Source: Paracoccaceae bacterium | GTDB taxonomy: Bacteria > Pseudomonadota > Alphaproteobacteria > Rhodobacterales > Rhodobacteraceae | NCBI GenBank assembly: GCA_020832445.1 | Contig: JAFIEO010000017.1 | Location: forward strand, 1-64,000 | Length of the DNA stretch: 64,000 nucleotides | Reading direction: 5' to 3' | In this document: positions 1 to 64,000 of the stretch, piece by piece | Layout: each line of letters starts with the position of its first letter | How positions within the stretch are numbered: position 1 is the stretch's first letter | Position numbers and translations under genes: made by a program | The notes under the pieces: generated by a model | What the model saw: only the letters and a program-made list of their open reading frames with translations | Databases searched by the model: none | What the model was told of the DNA's origin: nothing

Positions 1-2
1 AG

Positions 3-83
3 GTTGCGGAACTCCAGGTCCGCATCGCCGTTCTGAACGGCTACACCGCTATCGGGATCCCTGTCACAGAGGCCGTAGAATAG
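3..83 (+). CDS. C-terminal end of a CDS truncated by the window edge (VAELQVRIAVLNGYTAIGIPVTEAVE*)
   Basis: Open frame 3 from the window edge to TAG at 81-83; no family recognised. Confidence 0.4.
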   Translation, partial: VAELQVRIAVLNGYTAIGIPVTEAVE

Positions 84-270
84 GTCTGTCCGGGGAAAGG
101 GGAACCTCGGCCATCAAATGATTTATGCAACAGAGTCGGTCGGTGAAGCAGATAAATTTTTCGGTAATGACGAGGCGTGATCTGATGGGCCTCATGCATG
201 AGTGGTGTATGACATAGTATGGGCTGCTTGAGATGCCCTCGTATACTATCAGATCATCATATCAGTTAAG

Positions 271-298
271 CGCCGCCCCTTGGGGCGGCGTTTTTTTT
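271..298 (+). terminator. Rho-independent terminator
   Basis: CGCCGCCCC-TT-GGGGCGGCG stem followed by T8. Confidence 0.9.
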
Positions 299-421
299 AT
301 TTTATTTGTTTTCAGGGTCTTATTTTCTAGAGGTAAAAATAGACCCCAAAAAAGGCAAATTTCTTGCCCAAAAAGGCTAATAATTGCCTGTCTTCACATC
401 TGGGTTTTTGCGCGACATGCT

Positions 422-2686
422 CTAGCCGCATTTGCTGTGGCCGCAGGCGCGGCATGTCATGCAACCTTCGATCATGATCATCTCGAACGAGCCACAGGAA
501 GGGCATACGCGGCTTGATGGCGGTGCGCCTGCGGAATGGACTGCCATTTCGGGGTCGTATTTCAGGCCCAGGCCTTCGCCCGCAATAAACCCGATCCTGA
601 TCAGATGTTGTTCAATAACACCACCTATCGCTGCCAGAATCGACGGGATATATTTGCCCTGCACCCATGCGCCGCCGCGCGGGTCGAACACGGCTTTCAA
701 TTCCTCGACCACGAAAGACACATCGCCGCCGCGCCGGAATACGGCCGAAATCATCCGCGTCAGTGCCACGGTCCATGCGAAATGTTCCATGTTTTTGGAG
801 TTGATGAAAATTTCAAACGGGCGGCGATGGCCGTTGATCACGGTGTCATTGATGGTGACATAGATGGCATGTTCCGAGCCGGGCCATTTCAGCTTGTAAG
901 TGTGCCCTTCCAATGCGTCGGGGCGGTCGAAGGGCGCGGACAGATAGACAACATCCGCGCCCTGATCAACTTCGGGTGTGGTGTCGGTGTCTTCGGCGAC
1001 CGACAGCACAGAGCCTGTCACGTCATTGGGGCGGTAGGTGGTGCAGCCTTTGCAGCCCATATCCCACGCGGCCATATAGACATCCTTGAACGCGTCAAAG
1101 CTGATATCTTTGGGGCAGTTGATGGTTTTGGAGATGGAGCTGTCCACCCATTTCTGTGCCGCCGCCTGCATGCGCACATGGTCCATCGGGGCCAGCACCT
1201 GCGCATCGACAAAATAGTCTGGAAACGGCGCGTCGCCATGCATCTGCCGCCACATCTGCACGGCGTAATCTTCAACCTTTTCGTCGGTTTTGGACCCGTC
1301 CTTTTGCAGCACCTTGCGGGTATAGCTGCGCGAAAAAACAGGTTCTATCCCCGACCTGACATTGCCGGCATAAAGGCTGATCGTGCCCGTGGGCGCAATC
1401 GAGGTCAGCAGCGCATTGCGAATGCCATGGGTGCGCACCGCGTCGCGCACATCATCATCCATCATCTGCATATTGCCGGACGCCAGATAGGCATCTGCAT
1501 CAAACAGCGGAAATGCCCCCTTTTCGGCCGCCAGATCGACACTGGCCAGATAGGCCGCCCGCGCGATGGCGCGCATCCATGTGTCGGTTTGCGCCACCGC
1601 AGCATCGGACCCGTAGCGCAGCCCCGTCAGGATCAGCGCATCGGCCAGCCCGGTGACACCCAGCCCGATCCGGCGCTTGGCGCGCGCTTCCTGCGCCTGC
1701 GCCTCCAGCGGGAAGCGGCTGGCATCGACGACATTATCCATCATCCGCACGGCCATACGCACCAGATCATCAAGTTGCGCGTCATCCAGACGGGCCTGCG
1801 GGGTGAACGGGTCAACGACCAGCCGCGCCAGATTGATCGACCCCAGAAGACATGCGCCATAGGGCGGCAGGGGTTGCTCGCCACAAGGGTTTGTGGCCGC
1901 AATGGTTTCGCAATAGGACAGGTTGTTGGCCGCGTTGATACGGTCGATGAAGATGACACCGGGTTCGGCATAGTCATAGGTGGCCTGCATGATCCGGTTC
2001 CACAGATCACGCGCTTGCACAGTGTGATAAATGCGCCCGTCAAACTGCAAATCCCATGCCGCATCGGCCTTGACGGCATCCATGAACGCATCCGTGATCA
2101 GAACCGACAGGTTGAACATGCGCAGGCGTGCGGAATCCTGTTTGGCGGTGATGAAATCCTCGATATCGGGGTGATCGCAGCGCATGGTCGCCATCATCGC
2201 GCCGCGGCGTGATCCCGCCGACATGATGGTGCGGCACATCGCGTCCCACACATCCATAAAGGACAGCGGGCCGGACGCATCGGCGGCCACGCCTGTGACC
2301 GGCGCGCCCTTGGGGCGGATGGTGCTGAAATCATAGCCGATCCCGCCGCCTTGCTGCATGGTCAGTGCCGCTTCGCGCAGCATGTCGAATATGCCACCCA
2401 TACTGTCGGGGATCGTGCCCATCACAAAGCAGTTGAACAGCGTGACGCTGCGTGCCGTGCCTGCCCCTGCGGTGATGCGCCCGGCAGGCAGGAATTTGAA
2501 ATCTTCCAGCGCGCTGAAAAACCGGTCTTCCCACAGCGCGGGGTCGTGCTCCACAGCGGCCAGTGCGCGGGCGATGCGGCGCCATGTATCTTCTGCGCTT
2601 TGGTCAATGGGGGTGCCATCTGCCTGTTTCAGCCGGTATTTCATGTCCCAGATCTGTTCGGCAATCGGGGCGACAAAGCGGCTCAT
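422..2686 (-). CDS. nrdJ: Adenosylcobalamin-dependent (class II) ribonucleoside-diphosphate reductase
   Basis: 754 aa; NPCGEQPLPPYGACLLGSINL and IAPTGTISLYAGNVRSGIEPVF motifs, C-terminal Cys-rich tail CPSCGSFEMIMIEGCMTCRACGHSKCG. Confidence 0.93.
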   Translation of the reverse strand: MSRFVAPIAEQIWDMKYRLKQADGTPIDQSAEDTWRRIARALAAVEHDPALWEDRFFSALEDFKFLPAGRITAGAGTARSVTLFNCFVMGTIPDSMGGIFDMLREAALTMQQGGGIGYDFSTIRPKGAPVTGVAADASGPLSFMDVWDAMCRTIMSAGSRRGAMMATMRCDHPDIEDFITAKQDSARLRMFNLSVLITDAFMDAVKADAAWDLQFDGRIYHTVQARDLWNRIMQATYDYAEPGVIFIDRINAANNLSYCETIAATNPCGEQPLPPYGACLLGSINLARLVVDPFTPQARLDDAQLDDLVRMAVRMMDNVVDASRFPLEAQAQEARAKRRIGLGVTGLADALILTGLRYGSDAAVAQTDTWMRAIARAAYLASVDLAAEKGAFPLFDADAYLASGNMQMMDDDVRDAVRTHGIRNALLTSIAPTGTISLYAGNVRSGIEPVFSRSYTRKVLQKDGSKTDEKVEDYAVQMWRQMHGDAPFPDYFVDAQVLAPMDHVRMQAAAQKWVDSSISKTINCPKDISFDAFKDVYMAAWDMGCKGCTTYRPNDVTGSVLSVAEDTDTTPEVDQGADVVYLSAPFDRPDALEGHTYKLKWPGSEHAIYVTINDTVINGHRRPFEIFINSKNMEHFAWTVALTRMISAVFRRGGDVSFVVEELKAVFDPRGGAWVQGKYIPSILAAIGGVIEQHLIRIGFIAGEGLGLKYDPEMAVHSAGAPPSSRVCPSCGSFEMIMIEGCMTCRACGHSKCG

Positions 2687-2873
2687 GGCGGGGCATCCTT
2701 TGATGATGTCAGCGGGGAGGGGACAAGATAGGCGCAGCGCTGTTGGCGGTCAACGCAGAACGCCGCAAATATGCCAATTGATTTCGCGGCAAGGGGCGGT
2801 GGCCCGCGCGGTCTGTGTTCCGGTCTGTCATGAAACCTGCAAGATTTCCGGTATATCACGCAGGTGGGCTGTG

Positions 2874-2889
2874 ATGTGCAGTTGCACAT
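2874..2889. promoter_or_regulatory. Operator-like perfect inverted repeat upstream of MFS gene
   Basis: ATGTGCA-GT-TGCACAT, 7+2+7 bp, 59-74 bp upstream of the start codon at 2948. Confidence 0.4.
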
Positions 2890-2947
2890 GCCGCAGCAGA
2901 TTGGCATCGTAGCGCCAAGGCGCTGCATGAAAGGCGGTTTTTTCAAC

Positions 2948-4177
2948 ATGGCGATACAGAACCCCATGGCCGGTTGGGGGCCGTTTGTGCTGGCATTGGG
3001 CGGCACGCAGACCATCGGCTACGGTGCGGTATTTTATGCCTATCCTATCCTTGTGCCTGCCATTGCTGCGGAATTCGGCGTGTCGGGGCCTATGCTGTTC
3101 GGGGTGTTTTCGGTGGGATTGCTGGTGGGCGGGCTGGCCTCGCCGCGATTGGGGCGGTTGCTGGACCAGATCGGCGCGCCGCAGGTCATGGCGATTGGCA
3201 GTTTTCTGGCCGCGATCCTGACAGCATCAATGGCAGTTGCGCCGAATTTCGTCACGTTCGCGGTGCTGGTCATCTTGTTGCAATCAATCAGTTTTACCGT
3301 CCTTTATGATGCGGCTTTTGTGACATTGGCGCTGAAGGAACCCGATGACACGCGCAGCGCCATCACACGGCTGACCCTGATCGGGGGATTTGCATCGACT
3401 GTGTTCTGGCCGCTGACCGGGTTTGCGGTGGAAACCTTTGGCTGGCGCGGCACATATATGGCGTTTGCAATGCTGCATCTGGGGATTGCGCTGCCGTTGC
3501 ATCTGTGGATTGCGCGCAAGGTGCCGGTGCCGCGCGCGGGGCAGGATACGCCCGTGCGTGCCCCGCGCCCTGAATTTCCCACGATTGCGCCTGATCACCT
3601 GCGCGCCGCCTTTGTGCTGCTGGCGCTGGGGTTTGCGGTCACGGGCATGGTGATTGCCGCCATTGGCGTGCATATGGTGCCGGTGTTGCTGGAACGGGGG
3701 CTGGGGCAGACGGCGTTTCTGGTGGCTATGCTGATGGGGCCTGCGCAGGTGATGATCCGGCTGGTCGAGGCCGGTTTCTGGCGCAATTTCCACCCGCTAA
3801 GTGTCGCGCTCATTTCCGGCGCGGCCGTGCCGCTGTCATTTTGCGCGTTGTTGCTGGCGGGGCAGGGGCAGGGTGTGGGGTTGGCGATTGTGTTTGCGCT
3901 GCTGTTCGGGGCGGGGCAGGGGCTGACCAGCATTGTGCGCGGATCAGTGCCGCTGGTGCTGTTCGGGCCTGCGGGAATCGGGGCAAGGCTGGGGCGTCTG
4001 GCGGGGTTGCGCAGCGTCATGTCGGCGGCGGCCCCGTTCCTGTTTGCCGTATCGCTGGCGCATCTGGGACCACAGATCACGCTGTGGGTCTGCATTCTGC
4101 TGGGCGTTGTGGGGCTGGGCGCGCTGGTGGTGTTGCGCACCAATCTGCGGGCGCAGGGGCGCTGGCACGCGGTTTAG
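2948..4177 (+). CDS. MFS transporter
   Basis: 12-TM-like hydrophobic protein, MFS-like loop 'LGRLLDQIGAPQVMAIGS'; start could be 2927. Confidence 0.85.
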   Translation: MAIQNPMAGWGPFVLALGGTQTIGYGAVFYAYPILVPAIAAEFGVSGPMLFGVFSVGLLVGGLASPRLGRLLDQIGAPQVMAIGSFLAAILTASMAVAPNFVTFAVLVILLQSISFTVLYDAAFVTLALKEPDDTRSAITRLTLIGGFASTVFWPLTGFAVETFGWRGTYMAFAMLHLGIALPLHLWIARKVPVPRAGQDTPVRAPRPEFPTIAPDHLRAAFVLLALGFAVTGMVIAAIGVHMVPVLLERGLGQTAFLVAMLMGPAQVMIRLVEAGFWRNFHPLSVALISGAAVPLSFCALLLAGQGQGVGLAIVFALLFGAGQGLTSIVRGSVPLVLFGPAGIGARLGRLAGLRSVMSAAAPFLFAVSLAHLGPQITLWVCILLGVVGLGALVVLRTNLRAQGRWHAV

Positions 4178-4313
4178 GCCGGGCGCGGTCAAGGCCGCGT
4201 CACAAGTTTGAGATCGGCACTGGAAATCCCGCAACAGGCCCATATTTATAGATCATGACGTTGGACCGGAACTCCGCGTCTGTATTTCTGTTACTGTCCC
4301 TCGTTCCGCACTT

Positions 4314-4340
4314 GGCCCGGCCTGCTGGTCGGGCCTTTTT
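4314..4340 (+). terminator. Rho-independent terminator
   Basis: GGCCCGGCC-TGCT-GGTCGGGCC stem (one G-T pair) followed by T5. Confidence 0.8.
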
Positions 4341-4379
4341 CTGCTTGCATATGGGCGGCCCGCAGCACAATCTTGCGGC

Positions 4380-4853
4380 ATGACAGCACCAGATCATGCC
4401 CAGTTGAAACACATTTTGCAACGCGCACAGGTTATTGCCGTGGTGGGCGTGTCGGCCAATCCGGTGCGGCCCAGCTATTTCGTTGCGCGCTATCTGAAGC
4501 TGAAGGGCTATCGCATCATTCCGGTCAATCCCGGACTGGCGGGCCAGTCGCTGTTTGGCGAAACCGTTCTGGGCAGCATTGCAGAGTGCCCGCCGCAGGT
4601 GGATATGGTGGATATTTTCCGCAGGTCCGAACATGTGCCCCCGCTTGTGAATGAGGCGCTGGCGAATTTGCCGCAACTGCGCACAGTGTGGATGCAGATT
4701 GGCGTTCAGAATGCGCAAGCCGCCGAGACGGCCCGTGCGCGCGGTGTTGATGTTGTGGAAAACCTGTGCCCGAAAATGGAATACCAGCGCCTGTTTGGCG
4801 AATTGCGCATGGGCGGGATCAATACAGGCGTGATTTCATCGCGGTTGGATTAG
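4380..4853 (+). CDS. CoA-binding domain protein (YccU-like)
   Basis: 157 aa; IAVVGVSANPVRPSYFVARYLKLKGYRIIPVNP and VWMQIGVQN...ENLCPKMEY motifs. Confidence 0.88.
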   Translation: MTAPDHAQLKHILQRAQVIAVVGVSANPVRPSYFVARYLKLKGYRIIPVNPGLAGQSLFGETVLGSIAECPPQVDMVDIFRRSEHVPPLVNEALANLPQLRTVWMQIGVQNAQAAETARARGVDVVENLCPKMEYQRLFGELRMGGINTGVISSRLD

Positions 4854-4888
4854 ACTTGCGGGCGTGTCAGGCAGGGCTGGTTGAGTCT

Positions 4889-5117
4889 GGCCTGAAGGGG
4901 ACGTTGCTGCCATGGACAAAGCCCGCGCCAGCGGTGGGCCGGGGTCTGCCGATCCGGCATTTGAGAGGCGCAGTTTATGCCAGCTGCATACCCCTTGCTT
5001 CAATGGCTTGGCGTGTCGCTGGCCAAATCGGCAGGCCGCGGGACGGCCCACCGATGGCGCGGCGGGCTGCGCCCTTTGCTCCGCGCCTTGGGGCATTCGC
5101 GATGTCTGCAAAAGGCC
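4889..5117 (+). repeat. Interspersed nested-palindrome repeat, copy A
   Basis: Shares an indel-free core with copies B-E; GCGCCAGCGGTGGGCC...GGCCCACCGATGGCGC arms; left end GGCCTGAAGGGGACGTT, right end GCAAAAGGCC. Confidence 0.92.
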
Positions 5118-5143
5118 ATGATTGGCCCCCATACAGGGACAAA

Positions 5144-6046
5144 TCAGCGCCCGAATTCCACGATCACCGCGCCAATCGCAATCATCACCATCAGCGCCAG
5201 TTTGCGCGGCCCGACCCGTTCGCGCAGGATGAACCAGCCGATCAGCGCCGCAAACACGGTCGAGGTTTCGCGCAGGATCGCGGCTTCGCCCACCTTGCCC
5301 ACCAATGTCGCAATCATCACGCCGCCGAAGCTGATATAGGCAATCAATGCGCCCGCCAGCCCGCGCAACAACAAGGGCGCTGGGCGCGGCGGGTGTGGCA
5401 TGCGCCGGTATCGCACCCATGCAAGAAACGGAAAATCCAGCGCTGTCAGAAAGAAAAACCACGCCAGAAAGCTGAACGGATCGCCCGACATCCGGATGGC
5501 CCATGCATCATAGGTGGTATAGACCGCCACCATCACGCCGCCCGCCAGCGCCCAGCCCAGCCCGATTTTCAGCGCGCGCATGTCAATCTGTTCTTCGGAC
5601 AGGTTGCGCAGCGCCAAAAGCAGAATACCCCCCGACAGGCAGGCCACACCCAGCCATTGCATAAGTGTGTAGCTTTCGCCGAAGATCGCCATGGCCGCAA
5701 TGACGGTAATGACCGGACCGGTGCCCCGAACAACCGGATAAACCACCGTATAGGCGGCCTTTTCATAGGCCAGCGCCATGGCCAGCTTATAGATGAAATG
5801 AATGACAATAACGCCCAGCAACACCGGCCACATGGCTGCACTGGGCCAGTTGACGAAAAACAGTGCCACAGGGGCCGACAGCACGGCCAGCCACAGATCA
5901 ATGGACCCGCGTGTCATCCACGGGTCATGCGCGCCTTTTTGCAATGCGCCGAAAATGGCATGCGCAAGTGCGGATGTCAGCGCAAGGATCGTGGCCAGCC
6001 GCGCGCCTTCCGGCGTGCCAACAAGCGAAAGAAGCCAGTCACCCAT
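5144..6046 (-). CDS. EamA/DMT-superfamily transporter
   Basis: 300 aa, two EamA-like repeats, about 10 TM segments. Confidence 0.85.
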   Translation of the reverse strand: MGDWLLSLVGTPEGARLATILALTSALAHAIFGALQKGAHDPWMTRGSIDLWLAVLSAPVALFFVNWPSAAMWPVLLGVIVIHFIYKLAMALAYEKAAYTVVYPVVRGTGPVITVIAAMAIFGESYTLMQWLGVACLSGGILLLALRNLSEEQIDMRALKIGLGWALAGGVMVAVYTTYDAWAIRMSGDPFSFLAWFFFLTALDFPFLAWVRYRRMPHPPRPAPLLLRGLAGALIAYISFGGVMIATLVGKVGEAAILRETSTVFAALIGWFILRERVGPRKLALMVMIAIGAVIVEFGR

Positions 6047-6134
6047 CTGAGTCTGCCTAAAATGTTAACCTGTTCAGGATATACTGTTGCCTGTGCCCCG
6101 ACAAGAGGCCAGGAAACAGGCCACACCGCAGGGG

Positions 6135-6464
6135 TCAGACATCGCGCGCTGCTTTCTCGGCCAGACCGGAGGTGCCTTCGCGGCGCGTCAGTTCTGCGTT
6201 GATCTGCGCAAGGGTTACCCCGCGCGCGGCACACATGACCAGCAGGTGATACAGCACATCCGCCGCTTCCGATGTCAGGCGCGCCTTGTCGCCCTTGACC
6301 GCTTCGATCACGGCCTCGATTGCTTCCTCGCCAAATTTTTCGGCGCATTTTTCGGGGCCTTTGGCCAGTAGCTTGGCCGTCCAGCTGCTGTCGGGGTCTG
6401 CGCCCGCGCGCTCTGCGATAGTGGCGGCCAGCCGGTCCAGCGCGCTTATGCCATCCGCGCTCAT
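6135..6464 (-). CDS. hisE: Phosphoribosyl-ATP pyrophosphatase
   Basis: [21 protein letters not shown]...[18 protein letters not shown]; overlaps hisF by 4 nt. Confidence 0.95.
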
Positions 6465-7222
6465 GCCAGCCTCACCGGCAGGCCGGCTGCGGCCATATGC
6501 GCCTTTGCCTGCCCAATCGTGTATTCGCCGAAGTGGAAAATGGACGCCGCCAGCACCGCCGATGCGCCGCCCTGCGTCACCCCTTCGACCAGATGGTCCA
6601 GCGTGCCAACCCCGCCCGATGCGATGACAGGCACAGGCACGGCATCCACAATGGCGCGCGTCAGGGGCAGGTTGAACCCCGCGCGCGTGCCGTCACGGTC
6701 CATGCTGGTCAACAGGATTTCGCCCGCGCCTTTTGCGGCCATGGTGCGGGCAAATTCCACCGCATCAATGCCCGTGGGTTTGCGCCCGCCATGGGTGAAT
6801 ATCTGCCATTCGCCGGGGGCGACAGTCTTGGCATCGATGGCCACAACAATGCACTGGCTGCCGAACCGGTCGGCTGCGCGTGCCACCACATCGGGATCGG
6901 CCACAGCGGCGGAATTGAAACTGACCTTGTCGGCACCCGCCAGCAACAGCGCGCGCACGTCATCCACACTGCGCACGCCGCCGCCCACGGTCAGCGGCAT
7001 AAAACACTGCTCGGCGGTGCGGGTGACCAGATCGAACATGGTGCCGCGGTTTTCATGGGTTGCGTGAATGTCCAGAAAGCACAATTCATCCGCCCCCGCC
7101 GCATCATAGGCGCGCGCAGCTTCTACCGGATCGCCAGCATCGACAAGATCCACGAAATTGACGCCCTTGACCACGCGGCCATCAGCGACATCAAGGCAGG
7201 GTATAATGCGTGTTTTCAACAT
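6461..7222 (-). CDS. hisF: Imidazole glycerol phosphate synthase subunit HisF
   Basis: [52 protein letters not shown]. Confidence 0.97.
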
Positions 7223-7334
7223 GCAGCCCTTCTAGCGCCCTGCGCGCGCCGCGAAAAGGGGCATTTGACACCGATCAAGGACGCGGGCTGTCATTTCCTT
7301 CATCATGGGGTCTAACCAGAAGGAAAGATATCTC

Positions 7335-7661
7335 ATGACCGACACAATTTCGCTTGAAGACCGCAAGGCGCAACTGACAGAACGGCGGCTTGAACTGCTG
7401 GCGCGCATGAATTTTGTCGATCAGGAATTGTCCAACCCAGGCAGCCCCGACTGGGAAGAAAACGCCACAGAACATGAAGAAGACGAAACCCTGAGCGCGC
7501 TGGGCCAGTCCGCGCAGGCCGAATTGCGCATGATTGATGCGGCCTTCACGCGGCTGGAACTGGGGGAATACGGGTTTTGCACGACATGCGGCGCAGAAAT
7601 AAGTGCCGCGCGGCTGGACCTGTTGCCTGCAACGCCGTTTTGCAAGCGCTGCGCGCAGTAA
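7335..7661 (+). CDS. TraR/DksA-family zinc-finger protein
   Basis: C-terminal LGEYGFCTTCGAEISAARLDLLPATPFCKRCAQ (CxxC-x17-CxxC). Confidence 0.9.
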   Translation: MTDTISLEDRKAQLTERRLELLARMNFVDQELSNPGSPDWEENATEHEEDETLSALGQSAQAELRMIDAAFTRLELGEYGFCTTCGAEISAARLDLLPATPFCKRCAQ

Positions 7662-7703
7662 CAGCACCTTGCATGGGCGCGCGCCAGCGCATATACGCGC
7701 GCC

Positions 7704-9311
7704 ATGTTGGATCACGCCCCGAACCGCCCCGCATTGCCGCCCGAAATTGCACGGCGCAGAACATTTGCCATCATCTCGCATCCAGATGCGGGCAAGACAA
7801 CGCTGACCGAAAAATTCCTGTTATTCGGCGGCGCAATCCAGATGGCGGGGCAGGTGCGCGCCAAGGGCGAAGCGCGGCGCACACGGTCGGATTTCATGCA
7901 GATGGAAAAAGATCGCGGCATTTCAGTCTCTGCGTCCGCCATGTCGTTTGACTATGACACCTACCGCTTCAATTTGGTGGACACGCCCGGCCACTCTGAC
8001 TTCTCGGAAGATACGTATCGCACCCTGACGGCTGTGGATGCAGCGGTCATGGTGATTGACGGGGCCAAAGGGGTCGAGTCCCAGACCCGCAAACTGTTCG
8101 AGGTATGCCGCCTGCGCGACCTGCCAATCTTGACATTTTGCAACAAAATGGACCGTGAAAGCCGCGATACTTTCGATATTATTGACGAAATTCAACAAAA
8201 CCTTGCGATTGATGTGACCCCCGCCAGCTGGCCCATCGGGCAGGGCGCGGATTTTCTGGGCTGCTATGACCTGCTGCGCAACCGGCTGGAACTGATGGAC
8301 CGCGCCGACCGCAACAAGGTGGCTGAAAGCATTGTTCTTGAAGGGTTGAATGATCCCCGAATGGCCGATCATGTGCCGCCCGGATTGCTGGCGCAGTTGC
8401 GCGAAGAAGTGGAAATGGCGCGCGAATTGCTGCCGCCCCTTGACCCCAAATCAGTCATGGAAGGGCATCTGACCCCGATCTGGTTCGGGTCCGCGATCAA
8501 TTCATTCGGGGTCAAGGAGTTGATGCGCGGCATTGCCGATTATGCGCCCGAACCCCAGCCCCAGACCGCGCAATCACGCCAGATCGCGCCGGAAGAAGGC
8601 AAGGTCACGGGGTTTGTGTTCAAGGTGCAGGCGAATATGGACCCCAAGCACCGCGACCGTGTGGCCTTTGTCCGGCTGGCATCGGGGCATTTTGAACGCG
8701 GGATGAAGCTGCTGCATGTGCGGTCCAAAAAACAGATGACAGTTGCAAGCCCTGTATTGTTTCTGGCCGCCGACCGTGAACTGGCGGAAGAAGCATGGGC
8801 GGGCGACATCATTGGCATTCCCAATCACGGGCAGTTGCGTATCGGTGACGCCCTGACCGAGGGCGAGGCGCTGCGCTTCAGCGGCATCCCGTCCTTTGCG
8901 CCGGAATTGCTGCAAGCGTGCCGCGCGGGTGATCCGATGAAGGCCAAACATCTGGACAAGGCGCTGATGCAATTTGCCGAAGAAGGCGCGGCAAAGGTGT
9001 TCAAGCCGGTTTTCGGGTCGGGTTTCATCGTCGGTGTGGTCGGCCAGTTGCAGTTTGAAGTGCTGGCCAGCCGGATTGAACTGGAATACGGGCTGCCCGT
9101 CCGGTTTGAACCCACGCAGTTTACATCGGCGCGTTGGGTGGCGGGCGAAAAACAAGCGGTCGAGGATTTTGCCGCTGCCAACAAACAGCATATGGCGACA
9201 GACAGTGATGGCGATCCGGTCTTTATGACCCGCCTGCAATGGGACATCGACCGTGTCGGGCGCGATTACCCCGACATTCGCCTGACGGCGACCAAGGACA
9301 TGATGGTGTAA
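7704..9311 (+). CDS. prfC: Peptide chain release factor 3
   Basis: 535 aa GTPase; ISHPDAGKTTLTEKFLLFGGAIQMAGQV, DTPGHSDFSEDTYRTL, FCNKMDRESRD. Confidence 0.96.
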   Translation: MLDHAPNRPALPPEIARRRTFAIISHPDAGKTTLTEKFLLFGGAIQMAGQVRAKGEARRTRSDFMQMEKDRGISVSASAMSFDYDTYRFNLVDTPGHSDFSEDTYRTLTAVDAAVMVIDGAKGVESQTRKLFEVCRLRDLPILTFCNKMDRESRDTFDIIDEIQQNLAIDVTPASWPIGQGADFLGCYDLLRNRLELMDRADRNKVAESIVLEGLNDPRMADHVPPGLLAQLREEVEMARELLPPLDPKSVMEGHLTPIWFGSAINSFGVKELMRGIADYAPEPQPQTAQSRQIAPEEGKVTGFVFKVQANMDPKHRDRVAFVRLASGHFERGMKLLHVRSKKQMTVASPVLFLAADRELAEEAWAGDIIGIPNHGQLRIGDALTEGEALRFSGIPSFAPELLQACRAGDPMKAKHLDKALMQFAEEGAAKVFKPVFGSGFIVGVVGQLQFEVLASRIELEYGLPVRFEPTQFTSARWVAGEKQAVEDFAAANKQHMATDSDGDPVFMTRLQWDIDRVGRDYPDIRLTATKDMMV

Positions 9312-9364
9312 ACGCGCCACTTATCAGGGCAGGGTCCGGCGTTCAGTGTCGGGGCGCGCACGGA

Positions 9365-10057
9365 TCAGTAACTGCGGATCAGCCCGACCAGCCTGCCCTG
9401 AACCTGAACCTGATCATCGCGCAACAGGCGGGTTTCATAGGCTGGATTGGCGGCTTCCAGTGCGATCATGCCATTATGGCGGCGAAAGCGTTTCAGCGTC
9501 GCTTCATGCCCTTCGACAAGGGCCACGACAATATCACCGTTATTTGCTGTGTCCTGTTCGCGGATGACAACAATATCCCCGTCATTGATGCCCAGATCGA
9601 TCATGGAATCGCCCTGCACTTCAAGCGCGTAATGTTGTTTGCGCGTGTCCAGCATGGACCCCGGCACGGCCACATTGCGCACCACTTCGCTGATCGCTTC
9701 AATGGGGGTGCCTGCGGCAATTTTGCCCATGATGGGCAGGGTCATTGCCGTGGCTTCCACAGCCATGGATCTGGCGGGCGGGGCGGGTTTGTCCTGCGCG
9801 CCCCCGTCAAGAACCTGCGGCACGAACCCTTCGCGCGACAAGGCGTCGGGCAGTTTCAACACTTCGATTGCGCGGGCGCGGTGGGGCAGGCGGCGAATGA
9901 AACCGCGTTCTTCCAATGCTGTAATCAACCTGTGGATGCCGGATTTGGACCGCAGGTCCAGCGCATCCTTCATTTCGTCAAAAGAGGGCGCGACACCATC
10001 CTTTTCCATACGCGTATGGATCAGTTTCAATAGGTCAATCTGTTTTCGCGTCAGCAT
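9365..10057 (-). CDS. lexA: LexA repressor
   Basis: [51 protein letters not shown] autopeptidase motif. Confidence 0.97.
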
Positions 10058-10100
10058 TTTGTCCCCCCGACAGGTCATGGAATACAAATATTCACCTTAT

Positions 10101-10115
10101 GTTCTATGCGCGTTC
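10101..10115. promoter_or_regulatory. LexA/SOS box (alphaproteobacterial type)
   Basis: GTTCTATGCGCGTTC matches GTTC-N7-GTTC, 44-58 bp upstream of the lexA start. Confidence 0.88.
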
Positions 10116-10135
10116 ACAGATTGTGTCAAGCCGCC

Positions 10136-11308
10136 TTACAGCGCGATATACCGCATTTGTTCGCCGGCCTTGCGTGGCCCGTCACCCGCGGGATGCACCA
10201 GCAGCGCATCGGCGCCCGCCAGCACCGACAGCAGCGAACTGTCCTGATTGCCCACAGGGGTAATTGTGGGCCCTGGCCCCAGTGCGGCGCGCATGTAATG
10301 TGTGCGCGGCCCGTTCGCGGGCAGATCAGCGCCAAGGGCGGCGGTTGCGGTGGGCATGGGCCATTGCCCCAGCCCTTGCATGGCGCGCAGGGCAGGGCGC
10401 ATGAACAAATGGGCGCAAACGATTGATGACACCGGGTTTCCGGGCAAACCCAGCAGCAGCGCGCCTTGCAACGTTCCGGCCATCAGGGGTTTTCCGGGGC
10501 GCAGGGCGATTTTGTAGAAACTGCGCTTGGCACCCAGCATATCTGCCACAGGGCCAACCAGATCATGATCGCCCACGGACGCACCGCCAATGGTGACAAT
10601 CATATCCGCGCCCGACGCCAGTTCAAACACCGCCCGCAAGGAGCGTTCGGTATCGGATGCAATGGGCAGGATGCGCGCGCGCGCCCCTTCGGCTTCGGCC
10701 AGTGCCTTGATTGCGAATGCGTTGGACGCGATGATCTGGTCGGCGGCGGGCGTGGCACCCGGCATGACAAGTTCATCGCCGGTTGCGATGATGGCCACAT
10801 CGGGGCGGCGGCTGACCGTCACATTCGGGCAGTTCATCGACGCCAGAAGCGCCAGCGCCACAGGGGCCAGCCTGCGCGGCGCGCTGATGGTGTCGCCTGC
10901 CGTGAAATCGGCGGCCCTTGGGCGGATATGGGTGGAGTGGTCCAGCGTGTCCGGCAGGGTGATCCGGCCATCATGGCAGGTGGTATCCTCTTGCAAGACC
11001 ACGCGCCCCACGCCTGCGGGCACGGGCGCGCCGGTGAAAATGCGCACTGCGTCGCCCACGCCTACCGTGCCGTTGAACGCATGTCCGGCGGCTGCTTCGC
11101 CGATAAGACGCAAGTTTGCGCCCGCGGTTGCGTCAGCGCCCACGCCGTAGCCATCCATTGCCGAGGCCGCGAATGGCGGTTGGTCGCGTTGCGCGCAGAC
11201 CGCTTCGCGCAGCACCCGACCGGCGGCATCTTGCAGCGGCACCTGTTCGGTATCAAGTGGCCGGATCATGGCGAATACACGGGCAAGCGCATCTTCCGGT
11301 GTGATCAT
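10136..11308 (-). CDS. moeA: Molybdopterin molybdenumtransferase
   Basis: 390 aa; [53 protein letters not shown]. Confidence 0.95.
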
Positions 11309-11784
11309 GAACCGGCCTCATACCGGCCGGATTTGCCGCCATCTTTCAGCACGACGCGCGTGGCGGTGATGGTCATGGATTTTTCGGCGGCCTTGAGCAT
11401 GTCATAGACTGTCAGCGCCGCGACAGATGCTGCGGTCAGGGCTTCCATTTCAACGCCGGTCTGGCCTGTGGTGCGCACTTCAGCGCGGATGCGCACACCG
11501 GGCAGGCTGTCATCGGGCGTCAGGTCCACACTGACCTTGGTAATCGGCAGCGGATGACATAGCGGGATCAGATCTGCGCAGCGTTTGGCCCCCATGATAC
11601 CCGCCAGCCGCGCAACGCCCAGCACATCGCCCTTCTTGGCGCGCCCTTCGGTGATCAGCGCCAGTGTTTCGGGCAGCATCTGCACTGCACTTTCGGCAAC
11701 GGCCACCCGCGCGGTGTGGGACTTTTGCGACACATCGACCATGTGCGCGTGGCCATCAGCGTCAAAATGGGTCAGTTTTTCCAC
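11305..11784 (-). CDS. moaC: Cyclic pyranopterin monophosphate synthase
   Basis: [33 protein letters not shown] start adjacent to the trpC stop. Confidence 0.95.
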
Positions 11785-11785
11785 A

Positions 11786-12592
11786 TTACACCTTTTCGGA
11801 CTGGGGCGGTGCCAGAAGCGCGCGTGTGGCGGCTGCGACATCGGGCTGCCGCATCAGGCTTTCGCCAATCAGGAAGCTGCGCGCGCCATGCGTGGCCAGA
11901 TCGGCCAGATCTGCGGGGGTATAAATGCCGCTTTCGGCCACCAGCAACTTGCCTTCGGGCACCAGTTTCGACAGGCGGCGCGTGGTGTCAAGTGTCACCT
12001 CGAATGTATTGAGGTTGCGGTTGTTGATGCCCAGCAGGGGCGACTTCAGCGCCAGCGCGCGCTCCAGTTCAGCCTCGTCATGGGTTTCGACCAGAACATC
12101 CATGCCCCAGCCAAAGGCCGCATCTTCCAGTTCCTGCGCCTGTGCATCACTGACCGATGCCATGATGATCAGGATGCAATCGGCGTTCAGTGCGCGCGAT
12201 TCGGCGACCTGCCATGTGTCATACAGGAAATCCTTGCGCAGCGCGGGCAGTGTGACGGCGCTGCGCGCGGCGACCAGAAAGTCGTCGGCACCCTGAAAAC
12301 TGGGGGTGTCGGTCAGCACGCTTAAACAAGTGGCGCCCCCGTCGGCATAGGCGCGCGCCAGTTCGGGCGGGTTGAAATCCGCGCGGATCAGGCCCTTGGA
12401 CGGGCTGGCCTTCTTGATCTCGGCGATCAGCCCGTAGCCGCCCTGTTGTGCCGTGGCCAGCGCCTTGGCAAAACCGCGCGGCGCGCTGGCGTTGCGCGCG
12501 GCATCTTCAACCTGCGCGCGCGGGCGCGCGGCCTTGCGGGTGGCGACATCTTCCAGCTTATAGGCTTTGATCTTGTCCAGAATGGTGGCCAT
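11786..12592 (-). CDS. trpC: Indole-3-glycerol phosphate synthase
   Basis: [41 protein letters not shown]. Confidence 0.97.
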
Positions 12593-12607
12593 TGGCAGTC
12601 CTTTGTT

Positions 12608-13630
12608 TCAATCTTTCACAGGGCTGATCTTGGCCAGCGCGTTCACGGCCCGCATGGCCGCGCCTGATGCGATGCTGTCGCGCGCGCGCTCCACGCCTTC
12701 GGGCAGGGTGGCAGCCTTGTCGGCCACGACCAATGCCGCCGCCGCGTTCAGCAACACTGCATCACGGAATGCCGCGCGCCCTGCACCTTGCAGCATGGCC
12801 AGCAATTCCACGGCGTTTTCCTGCGGGCTGCCGCCCAGAAGCTCCTCAAACGCGTGCACAGGCAGGCCCGCATCTTCGGGGTGCAGGGTGAAGTCCCGTA
12901 ATCCCCCCCCCTCTAGCGCGACCACCTGACTTTCGGCTGCGATCGACAATTCGTCAGTGCCATCCCCGCCATGGACCAGCCACGCCTTGTCAGACCCAAG
13001 CGCGCGCAGGGTTTCGGCCATGGGGCGCAGCAGATCGGGGGAAAACGCGCCGGTCAGCTGGCGTTTGACGCCAGCAGGGTTTGTCAGCGGCCCAAGTATG
13101 TTGAAGATCGTGCGCGTGCCAAGTTCCGCGCGCACGGGGCCGACATGGCGCATGGCGGGGTGGTGCATGGGGGCCATCATGAAGCCGATGCCCACCTCGC
13201 GCAGGGCGCGTTCCACCACCGGCGCGCCGACCATCACCTCAATCCCCAGTGCCCCCAGCGCATCGGCGGCACCGGATTTTGACGACAGATTGCGATTGCC
13301 GTGTTTTGCGACCGGCACGCCCGCACCTGCCACCACAAAGGCCGTGGCGGTGGAAATGTTCAGCGTGCCCTTGCCATCACCGCCGGTGCCGACAATGTCC
13401 ATTGCGCCATCAGGGGCGCTGACCTTGATGCATTTTGCCCGCATCACACTGGCGGCGGCGGCGTATTCGTCAACGGTTTCGCCGCGCGTGCGCATGGCCA
13501 TCAGGAAGCCGCCGGTTTGCGCGGGCGTGGCTTGCCCTTCAAACAGCAGGTTGAAGGCAGTCTCGGCCTCTGAGCGGGTCAGGGGGCGGGCGGCGGCGAT
13601 GGCGATCAGCGGTTTAAGGTCATCCATCAC
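12608..13630 (-). CDS. trpD: Anthranilate phosphoribosyltransferase
   Basis: [52 protein letters not shown]. Confidence 0.97.
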
Positions 13631-14208
13631 GCGGTAACCTGTGCCATGTCCAGAAAATTGCGCAGCATGGCGTGGCCATGCTCGGACCTGATGCTTTCGG
13701 GGTGAAACTGCACCCCTTCAATGGGCAGTTCGCGGTGGCGCAGGCCCATGATCAGCCCGTCTTCCAGCCATGATGTGACTTCCAGACAGTCGGGCAGGGT
13801 CGCGCGGTCCACAACCAGCGAATGATAGCGTGTCGCATTCAGGGGTGTTGGCAGGCCCGCGAACACACCCTTGCCCGCATGGTGCATCGCGCCCAGCTTG
13901 CCATGCACGATCTGGGGCGCGCGCACCACAGTGCCGCCGAATGCCTGCCCGATGGTCTGGTGGCCCAGACACACCCCCAGAAGCGGCACCCGCGCATCGG
14001 CGGCAGCCAGCGTCAGCGGCAGGCATATTCCGGCCTGATCGGGGTCGCAGGGACCGGGCGACAGCACAATGGCCGAAGGGTTCAGCGCCATGGCCTGCTG
14101 CACATCCAGCGCATCATTGCGGTGCACGACGACATCTGCGCCAAGTTCGCCGAAATAATGCACAAGGTTATAGGTGAAGCTGTCGTAATTATCGATCAAT
14201 AGCAGCAT
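13627..14208 (-). CDS. trpG: Anthranilate synthase glutamine amidotransferase component
   Basis: [50 protein letters not shown]. Confidence 0.96.
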
Positions 14209-14388
14209 GGGCAGGGCCTTGACGGTTGGGGTGGATGCCCTGAATTAGGGACACTTGCCCTACATGCCCGCGCGCAGGCCGCAAGGTCAAGCCTACAGGC
14301 CGCAATCTGTTTGATCACAGGGCGCTTTTGTGGAATGGATGGCAAGTGCGGCGCGGCTGTCATAATGCTGGTGGCCGCATGAGACAGC

Positions 14389-16086
14389 GTGCTTGCGTTT
14401 GTTCATCAGTATGTCGGCAGTCCAGAGTGGAGAATTCGCGTGAACAGCATGGGTATTGCAGGTTTCGGGCTTGGGTTGGCCATTGCCGCAATGGGCATGG
14501 TGGGGCTTGCGGTGGTGTTTCCCCCGCCGGTGCCCGAGCAACCCGCGACGATTGCCGCCCCCGAAATTGCCCCCCCGGAAGGCGACACCCCGCTACAGGG
14601 TGCAGCACCCGCCGGCCCCGACACCGCGCCGGAAGGGGCGCTGCCCGAACTGGTGTTGTCGGATGACGCCGCGGAACTGGAAGACGGCACAGATGTGGCC
14701 AATGAATCTGACGAATTTTTTGATGAAACCCGATCACGGGATCTGCCGCGCCCTGTCGTGACATCGGATATGGCGCAATTGCCGGGCGATCCGGCGGATG
14801 ATCATTTGTCACCCATGCCTGATACGTCCGGCGGGGCGCAGCGCGCGGGCGATTTGCCGGGGATGGGCCTGCCGCTGGCGCAGTCCGACGCTGATATGTC
14901 GGCCCCCGATATGCCCGCGCCCGCAGCGCCTGTGTCTGACATGGCCGAAGGGGCGCAGGTGCCTGCGGATATGCCCGAAGATGCCGCGCCATCGACACCG
15001 CAACAGGATAGTTCCCTTGCTATGCTGCCCCCCGCGCAAGGCACAGGCGCTGCACCGCGCGCGCCAGACGGCGTGCCGCAGGTCGACGCGCCGCCGCTGC
15101 ACGCGCCCGAACGCGCAGATGCGGAAGATGCGTCCGCGCCTGATGATGACCTGCCGCATGCCGCAACGCCCGAAGATGACAGCGACAGCCAGACGGCACA
15201 GGACGCCCCGCCCGAAGATGGCACCGCAGATGGTGATGCGCCCGCCGATGGTGGCGTGGCGATGCCCGGAACCCGTATCTCGGGCATGCCGGGATTGCCG
15301 TTTTCGCCGCGCGACGCCGTGCCCGCGCTTGTGGGGGCAGGTGCGGATACGGGCGCGGATACGGGCGCGGATGCCACCGATCCGGCCGAGGATGCCGTTG
15401 CGACAGGTGCACTGGAACGTAACGCCATTGCCGTGGGCGGCGCGGGCGCGCCCGAGGGGGCGTTGATGGCGATTGTGCTGAATGACCCCGGCCTGCCCAT
15501 GCCCCTGCGCCGCGAGCTTGCGGCGCGTGATATGGTGTTTACCGTCGCGCTGAACCCCATGGACCCCAGCGCCACAGAGGCCGCAGAGCTGTATCACCAG
15601 TCCGGCAAGGAAGTGCTGATATTGGCAAACGGCATTCCCGCAGGGGCCACGGCGTCTGATATAGATGTCACCTTCGGGGCCTATTTTGACAATGTGCCCC
15701 TTGCGACGGGGGTGATTGACCTGCCCCGCAACGGGTTTGTGCGCAACTCGCGGCTGTTATCCGAAGTCATGGACGTGATCGTGCGCGACGGGTACGGGCT
15801 GGTGACCTTTGCAGGGGGATTGGGGCAGGCGGCGCGCAGTGCGGATGCGATGGGTGTGCCCCATGCCGAAGTGTTCCGCATTCTGGATGCCGAGGATGAA
15901 AGCGCCATCACCATCCGGCGTTTTCTGGACCGTGCCGTGTTTCAGGCAAGTCAGGTGGGGCATGTGATCGTATTTGGCGAGGCCAGCAATGAAGCCACGC
16001 TTGATGCGCTGGATTTGTGGCAATCCGAAGGGCGTGTTGACCAGATCAGTCTGGTTCCTGTGTCGTCCGTTTTGTTGGATCGCTAG
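14389..16086 (+). CDS. Divergent polysaccharide deacetylase family protein with long acidic low-complexity linker
   Basis: C-terminal ~250 aa deacetylase-like (IAVGGAGAPEGALMAIVLNDPGLPMPL...); residues ~40-340 rich in D/A/P/G/E; start may be the internal ATG MNSMGIAG. Confidence 0.75.
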   Translation: MLAFVHQYVGSPEWRIRVNSMGIAGFGLGLAIAAMGMVGLAVVFPPPVPEQPATIAAPEIAPPEGDTPLQGAAPAGPDTAPEGALPELVLSDDAAELEDGTDVANESDEFFDETRSRDLPRPVVTSDMAQLPGDPADDHLSPMPDTSGGAQRAGDLPGMGLPLAQSDADMSAPDMPAPAAPVSDMAEGAQVPADMPEDAAPSTPQQDSSLAMLPPAQGTGAAPRAPDGVPQVDAPPLHAPERADAEDASAPDDDLPHAATPEDDSDSQTAQDAPPEDGTADGDAPADGGVAMPGTRISGMPGLPFSPRDAVPALVGAGADTGADTGADATDPAEDAVATGALERNAIAVGGAGAPEGALMAIVLNDPGLPMPLRRELAARDMVFTVALNPMDPSATEAAELYHQSGKEVLILANGIPAGATASDIDVTFGAYFDNVPLATGVIDLPRNGFVRNSRLLSEVMDVIVRDGYGLVTFAGGLGQAARSADAMGVPHAEVFRILDAEDESAITIRRFLDRAVFQASQVGHVIVFGEASNEATLDALDLWQSEGRVDQISLVPVSSVLLDR

Positions 16087-16157
16087 GGGCGGCATTGCTG
16101 TTTTCGCTCAAGGAAACAGCTTGCGCCGCGCCGCGCGGGGCGCTAGGGGAAAACTAC

Positions 16158-16244
16158 GGCCGCTTGCTGGAACTGGTAGACAGACCAGACTTAAAATCTG
16201 AGGCCCGAATGGGCGTGCGGGTTCGAGTCCCGCAGCGGCTACCA
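16158..16244 (+). tRNA. tRNA-Leu (anticodon UAA)
   Basis: GGCCGCT acceptor, AACTGGTAGACA D-arm, GACTTAAAATC anticodon arm, GGGTTCGAGTCCC T-arm, variable arm, encoded CCA. Confidence 0.95.
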
Positions 16245-16273
16245 CTATTCACCGGACATTTTTTGTAGCGTAA

Positions 16274-16291
16274 CGCGCGATTTATCGCGCG
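16274..16291. other. Short perfect inverted repeat between tRNA-Leu and the convergent nnr 3' end
   Basis: CGCGCGAT-TT-ATCGCGCG. Confidence 0.5.
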
Positions 16292-16312
16292 GCATGCGAT
16301 AACGCGCCCGCC

Positions 16313-17836
16313 TTATTGCAATGTGCGTAACGTTCGGGGCAGGGCGTCCGGCAGGTCTTCGGCAATCAGGCCGGGACCGAACTGGCGCGCTGTTTCGGCA
16401 TGCAGCCAAGCGGCGGCACACGCCGCGTCAAAGGCAGGCAGGCCGCGGGCCAGCAAACCCGTAATCATGCCCGCCAGCACATCGCCCGCCCCTGCTGTGG
16501 CCAGCCATGGCGCTGCGTGGTCGTAACAGGCAGCGTTGATGGCGCAGCGCCCGTCAGGGGCGGCAATCGTGGTGTCGCGCCCTTTCAGCAGCACCACGCA
16601 TCCCGCGCGCGCGGCGGCATCGCAGGTGGCATCGCGTTTGGAATATGCCGGTCCGCGTGTTGGCGCATCTTGCAGCCTGGCTGCAAGATCGGGGAACAGG
16701 CGCGCGAATTCGCCTGCATGCGGGGTCAGAACCACATCAGGGCCAAGCGCGTCAAACCCCGCCGCACCTTGCGCCAGCAGTGTCAGCGCATCGGCATCCA
16801 GCACCGTGGGGCGCCCCGCATGAAGCGCCGTGCGCAGCAGGCCGCCCTCGCGCGTGCCCAGCCCGCCGCCCGGACCAAGGCAAAGCGCGTTCAGGCGCGC
16901 ATCCGCAAGCGTGCGCGCCAGATCATCGCCATCGCGCAGCGGGTGCAGCATTACCGCGTCCAGCCTACAGGCGTTTTCTTGCAGTGCCGCAGGCGGGCAG
17001 CCCAATGTCACAACCCCTGCGCCGATGCGCAATGCCGCGCGCGCCGCAAGGCGGCCCGCGCCGCCCTTGCCCGGCCCGCCCGACAGCACAAGCGCGTGCC
17101 CATGTGTATATTTATGCCCGCTGACGGTTTTTTGTGCCCCCTGTGCGGCGGTCCGGTCCAGCAGTGCTGTGTGCGCAAAGGGCGCGAAATTGCTGTGCAG
17201 GCCAATATCCGCAACTTTCAGCGCGCCACAGGCCTCCGGCCCGTCAGTCAGATAATGCCCGATCTTGGCGCGGTGGAATGTCACTGTCAGATCAGCGGCC
17301 AGCACATAGCCCAGTGCCCGCCCGCTATCCATGCAAAGGCCGCTGGGGGCGTCAATGGCAATGCGCCCGCGCGCAGCCCTGCCCGCCAGTTCTTGCAGTA
17401 TGTTGGTAAGTGCCACATCAAGCGCGCGGGTCAGTCCGGTGCCAAACAGCGCGTCGATGATAAAGGTGTCGGGGGCAAGTGCATCCGCGATTGTGCGCGT
17501 CAACGGATGCACCGCTGCGCTGCGCGCCCATCTGTCATGATTGCGCCGTGCATCGGGTGGCAGCTTGTCATGATCGCCATACAGGCACGCCGTCACCTGC
17601 CAGCCACGCTCAGTCAGCAGCCGCGCCATGACGAAGCCATCGCCGCCGTTATTTCCCGGACCGCACAAAATTAGGGCACTGCATGGTGATTCTTGATCAA
17701 TACCCCAGTGGCGCACGGTTTCATCGACCACCTTCTGCCCTGCGCATTCCATCAATTCCAGTCCGGTGACCGCACCAGAATCGATAGCAGCGCCTTCAAT
17801 GGCGCGCATTTGGGCGGATGTCAGTATTTCAACCAT
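16313..17836 (-). CDS. nnr: Bifunctional NAD(P)H-hydrate epimerase / ADP-dependent dehydratase
   Basis: LILCGPGNNGGDGFVMARLL and C-terminal LSGGPGKGGAGRLAARAALRIGAGVVTLG, ATAGAGDVLAGMITGLLA. Confidence 0.93.
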   Translation of the reverse strand: MVEILTSAQMRAIEGAAIDSGAVTGLELMECAGQKVVDETVRHWGIDQESPCSALILCGPGNNGGDGFVMARLLTERGWQVTACLYGDHDKLPPDARRNHDRWARSAAVHPLTRTIADALAPDTFIIDALFGTGLTRALDVALTNILQELAGRAARGRIAIDAPSGLCMDSGRALGYVLAADLTVTFHRAKIGHYLTDGPEACGALKVADIGLHSNFAPFAHTALLDRTAAQGAQKTVSGHKYTHGHALVLSGGPGKGGAGRLAARAALRIGAGVVTLGCPPAALQENACRLDAVMLHPLRDGDDLARTLADARLNALCLGPGGGLGTREGGLLRTALHAGRPTVLDADALTLLAQGAAGFDALGPDVVLTPHAGEFARLFPDLAARLQDAPTRGPAYSKRDATCDAAARAGCVVLLKGRDTTIAAPDGRCAINAACYDHAAPWLATAGAGDVLAGMITGLLARGLPAFDAACAAAWLHAETARQFGPGLIAEDLPDALPRTLRTLQ

Positions 17837-17969
17837 TTTTCCAAACCCGCTTTTTCCAAAACGCACAAAAATTAGTCACATTGATTAATTTTAGGGCCGC
17901 GTTGCTGATTGGGTGTTTTGTCATACCCAAGTTCCAGTCTATCAGATTGTGAGGAAGGTCTGAACATGA

Positions 17970-18359
<390 letters not shown>

Positions 18360-18419
18360 CCTGATGCAGTTTATTTGGGGGAAACCCCTGAGCGAATTCC
18401 CAAGGAGAAGGAAAAAGAC

Positions 18420-19826
18420 ATGAGTTCAGCTGACGTTCTGAAGCTTATTAAAGACGAAGATATCGCATATCTTGATATCCGTTTCACCGACCCGCGTGGC
18501 CGCATGTTGCATGTGACCATCGTGGGCGATCTGGTCGACGAGGATTTCCTTGAAGAAGGCTTCATGTTTGACGGATCGTCCGTGCCGGGCTGGAAGGGTA
18601 TCGAAGCGTCGGATATGAAACTGGTGTTCGATCTGGACAGCGTTTATGTCGACCCGTTCTATGCCGAGAAAACGCTTGCGATCCATGCGTCCATCGTGGA
18701 ACCCGACACCAACGAGCCTTATGAGCGTGACCCGCGCGGCACCGCCGAAAAGGCCGAATCCTACCTGAAATCATCAGGCATTGGCGACGCCGCCTATTTT
18801 GGCCCCGAAGCCGAATTCTTCGTGTTCGACAGCGTGAAATTCAGCGATTCGATCAATAAGGTCAGCTTCGAGGTTGATGCCGAAGAAGCCGCATGGAATT
18901 CTGACACCGAATATGACACCGGCAATACCGGCCACCGTCCCGGCGTCAAGGGCCACTACTTTGCCATGAATCCGATGGATGCCAATCAGGACATGCGTTC
19001 TGAAATGTTGACCACCATGAAAGACATGGGCATGAAGGTCGACAAGCACCACACCGAAGTGGCGTCCGCACAGCATGAACTTGGCCTGATCTTCGGATCA
19101 CTGACCAAGCAGGCTGACGAAATCATGAAATACAAATATGTCGTGCGCAATGTCGCAGACGCCTATGGCAAGACGGCAACTTTCATGCCCAAGCCTGTCA
19201 AGGGTGACAACGGCACCGGCATGCATGTGAACATGTCGATCTGGAAAGATGGCAAGCCGCTGTTTGCAGGCGACAAATACGCCGATCTTAGCCAGGAAGC
19301 GTTGTGGTTCATTGGCGGCATTCTGAAACATGCCAAAACGCTGAACGCGTTTACCAACCCCACAACCAACAGCTACAAACGCCTGATCCCCGGTTTTGAA
19401 GCACCCGTTCTGCGCGCATTCTCGGCACGCAACCGGTCGGGTTGTATCCGTATTCCATGGACCGAAAGCCCCAAGGCCAAGCGCGTCGAAGCCCGTTTCC
19501 CCGACCCGTCTGCAAACCCCTATCTGGCATTTGCCGCATTGCTGATGGCGGGCCTTGACGGGATCAAGAACAAGATCGATCCGGGCCCTGCATCCGACAA
19601 GGACCTGTATGACCTGCCGCCAGAAGAGCTGGAAGGCATCCCCACAGTTTGCGCATCCTTGCGCGAAGCGCTGGACAGCCTTGCTGCCGATCACGACTTC
19701 CTGCTGGCCGGTGATGTGTTCACCAAGGACCAGATCATGGCCTATATCGATCTTAAATGGGAAGAAGTGTATGCCTATGAGCACACACCCCACCCGATCG
19801 AATATGCGATGTATTACAGCTGCTGA
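18420..19826 (+). CDS. glnA: Glutamine synthetase type I
   Basis: MSSADVLKLIKDEDIAYLDIRFTDPRG; NRSGCIRIPW; terminal EYAMYYSC. Confidence 0.98.
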   Translation: MSSADVLKLIKDEDIAYLDIRFTDPRGRMLHVTIVGDLVDEDFLEEGFMFDGSSVPGWKGIEASDMKLVFDLDSVYVDPFYAEKTLAIHASIVEPDTNEPYERDPRGTAEKAESYLKSSGIGDAAYFGPEAEFFVFDSVKFSDSINKVSFEVDAEEAAWNSDTEYDTGNTGHRPGVKGHYFAMNPMDANQDMRSEMLTTMKDMGMKVDKHHTEVASAQHELGLIFGSLTKQADEIMKYKYVVRNVADAYGKTATFMPKPVKGDNGTGMHVNMSIWKDGKPLFAGDKYADLSQEALWFIGGILKHAKTLNAFTNPTTNSYKRLIPGFEAPVLRAFSARNRSGCIRIPWTESPKAKRVEARFPDPSANPYLAFAALLMAGLDGIKNKIDPGPASDKDLYDLPPEELEGIPTVCASLREALDSLAADHDFLLAGDVFTKDQIMAYIDLKWEEVYAYEHTPHPIEYAMYYSC

Positions 19827-19844
19827 TCAGCCGGTATTCGGAAC

Positions 19845-19875
19845 AAAAGCCCCCGCATTTGCGGGGGCTTTTTTT
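19845..19875 (+). terminator. glnA Rho-independent terminator
   Basis: AAAAGCCCCCGC-ATTT-GCGGGGGCTTTTTTT. Confidence 0.95.
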
Positions 19876-19904
19876 GGTGCTGGAACTGATTTGAATTGCG
19901 GTAT

Positions 19905-20135
19905 TTGTCTTTCGACGGTCATTCGGGCATGAATAAAGCCCGCGCCATCGGTGGGCCGGGGTCTGCCGATCCGACATTTGAGATGTGCAGTTTATGCAGG
20001 CTGCATACTTCTGTGCGCAAGGGCTTGGCATACCATCAGCCAAATCGGCAGGCCGCGGGACGGCCAGACCTATGGCGCGGCGGGCTGCGCCCTTGATTCC
20101 GCGCATTTGGGCTTTCCCGATGTCTTCAAAAGGCC
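19905..20135 (+). repeat. Interspersed nested-palindrome repeat, copy B
   Basis: Core aligns to A, C, D, E without gaps; left end degenerate (TGTCTTTCGACGGTCATTCG, resembles E), right end CAAAAGGCC. Confidence 0.88.
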
Positions 20136-20165
20136 ATTCTCAACCAGCCTGACGGTCAACCAGCT

Positions 20166-22236
<2,071 letters not shown>

Positions 22237-22299
22237 GGTGCACCCCTTTTGCTGCGGTGCAGCATAGCGGGTTTTGCGTCCCGATGCACGCGCAAAAGT

Positions 22300-22752
22300 T
22301 CAGGCGCGGTCATCCTTGGGGGACCCCATGACAACCATGGTCGTCAATGTGTCCAGATAGGGGAACGCGCCCATGTAATCGGTGTGAAAATGTTTGTAAG
22401 CCGCCAGATCGCGCACTTCCACGCGCAGCAGGTATTCGACTGTGCCGGTAATGTTGTGGCATTCGCGCACCTGCGGGGCTGCGCGCATCAGGTGTTCAAA
22501 TTCTTCCTGTGCAGCCTTGGTGTGGCGCGACAGGCCCACAGTGACATAGGCGATGAAGCCGATGCCGGTTTGCAAAGGGTCCAGCACGGCCTTGTAGCCG
22601 GTGATGACGCGCCTGCGTTCCAGTTCCTGCACGCGGCGCAAACATGCAGACGGCGACAGCCCGACGCGTTCGGCCAGATCAAGGTTGGAAATGCGCCCTT
22701 CCTGCGTCAGGATGCGCAATATATGTTCGGATATTTTGTCTAGTCCCGCCAT
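22300..22752 (-). CDS. Lrp/AsnC-family transcriptional regulator
   Basis: LDKISEHILRILTQEGRISNLDLAERVGLSPSACLRRVQELERRRVITGY. Confidence 0.93.
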   Translation of the reverse strand: MAGLDKISEHILRILTQEGRISNLDLAERVGLSPSACLRRVQELERRRVITGYKAVLDPLQTGIGFIAYVTVGLSRHTKAAQEEFEHLMRAAPQVRECHNITGTVEYLLRVEVRDLAAYKHFHTDYMGAFPYLDTLTTMVVMGSPKDDRA

Positions 22753-22755
22753 AAG

Positions 22756-22790
22756 TTGCAAATTATGCGTCTGACTTGCAGTATTTGCAA
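22756..22790. promoter_or_regulatory. Operator-like inverted repeat in the divergent Lrp/LysE intergenic region
   Basis: TTGCAAAT-N19-ATTTGCAA, perfect 8 bp arms. Confidence 0.55.
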
Positions 22791-22839
22791 TTCAATTTCC
22801 TGAAATCTGCATTAAGTTTTGCGCAAGTATGGGATTGAG

Positions 22840-23439
22840 ATGATGACACCAGAAGTTTTTCTTGCACTGCTTGCCTTCGCCTTTGTGACCTCTGCCACGC
22901 CGGGGCCGAATAATGTCATGTTGCTGGCATCGGGGGTGAATTTCGGGTTTCGCCGGTCGCTGCCGCATATGGCGGGCATCGCCATTGGTCATGCGGGAAT
23001 GGTGTTTCTGGTGGGGGTGGGGTTGATGGGGGTTTTCATCAGCTACCCGCCCGCACAAATGGCGCTGAAGGTGGTGTCGGTCGTCTATATGCTGTGGCTG
23101 GCGTGGAAAATTGCCAATGCCGCGCCGCCGGACGGGTCCAGCACCAAGGCCCGCCCGCTGACATTCCTGCAAGCGGCGGCGTTTCAGTGGGTCAACCCCA
23201 AGGCATGGGTCATATCGCTGGGGGCGGTGTCGATCTATGCGCCGACGCAGGAATGGGTGGCGGTTGCATGGGTGGCTGCGGGGTTTCTAAGTGTGGGCTG
23301 GACCTCGACCGTTATATGGACGGGGCTGGGCATGGGTGTGCGGCGGCTGTTGCAGCGCCCTGACTGGTTGCGGGTGTTCAACTATTCGATGGCGGCATTG
23401 CTGGTGGCGTCCCTGTTGCCGGTGGTTTTCGCAGGGTAA
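22840..23439 (+). CDS. LysE-family translocator (amino-acid exporter)
   Basis: MTPEVFLALLAFAFVTSATPGPNNVMLLASG...GVGLMG; divergent from an Lrp-type regulator. Confidence 0.92.
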   Translation: MMTPEVFLALLAFAFVTSATPGPNNVMLLASGVNFGFRRSLPHMAGIAIGHAGMVFLVGVGLMGVFISYPPAQMALKVVSVVYMLWLAWKIANAAPPDGSSTKARPLTFLQAAAFQWVNPKAWVISLGAVSIYAPTQEWVAVAWVAAGFLSVGWTSTVIWTGLGMGVRRLLQRPDWLRVFNYSMAALLVASLLPVVFAG

Positions 23440-23551
23440 GCCCCCGCAAAAACCGGCCCACAATGCTTGCGCAGCGGCCAAAGCACGGCTAGTCTTTCCA
23501 TAGATCGCGTGACGATCAGAAAAAACAATAACAGTGATCCTTGGGAGGATA

Positions 23552-24514
23552 CCAATGACTTATAGATTTGCAGCCATTGCCGCTGCAACGGCCCTTTTGA
23601 CAGTGCCGGTGCAGGCGCAGGAATTGTCCATTGCCACAGGCGGCACCGGCGGGGTTTACTTTCCCTATGGCGGTGGTCTGGCCGAAGTGATCAACCGCCA
23701 TGTCGAGGGCGCATCCGCAAGTGCGGAAGTCACCGGCGCATCGGTGGAGAACGTGGCACTGGTATCGCGCTTCGATTCCGATCTGGCGCTGGCACTGGCC
23801 GACACCGTGTATCAGGCCTTCCATGGCGAGGGCGCGTTTGAAGGGCGTCAGGTGGATGAATTGCGCGCCATCGCGTCGATCTATCCCAACGCGGTGCAGA
23901 TTGTGACACTGGCCGACAGCGGCATTACCGGCCTTGATGACCTGCGCGGCAAGCGTGTGTCTGTTGGCGCACCGGGGTCCGGCACCGAAGTCAGTGCGCA
24001 AACCCTGCTGGCGGCCAATGGAATTACCTATGATGACATCAGCGAACAGCGCCTGAACTTCAATGAAACCGCCGATGCATTGCGCGACGGCGATATTGAT
24101 GCAGGGTTCTGGAGTGTTGGCCCGCCCACCAGTTCCATCATGAACCTTGCCACAACGCGGTCCATCACGCTGGTTCCGCTGACCACCGAAGAAATCGCCG
24201 CCGCGATCGAGGCCGAACCGACATTCGCCCCCTATACCCTGCGCGAAGGGCTGTATGACGGGATGGCAGAGCCGGTGTTGACCATTTCAACGCCGAATGT
24301 GCTGATTGTGCATGCCGATATGGATGAGGAACTGGCCTATAACATCACCAAGGCGATGTATGAGAATGTTGACGAGTTGATCGCCATTCACCCGGCCGCG
24401 AATGACACGACGGTTGAATTCAGTGTTGATTCCACGCCCATCCCCTTCCACCCCGGCGCGCTGCGCTATCTGGAAGAAGTGGGTGCAACAGCGCAGGACC
24501 ATCAGCGCCCGTGA
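23552..24514 (+). CDS. TAXI-family TRAP transporter solute-binding protein
   Basis: Signal peptide then LSIATGGTGGVYFPYGGGLAEVIN; LRGKRVSVGAPGSGTE. Confidence 0.93.
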   Translation, partial: PMTYRFAAIAAATALLTVPVQAQELSIATGGTGGVYFPYGGGLAEVINRHVEGASASAEVTGASVENVALVSRFDSDLALALADTVYQAFHGEGAFEGRQVDELRAIASIYPNAVQIVTLADSGITGLDDLRGKRVSVGAPGSGTEVSAQTLLAANGITYDDISEQRLNFNETADALRDGDIDAGFWSVGPPTSSIMNLATTRSITLVPLTTEEIAAAIEAEPTFAPYTLREGLYDGMAEPVLTISTPNVLIVHADMDEELAYNITKAMYENVDELIAIHPAANDTTVEFSVDSTPIPFHPGALRYLEEVGATAQDHQRP

Positions 24515-24999
24515 CGCGAAGGGCTGCGGGGCGGCATCTGGTTGCCGCCCTGTGTCTGTTGCCTGTCATGGTTTTGCCGGACGCCGCTGCCGCCGACCCC
24601 GCCTTGCAACTGCATGACGATGGCGGCGCGGTGCTGGCACAACTGCCCATGCGGGACGGCGCGGAAATCTGCCTGCGCTGGTCGCATTCCGTAACAGGGG
24701 GCGCTGTGGCCGATTGCTTTGAAAACAATGCGGGCCAACTGACCTTGACGCGCAGTTTCCTGCATGATTTCGCCGCAGGTCTGGGCGAGGTGGCGGGCCG
24801 TGGCAGATTGGTGTCTGCGCCGCGCGGCGGCTACTGGATTGTGGACATTAATGAGGCCATGCCTGCAAACAGCGTGACCTTGCGCAACGGGTCTGACCCT
24901 GTCGGGCACACACTGACAGCGGCAGGGCAGGAATTGCCCTTGTCGGACTATGTGGCCCGCGGCGCGCGCGTCAGGCTGCATTTGAATTTGCACCCCTAA
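24511..24999 (+). CDS. DUF1850-type protein of TAXI-TRAP systems
   Basis: Secreted, ~160 aa, CLRWSHSVTGGAVADCFE; sits between TAXI SBP and fused permease. Confidence 0.75.
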   Translation: MTRRAAGRHLVAALCLLPVMVLPDAAAADPALQLHDDGGAVLAQLPMRDGAEICLRWSHSVTGGAVADCFENNAGQLTLTRSFLHDFAAGLGEVAGRGRLVSAPRGGYWIVDINEAMPANSVTLRNGSDPVGHTLTAAGQELPLSDYVARGARVRLHLNLHP

Positions 25000-25121
25000 A
25001 CGATGATGCGTTCATTGCATACGCACGCGCCATCCTTTTTACTTCAGATTGCGCATGTTCAGGACACTTAAAACCGGTTCCCATTGCCTGAGCAACATGC
25101 ACCAATGACAGGGCAGCCCCG

Positions 25122-27158
25122 ATGGCATCAAAGACAAGCATCACCGACACCATGTCCCCCGATCAGGTTGAAGGCGGGGTTATCCCTGAAAACCTGCGAT
25201 CTGCCGATGCGATGCAGCCGCGCCCTGTGCTGTGGCTGATCACGGCAGTGGCGATCATGCTGTCGCTGTTCCAGCTGTATACGGCCGGTATCCAGCCGCT
25301 GGGCCTGTTTTATCAGCGCACCGCGCATCTGGGCTTTGTGCTGTTTCTGGCGTTTCTGATTTTCCCCGTCTTCGGACAGACGCGCCCGCGCGGGGCGTTG
25401 GGCTGGGTTATCGATGCGGGGTTTCTGACAGCGGCGTTTTTAAGCGGGTTTTATATCATCTGGTATCTGGATGACATCATCGCACGGGCAGGGTGGTGGA
25501 CCGCCACGGATATTACCGTGGGCATTATCTGCATTATTGCCGTGCTTGAAGCCAGCCGCCGTGCGGTGGGGCTGGGCCTGACCATCATTGGCGCGCTGGC
25601 CATCATCTATGCGCTGGCGGGGCCGCGCGGGGCCTTGCCGCAGGTGGGCGAATGGATGCCGGGTATTCTGTCGCATCGCGGCGCCAGCGTGGACCGGCTG
25701 GTGGGGCAGTTATATCTGGGGCAGGAAGGCATTTTTGGCCTGCCGCTTGGCGTGGCCGCGACATTCGTGTTTATGTTCGTGCTGTTCGGGGCCTTTCTGG
25801 AAAAAACCGGCGCGGGCAAGTTCTTCATCGATCTGGCTTTTGCCGCCACCGGGCGCAAGCCGGGCGGCCCTGCAAAAGCTGCCGTGATCGCAAGCGCGGG
25901 GATGGGGTCTATATCGGGTTCGGCGATTGCCAATGTGGTGACCACGGGGGCCTTCACCATCCCGCTGATGAAGCGGCTGGGCTACAAGCCCAAACAGGCG
26001 GGCGGTATTGAAGCGGCGGCATCCACGGGCGGGCAGATCACGCCGCCCCTGATGGGGGCGGGCGCGTTCCTGATTTCGGAATATACCCAAGTGCCCTATA
26101 TCGACATCGTTCTGGTGTCGATCTTTCCGGCGATCCTGTATCTGGGCACAGTCTATCTGTTCGTGCATATCGTGGCGATGAAACAGGGCATGAAGGGGCT
26201 GTCTGCGGCAGAATTGCCCATCGTGCGCCATGTGTTGGCGGCGGGGTGGCAGTTCATTGTGCCGCTGGTGTTGCTGGTTGTGCTGCTGGTCAACAACATC
26301 TCGCCCATGCGGGTGGGGTTCTGGGCCATTTTGTCGGTCGTGGGCGTGGCGGGGCTGCGCGGCGCTTGGGCGGTTCTGGCAGATGGTCCGGTCACGTGTG
26401 AACGGGTGCAGGCGTCCGTCATGCGCGGGCTGCGCATGATATACGAGTCGCTGGAACTGGGCGCGCGCAATGCGGTTGCCGTGTCCATTGCCTGTGCGGT
26501 GGCGGGTATTATCGTGGGGGTTGTGGGCCTGACCGGGCTGGGGCTGAAATTCAGCTCCATGATGGTGGCGCTGTCGGGTGGCAATATCGTGCTGGCGCTT
26601 GGGCTGGTGCTGATTGCATCGCTGGTGCTTGGTCTGGGGCTGCCGGTGACGGCCAGCTATATCGTGCTGATCGTGCTGGTGGGGCCTGCGTTGCACAATG
26701 AATTCGGCATCCCGCTGCTGATCGCGCATCTGGTGGTGTTCTGGTATTCACAGGACAGCAATGTGACGCCCCCCGTGGCGCTTGCGGGGTTTGCAGGCGC
26801 GGCTGTGGCGGGCGCGAAACCCATGGAAACCAGTATGCAGGCGTGGAAATTTGCCAAGGGCCTGTATCTGATCCCGCTGTTCATGGTGTTCAACCCCGAA
26901 ATCATCTATGGTGGCCCGCTGCCGCATGTGCTGTGGACAGGGTTTACCGCGATATTGGGGCTTGTGGCCTTTGCCAGCGCGATCGAGGGGTATTTGTTCG
27001 GGCGGATGGATATTGCATCGCGGCTGGTGGCTATTCCCGCTGTTATTGCGCTGTTCTGGCCATCATTCACCGTCGAGTTGGTGGGCGCGGGCGTGCTGCT
27101 GGTGGTGCTGGCAATAAACTGGCTGAACGCCCGTCAGGCGCGCGCGCATCCGACGTGA
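25122..27158 (+). CDS. TRAP transporter fused permease (4TM+12TM)
   Basis: 678 aa; GMGSISGSAIANVVTTGAFTIPLMKRLGY, AAASTGGQITPPLMGAGAFLI. Confidence 0.95.
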   Translation: MASKTSITDTMSPDQVEGGVIPENLRSADAMQPRPVLWLITAVAIMLSLFQLYTAGIQPLGLFYQRTAHLGFVLFLAFLIFPVFGQTRPRGALGWVIDAGFLTAAFLSGFYIIWYLDDIIARAGWWTATDITVGIICIIAVLEASRRAVGLGLTIIGALAIIYALAGPRGALPQVGEWMPGILSHRGASVDRLVGQLYLGQEGIFGLPLGVAATFVFMFVLFGAFLEKTGAGKFFIDLAFAATGRKPGGPAKAAVIASAGMGSISGSAIANVVTTGAFTIPLMKRLGYKPKQAGGIEAAASTGGQITPPLMGAGAFLISEYTQVPYIDIVLVSIFPAILYLGTVYLFVHIVAMKQGMKGLSAAELPIVRHVLAAGWQFIVPLVLLVVLLVNNISPMRVGFWAILSVVGVAGLRGAWAVLADGPVTCERVQASVMRGLRMIYESLELGARNAVAVSIACAVAGIIVGVVGLTGLGLKFSSMMVALSGGNIVLALGLVLIASLVLGLGLPVTASYIVLIVLVGPALHNEFGIPLLIAHLVVFWYSQDSNVTPPVALAGFAGAAVAGAKPMETSMQAWKFAKGLYLIPLFMVFNPEIIYGGPLPHVLWTGFTAILGLVAFASAIEGYLFGRMDIASRLVAIPAVIALFWPSFTVELVGAGVLLVVLAINWLNARQARAHPT

Positions 27159-27277
27159 ATGGGCTGTGCTGAATAATTCATCGCTTGCGCGCCTATAATT
27201 CAGGCGCAAGGTTCTGTTTACCTTTACATTCCGAACAGACCTGCTTTGATGACCCAATATAACGGAGTTTCTGCGCA

Positions 27278-28696
27278 ATGGTGACCAGCTTTTTCAACGA
27301 AATGTATGCATCTGACGGGTTAAGGGCACCCTATCAAATGTTGGAAGGCTGGTATCAGAATATGCCCGCCGAATTCCGCGCCCTCAAACAGGCCGAGGCC
27401 GAGGATCTGTTTCGCCGCTATGGCATTACCTTTGCGGTTTACGGTGAAGGGGGCGATCCTGACAGGCTGATCCCGTTCGATATGTTCCCGCGTGTGTTCA
27501 CCGCACATGAATGGCGCAGACTGGAGCGCGGCATCAAACAGCGTGCCCGTGCGCTGAATGCGTTTTTGTCCGATGTCTATGACCGTGGCGAGATTATTCG
27601 CGCAGGGCTTATTCCTGCCGATCTGGTGTATCGCAATGACGCGTATGAAATTGCCGTGGCGGGGTTCCGCCCGCCCTTGGGGGTGTTCAGCCATATCGTG
27701 GGCATTGATCTGGTGCGCACGGGGGCCGAGCAGTTTTATGTGCTGGAAGATAACTGCCGCACCCCGTCGGGCGTGTCCTACATGCTGGAAAACCGCGAAG
27801 TCATGATGCGCATGTTCCCGCATCTGTTTCAGGAAAACCGCGTGGCGCCGGTGGACGGCTATGCACGGCTGCTGAAACGCACATTGGCATCTGTCGCGCC
27901 CGCGAAATGCGACCGTGACCCCTGCGTGGTGCTGCTGACGCCGGGGCATTTCAATTCGGCCTATTATGAACATTCCTTTCTGGCCGATCTGATGGGGATT
28001 GAACTGGTCGAAGGGCAGGATCTGTTCGTCGAGGGGGATTTTTGCTGGATGCGCACCACCGAGGGGCCGCGCAAGGTGGATGTCATCTATCGCCGCATTG
28101 ATGATGCGTTTCTGGACCCGCTGTGTTTCCGCCCCGATTCCGCGCTGGGCGTTCCGGGGCTGATGAATGTCTATCGCTCGGGCGGGGTGACAATCTGTTC
28201 TGCGCCGGGTGCCGGTGTGGCCGATGACAAGGCCATCTATACCTATGTGCCCGAAATGGTGCGCTTCTATCTGGGTGAAACCCCGATACTGGACAATGTG
28301 CCGACATGGCAATGCGCCAAATCCGATGATCTGAAATATGTGCTGGAAAATATCGGCGAACTGGTCGTCAAGGAAGTGCACGGGTCGGGCGGGTATGGCA
28401 TGCTTGTGGGGCCTGCATCCGACCGCGCCACGATTGACACATTCGCGGCAAAAGTGGCGGCAAACCCGTCGAATTACATCGCCCAGCCCACATTGGCGCT
28501 GTCAACCTGCCCCACTTTCGTAGAGGAAGGCATAGCGCCGCGTCATGTGGATTTGCGCCCCTATTGCCTTGTCGGCCGTGATGTCGAACTCGTGCCCGGT
28601 GCGTTGACGCGTGTTGCCCTGACCGACGGGTCGCTGGTCGTCAATTCCAGTCAGGGTGGCGGCGTCAAGGACACTTGGGTCATCGCGGAGGAATGA
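27278..28696 (+). CDS. Circularly permuted ATP-grasp protein
   Basis: 472 aa; FNEMYASDGLRAPYQML, VLEDNCRTPSGVSYMLENRE, VVKEVHGSGGYGMLVGP. Confidence 0.93.
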   Translation: MVTSFFNEMYASDGLRAPYQMLEGWYQNMPAEFRALKQAEAEDLFRRYGITFAVYGEGGDPDRLIPFDMFPRVFTAHEWRRLERGIKQRARALNAFLSDVYDRGEIIRAGLIPADLVYRNDAYEIAVAGFRPPLGVFSHIVGIDLVRTGAEQFYVLEDNCRTPSGVSYMLENREVMMRMFPHLFQENRVAPVDGYARLLKRTLASVAPAKCDRDPCVVLLTPGHFNSAYYEHSFLADLMGIELVEGQDLFVEGDFCWMRTTEGPRKVDVIYRRIDDAFLDPLCFRPDSALGVPGLMNVYRSGGVTICSAPGAGVADDKAIYTYVPEMVRFYLGETPILDNVPTWQCAKSDDLKYVLENIGELVVKEVHGSGGYGMLVGPASDRATIDTFAAKVAANPSNYIAQPTLALSTCPTFVEEGIAPRHVDLRPYCLVGRDVELVPGALTRVALTDGSLVVNSSQGGGVKDTWVIAEE

Positions 28697-28697
28697 T

Positions 28698-29651
28698 ATG
28701 CTAAGCCGTACAGCCGCGAATCTGTTCTGGATGACACGCTTTCTGGAACGCTCGGAAACCACTGCCCGCCTGCTGGACATGGGGTTTCGCAATGCGCTTT
28801 TGCCCAACACCGGCGGGGGATATCGCAACGAATGGGGGGCCATCTTGCAAAGCAAGGGGGTGTTGCAGCCCTTTACCGACAAATACGGCGAGATTGTTCA
28901 GCGCAATGTCGAAAGTTTCCTGTTTTTCGACATGGAAAACCCGTCATCTGTCGCCAGTTGCATTCGGTCCGCGCGTGAAAACGCACGCATTGTGCGCACG
29001 GCGCTGACATCGCAGGTGTGGGATGCCATCAATGCCAGCTATCAGGAACTGATGGCCATGCAGCGGCTGGAGCGGTCTAAACTGTCCACGCCCGACCTGA
29101 CCGACTGGACCATTCGCACCAGTTCACTGATCCGTGGGGCGATTGAATCCACGCAATTGCGCATCGATGGCTACAGCTTCATGAATCTGGGCTATGCGGT
29201 GGAACGCGCGGACAATACGGCGCGGCTGCTGGATGTGAAATATTATGTGCTGCTGCCATCGGTGGCCTATGTGGGGTCGGGGCTGGACAATTACCAATGG
29301 ACAACGCTGTTGCGTGCATTGTCGGCGCACAGGGCCTATAACTGGGCCTATGGCGGGGAATTAAGTTCGGTGCAGATTGCACATTTCCTGTTGCTGAACC
29401 CCAAATTCCCGCGATCCCTGTTGTCATGTTATGCCGAAGCGAATGAGCATCTGGACCAGCTGGCGCGCATTTACGGGCGCTCCACGCCTGCGCAGGAATC
29501 CGCGCGCGCCCTTCTGGGCGAGTTGGCAGAGGCCCGCATAGATGATGTGTTTGATGAAGGGTTGCATGAATTCCTGACGCGCATGATCAATGAAAACGGC
29601 GGGTTGGCGCAATCCATCCATGACCAGTATCTGACGGGGGAAGCGCGATGA
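28698..29651 (+). CDS. Alpha-E domain-containing protein
   Basis: MLSRTAANLFWMTRFLERSETTARLLDMGFR; NLGYAVERADNTARLLDVKYYVLLPS. Confidence 0.93.
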   Translation: MLSRTAANLFWMTRFLERSETTARLLDMGFRNALLPNTGGGYRNEWGAILQSKGVLQPFTDKYGEIVQRNVESFLFFDMENPSSVASCIRSARENARIVRTALTSQVWDAINASYQELMAMQRLERSKLSTPDLTDWTIRTSSLIRGAIESTQLRIDGYSFMNLGYAVERADNTARLLDVKYYVLLPSVAYVGSGLDNYQWTTLLRALSAHRAYNWAYGGELSSVQIAHFLLLNPKFPRSLLSCYAEANEHLDQLARIYGRSTPAQESARALLGELAEARIDDVFDEGLHEFLTRMINENGGLAQSIHDQYLTGEAR

Positions 29652-30466
29652 TTCTGACGGTTTTTCACAAGACGCGCTATGAATTCGAAAGCCCCGTTGC
29701 CGGTATTATCCAAAGCCTGCGCCTGATACCCGCCAAATGTGACAGCCAGAAGGTGATTGACTGGAAGGTCGATGTGCCCGATGCCCTGATCGGCGAGGCC
29801 TTCCGCGACGGGGCAGGGGACTACATCCAGACAGTGTCTTTGCGCAAACGGGTGGAGCATATTGAAGTCATAGTTCAAGGCACGGTCGAAACCATCGACA
29901 CAGCCGGCGTTTTGCGCGGCCACCGCGAACGTGTGCCGCCGCGTGCCTATATGCGCAATACTGTGCGCACCGAACCAAACCGCGCGATTGTGGATCTGGT
30001 GCAGAATACACTTCGCGACGCCGGATCGGCCACCGCGCTGGAACGCGCGCATCTGCTGTCCGAGGCCGTGTCGGATGCATTGCCCTACCGCCCCGGGGCC
30101 ACCCACGCCCATACCACCGCCGCCGAGGCGATGAATGAAGGCGCGGGCGTGTGTCAGGACCATACGCAGGTGTTGATTTCCTGCGCCCATCTGGCCGATC
30201 TGCCCGCGCGCTATGTCAGCGGCTATCTGAATGCCACTGAGGATGGCAGCGCCCATGAAGCCAGCCACGCCTGGGCAGAAATCTACATAGACCGGCTGGG
30301 GTGGGTCGGGTTCGATGCGTCGAATAAGTGCTGTCCCAATGATCAGTATATCCGGCTTGGGTCTGGGCTGGACGCGCAGGATGCAGCCCCCCTTCGCGGG
30401 CTGGTGCTTGGCGGCGCTGCCGAGGCGCTGGATGTCACCGTGCTTGTCGAGGCGCAGCAACAATGA
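29648..30466 (+). CDS. Transglutaminase-like cysteine peptidase family protein
   Basis: MNEGAGVCQDHTQVLISCAHLADLPARYVSGYL...HASHAWAEIY-type C/H/D motifs; overlaps alpha-E stop by 4 nt. Confidence 0.94.
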   Translation: MILTVFHKTRYEFESPVAGIIQSLRLIPAKCDSQKVIDWKVDVPDALIGEAFRDGAGDYIQTVSLRKRVEHIEVIVQGTVETIDTAGVLRGHRERVPPRAYMRNTVRTEPNRAIVDLVQNTLRDAGSATALERAHLLSEAVSDALPYRPGATHAHTTAAEAMNEGAGVCQDHTQVLISCAHLADLPARYVSGYLNATEDGSAHEASHAWAEIYIDRLGWVGFDASNKCCPNDQYIRLGSGLDAQDAAPLRGLVLGGAAEALDVTVLVEAQQQ

Positions 30467-30531
30467 CGCTTGCAGCGTCATGGCCGCAGGGATAACACTT
30501 GCAGGCTGACATACTGGCAAGGAAAGGCGCG

Positions 30532-31254
30532 ATGACATATTGCGTGGGGATGCTGCTGAAGGAAGGTCTGGTTTTGTTGTCGGACACGCGCACAAACGCG
30601 GGTCTGGACAATATTTCCGTATACCGCAAGATGTTCACGTTTGAGGAGCCGGGTGAACGGGTGATCGTCATGCTGACCGCCGGCAACCTGTCGGTCACAC
30701 AAACGACCCTTGCGCGTTTGAACGAGGCGATTGATGATCCCGAAGCAACGCTGGACACATCTATCATGCAGGCCGACAGCATGCTGGATGTGGCCACGAT
30801 TACCGGCGAAATGCTGTCACGGGTGACCGCAGAAACACAGGCGCGGATGGACCGGATGAATCAGGCCGCCACCGCATCGATGATTGTTGCAGGGCAACGC
30901 AAGGGCGGGCGCATGCGGCTGTTCCTGATCTATCCCGAAGGCAATTTCATCGAAGCCACCGAGGACACGCCCTATTTGCAGATTGGCGAGCATAAATACG
31001 GCAAGCCCATTCTGGACCGTGTGATTACCGCCAACACCCCCTTGGACGAGGCGCGCAAGGCAGTGCTGTTGTCGATGGACTCGACATTGCGCTCGAATCT
31101 CAGTGTGGGGATGCCGCTGGATATGGCGATTATTGAAACCAATGCCCTTCGCGTCAGCGAATACCGCCGGATCGAGGCCAATGACGAAGAATTCGCGGCC
31201 ATGTCTGCGGCGTGGTCACAAGCGCTGCGCGATGCGTTTGCGCAGATTGCGTAA
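30532..31254 (+). CDS. Anbu / proteasome-type Ntn-hydrolase (bacterial proteasome homologue)
   Basis: MTYCVGMLLKEGLVLLSDTRTNAGLDNISVYRKMFTFEEPGERVIVMLTAGNLSVTQ; Thr after Met, Asp17 and Lys32 relative to Thr1. Confidence 0.9.
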   Translation: MTYCVGMLLKEGLVLLSDTRTNAGLDNISVYRKMFTFEEPGERVIVMLTAGNLSVTQTTLARLNEAIDDPEATLDTSIMQADSMLDVATITGEMLSRVTAETQARMDRMNQAATASMIVAGQRKGGRMRLFLIYPEGNFIEATEDTPYLQIGEHKYGKPILDRVITANTPLDEARKAVLLSMDSTLRSNLSVGMPLDMAIIETNALRVSEYRRIEANDEEFAAMSAAWSQALRDAFAQIA

Positions 31255-31295
31255 GATCGTGCAACACGGCGAATAATGCTGCTTGGGGTGGGGTT

Positions 31296-31523
31296 GGCCT
31301 GAAGCAGTCATTGGGAATGCCCAAGGCGCGGAGCAAAGGCCGAAGGCCGCCGCGCCATCGGTGGGCCGTCCCGCGGCCTGCCGATTATTCTGATGGTGTC
31401 TCAAGCCTTTGATCTCAGTAGTATGCCGCCTGCATAAAGTGAACTTCACTGGCGTCGGATCGGCAGACCCCGGCCTACCGATGGCGCGGGCTTAATCCAA
31501 GCGGACAACGACAGCTTCAGGCC
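31296..31523 (-). repeat. Interspersed nested-palindrome repeat, copy C
   Basis: Reverse-orientation copy; terminal arms GGCCTGAAGC / GCTTCAGGCC perfectly complementary. Confidence 0.92.
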
Positions 31524-31547
31524 ATTGGTCCACCAGCTTTGTGGCAC

Positions 31548-31898
31548 CTATGCATCCGGCAGCGGGGTTTGCAGTTCCTGTTCCAGAAACCGCTCGAACG
31601 CATCCAGATTGACGGCTTCGAACTGGCCGAAGGCCTGCATCCAGATGCTGGCGGCGCGCAGGGCGTCGGGTTCCAGCTGGCACCATTTGACCCGCCCGCG
31701 CTTTTCCTGACTTATCAGCCCCGCTGCGGCCAATATGCCCAGATGCTTGGAAATCGCGGCCAGCGACATGTCGAAGGGGTGGGCCACATCGGTTACGGCC
31801 ATGTCGTCTTCCAGCAGCATTGCCAGTATGGCCCGCCGTGTCGGATCGGCCAAAGCCATGAAAACCTGATCCAGTGAGGGGGCGGGGGTATGGGTCAT
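31548..31898 (-). CDS. ArsR-family transcriptional regulator
   Basis: MALADPTRRAILAMLLEDDMAVTDVAHPFDMSLAAISKHLGILAAAGLI. Confidence 0.92.
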   Translation of the reverse strand: MTHTPAPSLDQVFMALADPTRRAILAMLLEDDMAVTDVAHPFDMSLAAISKHLGILAAAGLISQEKRGRVKWCQLEPDALRAASIWMQAFGQFEAVNLDAFERFLEQELQTPLPDA

Positions 31899-32055
31899 GC
31901 CATCCTTGTTGCGCGCTAACGCCAAAAGGTCAACTGAATGGTTGAATATGGGGTTTGCTACAAATTCCGTCTTCGATGATCGCGCGCGTAGCAGGTCAAT
32001 ATTTTTATATAATTATATCAGTGCTTTGGGTTTCGGTCTGGGGTGTTTTACATGC

Positions 32056-32084
32056 TTGACTCTGGGCGCGTGGCTGCCTAGTTT
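32056..32084 (+). promoter_or_regulatory. Putative sigma70-type promoter of the F0 ATP synthase operon
   Basis: TTGACT-N17-TAGTTT upstream of atpI, preceded by AT-rich tract. Confidence 0.5.
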
Positions 32085-32114
32085 CCGCGCAACTTGCAGC
32101 CGGAGGTGGCAGGC

Positions 32115-32468
32115 ATGGCACAGCGTGACGAATTGGAGCGGCTGAAAGCCCTTGAAGATCGGATCGCCAAGGCCAAGGCCGCGATAAATCCGCCAAGGGC
32201 AGGGCAGGACCATCATTCAATGGCCCAGGTGGGCTGGCGGATGGTGATCGAACTGGTGTCAGGGCTTGGCATCGGGGCGGGCATTGGCTACGGGCTGGAT
32301 GTTCTTTTGGACACACAACCGTTCTTGCTGGTGTTGTTTACATTATTGGGCTTTGCGGCCGGGGTGAAAACCATGATGCGTTCGGCCCGCGTGTTGCAGG
32401 AACAAGCTGAAGATGCTGCCCTGCGTGATACGGGTGCGAAAAAAGGGGACAAGACCAGTGGCGGATGA
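32115..32468 (+). CDS. atpI: ATP synthase subunit I (AtpI)
   Basis: Two-TM AtpI/AtpZ-like protein, first gene before atpB. Confidence 0.88.
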
Positions 32469-33201
32469 AAGTGGTGGCCTCTCGATCAGGCCAATGGACC
32501 AATTCGAGGTTAAGGCGCTGTTTGGTGGTGATATCGCATGGTACACACCAACCAATGTCACACTGTGGATGGCATTGACCGTTCTTGCAGCGACAGCCCT
32601 GATGGTTCTGGGTGCGCGCAGGCGTGCGATCATTCCGTCGCGCGGACAATCGGCGGCAGAAATGGCTTACGGCTTCATCTACAAGATGGTTGAAGATGTC
32701 GCCGGACATGATGCCGTGCGTTTCTTTCCGCATGTATTCACGCTGTTCATGTTCGTGTTGTTTGCAAACCTGCTGGGGCTGATCCCGTTTGCCTTCACCA
32801 CCACATCGCATATTGCGGTGACGGCTGTTCTGGCGCTGACAGTGTTTCTGTCGGTGACGGCACTGGGGTTCATCCTGAACGGCACCAAGTTTCTGGGCCT
32901 GTTCTGGGTCAGTTCCGCACCGTTGGCGCTGCGCCCCATTCTGGCGCTGATCGAGTTGATCTCGTATTTCGCACGCCCCATCAGCCATTCCATTCGTCTG
33001 GCCGGTGCGATGATGGCGGGCCATGCCGTGGCCAAGGTTTTCGCGGGCTTTGCCAGCGCATTGGGGGCGATCTTCTTCGTGCCGGTGCTGGCTGTAACCG
33101 CGCTTTACGCGCTGGAACTGCTTGTCGCAGTCATCCAGGCCTATGTTTTCACCATTCTGACCTGCGTTTACTTGCGTGACGCATTGCACCCGTCGCACTG
33201 A
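32458..33201 (+). CDS. atpB: F0F1 ATP synthase subunit A
   Basis: [20 protein letters not shown] and [28 protein letters not shown] start overlapping atpI. Confidence 0.96.
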
Positions 33202-33261
33202 TACGCGGGCCAAAGGGTCGAATACCAATCCAGCCAATTCCAAAACTCAAGGAGATACGAC

Positions 33262-33498
33262 ATGGAAGGCGATATCGCAGAAATGGGCAAGTACATCGGT
33301 GTTGGTCTGACCGCCATCGGTATGGGCGGCGCCGCGATCGGTGTGGGCAACATTGCAGGCAACTTCCTGTCGGGCGCGCTGCGCAACCCGTCGGCGGCTG
33401 CTGGCCAGACCGCCATGCTGTTCATCGGCATCGCGTTTGCAGAAGCGCTGGGGATCTTCTCGTTCCTCGTTGCTCTGCTGCTGATGTTCGCTGTCTGA
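33262..33498 (+). CDS. atpE: F0F1 ATP synthase subunit C
   Basis: 78 aa; [67 protein letters not shown]. Confidence 0.97.
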
Positions 33499-33571
33499 TC
33501 TGACCCCGACAATGTATCCTCCGGGGGGGCCATGTGGCCCCTTCGGTCAATTCAGGGCTTAGGGGGACGAC

Positions 33572-34093
33572 ATGGCAGATGATGCCACTTCGGGGCCGGG
33601 AATGCCCCAACTGGATCTGACCACCTTCTCGAACCAGATTTTCTGGCTCGTGGTGACTATGGTGGTTCTGTATTTTATCATGTCGCGCGTGGCCCTGCCG
33701 CGTATCGCCGCCGTTCTGGCGGACCGTCGCGGCACGATCACCAGTGACATTGCCGCCGCAGAAGATTTCAAGCTGAAGGCCCAGGAGGCCGAGGCCGCGT
33801 ATAATCAGGCACTTGCCGATGCGCGCACGGAAGCAAACCGTATTGTCGAGGCTGCCAAAGCAGAAATGCAGGCCGAACTTGATGTGCAGCTTACGAAAGC
33901 AAACGCGGAAATCGCCGCACGTTCGGCTGAATCCGAGCGTCACATTGCGGAAATCCGGGACAATGCCTTGGCCATGGTGACGGATGTATCCAACGACGTG
34001 ACCAAGGAAATTCTGACGGCATTCGACGTGAAGGCGGACGCGCGCAGCGTAACTGCTGCTGTTTCCGCGCGTTTGAAAGGGGGGGCTGCATGA
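33572..34093 (+). CDS. atpX: F0F1 ATP synthase subunit B'
   Basis: N-terminal TM plus long helix, RVALPRIAAVLADRRGTITSDIAAAEDFKLKAQEAE. Confidence 0.93.
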   Translation: MADDATSGPGMPQLDLTTFSNQIFWLVVTMVVLYFIMSRVALPRIAAVLADRRGTITSDIAAAEDFKLKAQEAEAAYNQALADARTEANRIVEAAKAEMQAELDVQLTKANAEIAARSAESERHIAEIRDNALAMVTDVSNDVTKEILTAFDVKADARSVTAAVSARLKGGAA

Positions 34094-34653
34094 TGCTGCG
34101 TCTTGCAATAGCCGCCACCGTTCTGGCAAGCCCCGCATTCGCGGCAGGCGAAGGGTATCCGTTCTTTTCGTTGTATAACACCGATCTGATCGTGTTGATG
34201 GCGTTCATCATCTTCGTGGGCATACTGATCTATTTCAAGGTGCCTGCAAAGATTACGGACATGCTGGACCAGCGTTCAGAAACCATCAGATCAGAGTTGG
34301 AGGACGCCCGCCGCCTGCGTGAAGAAGCGCTGGAGCTGCATGCGTCATTCGAAAAGAAGCGCACCGAGGTTAAGGAACAGGCGGCGCGGATCGTCGAGAA
34401 GGCCAAGGCAGATGCACAGATTGCTGCGGACACCGCCAAAGCCGAAATCGCTGCATCCATTACGCGCCGACTGAAAGCTGCCGAAGATCAGATTGCATCT
34501 GCGGAAGCTGCTGCCATTCGTGATGTGCGAGACCGTGCAACTGCCGTGTCTATTGCGGCTGCGGGTGACCTGATTGCAAAGAAGATGGATGCGGCGCGCA
34601 GCGATGCGTTGATCCAGAACGCAATTCAGTCTGTCAACGAACGGCTGCACTGA
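34090..34653 (+). CDS. atpF: F0F1 ATP synthase subunit B
   Basis: YFKVPAKITDMLDQRSETIRSELEDARRLREEALEL; overlaps atpX by 4 nt. Confidence 0.94.
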   Translation: MMLRLAIAATVLASPAFAAGEGYPFFSLYNTDLIVLMAFIIFVGILIYFKVPAKITDMLDQRSETIRSELEDARRLREEALELHASFEKKRTEVKEQAARIVEKAKADAQIAADTAKAEIAASITRRLKAAEDQIASAEAAAIRDVRDRATAVSIAAAGDLIAKKMDAARSDALIQNAIQSVNERLH

Positions 34654-34679
34654 AGCGTGTTGCGAAAAAGCCCTTAAAG

Positions 34680-34708
34680 AACCCGGCCATGTTGCCGGGT
34701 TTTTTTTT
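34680..34708 (+). terminator. atp operon Rho-independent terminator
   Basis: AACCCGGC-CATGTT-GCCGGGTTTTTTTTT. Confidence 0.93.
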
Positions 34709-34759
34709 ATGCGGTGACACAGGCGGTGGGCCCGGGCCAGAGGGGTGGGGCGCATTCGG

Positions 34760-35527
34760 TTATCGTGCTTGCGCCTGTTCAAACCGCAATCTGGCGATTT
34801 CCTCGTTTTTCTGGCTGCGTTTCATATCACTCAGAACTTGTTCGATGAAATCCAGATGGCTTTCGGCTGCATGTCTGGCGCGGGGGGCATCGCGGGCCTG
34901 TAGGGCGTCATTGATGGCCTTGTGCTGGGCCAGCAAGTCGTTGCGGATTGCCGGTTTGCGAAAGATGACCTGCCGGTTATAGAACACGCCTTCATGCAGC
35001 AGGTTGAACATGGCGCGCATCATGTGCAGCATGATGATGTTATGCGACGCCTCGACAATGGACAGGTGAAATTCGGCGTCAAGCTGCGCTTCTTCTGTCG
35101 GGTTGCGTTTCTGATGTGCAGCTTCCATCCTCTTGAACACCGTATCCACGATTTGCAGGTCGGTATCCGACCCATGGCGCGCGGCGCGTTCGGCAGACAT
35201 CCCCTCCAGATCGCGGCGAAAGCTGATATAGTCGAACAGCGCTTCGTCATGCCCTGCAAAAAGCTGCACCAATGTGTCGGAAAATGCGGAATCCAGCAAT
35301 TCCTCGACATAGACACCGGCGCCTGCACGTGTGGTCAGCAGCCCGCGATCTTGCAAGGTGGCAAGCGCTTCGCGCAGGGACGGGCGCGACACACCAAGTT
35401 TGTCGGCCAGTTCGCGTTCGGATGGCAGGCGTTCACCCGGCCGCAGAATGCCGCGCAACAGCAGCAATTCGATCTGCCGCTCGACGCTGTGCGACAGCTT
35501 TTCGGGTTGAATGCGTTGAAAGGGCAT
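34760..35527 (-). CDS. FadR/GntR-family transcriptional regulator
   Basis: LLLRGILRPGERLPSERELADKLGVSRPSLREALATLQDRGLL plus FCD domain. Confidence 0.93.
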   Translation of the reverse strand: MPFQRIQPEKLSHSVERQIELLLLRGILRPGERLPSERELADKLGVSRPSLREALATLQDRGLLTTRAGAGVYVEELLDSAFSDTLVQLFAGHDEALFDYISFRRDLEGMSAERAARHGSDTDLQIVDTVFKRMEAAHQKRNPTEEAQLDAEFHLSIVEASHNIIMLHMMRAMFNLLHEGVFYNRQVIFRKPAIRNDLLAQHKAINDALQARDAPRARHAAESHLDFIEQVLSDMKRSQKNEEIARLRFEQAQAR

Positions 35528-35621
35528 TGCGCCTCCTGCCGCGAATGGCCGGTTTTGTTCGGGCGTGTCCCGCCAGCGTGAAGTTGGACAATGAATAGGA
35601 CCGTCAGAATGTGGGCGCAAT

Positions 35622-35649
35622 AAAAAAGGGCCAGTCCGGCTGGCCCTTT
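35622..35649 (-). terminator. Rho-independent terminator for OmpA-family gene
   Basis: On minus strand: AAAGGGCCAG-CCGGA-CTGGCCCTTTTTTA. Confidence 0.9.
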
Positions 35650-35667
35650 CAGGATGTGATGGTCTGC

Positions 35668-36315
35668 TTATGCCGGTTGGTGCGGGCGGATAAAGATTTC
35701 GACGCGCCGGTTTTGCTGGCGTCCGGCAGCGGTGGAATTGTCCGCAACAGGCTGTGTCAGGCCGCGACCCATGGTCTGGATACGGTTGGAGCCAACGCCC
35801 GCGCTGCGCAGAACTTGTGCCACGGATGCGGCACGGCGTTCGGACAGCCCCTGATTATAGGATGCGGCACCGACGTTATCGGTATGGCCTACGACAACCA
35901 CATCGCTGCGCGGATGGCTGACCAGGTTCTGTGCGATGATGCGCAGATCCTGTTGCAGGTCCGGGCGCAAGGTTGCGCTGTCGGTGGCAAACAACAGATC
36001 CTGCGGCAGGGTCAGGATCAGTTCCTGTCCGGTGTTGCGGATGTCGACATTGTTGCCAAGTTGGCGGCGCAGTTCAGCGGCCTGCCGGTCAAGTTGCTGG
36101 CCGACCAATGCGCCGGCGGTGCCGCCGATCAGCGCACCCGCAGCCGCACGTCGCCCGCCACCATCGCCGGTTGCGGCCCCGATGACACCGCCCACGGCAG
36201 CGCCGGTCAGCGCACCGGTCATGGTGCGGTTTTGCGGGTTGTTGGGATCAGGGGCGCAGGCAGCCAGTGCGAAGGCGGCTATGGCCAAGGGTAATGCAGA
36301 TGCAGACAGTCTCAT
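35668..36315 (-). CDS. OmpA-family lipoprotein with glycine-zipper segment
   Basis: Lipobox-like LAIAAFALAAC; GALTGAAVGGVIGAATGDGGGRRAAAGALIGGTAGALVGQQLD; C-terminal VVVVGHTDNVGAASYNQGLSERRAASVAQVLRSAGV. Confidence 0.92.
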   Translation of the reverse strand: MRLSASALPLAIAAFALAACAPDPNNPQNRTMTGALTGAAVGGVIGAATGDGGGRRAAAGALIGGTAGALVGQQLDRQAAELRRQLGNNVDIRNTGQELILTLPQDLLFATDSATLRPDLQQDLRIIAQNLVSHPRSDVVVVGHTDNVGAASYNQGLSERRAASVAQVLRSAGVGSNRIQTMGRGLTQPVADNSTAAGRQQNRRVEIFIRPHQPA

Positions 36316-36359
36316 GATACACCTTTCAGAGATCAGACAATATAAGCCTTATACCTCTG

Positions 36360-37292
36360 TTAACGCATAACGTCAGATTTAGTTCCAAGGCCCACGGAAA
36401 TGTGTTCCTTTGATGCGATGGCGGGCGCTGTTGCATCCAGTTGTGCAGACTCGCGCCCCAGCATTGCACGCTTGCGCGCAAGCCCCCAGTGATAGCCCCC
36501 CAGCGCCCCGTTTCCTTGCAGGCAGCGGTGGCAGGGGATGACAAACCCGATGGGGTTGCGCCCCACCGCACTGCCCACCGCGCGCGCCGCCTTGTCTGAG
36601 CACACACGGCGCGCAATCTCGCCATAGCTGCTGACATGACCGGGCGGGATATGCAGCAGGGCTTCCCAGACCTTTATCTGGAATGGTGTGCCCATCAGGT
36701 GCAGCCGCCCTTCGCCGCGATGCCCGAATGCGGCGGCCACATGCGGGGCAGGGGCGTCGGGGTCATGGATGTATTCGGCCAGCGGCCAGCGCCGCACCAT
36801 GTCGTCAAATGTCTGGTCCCGCCCGTCGGGGCCTGCGAAGGCCAGACCGCAAAGCCCCTTTGGCGTAGCCATGGCCAATGCCTGCCCGAAGGGGCTGTCG
36901 AACCAGCCATAGCGGATGGTCAGCCCTGCCCCCTTGCGGGCATATTCGCCCGGCGACATGGCTTCCCAGCGCACAAACAGGTCATGCAACCGCGCGGACC
37001 CCGACAGGCCCAGTTCCTGCGCTGCATCCAGCGTGGTGAAACGTTCCGCCATCAGCGCGCGGGCATGTCCCAGTGTCAGATATTGCTGATAGCGTTTTGG
37101 CGACACGCCGACCCACTGGCTGAACAGGCGCTGAAAATAGGCCGCACTCATCCCCATGTCGCGCGCCAGATCATCCAGCGTGCGCGCCCGTCCCCCCGGC
37201 GCGTCAATCAGTGCAATCGCGCGTTCCATTACGCGGTAGTGGTAGCTGGGCGATTGTTCGTCGTGATCATCCATTCTGCGCCCTTTCGGCAT
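36360..37292 (-). CDS. AraC-HTH plus methylated-DNA-protein-cysteine S-methyltransferase fusion (Ada-like, lacking N-terminal Cys4 zinc domain)
   Basis: N-terminal AraC HTH (GMSAAYFQRLFSQWVGVSPKRYQQYLTL); C-terminal VCSDKAARAVGSAVGRNPIGFVIPCHRCLQGNGALGGYHWG. Confidence 0.92.
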   Translation of the reverse strand: MPKGRRMDDHDEQSPSYHYRVMERAIALIDAPGGRARTLDDLARDMGMSAAYFQRLFSQWVGVSPKRYQQYLTLGHARALMAERFTTLDAAQELGLSGSARLHDLFVRWEAMSPGEYARKGAGLTIRYGWFDSPFGQALAMATPKGLCGLAFAGPDGRDQTFDDMVRRWPLAEYIHDPDAPAPHVAAAFGHRGEGRLHLMGTPFQIKVWEALLHIPPGHVSSYGEIARRVCSDKAARAVGSAVGRNPIGFVIPCHRCLQGNGALGGYHWGLARKRAMLGRESAQLDATAPAIASKEHISVGLGTKSDVMR

Positions 37293-37348
37293 TGGTCGGA
37301 CACAGCCTATTGCGCAGGCGGTGCCGTTTCGACCCGAAAGCTGCGCAT

Positions 37349-38158
37349 TCAGCGATAGACGTTATCTTCACCGGGGAAGCTGCGGGATTTGACTTCTTCT
37401 GCGTAGTCGGACACGGCCTGTTCGATGGCAGGGCCAAGATCGCCGTATTTCTTGACGAATTTGGGCACCCACGGGTTCAGGCCAAGCATGTCTTCCAGCA
37501 CCAGTATCTGCCCGTCACATTGCGCCGATGCGCCAATGCCGATTGTGGGGATGTTCACGGCGGCGGTAATCTTGCGGGCCAGCGGTTCAACCACCCCTTC
37601 GACCACCGTGGCGAATGCGCCTGCCTCGGCCACCGCGACCGCGTCATTGATATGGGCGGCCCATGTGTCCTCATCGCGGCCCTGGGTTTTGAACCCGCCC
37701 ATGACATGGCTGGATTGGGGCGTCAGGCCGATATGCGCCATCACAGGAATGCCACGTTCGCTTAGGAAATGGATGGTTTCCGCCATGCGCGCGCCCCCTT
37801 CCAGTTTGACCGCACCGCAGCCGGTTTCCTTCATGATCCGGGCGGCATTGCGAAAGGCCATGTTGGGGCTTTCTTCATAGGTGCCAAAGGGCATGTCCAC
37901 CACGATCAGCGCGCGTTTGGTGCCGCGCACCACCGCGCGTCCATGCATGATCATCAGATCCAGCGGCACGCCAATGGTGCTGTCCATGCCGTGCATCACC
38001 ATGCCAAGGCTGTCACCCACCAGAATGAAATCGGCGTATTTGTCGACAATCGCGGCGGTATGCGCATGATAGGATGTCAGCGACACAATCGGATCGCCGC
38101 CCTTTCTTGCGCGAAGTTGTGGCACGGTTATGCGGCGGACAGGTGCGGTGATGCTCAT
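37349..38158 (-). CDS. panB: 3-methyl-2-oxobutanoate hydroxymethyltransferase
   Basis: [37 protein letters not shown]. Confidence 0.97.
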
Positions 38159-39024
38159 GTTGTTTCCTTCGTGGGGTGAACGACACGGTTGTCTATCAAG
38201 AAAACAGTGCCGAATTTGACGGCCAACAGTATCACGGCAGGCCGCGTCAGGGGGCCGGAAATGCTGTCCAGCGACGCCGCGTCACGAATATCGACAGACT
38301 GGACCTGTGCGCGCGGTTCGCGTTCCAGCGTCGCGCGCACATGCGACCGCAGCCGCGATGCGGTTATGCCCGTGGGGGCCATGGTTTCCGCTTCGTTCAG
38401 GGCGCGGGCAAGAATGGGGGCGGCAGTGCGGTCTTCCGCACCCAGCCGGACATTGCGCGACGACATGGCCAGCCCGTCGTGTTCGCGCAAGATGGGGGCG
38501 CCAATGATGTCGATATCCATGTCCAGATCGCGCACCATGGTGCGGATGACGGCCAGTTGCTGGAAATCCTTTTCGCCGAACACGGCCGCATCGGGGCGGA
38601 TGATGTTGAACAATTTGGTGACAATCGTGGCCACACCACGGAAATGGCCGGGCCGCAGCTTGCCAATCAACATACGCGCCAGTTCGGTTGTTTCCACAAT
38701 GGTTTGCGCCTGCGGGTCATAAATCTCGTGCGCGTCAGGGGCGAATACTGCATCCACGCCCGTGCCGCGCAGCAGGTCGAAATCGCGCGCTTCATCGCGG
38801 GGATAGCTGTCCAGATCCTCGCCGGGGCCGAATTGTGTGGGGTTGACGAAAATCGTGGCGACCACCCGCCCGTCCTTGCCCGCGCGTTCGCGGGCAATGC
38901 GCATCAGCGACAGATGCCCGTCATGCAAAAAGCCCATCGTGGGCACCAGAACGACCGGCGCGCCGGTTATGCGCCAGTCGCGAACTGTGGCGCGGATTGC
39001 AGCTTTGGTGCGGCAAATGTGCAT
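38155..39024 (-). CDS. panC: Pantoate-beta-alanine ligase
   Basis: [21 protein letters not shown]...[27 protein letters not shown]. Confidence 0.96.
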
Positions 39025-39198
39025 GCGGGGCCTTTCGCAGAATGATGCCTATTTCTTAGGCGGTTGCAGGCAGGCGCGCAAGGTGCCGCAGCATTCGCAC
39101 AAGGCGTCGTTTTTACACCTTGTCATGTCGTCAAGGCTTGCCCAAGGGCGCGCAGGATTTGCAATCTAGGCGCAGATAACCTTTGCCGGAGAGTGCCA

Positions 39199-41685
39199 AT
39201 GAAAACTCATGTCAAATCGCTTGTGGTGGGCGGCGGTGCCGTGGGCGCGTCAATCGCGTATCATCTGGCCAAGGCAGGTTGGGACACAATGCTGCTGGAA
39301 CGCGATGAATTGACAGCAGGGTCCACATGGCACGCGGCGGGACTGCTGCCCTTGTTCAACATGGGCTATGCGACCAGCCATATCCATGACTACAGCGTGA
39401 AATTCTATAAACAGCTGGAGGCAGAGACCGGCCTGAATGCAGGATTCTACGTCGTTGGTAACCTGCGCATGGCACAGACACAGGCCCGCATGGATGAATA
39501 TATGGTCTATGCCAGCACGGCGGAATCAGTGGGCATTCCGTATGAATGGATGACCCCTGCGCAGATCAGGGAACGCTGGCCGCTGGTGCGCACCGAAGAC
39601 CTGCAAGGTGCGATCTTTCACCCGACGGACGGCTATATCAACCCCGCCGACGTGACGCAGGCCATGGCCAAGGGCGCGCGCCAGTTCGGGGCGGAAATTG
39701 TGCGGCGTGTGCAGGTTGACGCCTACCGCTGGACCGGCAGCGAATGGGTGGTGTCATGCACCCGCATGGTCGAAAAAGGCGGCAATCTTGTCCCGTCTGA
39801 TGAGCAGTTTGAAATTACCGCAGAACATGTCGTCACTGCGACCGGCAACCATGCACAGCGCACCGCGCGCCTGCTGGGCATTAAAATTCCCGCGATTCCG
39901 GTGGAACACCAGTATATCGTTACCGAACCCGACCCGATGCTGGTCGAATACCGCAAGAACCACCCCGAACACCCCGTTCTGCGCGATGCAGATGCAAAAT
40001 GGTATGTCCGCGAAGAACGCGGCGGCTGGATTCTTGGTCCTTATGAACGGGGTGCGCCTGCGTGTTTCGAATATGATGTGCCCCACAGCTTCCGTGCGGA
40101 TTTGTTCCCGCTGGATCTGGACCGGATTGAAGAAGAATACATGTCCATGATCCACCGTATTCCCAGTTCGGAAACCGTGGGGCTGAAGGACGACTATAAC
40201 GGTCCCATCTGCTACACGCCTGACGGCAACCCGCTGGTCGGCCCTGCGCCGGGGTTGCGCAATATGTGGCTGGCCGAAGGGTTCAGTTTTGGCATTACCG
40301 CCGCAGGTGGCACCGGCCATTACCTTGCCCAGATGATGGTGCAGGGAGAGGCTGAAATCGACATGGCCGCCCTTGACCCCAAACGCTACGGGTCATGGAT
40401 GACCACCGAATATGCCGCGCGCAAGAATGAAGAATGCTACGAGCATGTCTATGTCTTGCACCACCCAGATGAAGAGCGCGAAGCCTGCCGCCCGCTGCGC
40501 ACCGCGCCGTGCTACGGGCGCGTAAAGGCGCAGGGCGCGCAGTTTGGCTGCGTGAATGGTTGGGAGCGCCCGAATTACTACGCACCCCAAGGGTTTGACG
40601 ACCACGCCGCGCGCAGTTTCCGGCGCGGCGGCTGGTGGCAATACGCGGTGGATGAAGCGCGCGCCATCCGCGAAGGGGTCGGCATGATCGACGCAACCGC
40701 CTTTACCAAACACCTTGTGCGCGGCCCCGGTGCGACCGCGTTTCTGGACTGGTTCACCTGCAACAAATTGCCCAAGGTGGGGCGCATCAACCTGACTTAT
40801 GCGCTGACGGGCAATGGCACGGTGCGCACGGAATATACCATCGTGCGGCTGGCACAGGATGAATATTACCTGATTTCGGCAGGTGCATGGACGGCTTATG
40901 ACGGCGACTACCTGCGCAAGGCAGCCGAAGACAAGCTGGCCGAATTCGGCTGGATCGACATTCATGATGTGACCACGCAATGGGGCGTTTTCGCTGTGGC
41001 AGGTCCCAAATCGCGCGATTTGCTGGGCAAGCTGGTGCGTGATGCGGACCCCGCAACAGCGCTGTCCAACAAACGGTTCCCGTGGCTGTCGATGCGCAAT
41101 ATCGAATTGGGCATGTGCCCTGTGCGCGCGGTGCGCGTGGCCTATACTGGCGAATTGGGCTGGGAATTGCACCACCCCGTCGAGATGCAGAATTACCTGT
41201 TCGACCAGATCATGGCTGCGGGCGCGGATGTGGGGTTGAAACTGGTGGGCGCGCGGGCGCAAAACTGGCTGCGGCAGGAAAAATCCTATCGCGCCTTCGG
41301 CAACGAGTTGGGCCGCGATGCCACCCCGCTGGAGGCTGATCTGCCGCGCTTTGTTGATATGACCAAAGAGTTCCATGGCAAACCCGCGATGGAACAAACC
41401 GGCATTCGCGCCAAATGCTGCACGCTGTTGATTGACGGGCCGACAGATGCCGACCCTTGGGGCCGCGAGGCGCTGTATGAGGGCGACACCAAGGTGGGCC
41501 GCCTGACATCGGGGGGGTATTCGGTCGCATTCGGCAAATCCATCGGCATGGGATATGTGCGCCCCGATCTGGCGGTCGAGGGGCAAAAGCTGAAACTGCG
41601 TATGTTTGACCAGCTTTGGGATGCGGTGGTCACCTGCGACAGCCCCTATGACCCTGACAACGCGTCAATTCGCAAGGATGGCTAG
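39199..41685 (+). CDS. FAD-dependent oxidoreductase / GcvT-fold fusion (dimethylglycine/sarcosine dehydrogenase-like)
   Basis: VVGGGAVGASIAYHLAKAGWDTMLLERDELTAGSTWHAAGLLPLFN; C-terminal aminomethyltransferase-like domain. Confidence 0.92.
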   Translation: MKTHVKSLVVGGGAVGASIAYHLAKAGWDTMLLERDELTAGSTWHAAGLLPLFNMGYATSHIHDYSVKFYKQLEAETGLNAGFYVVGNLRMAQTQARMDEYMVYASTAESVGIPYEWMTPAQIRERWPLVRTEDLQGAIFHPTDGYINPADVTQAMAKGARQFGAEIVRRVQVDAYRWTGSEWVVSCTRMVEKGGNLVPSDEQFEITAEHVVTATGNHAQRTARLLGIKIPAIPVEHQYIVTEPDPMLVEYRKNHPEHPVLRDADAKWYVREERGGWILGPYERGAPACFEYDVPHSFRADLFPLDLDRIEEEYMSMIHRIPSSETVGLKDDYNGPICYTPDGNPLVGPAPGLRNMWLAEGFSFGITAAGGTGHYLAQMMVQGEAEIDMAALDPKRYGSWMTTEYAARKNEECYEHVYVLHHPDEEREACRPLRTAPCYGRVKAQGAQFGCVNGWERPNYYAPQGFDDHAARSFRRGGWWQYAVDEARAIREGVGMIDATAFTKHLVRGPGATAFLDWFTCNKLPKVGRINLTYALTGNGTVRTEYTIVRLAQDEYYLISAGAWTAYDGDYLRKAAEDKLAEFGWIDIHDVTTQWGVFAVAGPKSRDLLGKLVRDADPATALSNKRFPWLSMRNIELGMCPVRAVRVAYTGELGWELHHPVEMQNYLFDQIMAAGADVGLKLVGARAQNWLRQEKSYRAFGNELGRDATPLEADLPRFVDMTKEFHGKPAMEQTGIRAKCCTLLIDGPTDADPWGREALYEGDTKVGRLTSGGYSVAFGKSIGMGYVRPDLAVEGQKLKLRMFDQLWDAVVTCDSPYDPDNASIRKDG

Positions 41686-41776
41686 GCGGCGTTGAAGCAG
41701 CGCGCCTTGCAATCGGGTTGCGCAAACCCCGTGGACCCGCTTGCAGCGTGGGCGCGGGGCGGCTATCGTTTCCGCC

Positions 41777-42235
41777 ATGTCGCACCAGATGCCCGCCCCC
41801 GTCACGCGCCCGATTCCTGCTGTTCTGGCCGTCGTCATTCGTGACGATCAGGTGTTGTTGATCCAGCGCGCCAACCCGCCGGATGCGGGGCTGTGGGGGT
41901 TTCCCGGCGGCAAGCTGGAATTCGGGGAAACACTTCTGGCCGCAGCCGAACGGGAGTTATTTGAAGAAACGGGCGTCAGGGCTGTTGCCCGACGGGTGTT
42001 CACCGCGCTGGACGCCTATGACCGCACCGATGGCGGGGCAATCCGGCAGCATTTCGCCCTGATTGCCGTGCAGTGCGACTGGCGCGAGGGGGAACCCGTT
42101 GCCGCAGATGACGCGCTGGATGCGACTTGGATATCCCTCAAGGATATGGATGTCGCCCTTCCGCTTAGCCTTGATGTGGCCGCTGTTGCACGGCAGGCCG
42201 CCTTGACGGGCCGGAACGTCGCCGGATCAGGTTGA
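41777..42235 (+). CDS. NUDIX hydrolase
   Basis: GFPGGKLEFGETLLAAAERELFEETGVRA Nudix box. Confidence 0.95.
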   Translation: MSHQMPAPVTRPIPAVLAVVIRDDQVLLIQRANPPDAGLWGFPGGKLEFGETLLAAAERELFEETGVRAVARRVFTALDAYDRTDGGAIRQHFALIAVQCDWREGEPVAADDALDATWISLKDMDVALPLSLDVAAVARQAALTGRNVAGSG

Positions 42236-42256
42236 ACCATCCGCTGGGGCGGTGCT

Positions 42257-42484
42257 GGCCTTTTGCAGACATCGGAAAAGCCCCAAGGCGCGGAGCAAAG
42301 GGCGCAGCCCGCCGCGCCATCGGCGGGCCGTCCCGCGGCCTGCCGATTTGGCCAGCGAAACACCAAGCCTTTGAACGCAGGAGTATGCCGCCTGCATAAA
42401 GTGAACTTCACCAATGCCGGATCGGCAGACCCCGGCCCACCGCTGGCGCGGGCTTTGTCCAAGTGTGAAGGGCAGCAAAAGGCC
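42257..42484 (-). repeat. Interspersed nested-palindrome repeat, copy D
   Basis: Terminal arms GGCCTTTTGC / GCAAAAGGCC perfectly complementary; core as in A-E. Confidence 0.93.
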
Positions 42485-42540
42485 AAAACCACCCGCGACA
42501 GGAACGTTTCAAGCCGAAGCAGCCGACCCCTGCGCGCCGT

Positions 42541-44190
<1,650 letters not shown>

Positions 44191-44417
44191 TCATTCTTTG
44201 GCCGTTGTTCTTGAAATGCGGTCTGGCCCTGAACTGGTAGGCGTGGGGATCATCCAAGGTCAAGGGCAGTGCGTTGGTGTGGTCGTATCTTGATGTCGAA
44301 CTGGGCTAATTCGATGTCATTTGCATGTAGGCGGGCCAAAAACATGGCATGAAACCGGTATTTGCGGGGCCTGGTATGTCGGGTGCAGGCAATGTCCCTG
44401 TACCAATTCCCCGTGCC

Positions 44418-44457
44418 AAAAAAAACACGCGGCGGGGTATGGCCCTGCCGCGTGTTT
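44418..44457 (-). terminator. ilvE Rho-independent terminator
   Basis: Minus strand: AAACACGCGGC...GCCGCGTGTTTTTTTT. Confidence 0.9.
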
Positions 44458-44482
44458 ATGCCGTGATTGGGGGTGCGCGAAA

Positions 44483-45352
44483 TCAGGCGCGCACCAGTGC
44501 CTCATAGGTTTCGGCCACTTTGCGCGTCATGGTGCCCACCTGAAAGTTATGCGGGCCGATCTGGCCCACAGGCGTCACCTCGGCGGCGGTGCCGGTCAGC
44601 CAGCATTCGGAAAAATCCGCCAGTTCTTCGGGCATGATATGGCGTTCATGCACAGTTATGCCCATGTCGCGCAGCATAGCAATAACGGTCTGGCGGGTGA
44701 TCCCGTTCAGGATGGCATCGGGGATTGGGGTGTGCACTTCGCCATCTTTCACGAAGAACACGTTTGCCCCCGTGGCTTCGGCCACATACCCGCGATAGTC
44801 ATAAAACAGCGCGTCCGAGCAGCCTTTTTCTTCGGCTGCGTGTTTTGACATGGTGCAGATCATGTATAGCCCTGCCGCCTTGGCCGCAGTCGGGATGGTC
44901 TCGGGTGAGGGGCGGCGCCATTTGGCAATGTCCAGCTTCGCGCCCTGCATCTTGGCGTCACCGTAATAGGCGCCCCATTCCCACGCGGCGATTGCCACGC
45001 GCACAGGGTTGCGCCGTGCCGCGACACCCATATCTTCGCCCACACCCCGCCATGCAAGGGCGCGCACATAGGCGTCTGTCAGGTTATTGGCGCGCAGGAC
45101 TTCGGCCTTGGCTTCTTCCAGCTGGTCCACGCTGTAGGGGATTTTCATATCCAGCAGGCGGCCTGATTCCAGCAGGCGTTCGGAATGCTCGCGGCTTTTG
45201 AAAATCTTGCCGCTATAGCAGCGCTCGCCTTCAAACACGGAAGAGGCGTAGTGCATCGCATGGGTCAGAACATGCACATTGGCATCCCGCCACGGCACCA
45301 TGGTGCCATCCATCCAGATCAAGCCGTCTTTGTCGTCATACGCCCCGGCCAT
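44483..45352 (-). CDS. ilvE: Branched-chain amino acid aminotransferase
   Basis: HAMHYASSVFEGERCYSGKIFKSREHSERLLESGRLL; YVAEATGANVFFVKDGEVHTP. Confidence 0.94.
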   Translation of the reverse strand: MAGAYDDKDGLIWMDGTMVPWRDANVHVLTHAMHYASSVFEGERCYSGKIFKSREHSERLLESGRLLDMKIPYSVDQLEEAKAEVLRANNLTDAYVRALAWRGVGEDMGVAARRNPVRVAIAAWEWGAYYGDAKMQGAKLDIAKWRRPSPETIPTAAKAAGLYMICTMSKHAAEEKGCSDALFYDYRGYVAEATGANVFFVKDGEVHTPIPDAILNGITRQTVIAMLRDMGITVHERHIMPEELADFSECWLTGTAAEVTPVGQIGPHNFQVGTMTRKVAETYEALVRA

Positions 45353-45524
45353 ACATGCCTCCTCATTTGGCAGATTTGCAAAAGTTACGCAACTTAGGAC
45401 CACATCGGACATAATGTTGCGCGAAAACTGACGAATCGCTAGCAATTCGACCTTGGAATGTCAACAAGGCTGACATAAAATGGCTTAAAGATTGATCAGA
45501 TTTATAATCGGGGGCGCGCGGCAC

Positions 45525-46034
45525 ATGGGACAAGGTGGATCAGGAACACTTGGTGGCGAAAATCTGCTGTTCCTGACAGACGAGCAGTTGCGCAAAGGCA
45601 TCGAGGCGATGTTTTTCGCCTATCGTGGGTTCACCGCTGATCCCGACCGCATACTGGCCGATCATGCCTATGGCCGCGCGCATCATCGTGCACTGCATTT
45701 CATCAATCGCACGCATGGCACCACAGTGAACAACCTGCTGACTGTGCTGGGGGTTACCAAACAATCGCTGAACCGCGTTCTGCGCACCCTTATCGCCGAT
45801 GGGCTGGTTGAAAGCCGCGTGGGGCGCACCGACCGGCGCGAACGCAATCTATACCTGACAGAGGCGGGCAAGGAGTTGGAGCGCATGCTGTCGGAAGCAC
45901 AGCGCAACCGGATGCGCGCAGCATATCGTGCGGCTGGCCCGCAGGCCGTGGCGGGGTTCCGGCAGGTGCTGGAGGCGATGATGGATGACGAAATTTTCCG
46001 CCAGTATATTGCCCTGAAGGAGCGTCGCACATGA
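45525..46034 (+). CDS. MarR-family regulator, PetP-like
   Basis: GRAHHRALHFINRTHGTTVNNLLTVLGVTKQSLNRVLRTLIADGLVESRVGRTDRRERNLYLTEAGKEL; paired with a response regulator. Confidence 0.88.
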   Translation: MGQGGSGTLGGENLLFLTDEQLRKGIEAMFFAYRGFTADPDRILADHAYGRAHHRALHFINRTHGTTVNNLLTVLGVTKQSLNRVLRTLIADGLVESRVGRTDRRERNLYLTEAGKELERMLSEAQRNRMRAAYRAAGPQAVAGFRQVLEAMMDDEIFRQYIALKERRT

Positions 46035-46750
46035 CCACAGAACCTGCCGCACATCTGTTGATCGTGGATGATGACGCCCGCATTCGGACGCTTTTGCAAA
46101 AATATCTTATCCGAAACGGGTTCATGGTCACGGCGGCGCGCGATGCAGCACATGCACGCAGAATACTGGCCGGGCTTAGTTTCGATCTGGTGGTGCTTGA
46201 TGTGATGATGCCGGGCGAAGATGGCATCAGCCTGACGCGACATATCTGCAACGACACCGCCATTCCGGTGTTATTGCTGACCGCCAAGGGCGAGGCAGAG
46301 GACAGGATCTGCGGTTTTGAAGCGGGCGCCGATGATTACCTGCCCAAACCTTTTGAACCGCGCGAGCTCTTGTTGCGCATCAACGCAATCCTGCGCCGCA
46401 GGCCACAGCCTGCCGTAACCGAAGTTCTGCCGCAGGTGCTGATCATGGGACCGCTGCGCTATGATCTGGAACGTGGCGAGTTGAAGCGCGGTGACACTGT
46501 CATCCGGCTTACCCAGACCGAAGCCACCATAATGCGGTTCTTCTGTGAACGCCCCGGAGAGGTTATTCGCCGCGACGCGCTGGTGGACCATCTAGGGCGC
46601 GACAGGGCAGGGCATAGCGCTGTTGTCGGACAGGACCGTGCGGTTGATGTCCAGATCACGCGCCTGCGCCGCAAGATCGAACATGACCCCAAGACCCCGC
46701 GCCATCTGCAAACCGTGCGCGGTGCAGGCTATATGCTTGTTGCGGATTGA
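46031..46750 (+). CDS. OmpR/PhoB-family response regulator, PetR-like
   Basis: HLLIVDDDARIRTLLQKYLIRNGF...VVLDVMMPGEDGISL; C-terminal winged helix; no kinase adjacent. Confidence 0.9.
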   Translation: MTTEPAAHLLIVDDDARIRTLLQKYLIRNGFMVTAARDAAHARRILAGLSFDLVVLDVMMPGEDGISLTRHICNDTAIPVLLLTAKGEAEDRICGFEAGADDYLPKPFEPRELLLRINAILRRRPQPAVTEVLPQVLIMGPLRYDLERGELKRGDTVIRLTQTEATIMRFFCERPGEVIRRDALVDHLGRDRAGHSAVVGQDRAVDVQITRLRRKIEHDPKTPRHLQTVRGAGYMLVAD

Positions 46751-46838
46751 CCTGATTGTCCCGCTGTCGCGTGACGTCGCGCGATGGCATAGCTTGCTTG
46801 CACAAAAGCGGGGTTTCTAAGCGTGACGAAAGGCGATA

Positions 46839-48677
46839 ATGCTGGCGCGCGAAACAGCCGGAAGTCGATCTATCGTGGCCAAGCAACACAAGAAGCAGCT
46901 TAAACTTAGCAAACGTCAGTTCCAAAGCCGCAATGACAGGGTGATCACGGTTTGGCTGTGGCACACATTCGTGCGCCCCAGATTGTGGTTCATCGGGCTT
47001 GCAGTTATCTTCATGGTCGCCGAAGCTGCGATGCTGGGCGCGTTCAGCTATCTGATCCGGCCCATGTTCGATGATGTCATGATCGCAGGGGATCGCGCCA
47101 GTCTGTATATTGTTGCCATGGGGATGGCTGCGGTGTTTTTCGGGCGCGGCATGTCGCGCTTTGCCCATAAGGTCATCATGATCAAGCAGGCAGAATGGGC
47201 GCTGGCCGAAGTGCAGACCATCCTTATGTCCCACCTGCTGCGGCTGGATATGAGCTTTTACAAGCTGAACGCACCGGGTATCCTGATTGAACGTGTGCGC
47301 GGCGATTCCGGCGCTGTCGGGAACCTGTTCAAGGGTATGATCACGGGCGTCGGGCGTGACGGGGCTGCGGTGATCGTGCTGTTTGGCGTTGCAATCTGGA
47401 CAGACTGGCTTTGGACGCTGGTTGCGTTGGGGGCCATTCCGGTTCTGGTGCTGCCGCTGTTGTGGTTGCAGCGCATGATCCGGCGGCGCAGCGCGGAATC
47501 GCGCATTGCCGCCGCCAGCACATCCAACCGCCTGAACGAGGCGTTTCACGGGGTTTCAACCGTTCAGCTGTCGGGCACCGAAGACCGCGAATTGTCGCGT
47601 TTCGGCGTTGTGATGCGCGATTACCGGCGCAAGGCATCGCGGGCTGCAATCGGCCATGCGGCGGTGCCCACAGTTATGGATTTCGGCGCGGCCATAGGCT
47701 TTGCACTGGTGCTGATCTATGGCGGCATGCAGATCATCGAAGGCACGCGCACGGTCGGGCAGTTTATGTCCTTCTTCACTGCGCTGGGCTTGTTGTTTGA
47801 CCCGATGCGCCGGTTCTCGGCCCTGAGTGCTGCGTGGCAATCCATGCTTGCGTCGCTGGAGCGCACCTTTGAATTGTTGCAGGTCCAGCCCATGGTGACA
47901 AACCCGCCCGCGCCGCGCACCCCCGTGCCCCCGCGCGAGCAGGCGTCCATCACCTTGCAGGATGTGGAATTTGCCTATGATGACGAACCTGTGTTGCGCG
48001 GGCTGTCCTTCACCGCCGAGGCGGGCAAGACAACTGCCATTGTGGGGCCTTCGGGTGCGGGCAAAACCACAGTATTTCTTATGCTGACACGCCTTGCAGA
48101 TGTCACATCGGGGCAGGTTTTGCTGGGTGGTCATGACATCCGCAAGATGGATCTGGTGGCGTTGCGTGCCAATTTCGCAGTGGTCAGTCAGGACACGGCG
48201 CTGTTTAACGACTCAATCCGCGACAACGTGCTGATGGGGGCAGAAGGGGTCAGCGAAGAGGCGCTGAATGCCGCGCTGAATGCGGCCCATGTCGATGATT
48301 TCCTGCCGCTGTTGCCCAACGGGGTAGAATCGTCTGCGGGGCCGCGCGGGTCGTCCTTGTCGGGCGGGCAGCGCCAGCGGGTCGCGATTGCGCGTGCATT
48401 GTTGCGTGATGCGCCGGTTTTGTTGCTGGATGAAGCCACCAGCGCGCTGGACGCGAAATCAGAAGCGTTCATTCAGGATGCACTGACGAAACTGTCTGCC
48501 GATCGCACAACCATCGTTATCGCGCACCGCCTGTCGACGATTCGCAATGCGGACAAGATTGTTGTCATGGATCGCGGGCGTGTGGTCGAACAGGGCACTC
48601 ATGAAGAATTGCTGGCGCTTGGCGGGGCCTATGCGCGGCTTTATGCCATCCAGTTCGGGGATGAAGATGAAGACTGA
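46839..48677 (+). CDS. ABC transporter ATP-binding/permease (MsbA-like half transporter)
   Basis: TM domain plus IVGPSGAGKTTVFLMLTRLADVTSG, SSLSGGQRQRVAIARALLRDAPVLLLDEATSALD; start uncertain. Confidence 0.93.
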   Translation: MLARETAGSRSIVAKQHKKQLKLSKRQFQSRNDRVITVWLWHTFVRPRLWFIGLAVIFMVAEAAMLGAFSYLIRPMFDDVMIAGDRASLYIVAMGMAAVFFGRGMSRFAHKVIMIKQAEWALAEVQTILMSHLLRLDMSFYKLNAPGILIERVRGDSGAVGNLFKGMITGVGRDGAAVIVLFGVAIWTDWLWTLVALGAIPVLVLPLLWLQRMIRRRSAESRIAAASTSNRLNEAFHGVSTVQLSGTEDRELSRFGVVMRDYRRKASRAAIGHAAVPTVMDFGAAIGFALVLIYGGMQIIEGTRTVGQFMSFFTALGLLFDPMRRFSALSAAWQSMLASLERTFELLQVQPMVTNPPAPRTPVPPREQASITLQDVEFAYDDEPVLRGLSFTAEAGKTTAIVGPSGAGKTTVFLMLTRLADVTSGQVLLGGHDIRKMDLVALRANFAVVSQDTALFNDSIRDNVLMGAEGVSEEALNAALNAAHVDDFLPLLPNGVESSAGPRGSSLSGGQRQRVAIARALLRDAPVLLLDEATSALDAKSEAFIQDALTKLSADRTTIVIAHRLSTIRNADKIVVMDRGRVVEQGTHEELLALGGAYARLYAIQFGDEDED

Positions 48678-48772
48678 TCCGGCACCGCGCGGTCATAGGG
48701 TTTCGTGCGCTTCCAGATTGCAAATTGTGCCCTGCTGACGCATAACCCCCCAAACTGCGAGTGGACGTGTTG

Positions 48773-49732
48773 ATGAATTATCTGGAATTCGAAAAACCGC
48801 TGGCCGAGATTGAAGGCAAAGCAACAGAATTGCGGTCGATGGCTGCGGCCAATCCCGAAACCGATGTTGCCAAGGAAGCCGCGGCGCTGGACCAGAAGGC
48901 ACAAAAGCTGCTGGTCGATCTGTATAAAAACCTGTCGCCATGGCGCAAATGTCAGGTTGCACGCCATCCTGACAGGCCACACTGCAAGGAATATGTCGAC
49001 ACGCTGTTTGACGAATTCACGTCGCTGGCAGGCGATCGCGGATTTGCCGAAGATGAAGCCGTCATTGGGGGGCTGGCGCGTCTGAAGGGGCGTGCGGTTG
49101 TGGTGATAGGGCAGGAAAAGGGCCATGACACCCAAAGCAGGCTGCGGCGCAATTTCGGCATGGCCCGCCCAGAAGGCTACCGCAAAGCCATGCGCTTGAT
49201 GGATATTGCCGATCGCTTTGGGCTGCCCGTTGTCACTTTGGTCGACACGCCCGGGGCCTATCCGGGCAAAGGGGCCGAAGAACGTGGTCAGGCCGAAGCG
49301 ATTGCGCGTTGCACGCAAAAATGCCTGAATCTAGGGGTGCCGCTTGTGTCTGTGATCATTGGTGAAGGCGGGTCTGGCGGGGCCGTCGCGTTTGCGACGG
49401 CGAACCGCATCGCCATGCTGGAACATTCCGTCTATTCGGTGATCAGCCCCGAGGGCTGCGCGTCTATCCTGTGGAAAGATGCCGAGAAAATGCGCGAAGC
49501 CGCCGAGGCGCTGCGCCTGACTGCGCAGGATCTGAAAAAGCTGGACGTGATCGACCGCATCATCCCCGAACCGTTGGGGGGGGCACAGCGCGACCGGGAT
49601 GCCATGATCAAGGGCGTTGGTTCGGCCCTGAATGCCATGCTGGACGAGCTTGCAAGCAAGGATGCCGCCACCCTGAAGCAAGAACGCCGCCAGAAGTTCC
49701 TGAATATGGGCGCGAAGGGGTTGTCGGCCTAG
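48773..49732 (+). CDS. accA: Acetyl-CoA carboxylase carboxyltransferase subunit alpha
   Basis: [48 protein letters not shown]. Confidence 0.97.
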
Positions 49733-49775
49733 GCGATGATCCTTTCGGATTGAACAGGCAAGGCCGGTCGGGGTT

Positions 49776-50001
49776 GGCCTTTTGCGGTCATTCGCGCTTG
49801 GATAGCCGCGCCATCGGTGGGCCGGGGTCTGACGATCCGGCGTTAGTGAAGTTCACTTTATGCAGGCGGCATACCCCTGACTTCAAGGGATTGAATCACC
49901 ATCAGCCAAATCGGCAGGCCGCGGGACGGCCAGACCTATGGCGTGGGCCACCTGCTGCCTTTGCTCCGCGCCTTGGGCGTCCCCAATGACAACAAAAGGC
50001 C
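49776..50001 (+). repeat. Interspersed nested-palindrome repeat, copy E
   Basis: Terminal arms GGCCTTTTGCGGTCATT / AATGACAACAAAAGGCC (15/17 complementary); core as in A-D. Confidence 0.92.
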
Positions 50002-50165
50002 AGCACATTCCCCAAACGGACCATTCCCCCACGACCTGATCGCGCAACTGGTCGGCGTGCCGGATGACTATTGGAAATATTATTGCGCCCTGCTGATGAA
50101 CGTGATTTGTTGTGCATGCGAATGCATGGAATACTGCGCCTCGCAATCTGGCAGATGGGGCGGAA

Positions 50166-51527
50166 ATGGTGTCGGTTCCGACAATAGCGGCGATCCGGTT
50201 CGGGGCAGGGCTGTCACCGCATAGGCCAGCGCCAGTTGACGCCGACGCGTTGTATACCAGCCTGAGTGTGGAAGCGCAGCCCAGCTTTCCACCCCAACCA
50301 TGGGGCGCACGCCTGAACCTGCTGCAAAAGCGTGCCACCTTGCTGCAAGCCAGCCGCGAGGAAACCGCCACGCCCGCAGACCGCGCCGCTTTTGCGGAGG
50401 CGCATCAGGCCCTGCGCGATACCAGTTTTTCCGATCTGCGCCACAGCATTGCCGAACTGGCCTATGCCGGAACTGGTTTTCATGAACGCCTGACGCGGTT
50501 CTGGGCCAACCATTTCGCCACGATGGGCATGGGGGGCGCGTTGCTGCGCACGCGCAGCGCCTATATCAATGACGCCATCAGGCCCCATGTCACGGGCCGT
50601 TTTTCCGATATGCTGCGTGCGGCGGTGTTGCATCCGGTGATGCTGGTCTATCTGGACCAGTTCCGCTCGGTCGGGCCGAACAGCGCAGTGGGCAGGCAGC
50701 AGGGGCGCGGGGTGAATGAAAACCTTGCCCGCGAAATACTGGAACTGCACACACTGGGCACGTCTTCAACCTACACGCAGGCAGATGTCAGCCAGTTTGC
50801 CCTGTTGCTGACTGGGGTGACCATAAACCCTCAAAACGAATTCCTGTTCGACACCCGCATCGCAGAGCCGGGCATTATAGAGGTTCTGGGCCAGCGCTAC
50901 GGGGCACGCCTGACGCGGCTGGACCATATTGTGCAAGCCCTTGACGATATGGCCCGCCACCCCGACACGGCCACCCATATTGCGCGCAAACTGGCGCGGC
51001 ATTTCGTGGCCGATACCCCCGACCCCCGGCTTGTTGCGCATATCGCGGCTGCGTTTTCCCAAAGCGGGGGAGATCTGATGGTGACCTGTCGCGCGCTTCT
51101 GGAACACCCTGCTGCATGGGAAAACCCGATGGCCAAGACCCGCGCGCCACTGGAACTGATGGCGGCGGCGATACGCGCGCTGAATATCCCGCGCGACGGA
51201 TTTCTGGCGCTGCCATCACGGCGCACACGGCTGGAACTGGCGGAACCGTTGCAACAGATGGGCGAGGAGTTTGAATCCGTGCCAAGCCCCGCTGGGTATG
51301 ATGACAGCGCACCCTACTGGATCACACCCCAGGCGCTTGCGGCGCGTATTGGCTGGGTCACGGCGCTGGTGCAGCGTTGGCCGGACGGGCCGGACCCGCG
51401 TACATTCGTCGATGTGGCGCTGGGGGATGCGGCGTCAGATGCGCTGCGCCGCGCGGCGCGGGGGGCCGAAACGCGCGCACAGGGGATCGGGCTTATTCTG
51501 GCCTCGCCCGGGTTCAACCGCAGATGA
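50166..51527 (+). CDS. DUF1800-family protein
   Basis: LTRFWANHFATMGMGG; HPVMLVYLDQFRSVGPNSAVGRQQGRGVNENLAREILELHTLG. Confidence 0.92.
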   Translation: MVSVPTIAAIRFGAGLSPHRPAPVDADALYTSLSVEAQPSFPPQPWGARLNLLQKRATLLQASREETATPADRAAFAEAHQALRDTSFSDLRHSIAELAYAGTGFHERLTRFWANHFATMGMGGALLRTRSAYINDAIRPHVTGRFSDMLRAAVLHPVMLVYLDQFRSVGPNSAVGRQQGRGVNENLAREILELHTLGTSSTYTQADVSQFALLLTGVTINPQNEFLFDTRIAEPGIIEVLGQRYGARLTRLDHIVQALDDMARHPDTATHIARKLARHFVADTPDPRLVAHIAAAFSQSGGDLMVTCRALLEHPAAWENPMAKTRAPLELMAAAIRALNIPRDGFLALPSRRTRLELAEPLQQMGEEFESVPSPAGYDDSAPYWITPQALAARIGWVTALVQRWPDGPDPRTFVDVALGDAASDALRRAARGAETRAQGIGLILASPGFNRR

Positions 51528-51543
51528 CGCAAAGGGGCATATC

Positions 51544-52725
51544 ATGGCCGACCGTATGAATCGCCGCCAGCTTCTGACCCGCGCATTGGCGCTGGGGTGC
51601 ACGGCGGCGGCAAGCCCGATGCTGACGCCTGTATCCTTTGCAGCCCTTCCGGGCGAGCGCCGTCTGGTTGTCATTGTGCTGCGCGGGGCCATGGATGGGC
51701 TGGATGTGTTCCGCCCCTTGGGCGATCCGCATCTGGCTGCATTGCGACCCCATCTGGCGCAGGAAAACACGCCCTTGCCGCTGGACAATTTCTTTGCGCT
51801 GCATCCGGCCCTGTCGGGGTTGATGCCATTGTGGCACGCAGGCGAGATGGGGTTTGTGCCTGCAACATCAACCTTGTATCGCGACCAGCGCAGCCATTTC
51901 GACGGGCAGGACCATCTGGAAGCGGGCACGGCTGGCACATTGCCGCCCGCCTTGCAGCGCGATGGCTGGCTGAACCGGCTGGTTGCGCAACTGCCCGGTG
52001 CGCAGGCGCGCACAGCCTTCGCGGTGGGGCGCGAACGCATGCTGATCCTTGAAGGGCAGGCTGCGATAACGCAATGGTCGCCGGGCACTGATCTGGACCT
52101 AAGCCCGCAAAACCGTTTGCTGTTGTCCTATCTGTTCGACAATGACCCGCTATTTGCACAAGCGGGCCAGATCGCGCTGGAAATGACAACCCCCGGCACG
52201 GATGATGATGAAGACGATATGCCCGCAGGGGGCGATGCGGCAGGGCTTGGCCGCTATATCGCGCAGCAATTGCTGGCAGAATCGCGCATTGCAAGTTTTT
52301 CACTGACCGGCTGGGACACCCATCGCGACCAGCACCGCGCGCTGTTGCCCGCATTGGGGCGGTTGCAGGATGCCATTCTGGCCCTGCGTGACGGGCTGGG
52401 GGATGCGTGGGGCGAAACCACTGTAATGGCCATGACCGAATTCGGTCGCACGGCGCGCGAAAACGGCGCGCGCGGCACTGACCATGGCACGGGCGGCGCG
52501 CTGTTGCTGGCAGGCGGCGCATTGCGCGGGCAGCGTGCCATCGGCGGCTGGCCGGGCCTTGCGGATCAAGACCTTTACGCAGGGCGCGACCTGATGCCCC
52601 TGTCCGATATTCGCGCCTATCCCGCATGGGCGATGCGCGATTTGTTCGGCCTGCCGGTATCGGCCATTGAACGGCATATATTCGCGGGGCTGGATATGGG
52701 CGACAGTCCGCGCCTGTTTCTGTAA
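51544..52725 (+). CDS. DUF1501-family protein with Tat-like signal
   Basis: MADRMNRRQLLTRALALGCTAAASPMLTPVSFA; VVIVLRGAMDGLDV; TEFGRTARENGARGTDHGTGGALLLAGG. Confidence 0.93.
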   Translation: MADRMNRRQLLTRALALGCTAAASPMLTPVSFAALPGERRLVVIVLRGAMDGLDVFRPLGDPHLAALRPHLAQENTPLPLDNFFALHPALSGLMPLWHAGEMGFVPATSTLYRDQRSHFDGQDHLEAGTAGTLPPALQRDGWLNRLVAQLPGAQARTAFAVGRERMLILEGQAAITQWSPGTDLDLSPQNRLLLSYLFDNDPLFAQAGQIALEMTTPGTDDDEDDMPAGGDAAGLGRYIAQQLLAESRIASFSLTGWDTHRDQHRALLPALGRLQDAILALRDGLGDAWGETTVMAMTEFGRTARENGARGTDHGTGGALLLAGGALRGQRAIGGWPGLADQDLYAGRDLMPLSDIRAYPAWAMRDLFGLPVSAIERHIFAGLDMGDSPRLFL

Positions 52726-52764
52726 CGCGGCCAATTCAGCCGGACCCTATGGCTGGTCAGGACC

Positions 52765-52835
52765 GGCCTGAAAGGGGGGCGTCGGGGCATCCCAAGGCGC
52801 GGTGTTTGTTCATAGCCCAACGTCCCCTTCAGGCC
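52765..52835 (-). repeat. Internally deleted copy F of the interspersed repeat (ends only)
   Basis: Reverse complement reads GGCCTGAAGGGGACGTTGGGCTATGAACAAACACCGCGCCTTGGG...CTTTCAGGCC: left end identical to copy A joined to the CGCGCCTTGGG right end. Confidence 0.82.
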
Positions 52836-52941
52836 GGATCGCCCGCGAATGGCCCGAAACACCCTGCGGTGATCCTGTCCCGCTCCCATTGGCGAAGTTC
52901 CCGCCCTTGCGCGCCCGCGCGAAGCAAGGCAGTGTCACACT

Positions 52942-54168
52942 ATGGCCTTTCGTTTCATTCATACTGCTGATCTGCATCTGGACAGTCCAATGCGCTCGCT
53001 TGCGCTGCGCGACCCGGATCTGGCCGGTTTGATTGCCGGTGCCACGCGCACGGCCCTGCGCAATATCATTGATCTGTGCCTGTCCGAACAGGTCGATGCG
53101 CTGCTGATTTCGGGCGATCTGTATGACGGGTCACAAACCAGCATGAAAACCGCGCGGTTTCTGGCCGCCGAACTGGCGCGGCTGAATGATGCGGGCATCC
53201 GCGCCTTCATCATCCGGGGCAATCATGACGCCGAAAGCCGCATCACCCGTGAACTGACCCTGCCGCCCTGTGTGCATCTGTTCGACGGGCGCGCGGGTGT
53301 TGCGCAGATTGACAAGGGGCCGTTGCGCATTGCGCTGCACGGGCTTAGTTTTCGCGAACCCAAAGCGCCTGAAAGCCTGCTGCCCAAATACCGCCCCCCT
53401 GTTGGCGATGCCATCAACATAGGCCTGATGCACACATCCCTGAACGGTGCCGAAGGGCATGATCCCTATGCCCCCTGTGCCCTGTCCGACCTGCACGCCA
53501 GCGGGTTTGATTACTGGGCCTTGGGGCATATCCACAAACGCGCGGTCCATCGCGGGGACGCCTGTGTTGTCATGCCGGGCATTCCCCAGGGCCGCGACAT
53601 TGGCGAGGTGGATGGCGGGTCGGTCACATTGGTCACTGTGGATGATGGCGGTGCCCTGCATCTGGAAGAACGCGGCGTTGCACTGGCGGCCTTCTGCCCG
53701 CTGCGTGTGGATGTCACAGGCATTGATCACTGGAATGACCTGTTGGGGGTCATGCGCACCACGTTGCAAAACGCACAACACAGCGCCGTCGCCCCCCATC
53801 TGGTGGCCCGCCTGCGCCTGACAGGGACCAGCGCCCTTGCACAGCGCCTGCTGCGCGACCGCGACATCGCATTGGCCGAGGCACAGGAACAGGCCCGCGC
53901 CATAGGCCAGACATGGGTTGAGAAACTGGTTCTCGACCTTGGGCATACCACATCTGTATCGGGCGAGCTGGCACAGCTTGCCGCCCTGATTGATGATGAA
54001 TTTCGTCACTCCGACAGTTTCACCACTGCACTGGAAGATATGCGCGCCACGCTGCAAGCCGCACTGCCCCCTGACCCCGACCTGCGCGCAGCGTTCGACC
54101 AGTTGGACCCCACCCTGATCGATGACGGTGTGGCGCAGGTTCTGGCCCGGCTGGGGGGCGCGCGCTGA
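52942..54168 (+). CDS. Metallophosphoesterase, SbcD/YhaO-like DNA repair exonuclease
   Basis: MAFRFIHTADLHLDSPMRSL; LLISGDLYDG; IIRGNHDAESRITRELTLP; WALGHIHKR. Confidence 0.93.
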   Translation: MAFRFIHTADLHLDSPMRSLALRDPDLAGLIAGATRTALRNIIDLCLSEQVDALLISGDLYDGSQTSMKTARFLAAELARLNDAGIRAFIIRGNHDAESRITRELTLPPCVHLFDGRAGVAQIDKGPLRIALHGLSFREPKAPESLLPKYRPPVGDAINIGLMHTSLNGAEGHDPYAPCALSDLHASGFDYWALGHIHKRAVHRGDACVVMPGIPQGRDIGEVDGGSVTLVTVDDGGALHLEERGVALAAFCPLRVDVTGIDHWNDLLGVMRTTLQNAQHSAVAPHLVARLRLTGTSALAQRLLRDRDIALAEAQEQARAIGQTWVEKLVLDLGHTTSVSGELAQLAALIDDEFRHSDSFTTALEDMRATLQAALPPDPDLRAAFDQLDPTLIDDGVAQVLARLGGAR

Positions 54169-57100
54169 TGCGGCTTGAAGAACTGGGCCTGACCGCATAC
54201 GGCCATTTCACCGATGCGAAACTGTCCCTGCCGGCACCGGCCAGCGGCGCGCCTGATCTGCATATCGTTTTCGGCCCGAACGAGGCGGGCAAATCCACCC
54301 TTCTGGCGGCATGGCTGGACCTGCTGTTCGGCTTTCCCAACCAGACGCAATATGATTTCCTGCATGAAAAACGCGCGCTGCGCGTGCAGGCGCAGCTGCG
54401 CGACGTATCGGGCAACGCCTATGCGCTGGCGCGGATCAAGGGGAATGTGAACACATTGCTGGATGCGGCAACCGACCAGCCGGTGGCCGAATCCGTGCTG
54501 GCAAGCCTGTTGGGCGGGCTGGACCGCGCCAGCTACACCACCATGTTTTCGCTGGACGACGCCACATTGGTCAAGGGCGGTGACAGCATTCTGGCCAGCG
54601 AGGGGGATCTGGGCCAGCTTCTGTTCCAAGCCACCGCAGGGCTGGCCGAATTGGGCGAGCGTTTGCGCGACTTGCGCGCGCAATCGGACGAGTGGTTTCG
54701 CCCCCGCGCGCGCAAAACCCAGCTTCACGCGCATCGCGACCGCCTGAAACAGCTTATCGAGGACCGCAAGGCCGTGGATCTTCAGGTCAGCGCGTGGCGC
54801 AAACTGTGCGAAGATGCGCAAACCGCTGATCAATCCTATCAGCGCGCATTGAGCGCGCGCGCACAGACGCAAACCGTGCATGATGCGCTGGCCCGCGATC
54901 TGGCCGCCCTGCCCATTCTGGCACGCCTACAGCGCGAGGACGCGGCGCTGTCCACCCTGCCGGACCCTGCGCCGCTGCCTGCCGAATGGGTCGCAAACCT
55001 GCCCGATTGGCAGCGCGAAGATACCAGCCTTGCGGCCCTGATACCGCAGGCGCAAGCCGCCCTTGCCGATGCCGAATGCGCGCTGGACGGGCTTGACCCC
55101 GACACCGCCGCGCAGCGCCATGTGCCCGATCTGGACAGGCTGCAAGCGCGCTTTGGCGTCATTGACCAGCAGCAGGATGATTTGCCCAAGCGCCTGTCCC
55201 AACGCGACAGCCTGCAAGCCCGGATCGCACAGGTCATCGCCGATCTGGGCCTGGACGGGGGGCAGGATGCAGCGCCCCTTGCAGCACCTGTGCGCGACGC
55301 GCTGTCATCGCTGATCGAGCAGGACAGCGACCTGTCGCGTCGTGCCCAGACTGCCAGTCAGGAACTGGCACAGGCCAGGGAAGCCCTTCAGGAATTGTCG
55401 GGCAATGACGCGGTCACCCTGCCCGATGAAGATCAGCTTCAGGCGCAACAGCACCTGCAAACGCTGCTGCCCGAATTGCGTGCCAAAGACCCTGTGCGCG
55501 CCCATGCGGATGCCAAAGCGGCATGGGACAGCGCGCGCGTGGCCTGCGCGCATGCCTTTGCCGCGCTGTGGCCATGGCAGGGCACGCCGGACGCGCTGCG
55601 CACTATCGATCTGCCCGCGCCCGATGCCCTGCGCGTGCTTGGCGCACGGATCGCGGAAGCCGAAGGCAATGTCCGCACCGCCGAGGGCGAGAACCGCCGC
55701 CTGCAAACCCTTGTAGCCCGCGCGCAAGGGGCGCTGGGGCAGTGCACCCCGCCAACGCAAGACATGCTGGACGCCGCACGCGATTTGCGCGACCGGCTTT
55801 GGGCGGCCCATCTGCACAAGATGAATGATGCCACAGCCCGCGAATTCGCCACCGCCATGGCCGCCCATGATGTCCAAAGCAGACACATGATCGATGCCGC
55901 CCGCATGGCCGAACGGCTGGACCAGTTGCGCACCCATCAAGCCGAACTGGCGCAGGCGCGGGACCATAAGGCACAGGCTGACGCGGCACTTGCGGGGCTG
56001 CTGGAACAGGTTGCAGCCCTTTGGGCACGGGTGCTTGCACAAGACAGCACCGCGCGTTCTGTCGCCGACCTTCTTGCATGGCAGGACCAGCGCAGCAAGG
56101 CGCTGCAAGACGCGCAAGCCCAAGCGCAGGCGCGCACGCATCTGGAGGATTGCACAGCGCGGCTGGCGCAGGCCCATGACAGCCTGAGCCATGCAATTCG
56201 GGCCATGGGCGAAGTCCCCGCCAGCGAAACCGACTTCACCTTGGTGCTTGCACAGGCAGAGGGGCTGAACGCCAATGCCGCCCGCCTGAGCGAGCGGCGC
56301 GCAGCCCTAAGCCGCGCGGGGGCGGAATGCAAGCGCAGGCAAAACGCGCTGGATCAGGTGCAGGCCGACCGTGCAGACTGGCAGGCACGCTGGACGGCGC
56401 AACTGGCGCAGACATGGATCGCGCAAACCGCGCCCGTGCCGCAGGTGCGCGCCATCCTGAAAGCGCTGGACATGCTGGCGCCCTTGCGCAGTGAATTGCG
56501 CGATCTGACGCACCGGATTGCCGCGATCCGCAAGGATGAACGCGCCTTTTGCGACCAACTGGCCGTGCTGGCGCAGGACATGGACATGCCGCCCCATCCC
56601 GATCCGCGCGTGCTTTGGCCGCAGCTGCGCGACAGGCTGCGCCGCGCGCAAGACACGGACGAACACCGCCAGCGCCTGCGTCAGGCCTGCGACACAGCCC
56701 GCGCGGATCTTGACGCGCTGATGCGCCGTGCGCGCGCGCTGGATGATGCGACACAGGCGCTGCGCGCGCAATTTGACACCGCGTCACTGGACAAGATTGC
56801 CGAACAGGTCGCTGCCATCAGACAGGCCAATGACGCAAGCGCCCGCGTGGCAGACACGCGCCATGATCTGGCACATCACCTGCATACCGATGATCTGTCC
56901 GCGGAAATCACGCGTTTGCAGGCGCTTGATCCCCAAGCCATGACCGTGGAACGCGACACGCTTGCCGCAACCCTGAAAGCGCAGGATCAGGCGCAGCGCG
57001 AAGCCTATGCGCAACTGGCCGCCGCCCAAAAGGATCTGGACAGTGTCGGGCTGGATGATGCCGCCGCCCGTCTGGACGAAGAACGCCAGACCCTGATTTT

Positions 57101-57608
57101 GCAGATCACGGACGAAGCGCGTGACTATCTGGCGCGGCAGGCCGGTATTCTGGCCGTGGAACAGGCGCTGCGACGTTACCGCGACACGCACCGCTCAACC
57201 ATGATGGACCGCGCGGGCCATGCGTTTTCGGCCCTGACCTGCGGGCGCTACAAGGGCTTGTCGACCCGCCCTGACGGGGCGCGTGAATTGCTGATTGCAC
57301 GCGACGCGCGCGGCGCGGCCAAACCCGTGGACACCTTGTCCAAAGGGACCAGTTTCCAGCTATATCTGGCCCTGCGGATTGCGGGCTATCTGGAACTTGC
57401 GGGCAACCGCCCCATGGTGCCCTTCATCGCAGATGACATTATGGAAAGTTTCGACGATGACCGATCGGCCGCAACCTTCCGGCTGCTGGGCGACATGGCG
57501 CATAAGGGACAGGTCATCTACCTGACCCACCACGCGCATCTGTGCGACATTGCGCAGCGCGCCTGTCCTGACGCGCAAATACACGACATGCGCAGTCTTT
57601 TGGGCTGA
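54168..57608 (+). CDS. Large AAA/SMC-like ATPase, YhaN/SbcC-like
   Basis: 1146 aa; FGPNEAGKSTLLAAWLDLLFGFP Walker A, long coiled coil, C-terminal LSKGTSFQLYLALRIAGYLEL signature and VPFIADDIMESFDDDR Walker B. Confidence 0.93.
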   Translation: MRLEELGLTAYGHFTDAKLSLPAPASGAPDLHIVFGPNEAGKSTLLAAWLDLLFGFPNQTQYDFLHEKRALRVQAQLRDVSGNAYALARIKGNVNTLLDAATDQPVAESVLASLLGGLDRASYTTMFSLDDATLVKGGDSILASEGDLGQLLFQATAGLAELGERLRDLRAQSDEWFRPRARKTQLHAHRDRLKQLIEDRKAVDLQVSAWRKLCEDAQTADQSYQRALSARAQTQTVHDALARDLAALPILARLQREDAALSTLPDPAPLPAEWVANLPDWQREDTSLAALIPQAQAALADAECALDGLDPDTAAQRHVPDLDRLQARFGVIDQQQDDLPKRLSQRDSLQARIAQVIADLGLDGGQDAAPLAAPVRDALSSLIEQDSDLSRRAQTASQELAQAREALQELSGNDAVTLPDEDQLQAQQHLQTLLPELRAKDPVRAHADAKAAWDSARVACAHAFAALWPWQGTPDALRTIDLPAPDALRVLGARIAEAEGNVRTAEGENRRLQTLVARAQGALGQCTPPTQDMLDAARDLRDRLWAAHLHKMNDATAREFATAMAAHDVQSRHMIDAARMAERLDQLRTHQAELAQARDHKAQADAALAGLLEQVAALWARVLAQDSTARSVADLLAWQDQRSKALQDAQAQAQARTHLEDCTARLAQAHDSLSHAIRAMGEVPASETDFTLVLAQAEGLNANAARLSERRAALSRAGAECKRRQNALDQVQADRADWQARWTAQLAQTWIAQTAPVPQVRAILKALDMLAPLRSELRDLTHRIAAIRKDERAFCDQLAVLAQDMDMPPHPDPRVLWPQLRDRLRRAQDTDEHRQRLRQACDTARADLDALMRRARALDDATQALRAQFDTASLDKIAEQVAAIRQANDASARVADTRHDLAHHLHTDDLSAEITRLQALDPQAMTVERDTLAATLKAQDQAQREAYAQLAAAQKDLDSVGLDDAAARLDEERQTLILQITDEARDYLARQAGILAVEQALRRYRDTHRSTMMDRAGHAFSALTCGRYKGLSTRPDGARELLIARDARGAAKPVDTLSKGTSFQLYLALRIAGYLELAGNRPMVPFIADDIMESFDDDRSAATFRLLGDMAHKGQVIYLTHHAHLCDIAQRACPDAQIHDMRSLLG

Positions 57609-57673
57609 AAGGAGCGCTGGTTGTTCGCAAGGTGCGGTGTCAATGCCGCAGGTCGCCCATGCGTGGCACGGGC

Positions 57674-58387
57674 CTACCTGACTTTGCGGCCTTGTTTCCC
57701 CGCCAGAACCTCATCCACCCAAGCGGGCACGATCTGGCTTGCGGGGCCAAGGCGCGCACCGTCAAACAGCCCTGCCGTGGCCGAGGGGGCAAGGTTCAGC
57801 TCCAGCGTTGCCGCCCCCGCAGCGGCCGCTTGCTGCACAAACCCCGCCGCCGGATAGACATTGCCCGATGTCCCGATCGCCACAAACATGTCCGCGTGCA
57901 TCAGGGCGTGGTCGATCCGGTCCATATGATAGGGGTATTCCCCGAACCACACGATATCGGGGCGCGTGGCCGGACGGGCGCAAGCAGGGCAGGGGTCCTG
58001 CGGGGCCATGATCTGCGGCGCGTCCCATCTATGGCCGCAGCCGGCACAGAGTGCGCGGTTTAACTGCCCGTGCATATGCACCACATCGCGCGCGCCCGCG
58101 CGGTCCAGCAGATCATCGACATTTTGCGTCACCAGACAAATGCGGTCGGGCGCGGCACGTTGCAGGCGCGCAAGCGCGTCATGCGCGGCGTTGGGGCTGG
58201 CCGACAGGCAATTCGCGCGCCGCGCATTGTAGAATTCATGCACAAGGGCGGGGTTGCGCGCAAACCCTTCGGGGGTGGCCACATCATTCAGGTCATATTT
58301 TGTCCACAGCCCGTCCTTGTCGCGGAATGTGCCCAGCCCGCTTTCGGCAGACAGGCCCGCACCGGTCAGAATGACAATATTCTGCAT
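57674..58387 (-). CDS. cobB: Sir2-family NAD-dependent protein deacylase
   Basis: IVILTGAGLSAESGLGTFRDKDGLW; LVTQNVDDLLDRAG; HMHGQLNRALCAGCG. Confidence 0.95.
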   Translation of the reverse strand: MQNIVILTGAGLSAESGLGTFRDKDGLWTKYDLNDVATPEGFARNPALVHEFYNARRANCLSASPNAAHDALARLQRAAPDRICLVTQNVDDLLDRAGARDVVHMHGQLNRALCAGCGHRWDAPQIMAPQDPCPACARPATRPDIVWFGEYPYHMDRIDHALMHADMFVAIGTSGNVYPAAGFVQQAAAAGAATLELNLAPSATAGLFDGARLGPASQIVPAWVDEVLAGKQGRKVR

Positions 58388-58392
58388 GCCCG

Positions 58393-60273
58393 CTACCTTG
58401 CGTTCAGATGGTCATGAATGACCTGCGCCAGTGTTTCCGAAATGCCCGCCACTGCCTGCAAGTCTGACAGGCCCGCGCGCGCAACCGCCTTGGCCGACCC
58501 GAAATGCGCCAGCAGCGCGCGCTTGCGCCCCGCCCCCACGCCCGGAATATCATCCAGCGGGGATGCGTTGACCGCTTTTGCGCGTTTCGCGCGGTGCGTG
58601 CCAATGGCGAAACGGTGCGCTTCATCGCGCAGGCGCTGGACGAAATACAAGATGGGATCGTTGTGGCGCAACGCGAAAGGGCGCTGGTCGGGGCGGTGGA
58701 ATTCTTCCTTGCCTGCGTCGCGGTCAATGCCCTTGGCCACGCCCACAACCGGAATGTCATCGACCCCCAGATCGGCCATGATTTCGGCCACTACGCTGAC
58801 CTGACCCGCGCCGCCGTCAATCAGCAGCAGGTCGGGCCATGTGTCGCCCTGACGGTCTGGGTCTTCTTTCAGCAGGCGTTGAAAGCGGCGGGTCAGAACC
58901 TCTTTCATCATGCCGAAATCATCGCCGGGTGTCAGGCTGTCACCGCGAATGTTGAACTTGCGATACTGGCTTTTGATGAACCCGTCGCGGCCTGCCACGA
59001 TCATGGCGCCCACGGCATCTGTTCCTTGAATATGGCTGTTGTCATACACCTCGACCCGGTCGGGCGGCCCGTCCAGACCGAAGGCGTCTGCCAGCCCGTC
59101 CAGCAAGCGGCCCTGCGCGGCGGTGGACGCCATGCGCATGGCCAGACTTTCGCGCGCATTGCGTAGTGCGTTTTCAACCAGTTCCGCCTTCTCGCCGCGC
59201 TGTGGCACGGCCAGTTCCACCTTGCGGCCCGCGCGTTCACCAAGGGCTGCCGCGACCAGATCGGCGTTTTCCAACTCATGCGACAAAAGCAGCAATCGCG
59301 GGGGTTCCTTGCCGTCGTAAAACTGCGTCAGGAACGCTTCCAGAATTTCGGGTTCTTCCGCGCCGGCACCCGTTGCGGGGTAAAAGTCGCGGTTGCCCCA
59401 GCTTTGATTGGCGCGGATGAAGAACACCTGCACGCAGGCTTGCCCCTTTTCCAGATGCAGGGCGATCACATCGGCTTCGGTCACGCCGCGCGGGTTCACG
59501 CCCTGGGATTGCTGCACATTGGTCAGCGCGCGAATGCGGTCGCGCAAGGCTGCGGCGCGTTCAAATTCCATACTGTCAGATGCGGCCTGCATGTCCTGCG
59601 CCAGTTGCGCCTGAATGCGCGTGCTTTTGCCCGACAGGAAGCGTTCTGCGTCAGCCACCAGTCCGGCATATTCGTCCTCGGTCACATAGCCCACGCAGGG
59701 CGCGCTACAGCGTTTGATCTGATACAGCAAACAGGGCCGCGTGCGGCTGTGAAACACAGAATCGGTGCAGTTGCGCAGCAAGAACACGCGCTGCAACTGG
59801 TTAAGGGTGCGGTTGACCGCCCCCGCGCTGGCAAACGGGCCGAAATAACTGCCCTTCACCGACCGCCGCCCGCGATGCTTGCGCAATTGCGGAAATGCGT
59901 GGTCTTTGGGCAGCAGGATATAGGGAAAACTTTTGTCGTCGCGCAGCAGCACATTGTAGCGCGGCTTTAGCTGCTTGATCAGGTTTTGCTCCAGCAACAA
60001 CGCTTCGGTTTCTGTGCGCGTGGTCAGAAACATCATGCTGGTGGTTTCCGAGATCATCCGCGCAATGCGTGCCGAATGCCCCGACGGGCGCGCGTAATTG
60101 GACACCCGCATGCGCAGGCTGCGCGCCTTGCCCACATACAGAACTTCGGATTTTTCGTTCAGCATGCGATACACGCCAGGCGAGTTATCAAGCGATTTCA
60201 GATAGGACTGAATGCAGGCATGACCGCGCTGTTCTGCGTCTGGTGTATCGATAGGCGGGCTCGTATCCGGCAT
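58393..60273 (-). CDS. uvrC: Excinuclease ABC subunit C
   Basis: [43 protein letters not shown]-terminal Hh[28 protein letters not shown]. Confidence 0.96.
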
Positions 60274-60576
60274 TGCGCGTGATCCTTGCTGATTCTGCCT
60301 TTGTCTGCAATGTCCGGGCTGGTCCTGCAACCTGAATCCTGTCCACTGAATCTGTGGATAAGTCTGTGGGCGAAAACTGAAACTGAATGATTTTCCCTTG
60401 AATCCCTGTCGCTTTCAAGGTCTGCCTAAAATTTAGGCAAAAACGCAACCCTTTGTTTTAGTTATATAATTTAATTCATGTCAGTCAAGTCACTGAATTT
60501 TATTAATAAATGGTTACGGATTTGTGACTGTTCCGTGAACGGTGCACAACTTGGTAAAGGCTGCGTTACACCGGGG

Positions 60577-61356
60577 CTAAAGTCCCGCCGCATCAGGGGT
60601 TTTCCAGCAAAGATGCTGCCCGCCATCAATACATAAAAGCTGGCCTGTAACCGACGGTGAATCCAAGAAAAAACCAAGCGCGGCAGTAATGTCGGACGGG
60701 TTTGCCCCGCGCGCAAGAATGGTGGTGCGGCGGCTGTGCTGATACTCGCCCTGAGATTGATCAGCCGCTTGCAATGTCGGGCCGGGGCCGATGGCGTTTA
60801 CCCTGATCTGTGGTCCCAGTTCCTGTGCGGCCAGACGCGTAAATGCCCAAAGCCCCATCTTGGCTATGGAATAGGTCATATGCTGCGGCGTCAGGTTGCG
60901 CACCTTCTGGTCGATCATGTTGACCACCAGCCCGGACGCAACAGGCTCGCCCGCGTCATCCGTCAGTGCTGGCGGGCATTGCGCTGCAAATGCCTGCGTC
61001 AGCACGAAGGGCGCGCGCAGGTTGGTCATCATATGCCTGTCCCAGCTTTCGCGCGTGGCATTGGCGATGCTGTCATCTTCGAAGATGGACGCATTATTGA
61101 CCAGCACCGACAGCGGGCCGCCGCCAAGCCCGCGTGCGGCGTTCGCGACAACAGGGTTCAACGCCCCCTCATCCAGCAGATCGGCCTGCACACACACGGC
61201 CTTGCGGCCCAATGCGGCTATGTCATCTTGCAGCCTGTGCGCCGCATCGCGCGAACGCGCGTAGTGGATGGCCACATCATAGCCGCGCTGCGCAAGATAC
61301 AGGGCCATTTCCCGCCCCAGTCGGTGGGCCGCGCCAGTCACAAGGGCATTGGGCAT
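60577..61356 (-). CDS. SDR-family oxidoreductase
   Basis: ALVTGAAHRLGREMALYLAQRGYDVAIHYARS; YSIAKMGLWAFTRLAAQELGPQIRVNAIGPGPTL. Confidence 0.9.
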   Translation of the reverse strand: MPNALVTGAAHRLGREMALYLAQRGYDVAIHYARSRDAAHRLQDDIAALGRKAVCVQADLLDEGALNPVVANAARGLGGGPLSVLVNNASIFEDDSIANATRESWDRHMMTNLRAPFVLTQAFAAQCPPALTDDAGEPVASGLVVNMIDQKVRNLTPQHMTYSIAKMGLWAFTRLAAQELGPQIRVNAIGPGPTLQAADQSQGEYQHSRRTTILARGANPSDITAALGFFLDSPSVTGQLLCIDGGQHLCWKTPDAAGL

Positions 61357-61360
61357 AAGT

Positions 61361-62302
61361 TCACACTCCGATTTGGATCAATGCCCAGATGTAGCCCCCA
61401 TATCCCAGAAGCAATACCCCGCCCCATATTCGCGAGATGGGTTTTTGAAACCATATGAACGGGGCGAGAGCCAGCGATGCCGCCAGCATAATCCAAAGAT
61501 CCAGCTGCATCATCTGCGCAGGTATCGGCATTGCCCCGAACAGGCCCGCCACACCAAGGATCAGCGCCAGATTGAACAGGTTCGAGCCTATGATATTGCC
61601 CAGCGCCACCCCCCCTTCGCGCCGGATGGCGGCCATCAGGGTTGTGGCCAGTTCCGGCAGCGACGTGCCCACAGCAACCACCGTCAGGCCGATCATCAGG
61701 TCTGACACGCCCAGCGTTTCGGCAATATCCACAGCACCGCTGACCAGCAGGTTCGCCCCCAGCGGCAGGCCGATGATGCCAAGTGCTGTGAACAGCGCGA
61801 TTTTGCGCCCCGGCATAGACGGGTCTGCGCCTTCCAGATCGGCGGGTTCGCGGCGGGCGTTGCGGCCGCGCCGGATACTGTCAGCCATGAATACAGCAAA
61901 TGCCCCCAGCAGCACCAAGGCCTGCCACCGCCCGATCACCCCTGTCAGTGCAAGGGCCATGAACAGCGCGGACACTGCCAGCATCATCAGATAATCGCGC
62001 AACACCTCGCGGTTGACAGCCAGCGCCGATACCAGCGCAGGCACGCCCAGCACCAGCAGGATATTGGCGATATTGGACCCCACGACATTGCCCAGCGCCA
62101 GCCCGCCTGCATCTTGCAACACCGCCTTGACCGACACCAGAAGTTCGGGCGCCGATGTGCCGAATGCCACAATCGTCATGCCCACCATAAGCGCGGGAAT
62201 GCCCAGCCGCAGCGCCAGATTGACCGCGCCGCGCACCAGCGCATCGCCTGCCAGCAACAAGATCACAAGGCCCGCTGCAATTTGCGCAAGGTCGGCCAGC
62301 AT
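61361..62302 (-). CDS. Calcium/sodium antiporter (CaCA family, YrbG-like)
   Basis: VAFGTSAPELLVSVKAVLQDAGGLALGNVVGSNIANILLVLG repeated as VAVGTSLPELATTLMAAIRREGGVALGNIIGSNLFNLALILG. Confidence 0.93.
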   Translation of the reverse strand: MLADLAQIAAGLVILLLAGDALVRGAVNLALRLGIPALMVGMTIVAFGTSAPELLVSVKAVLQDAGGLALGNVVGSNIANILLVLGVPALVSALAVNREVLRDYLMMLAVSALFMALALTGVIGRWQALVLLGAFAVFMADSIRRGRNARREPADLEGADPSMPGRKIALFTALGIIGLPLGANLLVSGAVDIAETLGVSDLMIGLTVVAVGTSLPELATTLMAAIRREGGVALGNIIGSNLFNLALILGVAGLFGAMPIPAQMMQLDLWIMLAASLALAPFIWFQKPISRIWGGVLLLGYGGYIWALIQIGV

Positions 62303-62324
62303 TCACAAACCTTTCACAAAAGGA

Positions 62325-62513
62325 TCAGCCCTTGCAACGACACGCATCGCCGTTCAGCAGGAATTTGCCACAGGACTTGCATTTGCGCGGGCGCGGCAGT
62401 TTTGTCTGACGCAGCCGGTCCAGCGGTGTCTTATGCGACGGGTTCATGAATTTCTTGATCGCGCCCATCACGATCATAAACACCAGAAATGCGGCGACGA
62501 TTTTGATGATCAT
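62325..62513 (-). CDS. Small single-TM protein with C-terminal zinc-ribbon-like Cys cluster
   Basis: MIIKIVAAFLVFMIVMGAIKKFMNPSHKTPLDRLRQTKLPRPRKCKSCGKFLLNGDACRCKG. Confidence 0.7.
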   Translation of the reverse strand: MIIKIVAAFLVFMIVMGAIKKFMNPSHKTPLDRLRQTKLPRPRKCKSCGKFLLNGDACRCKG

Positions 62514-62517
62514 GCGC

Positions 62518-63312
62518 CTACATTCCGTATTGTGCGTACAAGGCGCGTTCTTGCGACACTTCCAGCGCATCGGACATGATGCCCAGACCCAGCCGCGACA
62601 GGAAGGGGCGGCGAATGCCATAGGGCCGGAAGCGCACCTTGTCGCCGTAGCGCGCCTTCATCATCGGCACCAGATGGCCCAGCCCGTCGGCCAGTCCCAA
62701 CTCGACCGCGCGGCTGCCGACCCAGAATTCGCCTGTGAACAGGTTGTCGTCATCTGCCAGCTTCACGGCGCGTCGTTGCTTGACCTGCGCGATGAAGTTC
62801 TGATGCACCTGATCTTGCAGCGCGCGCAGGCGGGCCACATCTTCGGGGTTTTCGGGGCGGAACGGGTCCAACTGGGATTTGGACGTGCCCGATGTATAGA
62901 CCCGCCGTTCAATGCCATAGCGCGCAATCAGGTCGTGCAGCCCGAACCCTGCCGAAATAACCCCGATGGAGCCGACGATAGAATTTGCATCCACATGAAT
63001 ATCATCGCCCGCCGTGGCCAGCCAATAGCCCCCCGACGCGGCCAGATCTTCGACAAAGGCGTGAACGGGTATCTTCACCTCCTCTGCCAGCCGGCGGATG
63101 CGCGCGGCGATCAACGCGCTTTGCACGGGGCTGCCGCCCGGTGAATTGATCACCAGTGCCACAGCCGCAGGCTTGCCGCGCCTGAACGCCGCTTCGATCA
63201 GCGGCGCAAGGCTGGCATCATTCAGCCGCCCCGGACTGGCGCTTGCGGCAATCATGCCCTGTAGCCGGATGACGGCAACGGACGGCTTTTTCGGAAGGAA
63301 GGGTAAATTCAT
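62518..63312 (-). CDS. S49-family serine peptidase (SppA/SohB-like)
   Basis: VAVIRLQGMIA; VALVINSPGGSPVQSALIAARIRRLA; AASGGYWLATAGDDIHVDANSIVGSIGVI. Confidence 0.93.
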   Translation of the reverse strand: MNLPFLPKKPSVAVIRLQGMIAASASPGRLNDASLAPLIEAAFRRGKPAAVALVINSPGGSPVQSALIAARIRRLAEEVKIPVHAFVEDLAASGGYWLATAGDDIHVDANSIVGSIGVISAGFGLHDLIARYGIERRVYTSGTSKSQLDPFRPENPEDVARLRALQDQVHQNFIAQVKQRRAVKLADDDNLFTGEFWVGSRAVELGLADGLGHLVPMMKARYGDKVRFRPYGIRRPFLSRLGLGIMSDALEVSQERALYAQYGM

Positions 63313-63441
63313 GAACATAAGCCTGCATGTAGGGTGCGCCGGGGTGGGCAACAAGACTGCATGGACGAAGTTTGCGCCATTGCCTGCGTTTTCCTGTGCC
63401 CATGGCGTATGTTCTGTGGTTCAGGGCGTTTCGTGCGCCCC

Positions 63442-64000
63442 TCACAACAGCGGGCTTGCCAGGGCCAGCGTGTTGTTGCGCAACCTGCGAATGATGGACC
63501 AGTCGGCCACATCGGCCCGGTCGATCCGTGTGGCACGGTCGATATAGCTGCGCTGGCGCTGGTCCAGACATTCGGTAAAACCGGCACATTTGAACAGTAA
63601 GGAATTTTCATAGTTCAGATCAAAACTGCGATGGTCCAGATTGGCCGTGCCGATCATGCCGAACTGGCCGTCAACCGTGACAATCTTGGAATGAATAAGC
63701 CCCGGTCTGAACAGATGAATGCGCACGCCTGCGCGCAACAGGTCAGGATACAGGCTTTCACTGGCGGCGCCGACTATAGCGCTGTCATTGCGGGCGGGTA
63801 AAATCAGGTCGGTCTGCACGCCGCGTTCGGCTGCTGAACAGATGGCCGTATGCAATGCGGGGTCCGGCACATAGTAAGGCGTGGTCAGCATCAGCCGGTC
63901 GGTTGCGGCATAGATCATGGCGCGCAACGCATCTGACGGTGTGGTGTATATGTCATCCGGCCCCGACGCGATGACCTGTGCGGTCACGCCGCCGTCCTGG
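63442..64000 (-). CDS. Phospholipase D-type cardiolipin synthase-like protein (5' end beyond window)
   Basis: HSKIVTVDGQFGMIGTANLDHRSFDLNYENSLLF HKD motif; frame open to the right edge. Confidence 0.9.
   Translation of the reverse strand, partial: QDGGVTAQVIASGPDDIYTTPSDALRAMIYAATDRLMLTTPYYVPDPALHTAICSAAERGVQTDLILPARNDSAIVGAASESLYPDLLRAGVRIHLFRPGLIHSKIVTVDGQFGMIGTANLDHRSFDLNYENSLLFKCAGFTECLDQRQRSYIDRATRIDRADVADWSIIRRLRNNTLALASPLL

Follow-up and report, generated by a model that had tools for sequence, protein, structure and literature searches.

Dispersed intergenic palindromes such as the BIME and REP sequences of Escherichia coli and other bacteria are built as mosaics of modules, lie 3' of genes and are not known from divergent promoters. 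Their functions are summarised in PMC5082802, which also describes Br-REP1 of Bradyrhizobium as palindromes located where the 3'-UTRs of two convergent genes overlap. RIME sequences are Rhizobium-specific intergenic mosaic elements (Osteras et al. 1995, as cited in PMC2245857), while the alphaproteobacterial CIR elements of Caulobacter and Brucella are strictly intergenic and foldable (PMC2229807). The MITE-like ERIC, RUP and Correia elements are short, non-coding and intergenic and carry inverted repeats and target-site duplications (PMC2229807). The preference of intergenic repeats for the 3' ends of genes has usually been described loosely. For the element described here this preference is large and length-controlled, and the same genome supplies the controls, namely an unrelated second repeat and a set of motifs found only in tandem gaps.

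The element was found in a 64-kb stretch of DNA from a member of the Rhodobacteraceae (hereafter the window) and is non-coding, palindromic and mosaic. Tests of its mosaic, extragenic, palindromic character and of its position 3' of genes showed that it shares all of these with BIME and REP, but its unit exceeds 200 nt (229 profile positions) where their palindromes measure 20-40 nt, and it has one core with three covarying strands. With RIME, compared by description only, it has in common that it is an alphaproteobacterial, intergenic, palindromic mosaic; unlike the RIME of Rhizobium, it gave no match outside its own family in a class-wide sample. RIME1 is about half as long. CIR elements measure about 110 bp and have a conserved GANTC in a loop, whereas GANTC occurs in only 15 of 50 copies of the element in its own genome, mostly as GGAATCAAGG between strand 1 of the core and a small hairpin; membership of the CIR family was rejected on this ground. 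Br-REP1 differs in being a 20-nt central palindrome of unrelated sequence, and the element is set apart from ERIC, RUP and Correia by having no evident target-site duplication. No Rfam family matched at its gathering score, either in the window or at the element in another 20 loci, and the best sub-threshold hit, to ar45 (18.7 bits, against a gathering score of 40), was treated as chance. No description of it in Rhodobacterales was found in a search that covered mainly the open literature, where the element appears to be undescribed.

Five full copies, A to E, are present in the window, with scores of 146-185 bits under covariance model R1. Copies were also located with an nhmmer profile that was built from 33 copies and comprises 229 positions, the arms being extra. 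Copy A (4888-5118, minus strand; found by profile and covariance model) lies in the 290-nt convergent gap 4854-5143 between a CoA_binding_2 and an EamA gene, and copy B (19910-20136, minus strand) in the 339-nt convergent gap 19827-20165 between the genes of glutamine synthetase (glnA) and EPSP synthase (aroA), where it is adjoined by a hairpin resembling an intrinsic terminator. Copy C (31295-31524, plus strand) occupies the 293-nt convergent gap 31255-31547 between the genes of a proteasome-like (Anbu) and an ArsR-type HTH protein; its body runs from TGGCCTGAAGC to GCTTCAGGCCA, scores 185 bits with model R1 and is also matched by the nhmmer profile. Copy D (42256-42484, plus strand), with both arms TGGCCTTTTGC...GCAAAAGGCCA intact, is found in the 305-nt convergent gap 42236-42540 between a NUDIX and a phosphoglucomutase gene. 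Copy E (49775-50002, minus strand) sits in the tandem gap 49733-50111 between accA and a downstream DUF1800 gene, 42 nt past the accA stop codon. The first-pass annotation, which had placed four of the five full copies in convergent gaps, was thus right on this point and in its naming of the flanking genes. Of the two tandem exceptions that it listed, E is genuine, whereas F was not found, the best remaining places in the window reaching at most 14.9 bits. Its statement that every convergent protein-gene gap longer than 200 bp, one with a tRNA apart, is occupied holds as a count but is partly circular, the element itself adding about 230-330 bp to a gap. The short convergent gaps (53, 106 and 65 nt) and the gap that contains a tRNA are indeed free of the element.

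The body of the element starts with TGGCCTTTTGC or TGGCCTGAAGC and ends with GCAAAAGGCCA or GCTTCAGGCCA. It measures about 230 bp, or up to about 330 bp when variable outer arms are included, as seen from an occupied gap of 410 nt and its counterpart of 78 nt; in some copies these outer arms are complementary and of two types. The following positions refer to the plus strand in copy C. Core strand 1 (GGCGCGG, 31325-31331) can pair with core strand 2 (CCGCGCC, 31350-31356), as supported by covariation and by agreement among three strands, and core strand 3 (GGCGCGG, 31483-31489), a direct repeat of strand 1, is the alternative partner of strand 2. Between strands 1 and 2 lies the small hairpin GGCC-GAA-GGCC (31338-31348), 97% of whose alignment cells are paired; C-G to G-C double changes occur in 12 sequences, with GGGC..GCCC, GCGC..GCGC and others as compensated forms. 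ATCGGTGGGCC (31357-31367), which forms the inner portion of the long stem, pairs with 31472-31482 and is followed by the internal loop GTCCCGCGGC (31368-31377), opposite ACCCC, the alignment columns of which are near-invariant; this loop has diverged in Roseobacteraceae copies. The left side of the inner stem, CTGCCGAT (31378-31385), pairs with ATCGGCAG (31459-31466), and 95% of the cells are paired. The two strands of copy D fold with predicted energies of -136 and -156 kcal/mol (z of -2.3 and -2.8).

The pairings of strands 1 and 2 and of strands 2 and 3 exclude each other because strand 2 is the complement of strand 1 and of strand 3 alike, and the alignments indicate that both of these predicted helices are conserved. 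The 1:2 helix has 95.6% of its cells paired and five pairs with double changes, and the 2:3 helix 94%; in the count behind the latter figure, 94.3% and 95.4% of the cells were paired in the two helices, with seven double-change pairs. Among 141 copies, 47 have a non-consensus strand 1, and in 13 of these all three strands agree, against a mean of 0.96 and a maximum of 5 in shuffled data; the placement of strands 2 and 3 by best match within each copy somewhat favours agreement over the shuffles in this count, a bias of which the alignment-based covariation counts are free. The pattern is repeated by Roseobacteraceae plasmid copies from outside the discovery set, in which GGCAAGG or CGCCCGG is present three times over and TGCGCGG also occurs. 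The conserved alternative helices offer a testable structural claim. In one alignment (A2), mismatches compatible with wobble pairing in RNA of the minus strand outnumbered those for the plus strand by 31 to 10, a ratio that ignores relatedness among the copies and gives only a hint that one strand may be the functional one.

The orientation of gaps was assessed in ten of the larger contigs, 1.57 Mb or 39% of the 4.08-Mb, 99-contig genome, where genes were called with a purpose-made codon-usage caller (coding fraction 0.87) and copies were located by profile. The 45 copies that could be assigned to gaps were distributed as 38 convergent, 7 tandem and 0 divergent; of the 1403 gaps in this DNA, only 188 are convergent. 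Residual intergenic DNA amounted to 32.0 kb in convergent, 103.7 kb in tandem and 47.2 kb in divergent gaps. To control for length, the element was subtracted from its gap and the residual lengths were divided into five strata (20-60, 60-100, 100-150, 150-250 and 250-500 nt). Occupancy of convergent gaps in these strata was 6/39, 11/39, 7/27, 7/18 and 4/19, that of tandem gaps 0/130, 1/147, 0/108, 4/105 and 0/64, and no divergent gap was occupied in any of them. The Mantel-Haenszel odds ratio for convergent against tandem gaps was 54, with p values of the strata ranging from 1e-7 to 0.0021. The enrichment that the first-pass annotation had proposed to score against length-matched gaps, a test set beforehand, thus survives on the 39% of the genome covered. 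Even at residual lengths of 150 nt or more, 11 of 37 convergent but only 4 of 169 tandem gaps were occupied, a 12-fold difference. About 80% of the convergent gaps in this DNA are without the element. In convergent gaps the median distance from copy to stop codon is 44.5 nt, and every copy in a tandem gap of this genome lies 5-112 nt past the upstream stop codon. The bias of insertion or retention towards 3' flanks that had been suggested from the window is supported by this position of the tandem copies, by the absence of divergent ones and by the behaviour of a second repeat. Contig C18 (325 kb) is a copy desert: it has a single copy, although 26 of its convergent gaps measure 30 nt or more, and its GC skew switches sign.

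This second repeat of about 103 bp (TAGAGCATATCACGTTCATTCGCATTCACGAGACATGCTCT...AAACCGGTTCCCACTTTTGAGCAACATGCT; for example C89:40204-40314 and C20:120239-120342, outside the window) is unrelated to the element and is present in 29 copies in the 1.57 Mb, 20 of them in convergent, 9 in tandem and 0 in divergent gaps. One of its copies is spanned by a sub-threshold match to the Brucella sRNA family BASRCI27 of Rfam (26.3 bits, where the gathering score is 59.8). Two short motifs, CCATGCAAGCTTCATCTTGCCAAAAATACTCAAAT and ...GAGGATATTTAGACCAGAATGAAGG, occur in 14 and 7 gaps, all of them tandem (for example C2:6159-6193 and C89:4520-4592). The idea that convergent bias is a property of every repeat is rejected by these purely tandem motifs; the bias is common to the two long palindromic repeats and not to all repeated sequence.

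Comparison with relatives showed slots that stay occupied while their occupants change. In Roseinatronobacter sp. S2, with flanks 91-99% identical, seven of seven compared slots are occupied in both genomes. The elements are near-identical in slots B and C (0.98 and 0.97), but in slots A, D, E and two more they are only 80-86% identical, and two of these are inverted. The two occupants of slot A agree in their outermost arms but differ in the core, which is inverted; the changes in the slot at C65:120418 take the form of patches within the element, and on reading the S2 alignments changes were seen largely within TGGCC..GGCCA. In Roseinatronobacter sp. HJB301 (flanks 77-93% identical), 5 convergent sites were shared, 8 were occupied only in the genome of the window and 3 only in HJB301. 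The shared sites slightly exceed chance (5 against 2.1 expected, p=0.023), but their copies resemble each other no more than random pairs do, and three of the five are inverted. Empty sites in HJB301 are clean and often adjoin a bidirectional intrinsic terminator, and comparison by eye of occupied and empty sites between the two genomes revealed no evident target-site duplication. A single convergent gap of Pseudosulfitobacter pseudonitzschiae, with flanks about 97.6% identical, holds two very different, oppositely oriented copies. Vertical descent of the copies at shared sites is rejected for most sites by the HJB301 and S2 comparisons. Conserved slots with swapped and inverted occupants provide a natural system for the study of ectopic conversion between bacterial palindromes. 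Internally deleted forms of about 70 nt recur in S2 (for example C1:979849-979918 and C3:156132-156201), and the form at the copy C site of HJB301 agrees with a deletion between strands 1 and 3, themselves direct repeats.

Within the set of copies, linkage between variable sites was short-ranged, with an r2 of 0.245 at distances of 1-5 nt and of 0.032 beyond 15 nt (0.033 in permuted data), background being reached within about 16 nt. The types of 5' and 3' arm (TGGCC followed by TTTTGC or TGAAGC, up to the closing GGCCA) were independent of each other (p=0.32). Repeated insertion combined with deletion at one slot would account for the inversions, though neither for the patchwork nor for the lost linkage, and from these patterns we infer that copies have probably undergone ectopic gene conversion.

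The reading that we hold to be somewhat better than an even bet is that of a RIME- or BIME-like, family-wide, non-autonomous palindromic mosaic element that has accumulated at the 3' ends of genes and whose copies interconvert. New slots would be seeded rarely by copies, and resident copies would overwrite each other by ectopic gene conversion via their shared palindromic arms, in either orientation. The convergent bias would come mainly from tolerance, insertions and conversions being allowed in convergent gaps because these have no promoters or leaders. The hairpin core would most likely serve the propagation of the element itself, possibly with a mild benefit to the host at 3' ends. The simplest account of the distribution would be that copies are tolerated and retained at gene 3' ends, an effect sharpened by the size of the element, but pure tolerance explains the 12-fold difference between 4/169 and 11/37 poorly and needs a strong constraint on the whole of a tandem gap. 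As to mobility, no Y1 transposase (PF01797) was matched in the genome of the window, while the control search was positive for 5 genomes out of 14, E. coli among them, and a RAYT-driven REP was accordingly rejected for this genome; in the 1.57 Mb read, the ends recurred on no other element. If the element has no role in transcription, it illustrates the extent to which tolerance by itself can distribute repeats according to the orientation of genes.

An appreciably less probable, though serious, alternative, in line with the role in separating converging transcription suggested from the window, is that the host has selected a bidirectional 3'-end element. Transcribed from either side, it would fold into a large hairpin that terminates or obstructs converging transcripts or shields the 3' ends of both mRNAs, or it would relieve positive supercoiling between converging RNA polymerases. 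Such a function, whether at RNA 3' ends or in relation to supercoiling, is possible because the structure is conserved and occupancy persists under sequence turnover. The extreme restriction to convergent gaps speaks for it, as do a palindromic form that would work in both directions with very stable predicted folds on both strands of copy D, the conservation of alternative helices, and slots that stay occupied though their sequence turns over. Genes adjoining occupied gaps are also more typical in codon use (p=0.00035), which is compatible with function and was counted against the tolerance-based reading. Replacement of intrinsic terminators by the element, on the other hand, was rejected, at least one such terminator being as frequent in convergent gaps with it (10/35) as in those without (29/101), and the length of the converging operons is uncorrelated with occupancy (p=0.25). 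The many empty convergent gaps, the two thirds of sampled genera that are without a match and the same bias in an unrelated repeat argue against host selection as well. Were the element to shape transcription, a single regulator would be common to more than 100 gene pairs per genome. An extension of this idea, in which convergent junctions are conserved slots for an exchangeable cassette, the three-strand core acts as a two-state RNA switch gating converging transcription, and conversion keeps the copies interchangeable so that the set forms one shared recombining device, we consider unlikely. Slightly less credible still is a classical MITE, which would derive from an insertion sequence by deletion, be moved by the transposase of that sequence via terminal inverted repeats and insert preferentially at intrinsic terminators. 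The ends TGGCCTTTTGC/GCAAAAGGCCA resemble such repeats, and several of the clean empty sites of HJB301 adjoin bidirectional terminators, but there is no evident target duplication, the repeat-like alternatives TTTTGC/GAAGC show no correlation between the two ends, 1.57 Mb yielded no insertion sequence with ends of this kind, and a mosaic on a scale of about 15 nt is not expected from bursts of transposition. Correction of quasi-palindromes by template switching during replication is known in principle and could produce covariation of the core in place of selection on a fold. Strands 1, 2 and 3 lie within one palindrome, strands 1 and 3 are direct repeats and the HJB301 deletion at the copy C site is consistent with their recombination; the outer arms, however, are unmatched to each other, which argues that such correction is not general, and this last explanation is very improbable.

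The convergent preference is large, robust to gap length and present in several genera. Full copies were distributed over convergent, tandem and divergent gaps as 13, 5 and 0 in Roseinatronobacter sp. S2 and as 24, 12 and 0 in HJB301, the latter in stretches partly picked around matches. In Roseibaca and uncultured relatives convergent sites again predominated, though one full and one partial copy fell into gaps that were called divergent. With NCBI gene calls, 14 sites on plasmids of Roseinatronobacter, Salipiger, Pseudosulfitobacter and Sulfitobacter comprised 9 convergent, 5 tandem and 0 divergent ones, and eight of the nine convergent gaps measured 241-288 nt. By covariance model, the genome of the window has about 114 places above 88 bits and S2 has 107 full and 7 partial matches, one S2 copy lying on plasmid NZ_CP121115.1 (C3:179883-180049). 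Matches with E<=1e-6 were found in at least 51 of 150 genera of the family when the best 19 candidates per genome were scored, and copy numbers across ten genera ranged from 6 to 114 (E<=1e-9), with 114 and 80 matches in two genomes of the high-copy genera. In a sample of 246 genomes from the class, searched with stricter filters, the genome of the window was matched, while the 243 genomes outside the family and two others of the same family gave no match among the best 11 candidates each. The S2 chromosome has a single partial copy in about 378 kb (approximately 0.88-1.26 Mb). An IS110-family transposase gene is annotated less than about 200 nt from the element copy at 52318-52473 of NZ_CP054603.1 (locus L258); insertion sequences are reported to target palindromic repeats.

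Follow-up and report, generated by a model that had tools for sequence, protein, structure and literature searches.

Between the 3′ ends of a hydrolase gene and an ArsR-type gene, which stand tail to tail in a Paracoccaceae bacterium (GenBank assembly GCA_020832445.1, contig JAFIEO010000017.1), lies a repeat, here called copy C, with outer arms that are complementary to each other. What is this sequence, and is its pairing maintained by selection? The window, by which we mean the whole stretch of 64,000 nucleotides analysed, holds five complete copies of the repeat (A to E, copy C being the third) and one core-less copy, F. Their positions, with those of the parts and neighbours of copy C, are collected in Table 1. 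Folded as single-stranded DNA, the whole element of copy C reaches −62.8 kcal/mol (z = −5.95 against shuffles, 0 of 200 being as stable). Copy F may be a deletion scar or a core-less precursor.

Table 1. Positions in the window of copy C, its parts and neighbouring genes, and the other copies of the repeat.
Feature	Position	Strand	Basis
Copy C, full element with the lineage-specific outer arms GGCCTGAAGC (beginning at 31296) ... GCTTCAGGCC (finishing at 31523)	31296..31523	+	read directly; genome-wide family
Copy C, conserved core, 169 nt	31321..31489	+	covariance model R1, 167.7 bits, model 1-169
Copy C, left end L, GGCGCGG; 5′ arm of hairpin 1, direct repeat of R	31325..31331	+	L/M/R covariation; hairpin 1 pairs
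Copy C, middle segment M, CCGCGCC; complementary to L and R, pairings mutually exclusive	31350..31356	+	L/M/R covariation
Copy C, long stem, left arm ATCGGTGGGCCG-TCCCGCGG-CCTGCCGAT	31357..31385	+	helices 3 and 4
Copy C, long stem, right arm CGGATCGGCAGACCCCGGCCTACCGAT	31456..31482	+	stem pairing, covariation
Copy C, right end R, GGCGCGG; direct repeat of L	31483..31489	+	L/M/R covariation; site comparison between species
Upstream gene, proteasome-type N-terminal-nucleophile hydrolase; 3′ end toward the element	30499..31254	+	ORF call, PF00227
Downstream gene, convergent, ArsR-type HTH regulator	31548..31925	-	ORF call, PF01022/PF12840
Copy A, arms TTTTG/CTTCA, non-complementary; core 4923-5091	4889..5117	-	
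Copy B, decayed right arm; core 19940-20109	19906..20135	-	
Copy D, arms TTTTG/CAAAA; core 42283-42451; convergent NUDIX and phosphoglucomutase genes on either side	42257..42484	+	
Copy E, arms TTTTG/CAAAA; core 49806-49976 with the ATAGGTCT inner variant	49776..50001	-	
Copy F, outer arms TGAA/TTCA and a single GGCGCGG; core between L and R absent	52765..52835	+	

The copies in the window are members of a large family. A 22-nt core pattern, with up to 3 mismatches allowed, matches 116 times in the 4.08 Mb (99 contigs) of the genome that contains the window, and the reversed control pattern 0 times; the analyses of this genome are based on about 100 copies and 0.61 Mb of sequence. A covariance model of 169 positions, R1, matches 112 of 298 genomes sampled across the Rhodobacteraceae (111 genera) and 135 of 296 sampled across the order, every one of the latter belonging to the Rhodobacteraceae. 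In a class sample of 289 genomes, about 285 of them from other families, the sole match is the genome of the window itself. Among the matches listed, copies number at least 146 in G230, which we infer to be S2 since plasmid coordinates match, at least 140 in G199, which is HJB301 as its loci are 100% identical, at least 131 in G127 and at least 93 in G072, with 10 to 42 in each of ten further genomes. Plasmids of Roseinatronobacter, Salipiger and Pseudosulfitobacter also bear copies, which in the two Salipiger plasmids lie between convergent genes. A phage origin was rejected, as no phage record matches the element. The Rfam search matched no family (the best weak hit, to M23 at E = 0.22, being below gathering), and the open-access papers searched gave no description. 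The element is a previously uncatalogued, hairpin-forming DNA repeat of the Rhodobacteraceae, about 170 bases long.

Several features of the distribution concern the copies as neighbours of one another or of contig ends. Contigs C4, C5, C74, C91, C92, C95 and C96 start or finish inside a copy. Since many draft contigs end within copies, the repeat is a main cause of assembly fragmentation, and copies are probably undercounted. Head-to-tail tandem arrays of the core, which resemble BIME-type arrays, are seen at L227:1501-2122 (four copies with a period of about 152 bp), L214:1290-1669, L198:1501-1999 and, in HJB301, L279:10934-11341. Two neighbouring copies of one genome, L184:1458-1625 and L176:1398-1569 (Y0-43), have loops that are unusually alike (88%), which suggests recent copying or conversion. 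Near a core copy in a different genus of the Rhodobacteraceae lies a SorX sRNA gene (Rfam RF02784, L124:2818-2892).

The core carries two hairpins that are conserved across the family, and the evidence that their pairing matters comes from covariation. When 36 copies, mostly from the same genus, were aligned with plain MAFFT, there were 33 double-change cells against 9.9 in shuffled alignments, a signal that is abolished by sliding the partner by 1 to 3 columns. In the family-wide alignment of 73 copies, 95.2% of cells are paired (82.9% shuffled), double-change cells number 223 against 62.6 ± 6.2 shuffled and at most 37 in the slid controls, and 21 of the 30 stem pairs carry double changes, against 11.9 shuffled. 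Helices 3 and 4 of the long stem have 94.5 to 95.6% of cells paired in this alignment, with double changes in 13 of their 19 pairs. Because the 73-copy alignment had been fitted to the model, the count was repeated on a structure-blind alignment from 43 genomes, which gave 126 double-change cells against 30.3 ± 5.6 shuffled, the highest of 1000 shuffles reaching 45. The shuffles keep relatedness, so these counts are not probabilities, and the argument rests on the slide controls and on the breadth of genera. The inner stems are preserved by compensatory change across many genera. The initial annotation of the window had suggested, as a general idea, that a base-paired fold is kept by matched changes, and of the inner core this is true. 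It had also held that the inner stem shows no clean compensation, which is correct in this genome for the ATAGGTCT variant (matched in 1 of 20) and incorrect across the family; within the genome of the window, covariation is smaller (53 double-change cells against 26.9 shuffled).

The two ends of the core and the segment between them also vary together. L, M and R read TGGCCCGG/CCGGGCCA/TGGCCCGG in L229 and GGGTGCGG/CCGCACCA/TGGTGCGG in L231. Complementarity is 6.50 of 7 between L and M (5.87 shuffled) and 5.94 between M and R (5.20), and the identity of L and R is 5.70 (5.13), each value being equalled in 0 of 3000 shuffles. M is able to pair with L or with R, never with both together, and the 8-mer T(G/T)GCGCGG, or its complement, is common to all three. 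At the centre of the core alignment A1 (GGATnTGGC ... CATAAAG), the unpaired CATAAAG is almost invariant and the remaining loop variable; GGATTTGGC is likewise almost invariant in low-copy species. It is possible that the central CATAAAG / GGATTTGGC is a protein-binding site.

How do such copies come to be where they are? Both flanks of 27 copies of our genome were located in a 1.19 Mb sample of HJB301, where 15 of the sites hold the element and several of the rest are plainly without it; in one unambiguous example, the stop codon and the terminator on either side of our copy are both present in HJB301 as well. At 12 of the 15 co-occupied sites the element lies in opposite orientation, and the copies there are no more similar than random pairs, for which reasons the co-occupied orthologous spacers were withdrawn as proof of vertical descent. 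Likewise, in the low-copy species of the host genus (Roseinatronobacter/Roseibaca), 5 of 7 syntenic sites have the copy reversed at the same place. In a targeted search of 12 genomes, the spacer gap measured about 384-392 bp at occupied sites and 216-240 bp at empty ones, the two differing by 148-172 bp. Gain, loss and flipped orientation at the same spots suggest that the element is mobile.

The sites also record how copies are lost. In HJB301, the counterpart of the copy C site (L144, about 4727-4914) has both outer arms with one GGCGCGG between them and no core: as we read it, the core is lost between its direct end repeats, one repeat being left behind, although this form, like copy F, may also be a precursor that never had the core. 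Internal deletion decays other copies, as at site 4. At site 2, one CCGCGCAA is present in the empty spacers of two species, and in a third species CCGCGCAA flanks the core on both sides; since single-repeat empty sites could be deletions, they do not prove a target-site duplication. Between copies at shared sites the loops have a similarity of 0.667 and 0.653 for the two orientations, against 0.613 for non-shared pairs, and as this is barely higher, it does not separate in-place inversion from fresh insertion.

We consider it probable, if with moderate confidence, that copy C is an instance of a mobile DNA element, non-coding and non-autonomous, that is spread throughout the Rhodobacteraceae. 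An enzyme acting in trans would recognise the folded ends, that is, L, M and R with their shared 8-mer or its complement. If the enzyme does read the folded ends, selection on the fold would act by way of mobility. The end repeats have a palindromic GCGC, and breaking or rejoining the DNA there would lead to excision and to either orientation; copies would survive where they are least harmful, between gene 3′ ends, and would be lost by deletion between the end repeats. Mobilisation of the RAYT type was rejected, as PF01797 (Y1_Tnp, the RAYT-type transposase) has 0 matches in the genome of the window and the control genomes were positive. An autonomous parent was looked for by way of isolated arms: the 1.8 Mb sampled (0.61 Mb from this genome and 1.19 Mb from HJB301) contained neither such arms nor an autonomous copy, bar one hit at E = 0.11. 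It counts against mobility that neither a transposase nor a recombinase could be tied to the element.

Could the element instead serve the host? Gene context, as derived from a simple codon-trained gene caller, is strongly skewed. The 84 copies of the genome of the window occupy 67 convergent, 17 tandem and 0 divergent spacers, none being within a gene, against background spacers of which 30 are convergent (15%), 126 tandem and 41 divergent (p = 3e-25). For HJB301 the convergent, tandem and divergent counts are 41, 25 and 2 against a background of 67, 396 and 141 (p = 5e-19); 0 of 71 copies lie within a gene, and 38% of the convergent spacers are occupied. A looser sample from other genera, analysed with the gene caller trained on the genome of the window, is moderately convergent (14, 18 and 4, n = 36). 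Copies are almost confined to the 3′ ends of genes.

This extreme bias to 3′ ends and convergent spacers is what would be expected of a host-useful 3′-end element, akin to REP/BIME and kept by selection at each site, whether through stabilisation of mRNA 3′ ends, insulation of convergent transcription or binding of gyrase or nucleoid proteins. Convergent genes, between which transcription raises supercoiling, are reported to be frequent neighbours of REPs (PMC1525189). Syntenic copies common to several species also agree with such a role, and the occurrence in low-copy species of some copies at such common sites could mean retention for function. However, promoter avoidance alone would yield an equal bias, the element is absent from many orthologous spacers, and the copies at sites shared with HJB301, as described above, are no closer than random ones. 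Nor is the element an intrinsic terminator, a candidate that was rejected on the scarcity of T tracts after the hairpin (3 of 41 forward and 1 of 41 reverse copies); terminators elsewhere in the spacer are unaffected, separate ones being equally frequent in spacers with the element (34%) and without it (29%). We therefore regard selection at each site as an unlikely general explanation, albeit one with some claim to attention, and a host role at 3′ ends is possible for part of the copies.

A more specific form of mobility is a hairpin that recombines site-specifically, its recombinase either reading the folded DNA or being guided by the internal complement, so that the element can enter, leave and turn round between the ends of genes. 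Given the palindromic GCGC centre of T(G/T)GCGCGG, recombination at this 8-mer would both excise the core and flip it where it stands. We put this forward tentatively and think it rather unlikely in this exact form.

The strong covariation and the three-way complementarity, along with a strictly conserved length of about 169 nt and conserved unpaired motifs such as CATAAAG, would also suit a structured or bistable RNA in which L-M and M-R are competing helices of one transcript. G-U pairs in the stems, however, number 23 against 43 A-C mismatches (alignment A4) and 14 against 31 in the structure-blind alignment, and between tandem genes of the genome of the window, 9 copies have the same orientation as the genes and 8 the opposite. 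As there is neither an excess of G-U pairs nor a preferred orientation, the fold looks as if it acts at the level of DNA or is used on both strands. Moreover, the element comes without a conserved flanking promoter or terminator, a fixed neighbouring gene or a match in Rfam. A plus-strand RNA was rejected since G-U pairs do not exceed A-C mismatches; such a stem may be regarded as disfavoured, and a minus-strand RNA as possible. On the whole, the RNA reading seems improbable to us.

It is also conceivable that the complementarity is made by mutation, template switching in quasi-palindromes copying one arm onto the other. Changes do arrive as blocks (TTT to GAA), the low G-U content agrees with correction at the DNA level, and palindromes with short flanking repeats typically suffer the kind of deletion that is seen between the end repeats. 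Yet template switching should act on the outer arms too, which are often mismatched, and it leaves the conserved hairpin 1, the fixed asymmetry of the internal loop and the family-wide fixed length unexplained. We give this explanation little credence.

The outer arms themselves are the part of the element from which the initial annotation had set out, and it had taken them either for a stem under selection or for the matched terminal inverted repeats of two subfamilies. The coordinates and arm letters it gave for copies C, D, E and F are correct, and the outer arms of these four are complementary. Two copies whose outer arms it did not list depart from the pattern: copy A, a counter-example within the window, is mismatched, and copy B is decayed. 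In the genome as a whole, about 100 copies show an almost random combination of left and right terminal classes. Under strict assignment, the left/right combinations TTTTG/CAAAA, TTTTG/CTTCA, TGAAG/CAAAA and TGAAG/CTTCA occur 13, 9, 6 and 9 times (Fisher p = 0.32), and when each terminus is assigned to its nearest class the counts are 13, 11, 8 and 10 (p = 0.76). The terminal class is that of the nearest core relative in a proportion of 0.52, against 0.49 by chance (p about 0.38, both sides), and shows no link to core relatives. Random combination of the terminal variants had been named beforehand as the outcome that would speak against both proposals, and it is largely what these copies show. 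What remains is that, taken over all 13 nt, the left and right arms are slightly more alike than in shuffles (0.533 against 0.493, p = 0.008). In HJB301, 14 of 16 scorable copies are TGAAG/TGAAG, and with nearly all copies in one terminal class, its 2×2 table is uninformative. In spite of the four matching copies and the weak whole-arm excess, then, the selected stem and the matched subfamilies are both largely refuted as accounts of the outer arms, and we hold either to be extremely improbable. The arms resemble a mosaic whose variants are interchangeable. Low-copy species of the host genus have a form of about 170 bp without GGCC arms, and we infer that the high-copy Roseinatronobacter genomes acquired these outer arms later, as a feature specific to their lineage.

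How does the element, in our reading a mobile DNA repeat, compare with known ones? It belongs in kind with the REP/BIME, CIR and MITE repeats (PMC1525189, PMC2229807). REP/BIME repeats and REPINs are, like it, palindromic, extragenic and high-copy, with a bias to convergent genes, and sometimes arrayed, but their palindromic units are of 20-65 nt and the element is much longer, at 169 nt. A REP or REPIN with its RAYT would also be expected to be accompanied by a Y1_Tnp protein, which the genome of the window does not have; no GTAG or CGTC tag was noticed. The bacterial MITEs (Correia/NEMIS, RUP, ERIC) share with the element small size, non-autonomy, repetition, long stem-loops and presence or absence between relatives. 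Unlike theirs, however, the ends of its core are direct, not inverted, repeats with an internal complement. Its outer arms are inverted only in part of the high-copy lineage, no parent insertion sequence came to light in the 1.8 Mb sampled, and a target-site duplication is unproven. RIME/ABC are mosaic elements of rhizobia, which, like the element, are intergenic and palindromic and occur in Alphaproteobacteria; R1 has no match among the other genomes of the class sample, and the comparison is one of description.

The CIR, or CcrM-associated intergenic repeats of Caulobacter and Brucella (Chen and Shapiro 2003, as cited in PMC2229807), are likewise alphaproteobacterial, dispersed and strictly intergenic. 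Like the element, they have two hairpin arms with a linker, and GANTC at or in the loop of part of the copies. They are about 110 bp long, against 169 nt for the element, and while R1 finds nothing in the class genomes sampled outside the Rhodobacteraceae, this comparison is with CIR as known by description only. GANTC is present in the hairpin-1 loop of 33 of the 73 family copies, and GAATC in 21 of 95 copies from the genome of the window; as GANTC is not conserved, a CcrM methylation element was rejected. Since, for each of REP/BIME, CIR and MITE, the element either fails a tested feature or the comparison is lacking, it is described as a member of none of them.

A structured repeat that Rfam lacks is thus found in more than one in three of the genomes sampled from a large and ecologically central family, and fills up to 38% of the convergent spacers in one of them (HJB301). 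For annotation, the element supplies a model backed by covariation. Its three-way complementarity, taken with the switches of orientation at fixed sites, makes testable by what means long intergenic repeats without a transposase spread, and whether the fold matters as DNA or as RNA.

Follow-up and report, generated by a model that had tools for sequence, protein, structure and literature searches.

A palindromic REP/CIR-like element of the Rhodobacteraceae whose copies turn over at fixed sites downstream of genes

Introduction

The repeat described here is best read as a 3'-end palindromic element, REP/CIR-like and of a new, family-wide kind, which is shuffled between fixed sites. It was first noticed, in five copies, in a 64,000-nt stretch of DNA from a Paracoccaceae bacterium (contig JAFIEO010000017.1 of GCA_020832445.1, positions 1 to 64,000; the window). 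The element lies some 50 bp past the stop codons of genes, in most cases where two genes converge. Across genera its core hairpin has kept its fold, and this fold acts on one strand specifically. At a fixed site another copy takes the place of the old one, turned the same way or the opposite way, and the boundaries of replacement fall at the terminal arms; the whole unit, from GGCC to GGCC, has been copied between sites. With a probability of roughly 0.6, it represents a non-autonomous, high-copy, intergenic palindromic element of the Rhodobacteraceae (in the GTDB sense) whose copies would be exchanged through their arms and which would serve as a two-way 3' end. The repeat family is large and, apparently, has not been described before; its host family is among the best studied of the marine and phototrophic ones.

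Copies in the window and architecture of the element

All five copies claimed in the earlier note lie where it had placed them, within a few bases, and can be aligned end to end from GGCC arm to GGCC arm. They are as follows (neighbouring genes named by Pfam):

4889..5117, + strand: copy A, between convergent genes for CoA_binding_2 (+, ends 4853) and an EamA transporter (-, 3' end 5144)
19905..20135, + strand: copy B, between convergent genes for glutamine synthetase (+, ends 19826) and EPSP synthase (-, 3' end 20166)
31296..31523, - strand: copy C, 3' of a proteasome-type peptidase gene (+, ends 31254), which is convergent with the next gene
42257..42484, - strand: copy D, complete from one GGCC arm to the other, between convergent genes for a NUDIX hydrolase (+, ends 42235) and phosphoglucomutase (-, 3' end 42541)
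49776..50001, + strand: copy E, 3' of accA (ends 49732), in tandem with DUF1800 (50112, +)

Copies A to D are thus located between convergent genes, and copy E lies in tandem behind accA. The corresponding covariance-model spans, which are padded by about 4 nt, are ~4885-5121 (+), 19903-20139 (+), 31292-31527 (-), 42253-42488 (-) and 49772-50005 (+). The conserved unit is 224-231 nt long with GGCC at both ends; in its terminal inverted repeats GGCCTTTTGC...GCAAAAGGCC, its lack of coding capacity and its length of 226-231 bp, below about 500 bp, it resembles a MITE. As had been noted, the element carries no transposase; it is intergenic, with no gene inside it, and PF01797 is absent from the genome that contains the window (the home genome). 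The parts of copy D to which the text below refers are:

42475..42484, - strand: left terminal arm GGCCTTTTGC (element orientation), a boundary of exchange and of recent copying
42257..42266, - strand: right terminal arm GCAAAAGGCC (element orientation), a boundary of exchange and of recent copying
42418..42453 (approximate limits), - strand: 5' side of the main stem, GCCCGCGCCAGCGGTGGGCCGGGGTCTGCCGATCCG, which pairs with the 3' side and covaries across genera
42311..42349 (approximate limits), - strand: 3' side of the main stem, AATCGGCAGGCCGCGGGACGGCCCGCCGATGGCGCGG, which pairs with the 5' side and covaries across genera
42285..42317 (approximate limits), - strand: second hairpin H2, GGCGCGG-CGGGCTGCGCCC-TTTGCT-CCGCGCC, whose 5' strand GGCGCGG also closes the main stem

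The landmarks and the nested, inverted layout proposed earlier are right, and the segment from GATCCG to AATCGG, which had been aligned by hand, has 0 indels across the five window copies. Other details are revised. The internal GTGAA-G-TTCAC hairpin is found in C, D and E only, with A and B reading GAGAGGCGCAG / GAGATGTGCAG, so this segment is counted as variable. The TATGC-N5-GCATA hairpin is a feature at the level of the genus; other genera retain CTTTAT, without that hairpin. The outer terminal arms do form an inverted repeat, but one with little covariation between copies (z 2.2 in the home genome and 0.4 in the sister genome G033), and their pairing is not claimed as constrained. Finally, two features had been overlooked: the H2 hairpin, which competes with the main stem through its outer strand, and the position of the element where genes converge. 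Outside the GGCC arms, a weakly shared outer flank, GGCCAGAATCAACCAGCCTTGC... / GATCAGGTTGAA..., is seen on both sides of many copies (in the window, for example, at 42224-42256), which suggests a longer, decayed inverted repeat.

Copy number and taxonomic spread

The home genome is a 4.08-Mb draft in 99 contigs, in which the 17-mer CCGGGGNCTGCCGATCC (at most 1 mismatch) has 111 matches as against 1 for its reversed control; together with the covariance-model count, this excludes chance. The covariance model, built from 32 copies, returns 142 rows at E<=1e-3. Because about 17 of these are reverse-strand shadows of the palindrome, there are approximately 120 copies or fragments, more than 100 of them full length. 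A genome-wide search thus takes the repeat beyond the five copies first noticed, with its structure conserved. (Contigs C15, C25, C67, C68, C3, C74, C95 and others of this draft (G000) end within an element copy, which indicates that the assembly breaks at the element.)

Within the genus, whose nearest named relatives are Roseinatronobacter sp. S2 (by plasmid similarity) and Natronohydrobacter thiooxidans (by the PGM protein), 26 of 37 genomes match, with counts per genome that range from 0 to at least 59. In the family as a whole, matches at E<=1e-5 under strict filters are present in 60 of 199 genomes (59 of 198 genera). A model built from 38 genera finds 94, 133 and at least 150 matches in single genomes and none in another; in a class-wide sample of 296 alphaproteobacterial genomes it matched only members of the same family, with 0 matches in other alphaproteobacterial families. 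Plasmid matches include Salipiger and Pseudosulfitobacter, and the element is unannotated in the public plasmid records examined; phage and near-plasmid matches were uninformative beyond naming Roseinatronobacter, Salipiger and Pseudosulfitobacter.

The earlier note recognised no named family in the repeat, and the searches agree with it. At the gathering threshold Rfam has nothing in the window except one tRNA, at E<=1 it has nothing over the element around five copies from other genera, and no account of such an element in the Rhodobacterales was found in the open literature. Near one copy of the element, in a related genus, there is a SorX match (RF02784, 66.7 bits, above its gathering threshold) at L251:3788-3862 (-).

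A conserved fold with two competing helices

Evidence for the fold comes from an alignment of one core copy per genus from 38 genera, made with MAFFT without structural guidance. In the main stem, 95.4% of cells are paired, and changes on both sides are seen in 21 of the 34 pairs. Double-change cells number 134 versus 35.8 in shuffles, a ratio that is indicative, since cells count sequences rather than events; 0 of 500 shuffles reach 134. Slid controls of this stem give 8-10 pairs, and when the partner is moved by 1-3 columns pairing is 32-52%. Downstream of the main stem, H2 takes the form GGCGCGG-GGCC-loop-GGCC-CCGCGCC; it is 97.8% paired, with double changes in 4 of 7 pairs (again in the 38 genera). 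Because the main stem is closed by the 5' strand of H2, the two helices are mutually exclusive. This 7-nt strand covaries with its two alternative partners, such that main stem and H2 are both kept by compensatory changes, and in L259, L263, L265, L306 and L308 the three strands have changed together. Examples of such three-strand sets are CCGCCCC/GGGGCGG/CCGCCCC (L265), CCGGGCC/GGCCCGG/CCGGGCC (L263, L307) and CCGTGCC/GGCACGG/CCGTGCC (L306).

The cells that depart from Watson-Crick pairing are strongly asymmetric. There are 65 G-U cells versus 8 A-C cells across genera (17 versus 4 distinct pairs) and 62 versus 15 within two sister genomes, ratios that are likewise indicative. Given such an excess of G-U, the constraint acts on one single strand, either RNA or ssDNA. 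Copy D folds as RNA at -122.3 kcal/mol (z -4.5 versus shuffles), and its DNA fold has a z of -4.3. Two unpaired motifs, CTTTAT and AAATCG, are also conserved across genera. GATTC is present in the H2 hairpin in 22 of the 38 distant genera but in only about 25% of copies in the home genus (copy B of the window among them); since most copies of this genus are without it, this is read as loss of the site in the genus. The density of GANTC is 3.9/kb in the element versus 1.0/kb around it. H2 is also present with no core beside it at about seven intergenic sites in G033 C1 (1394230, 1655393, 1728358, 1827703, 1891052, 2257672 and 2745627), nearly all between convergent genes; these are either deletion derivatives or an ancestral short form.

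Placement relative to genes

The clearest view of placement is given by G033, in which 68 copies (1.6 Mb of the closed chromosome) are distributed as 51 convergent, 14 tandem and 3 divergent, an excess of convergent sites with a binomial p of ~2e-21 against 21%. (Genes were called by a simple codon-usage script, and these orientation calls are approximate.) The copies typically lie ~50 bp from stop codons. When intergenic gaps of at least 150 bp are considered, a copy is present in 50 of 103 convergent gaps versus 3 of 107 divergent gaps. The folded element is therefore found in about one in two of the long gaps between convergent genes of this genome, which bears on transcription termination and on the annotation of terminators in the Rhodobacteraceae. 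The home genome has 41 convergent, 10 tandem and 0 divergent copies; the preference is weaker in distant genera, with 15, 18 and 4, respectively.

At tandem sites, a bias in orientation with respect to the upstream gene was considered and rejected, because the co/anti ratio of 3:11 in G033 was not reproduced in the home genome (5:5) or in distant genera (7:11). Similarly, the numbers on the leading and lagging strands in G033 (~27 versus 41) do not differ significantly. At copy D, no intrinsic terminator (a GC hairpin followed by a U-tract) was found on either strand within 42150-42600. A second palindromic repeat of ~43 bp, TTAGAGCAT...CATTCAC...ATGCTCTAA, adjoins some elements and is also seen elsewhere in G033; its sites are L009:1698-1741, L006:1766-1808, L003:1385-1427 and L039:1670-1712, together with the G033 pieces L105, L130, L139, L160 and L163, and it is absent from the window.

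Turnover of occupants between sister genomes

Insight into how the copies behave comes from mapping the flanks of 56 home-genome copies to G033. (It should be kept in mind that the home genome is a draft, in which misassembly is possible at some sites; G033 is near-complete.) Among 28 scorable sites, which were drawn from the best-scoring or first-listed copies and which have the element in both genomes and flanks that are ~95% identical, 10 have an inverted occupant and 18 have one in the same orientation. A check based on the position of H2 agrees at 9 of the 10 inverted sites, and it conflicts with the HMM strand call at 3 of the 28 overall. Inversion in place can be rejected for the flipped sites: after re-orientation the elements have a mean identity of 0.85, as random pairs do, and identity in their variable segments is that of the null. 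Thus, at these 10 sites the old copy has been replaced by a different one. The 18 same-orientation sites are bimodal, some being 97-99% identical and others random-level or mosaic, and the latter add roughly 7 replacements to the 10 inverted ones. In the frame of the site, identity drops 5-20 nt inside the terminal arms.

Each of these outcomes can be seen in the window. Copies B and C are kept in G033 (98% and 97% identical, respectively), and the occupant at copy A is inverted there. The site of copy D has a G033 occupant in the same orientation with a largely different sequence, and its G001 occupant is inverted. The site of copy E is filled in G033, in G001 (in the opposite orientation) and, with a weak score, behind accA in G034. 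At 3 of 31 scorable G033 sites there is no full element, but a deletion derivative or stub remains, and neither a clean empty site nor a target duplication was found in G033 or around the copies confined to G001. Within the home genome, L010 and L015, a recent pair, have a core identity of 97.5%; their match begins and ends exactly at GGCC, and their flanks are unrelated. Partial tracts are seen as well: L059 retains its core with new arms, and L022 and L032 have the core in common and the arms not. The sister species offer a natural experiment, in which the same sites have had their occupant swapped or inverted and the flanks are still 95% identical.

How copies may move between sites

Taken together, the stability of the sites and the turnover of their occupants argue for exchange between copies. 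Copies would be traded by ectopic recombination or by copying via the inverted terminal arms, either through gene conversion or through template switching at a stalled hairpin, and passage through inverted arms would allow either orientation. The near-equal orientations suggest that the inverted arms, rather than full homology, set the register; they are equally compatible with orientation-blind insertion into old copies. Indeed, an in-register form of gene conversion is expected to favour the same orientation, yet inverted and same-orientation replacements are about equal. Exchange is moderately preferred over insertion because of the partial tracts and because there are no clean new or empty sites.

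The corresponding insertion model is active MITE-like transposition, driven in trans by a transposase or recombinase, in which new copies would home, whichever way round, to a 3'-end target that is often an old copy, and gene conversion would play no part. Orientation-indifferent insertion would give the observed 10 inverted versus roughly 7 same-orientation replacements, and the exact GGCC-to-GGCC unit that recent copies have in common, the patchy copy number within one genus and the retention of a strand-specific fold across genera, as in ssDNA elements recognised by HUH enzymes, all fit such a process. It is nonetheless unlikely, given the exchange of partial tracts, the remnants left at G033 sites in place of clean empty sites or target duplications, and the want of a gene inside the element. 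A RAYT/IS200 partner (Y1_Tnp, PF01797) was sought and rejected: it is absent from the home genome, and 9 of 10 high-copy relatives have none above the cut-off, the search yielding one relative above it and a sub-threshold fragment in G033. No autonomous partner with the same ends was found among the transposase families searched.

A family of structured ncRNA genes acting in trans or in cis (for example, with main stem and H2 as a terminator/antiterminator-like switch) and amplified because it is useful would account for the deep covariation, including the three-strand alternative pairing, and for the G-U bias and the conserved unpaired motifs. This is quite improbable for an element whose orientation relative to flanking genes is unconstrained and flips between sister species, which has at copy D neither a promoter-like nor a U-tract site, which is missing altogether from many genomes of the same genus, and whose copies are reduced to stubs without obvious site loss. 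Lastly, the fold could be a by-product of symmetry in a DNA-level site for protein binding, methylation or supercoiling. E. coli BIMEs bind gyrase and IHF, Caulobacter CIRs carry a CcrM GANTC site, and positive supercoils accumulate in convergent gaps; the local density of GANTC and the GATTC of distant genera fit a role of this kind. The scarcity of GATTC in the home genus and a G-U/A-C asymmetry that is unexpected for a double-stranded site make it very improbable indeed.

Under the preferred reading of exchange between fixed 3'-end sites, the role for the host would be that of a REP/BIME-like two-way 3' end, placing a large hairpin in whichever mRNA enters and so blocking read-through or protecting the 3' end. 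Placement is what points to this role, under which long convergent gaps would keep a copy and divergent (promoter) gaps would not. Against it, copy D lacks a U-tract terminator, the tandem copies leave it doubtful that the upstream gene transcribes the conserved strand, and convergent placement, which is weaker in distant genera, can alternatively arise from selection against insertion elsewhere. That the strand of the fold is independent of which way the upstream gene runs suggests a role for the fold in copying, or in an RNA intermediate, more than in the mRNA that carries it; the strand-specific fold would then be what a copying machinery or an RNA sees. A broader proposal is possible but doubtful, namely that the element typifies a family-wide class of non-autonomous elements unrelated to RAYT/REP. 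Some machinery of the host or of a mobile element would recognise the folded + strand (RNA or ssDNA), with its two competing helices, and would repeatedly swap the occupants of fixed 3'-end sites either way.

The options first offered for the repeat fare differently. A 3' element and a structured single strand are both supported, by placement and by covariation, and the non-autonomous option stands in the sense that copies duplicate between sites and carry no gene. Three things lay beyond what the window alone could show: the element is family-wide and not a local repeat, its fold is kept by covariation, and the occupants of its fixed sites are swapped or turned between sister species. Swapped occupants within fixed flanks, in a genome without RAYTs, make the question of whether REP-like elements spread and homogenise through gene conversion or through transposition directly testable.

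Relation to known systems

RIME (Rhizobium intergenic mosaic elements) and ERIC (enterobacterial repetitive intergenic consensus) are imperfect palindromes of ~100-250 bp that are intergenic, need no gene of their own and are MITE-like. The element has no homology to either within the reach of the searches. The copy number of ERIC varies widely (PMC10969869). Br-REP1 and Br-REP2 of Bradyrhizobium are multi-palindrome repeats in the overlapping 3' UTRs of convergent genes, with both strands transcribed, and have been described from Bradyrhizobium, Rhodopseudomonas and relatives (PMC5082802). Like Br-REP1, the present element is alphaproteobacterial and lies 3' of convergent genes; unlike the Br-REPs, it does not contain their published consensus (CCGGAATCTCGAGATTCCGG etc.), and its host family differs.

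The CcrM-associated intergenic repeats (CIRs) of Caulobacter described by Chen and Shapiro are reportedly more than 100 bp long and organised as inverted repeats, with a CcrM (GANTC) site in one repeat, and are said to reach ~21 copies. The resemblance lies in a long alphaproteobacterial intergenic inverted repeat and, in part, in the GATTC of H2 (22 of 38 other genera, about 25% of copies in the home genus). The element differs in its ~120 copies in the home genome and in the loss of GATTC from most copies of the home genus, and the 38-genus model matched no other family among the 296 alphaproteobacterial genomes. The original account of the CIRs (Chen & Shapiro 2003, J Bacteriol 185:4997) is drawn on here as cited in PMC10969869 and PMC1273637.

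There is also a likeness to REP/BIME/REPIN sequences of enterobacteria and pseudomonads, which are present as hundreds of intergenic palindromes 3' of genes, mainly in convergent or unidirectional contexts (PMC3116915, PMC3733652, PMC8266576), and whose stems show G-T pairing and compensatory changes (PMC3733652, PMC3116915). For REPs, gene conversion was proposed by Higgins in 1988, as cited in PMC3733652. The element has in common with them a high copy number (~120), an extragenic, 3'-intergenic position, a palindromic structure, G-T pairing and compensatory changes. It differs in having no RAYT/TnpA-REP in the home genome, in a length of ~230 nt with GGCC ends as opposed to a 20-40 nt unit, and in that no GTAG/CGTC tag was noted at the foot of the hairpin. 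It differs further in having two exclusive helices that share one strand, and occupants that are exchanged and inverted at fixed sites.
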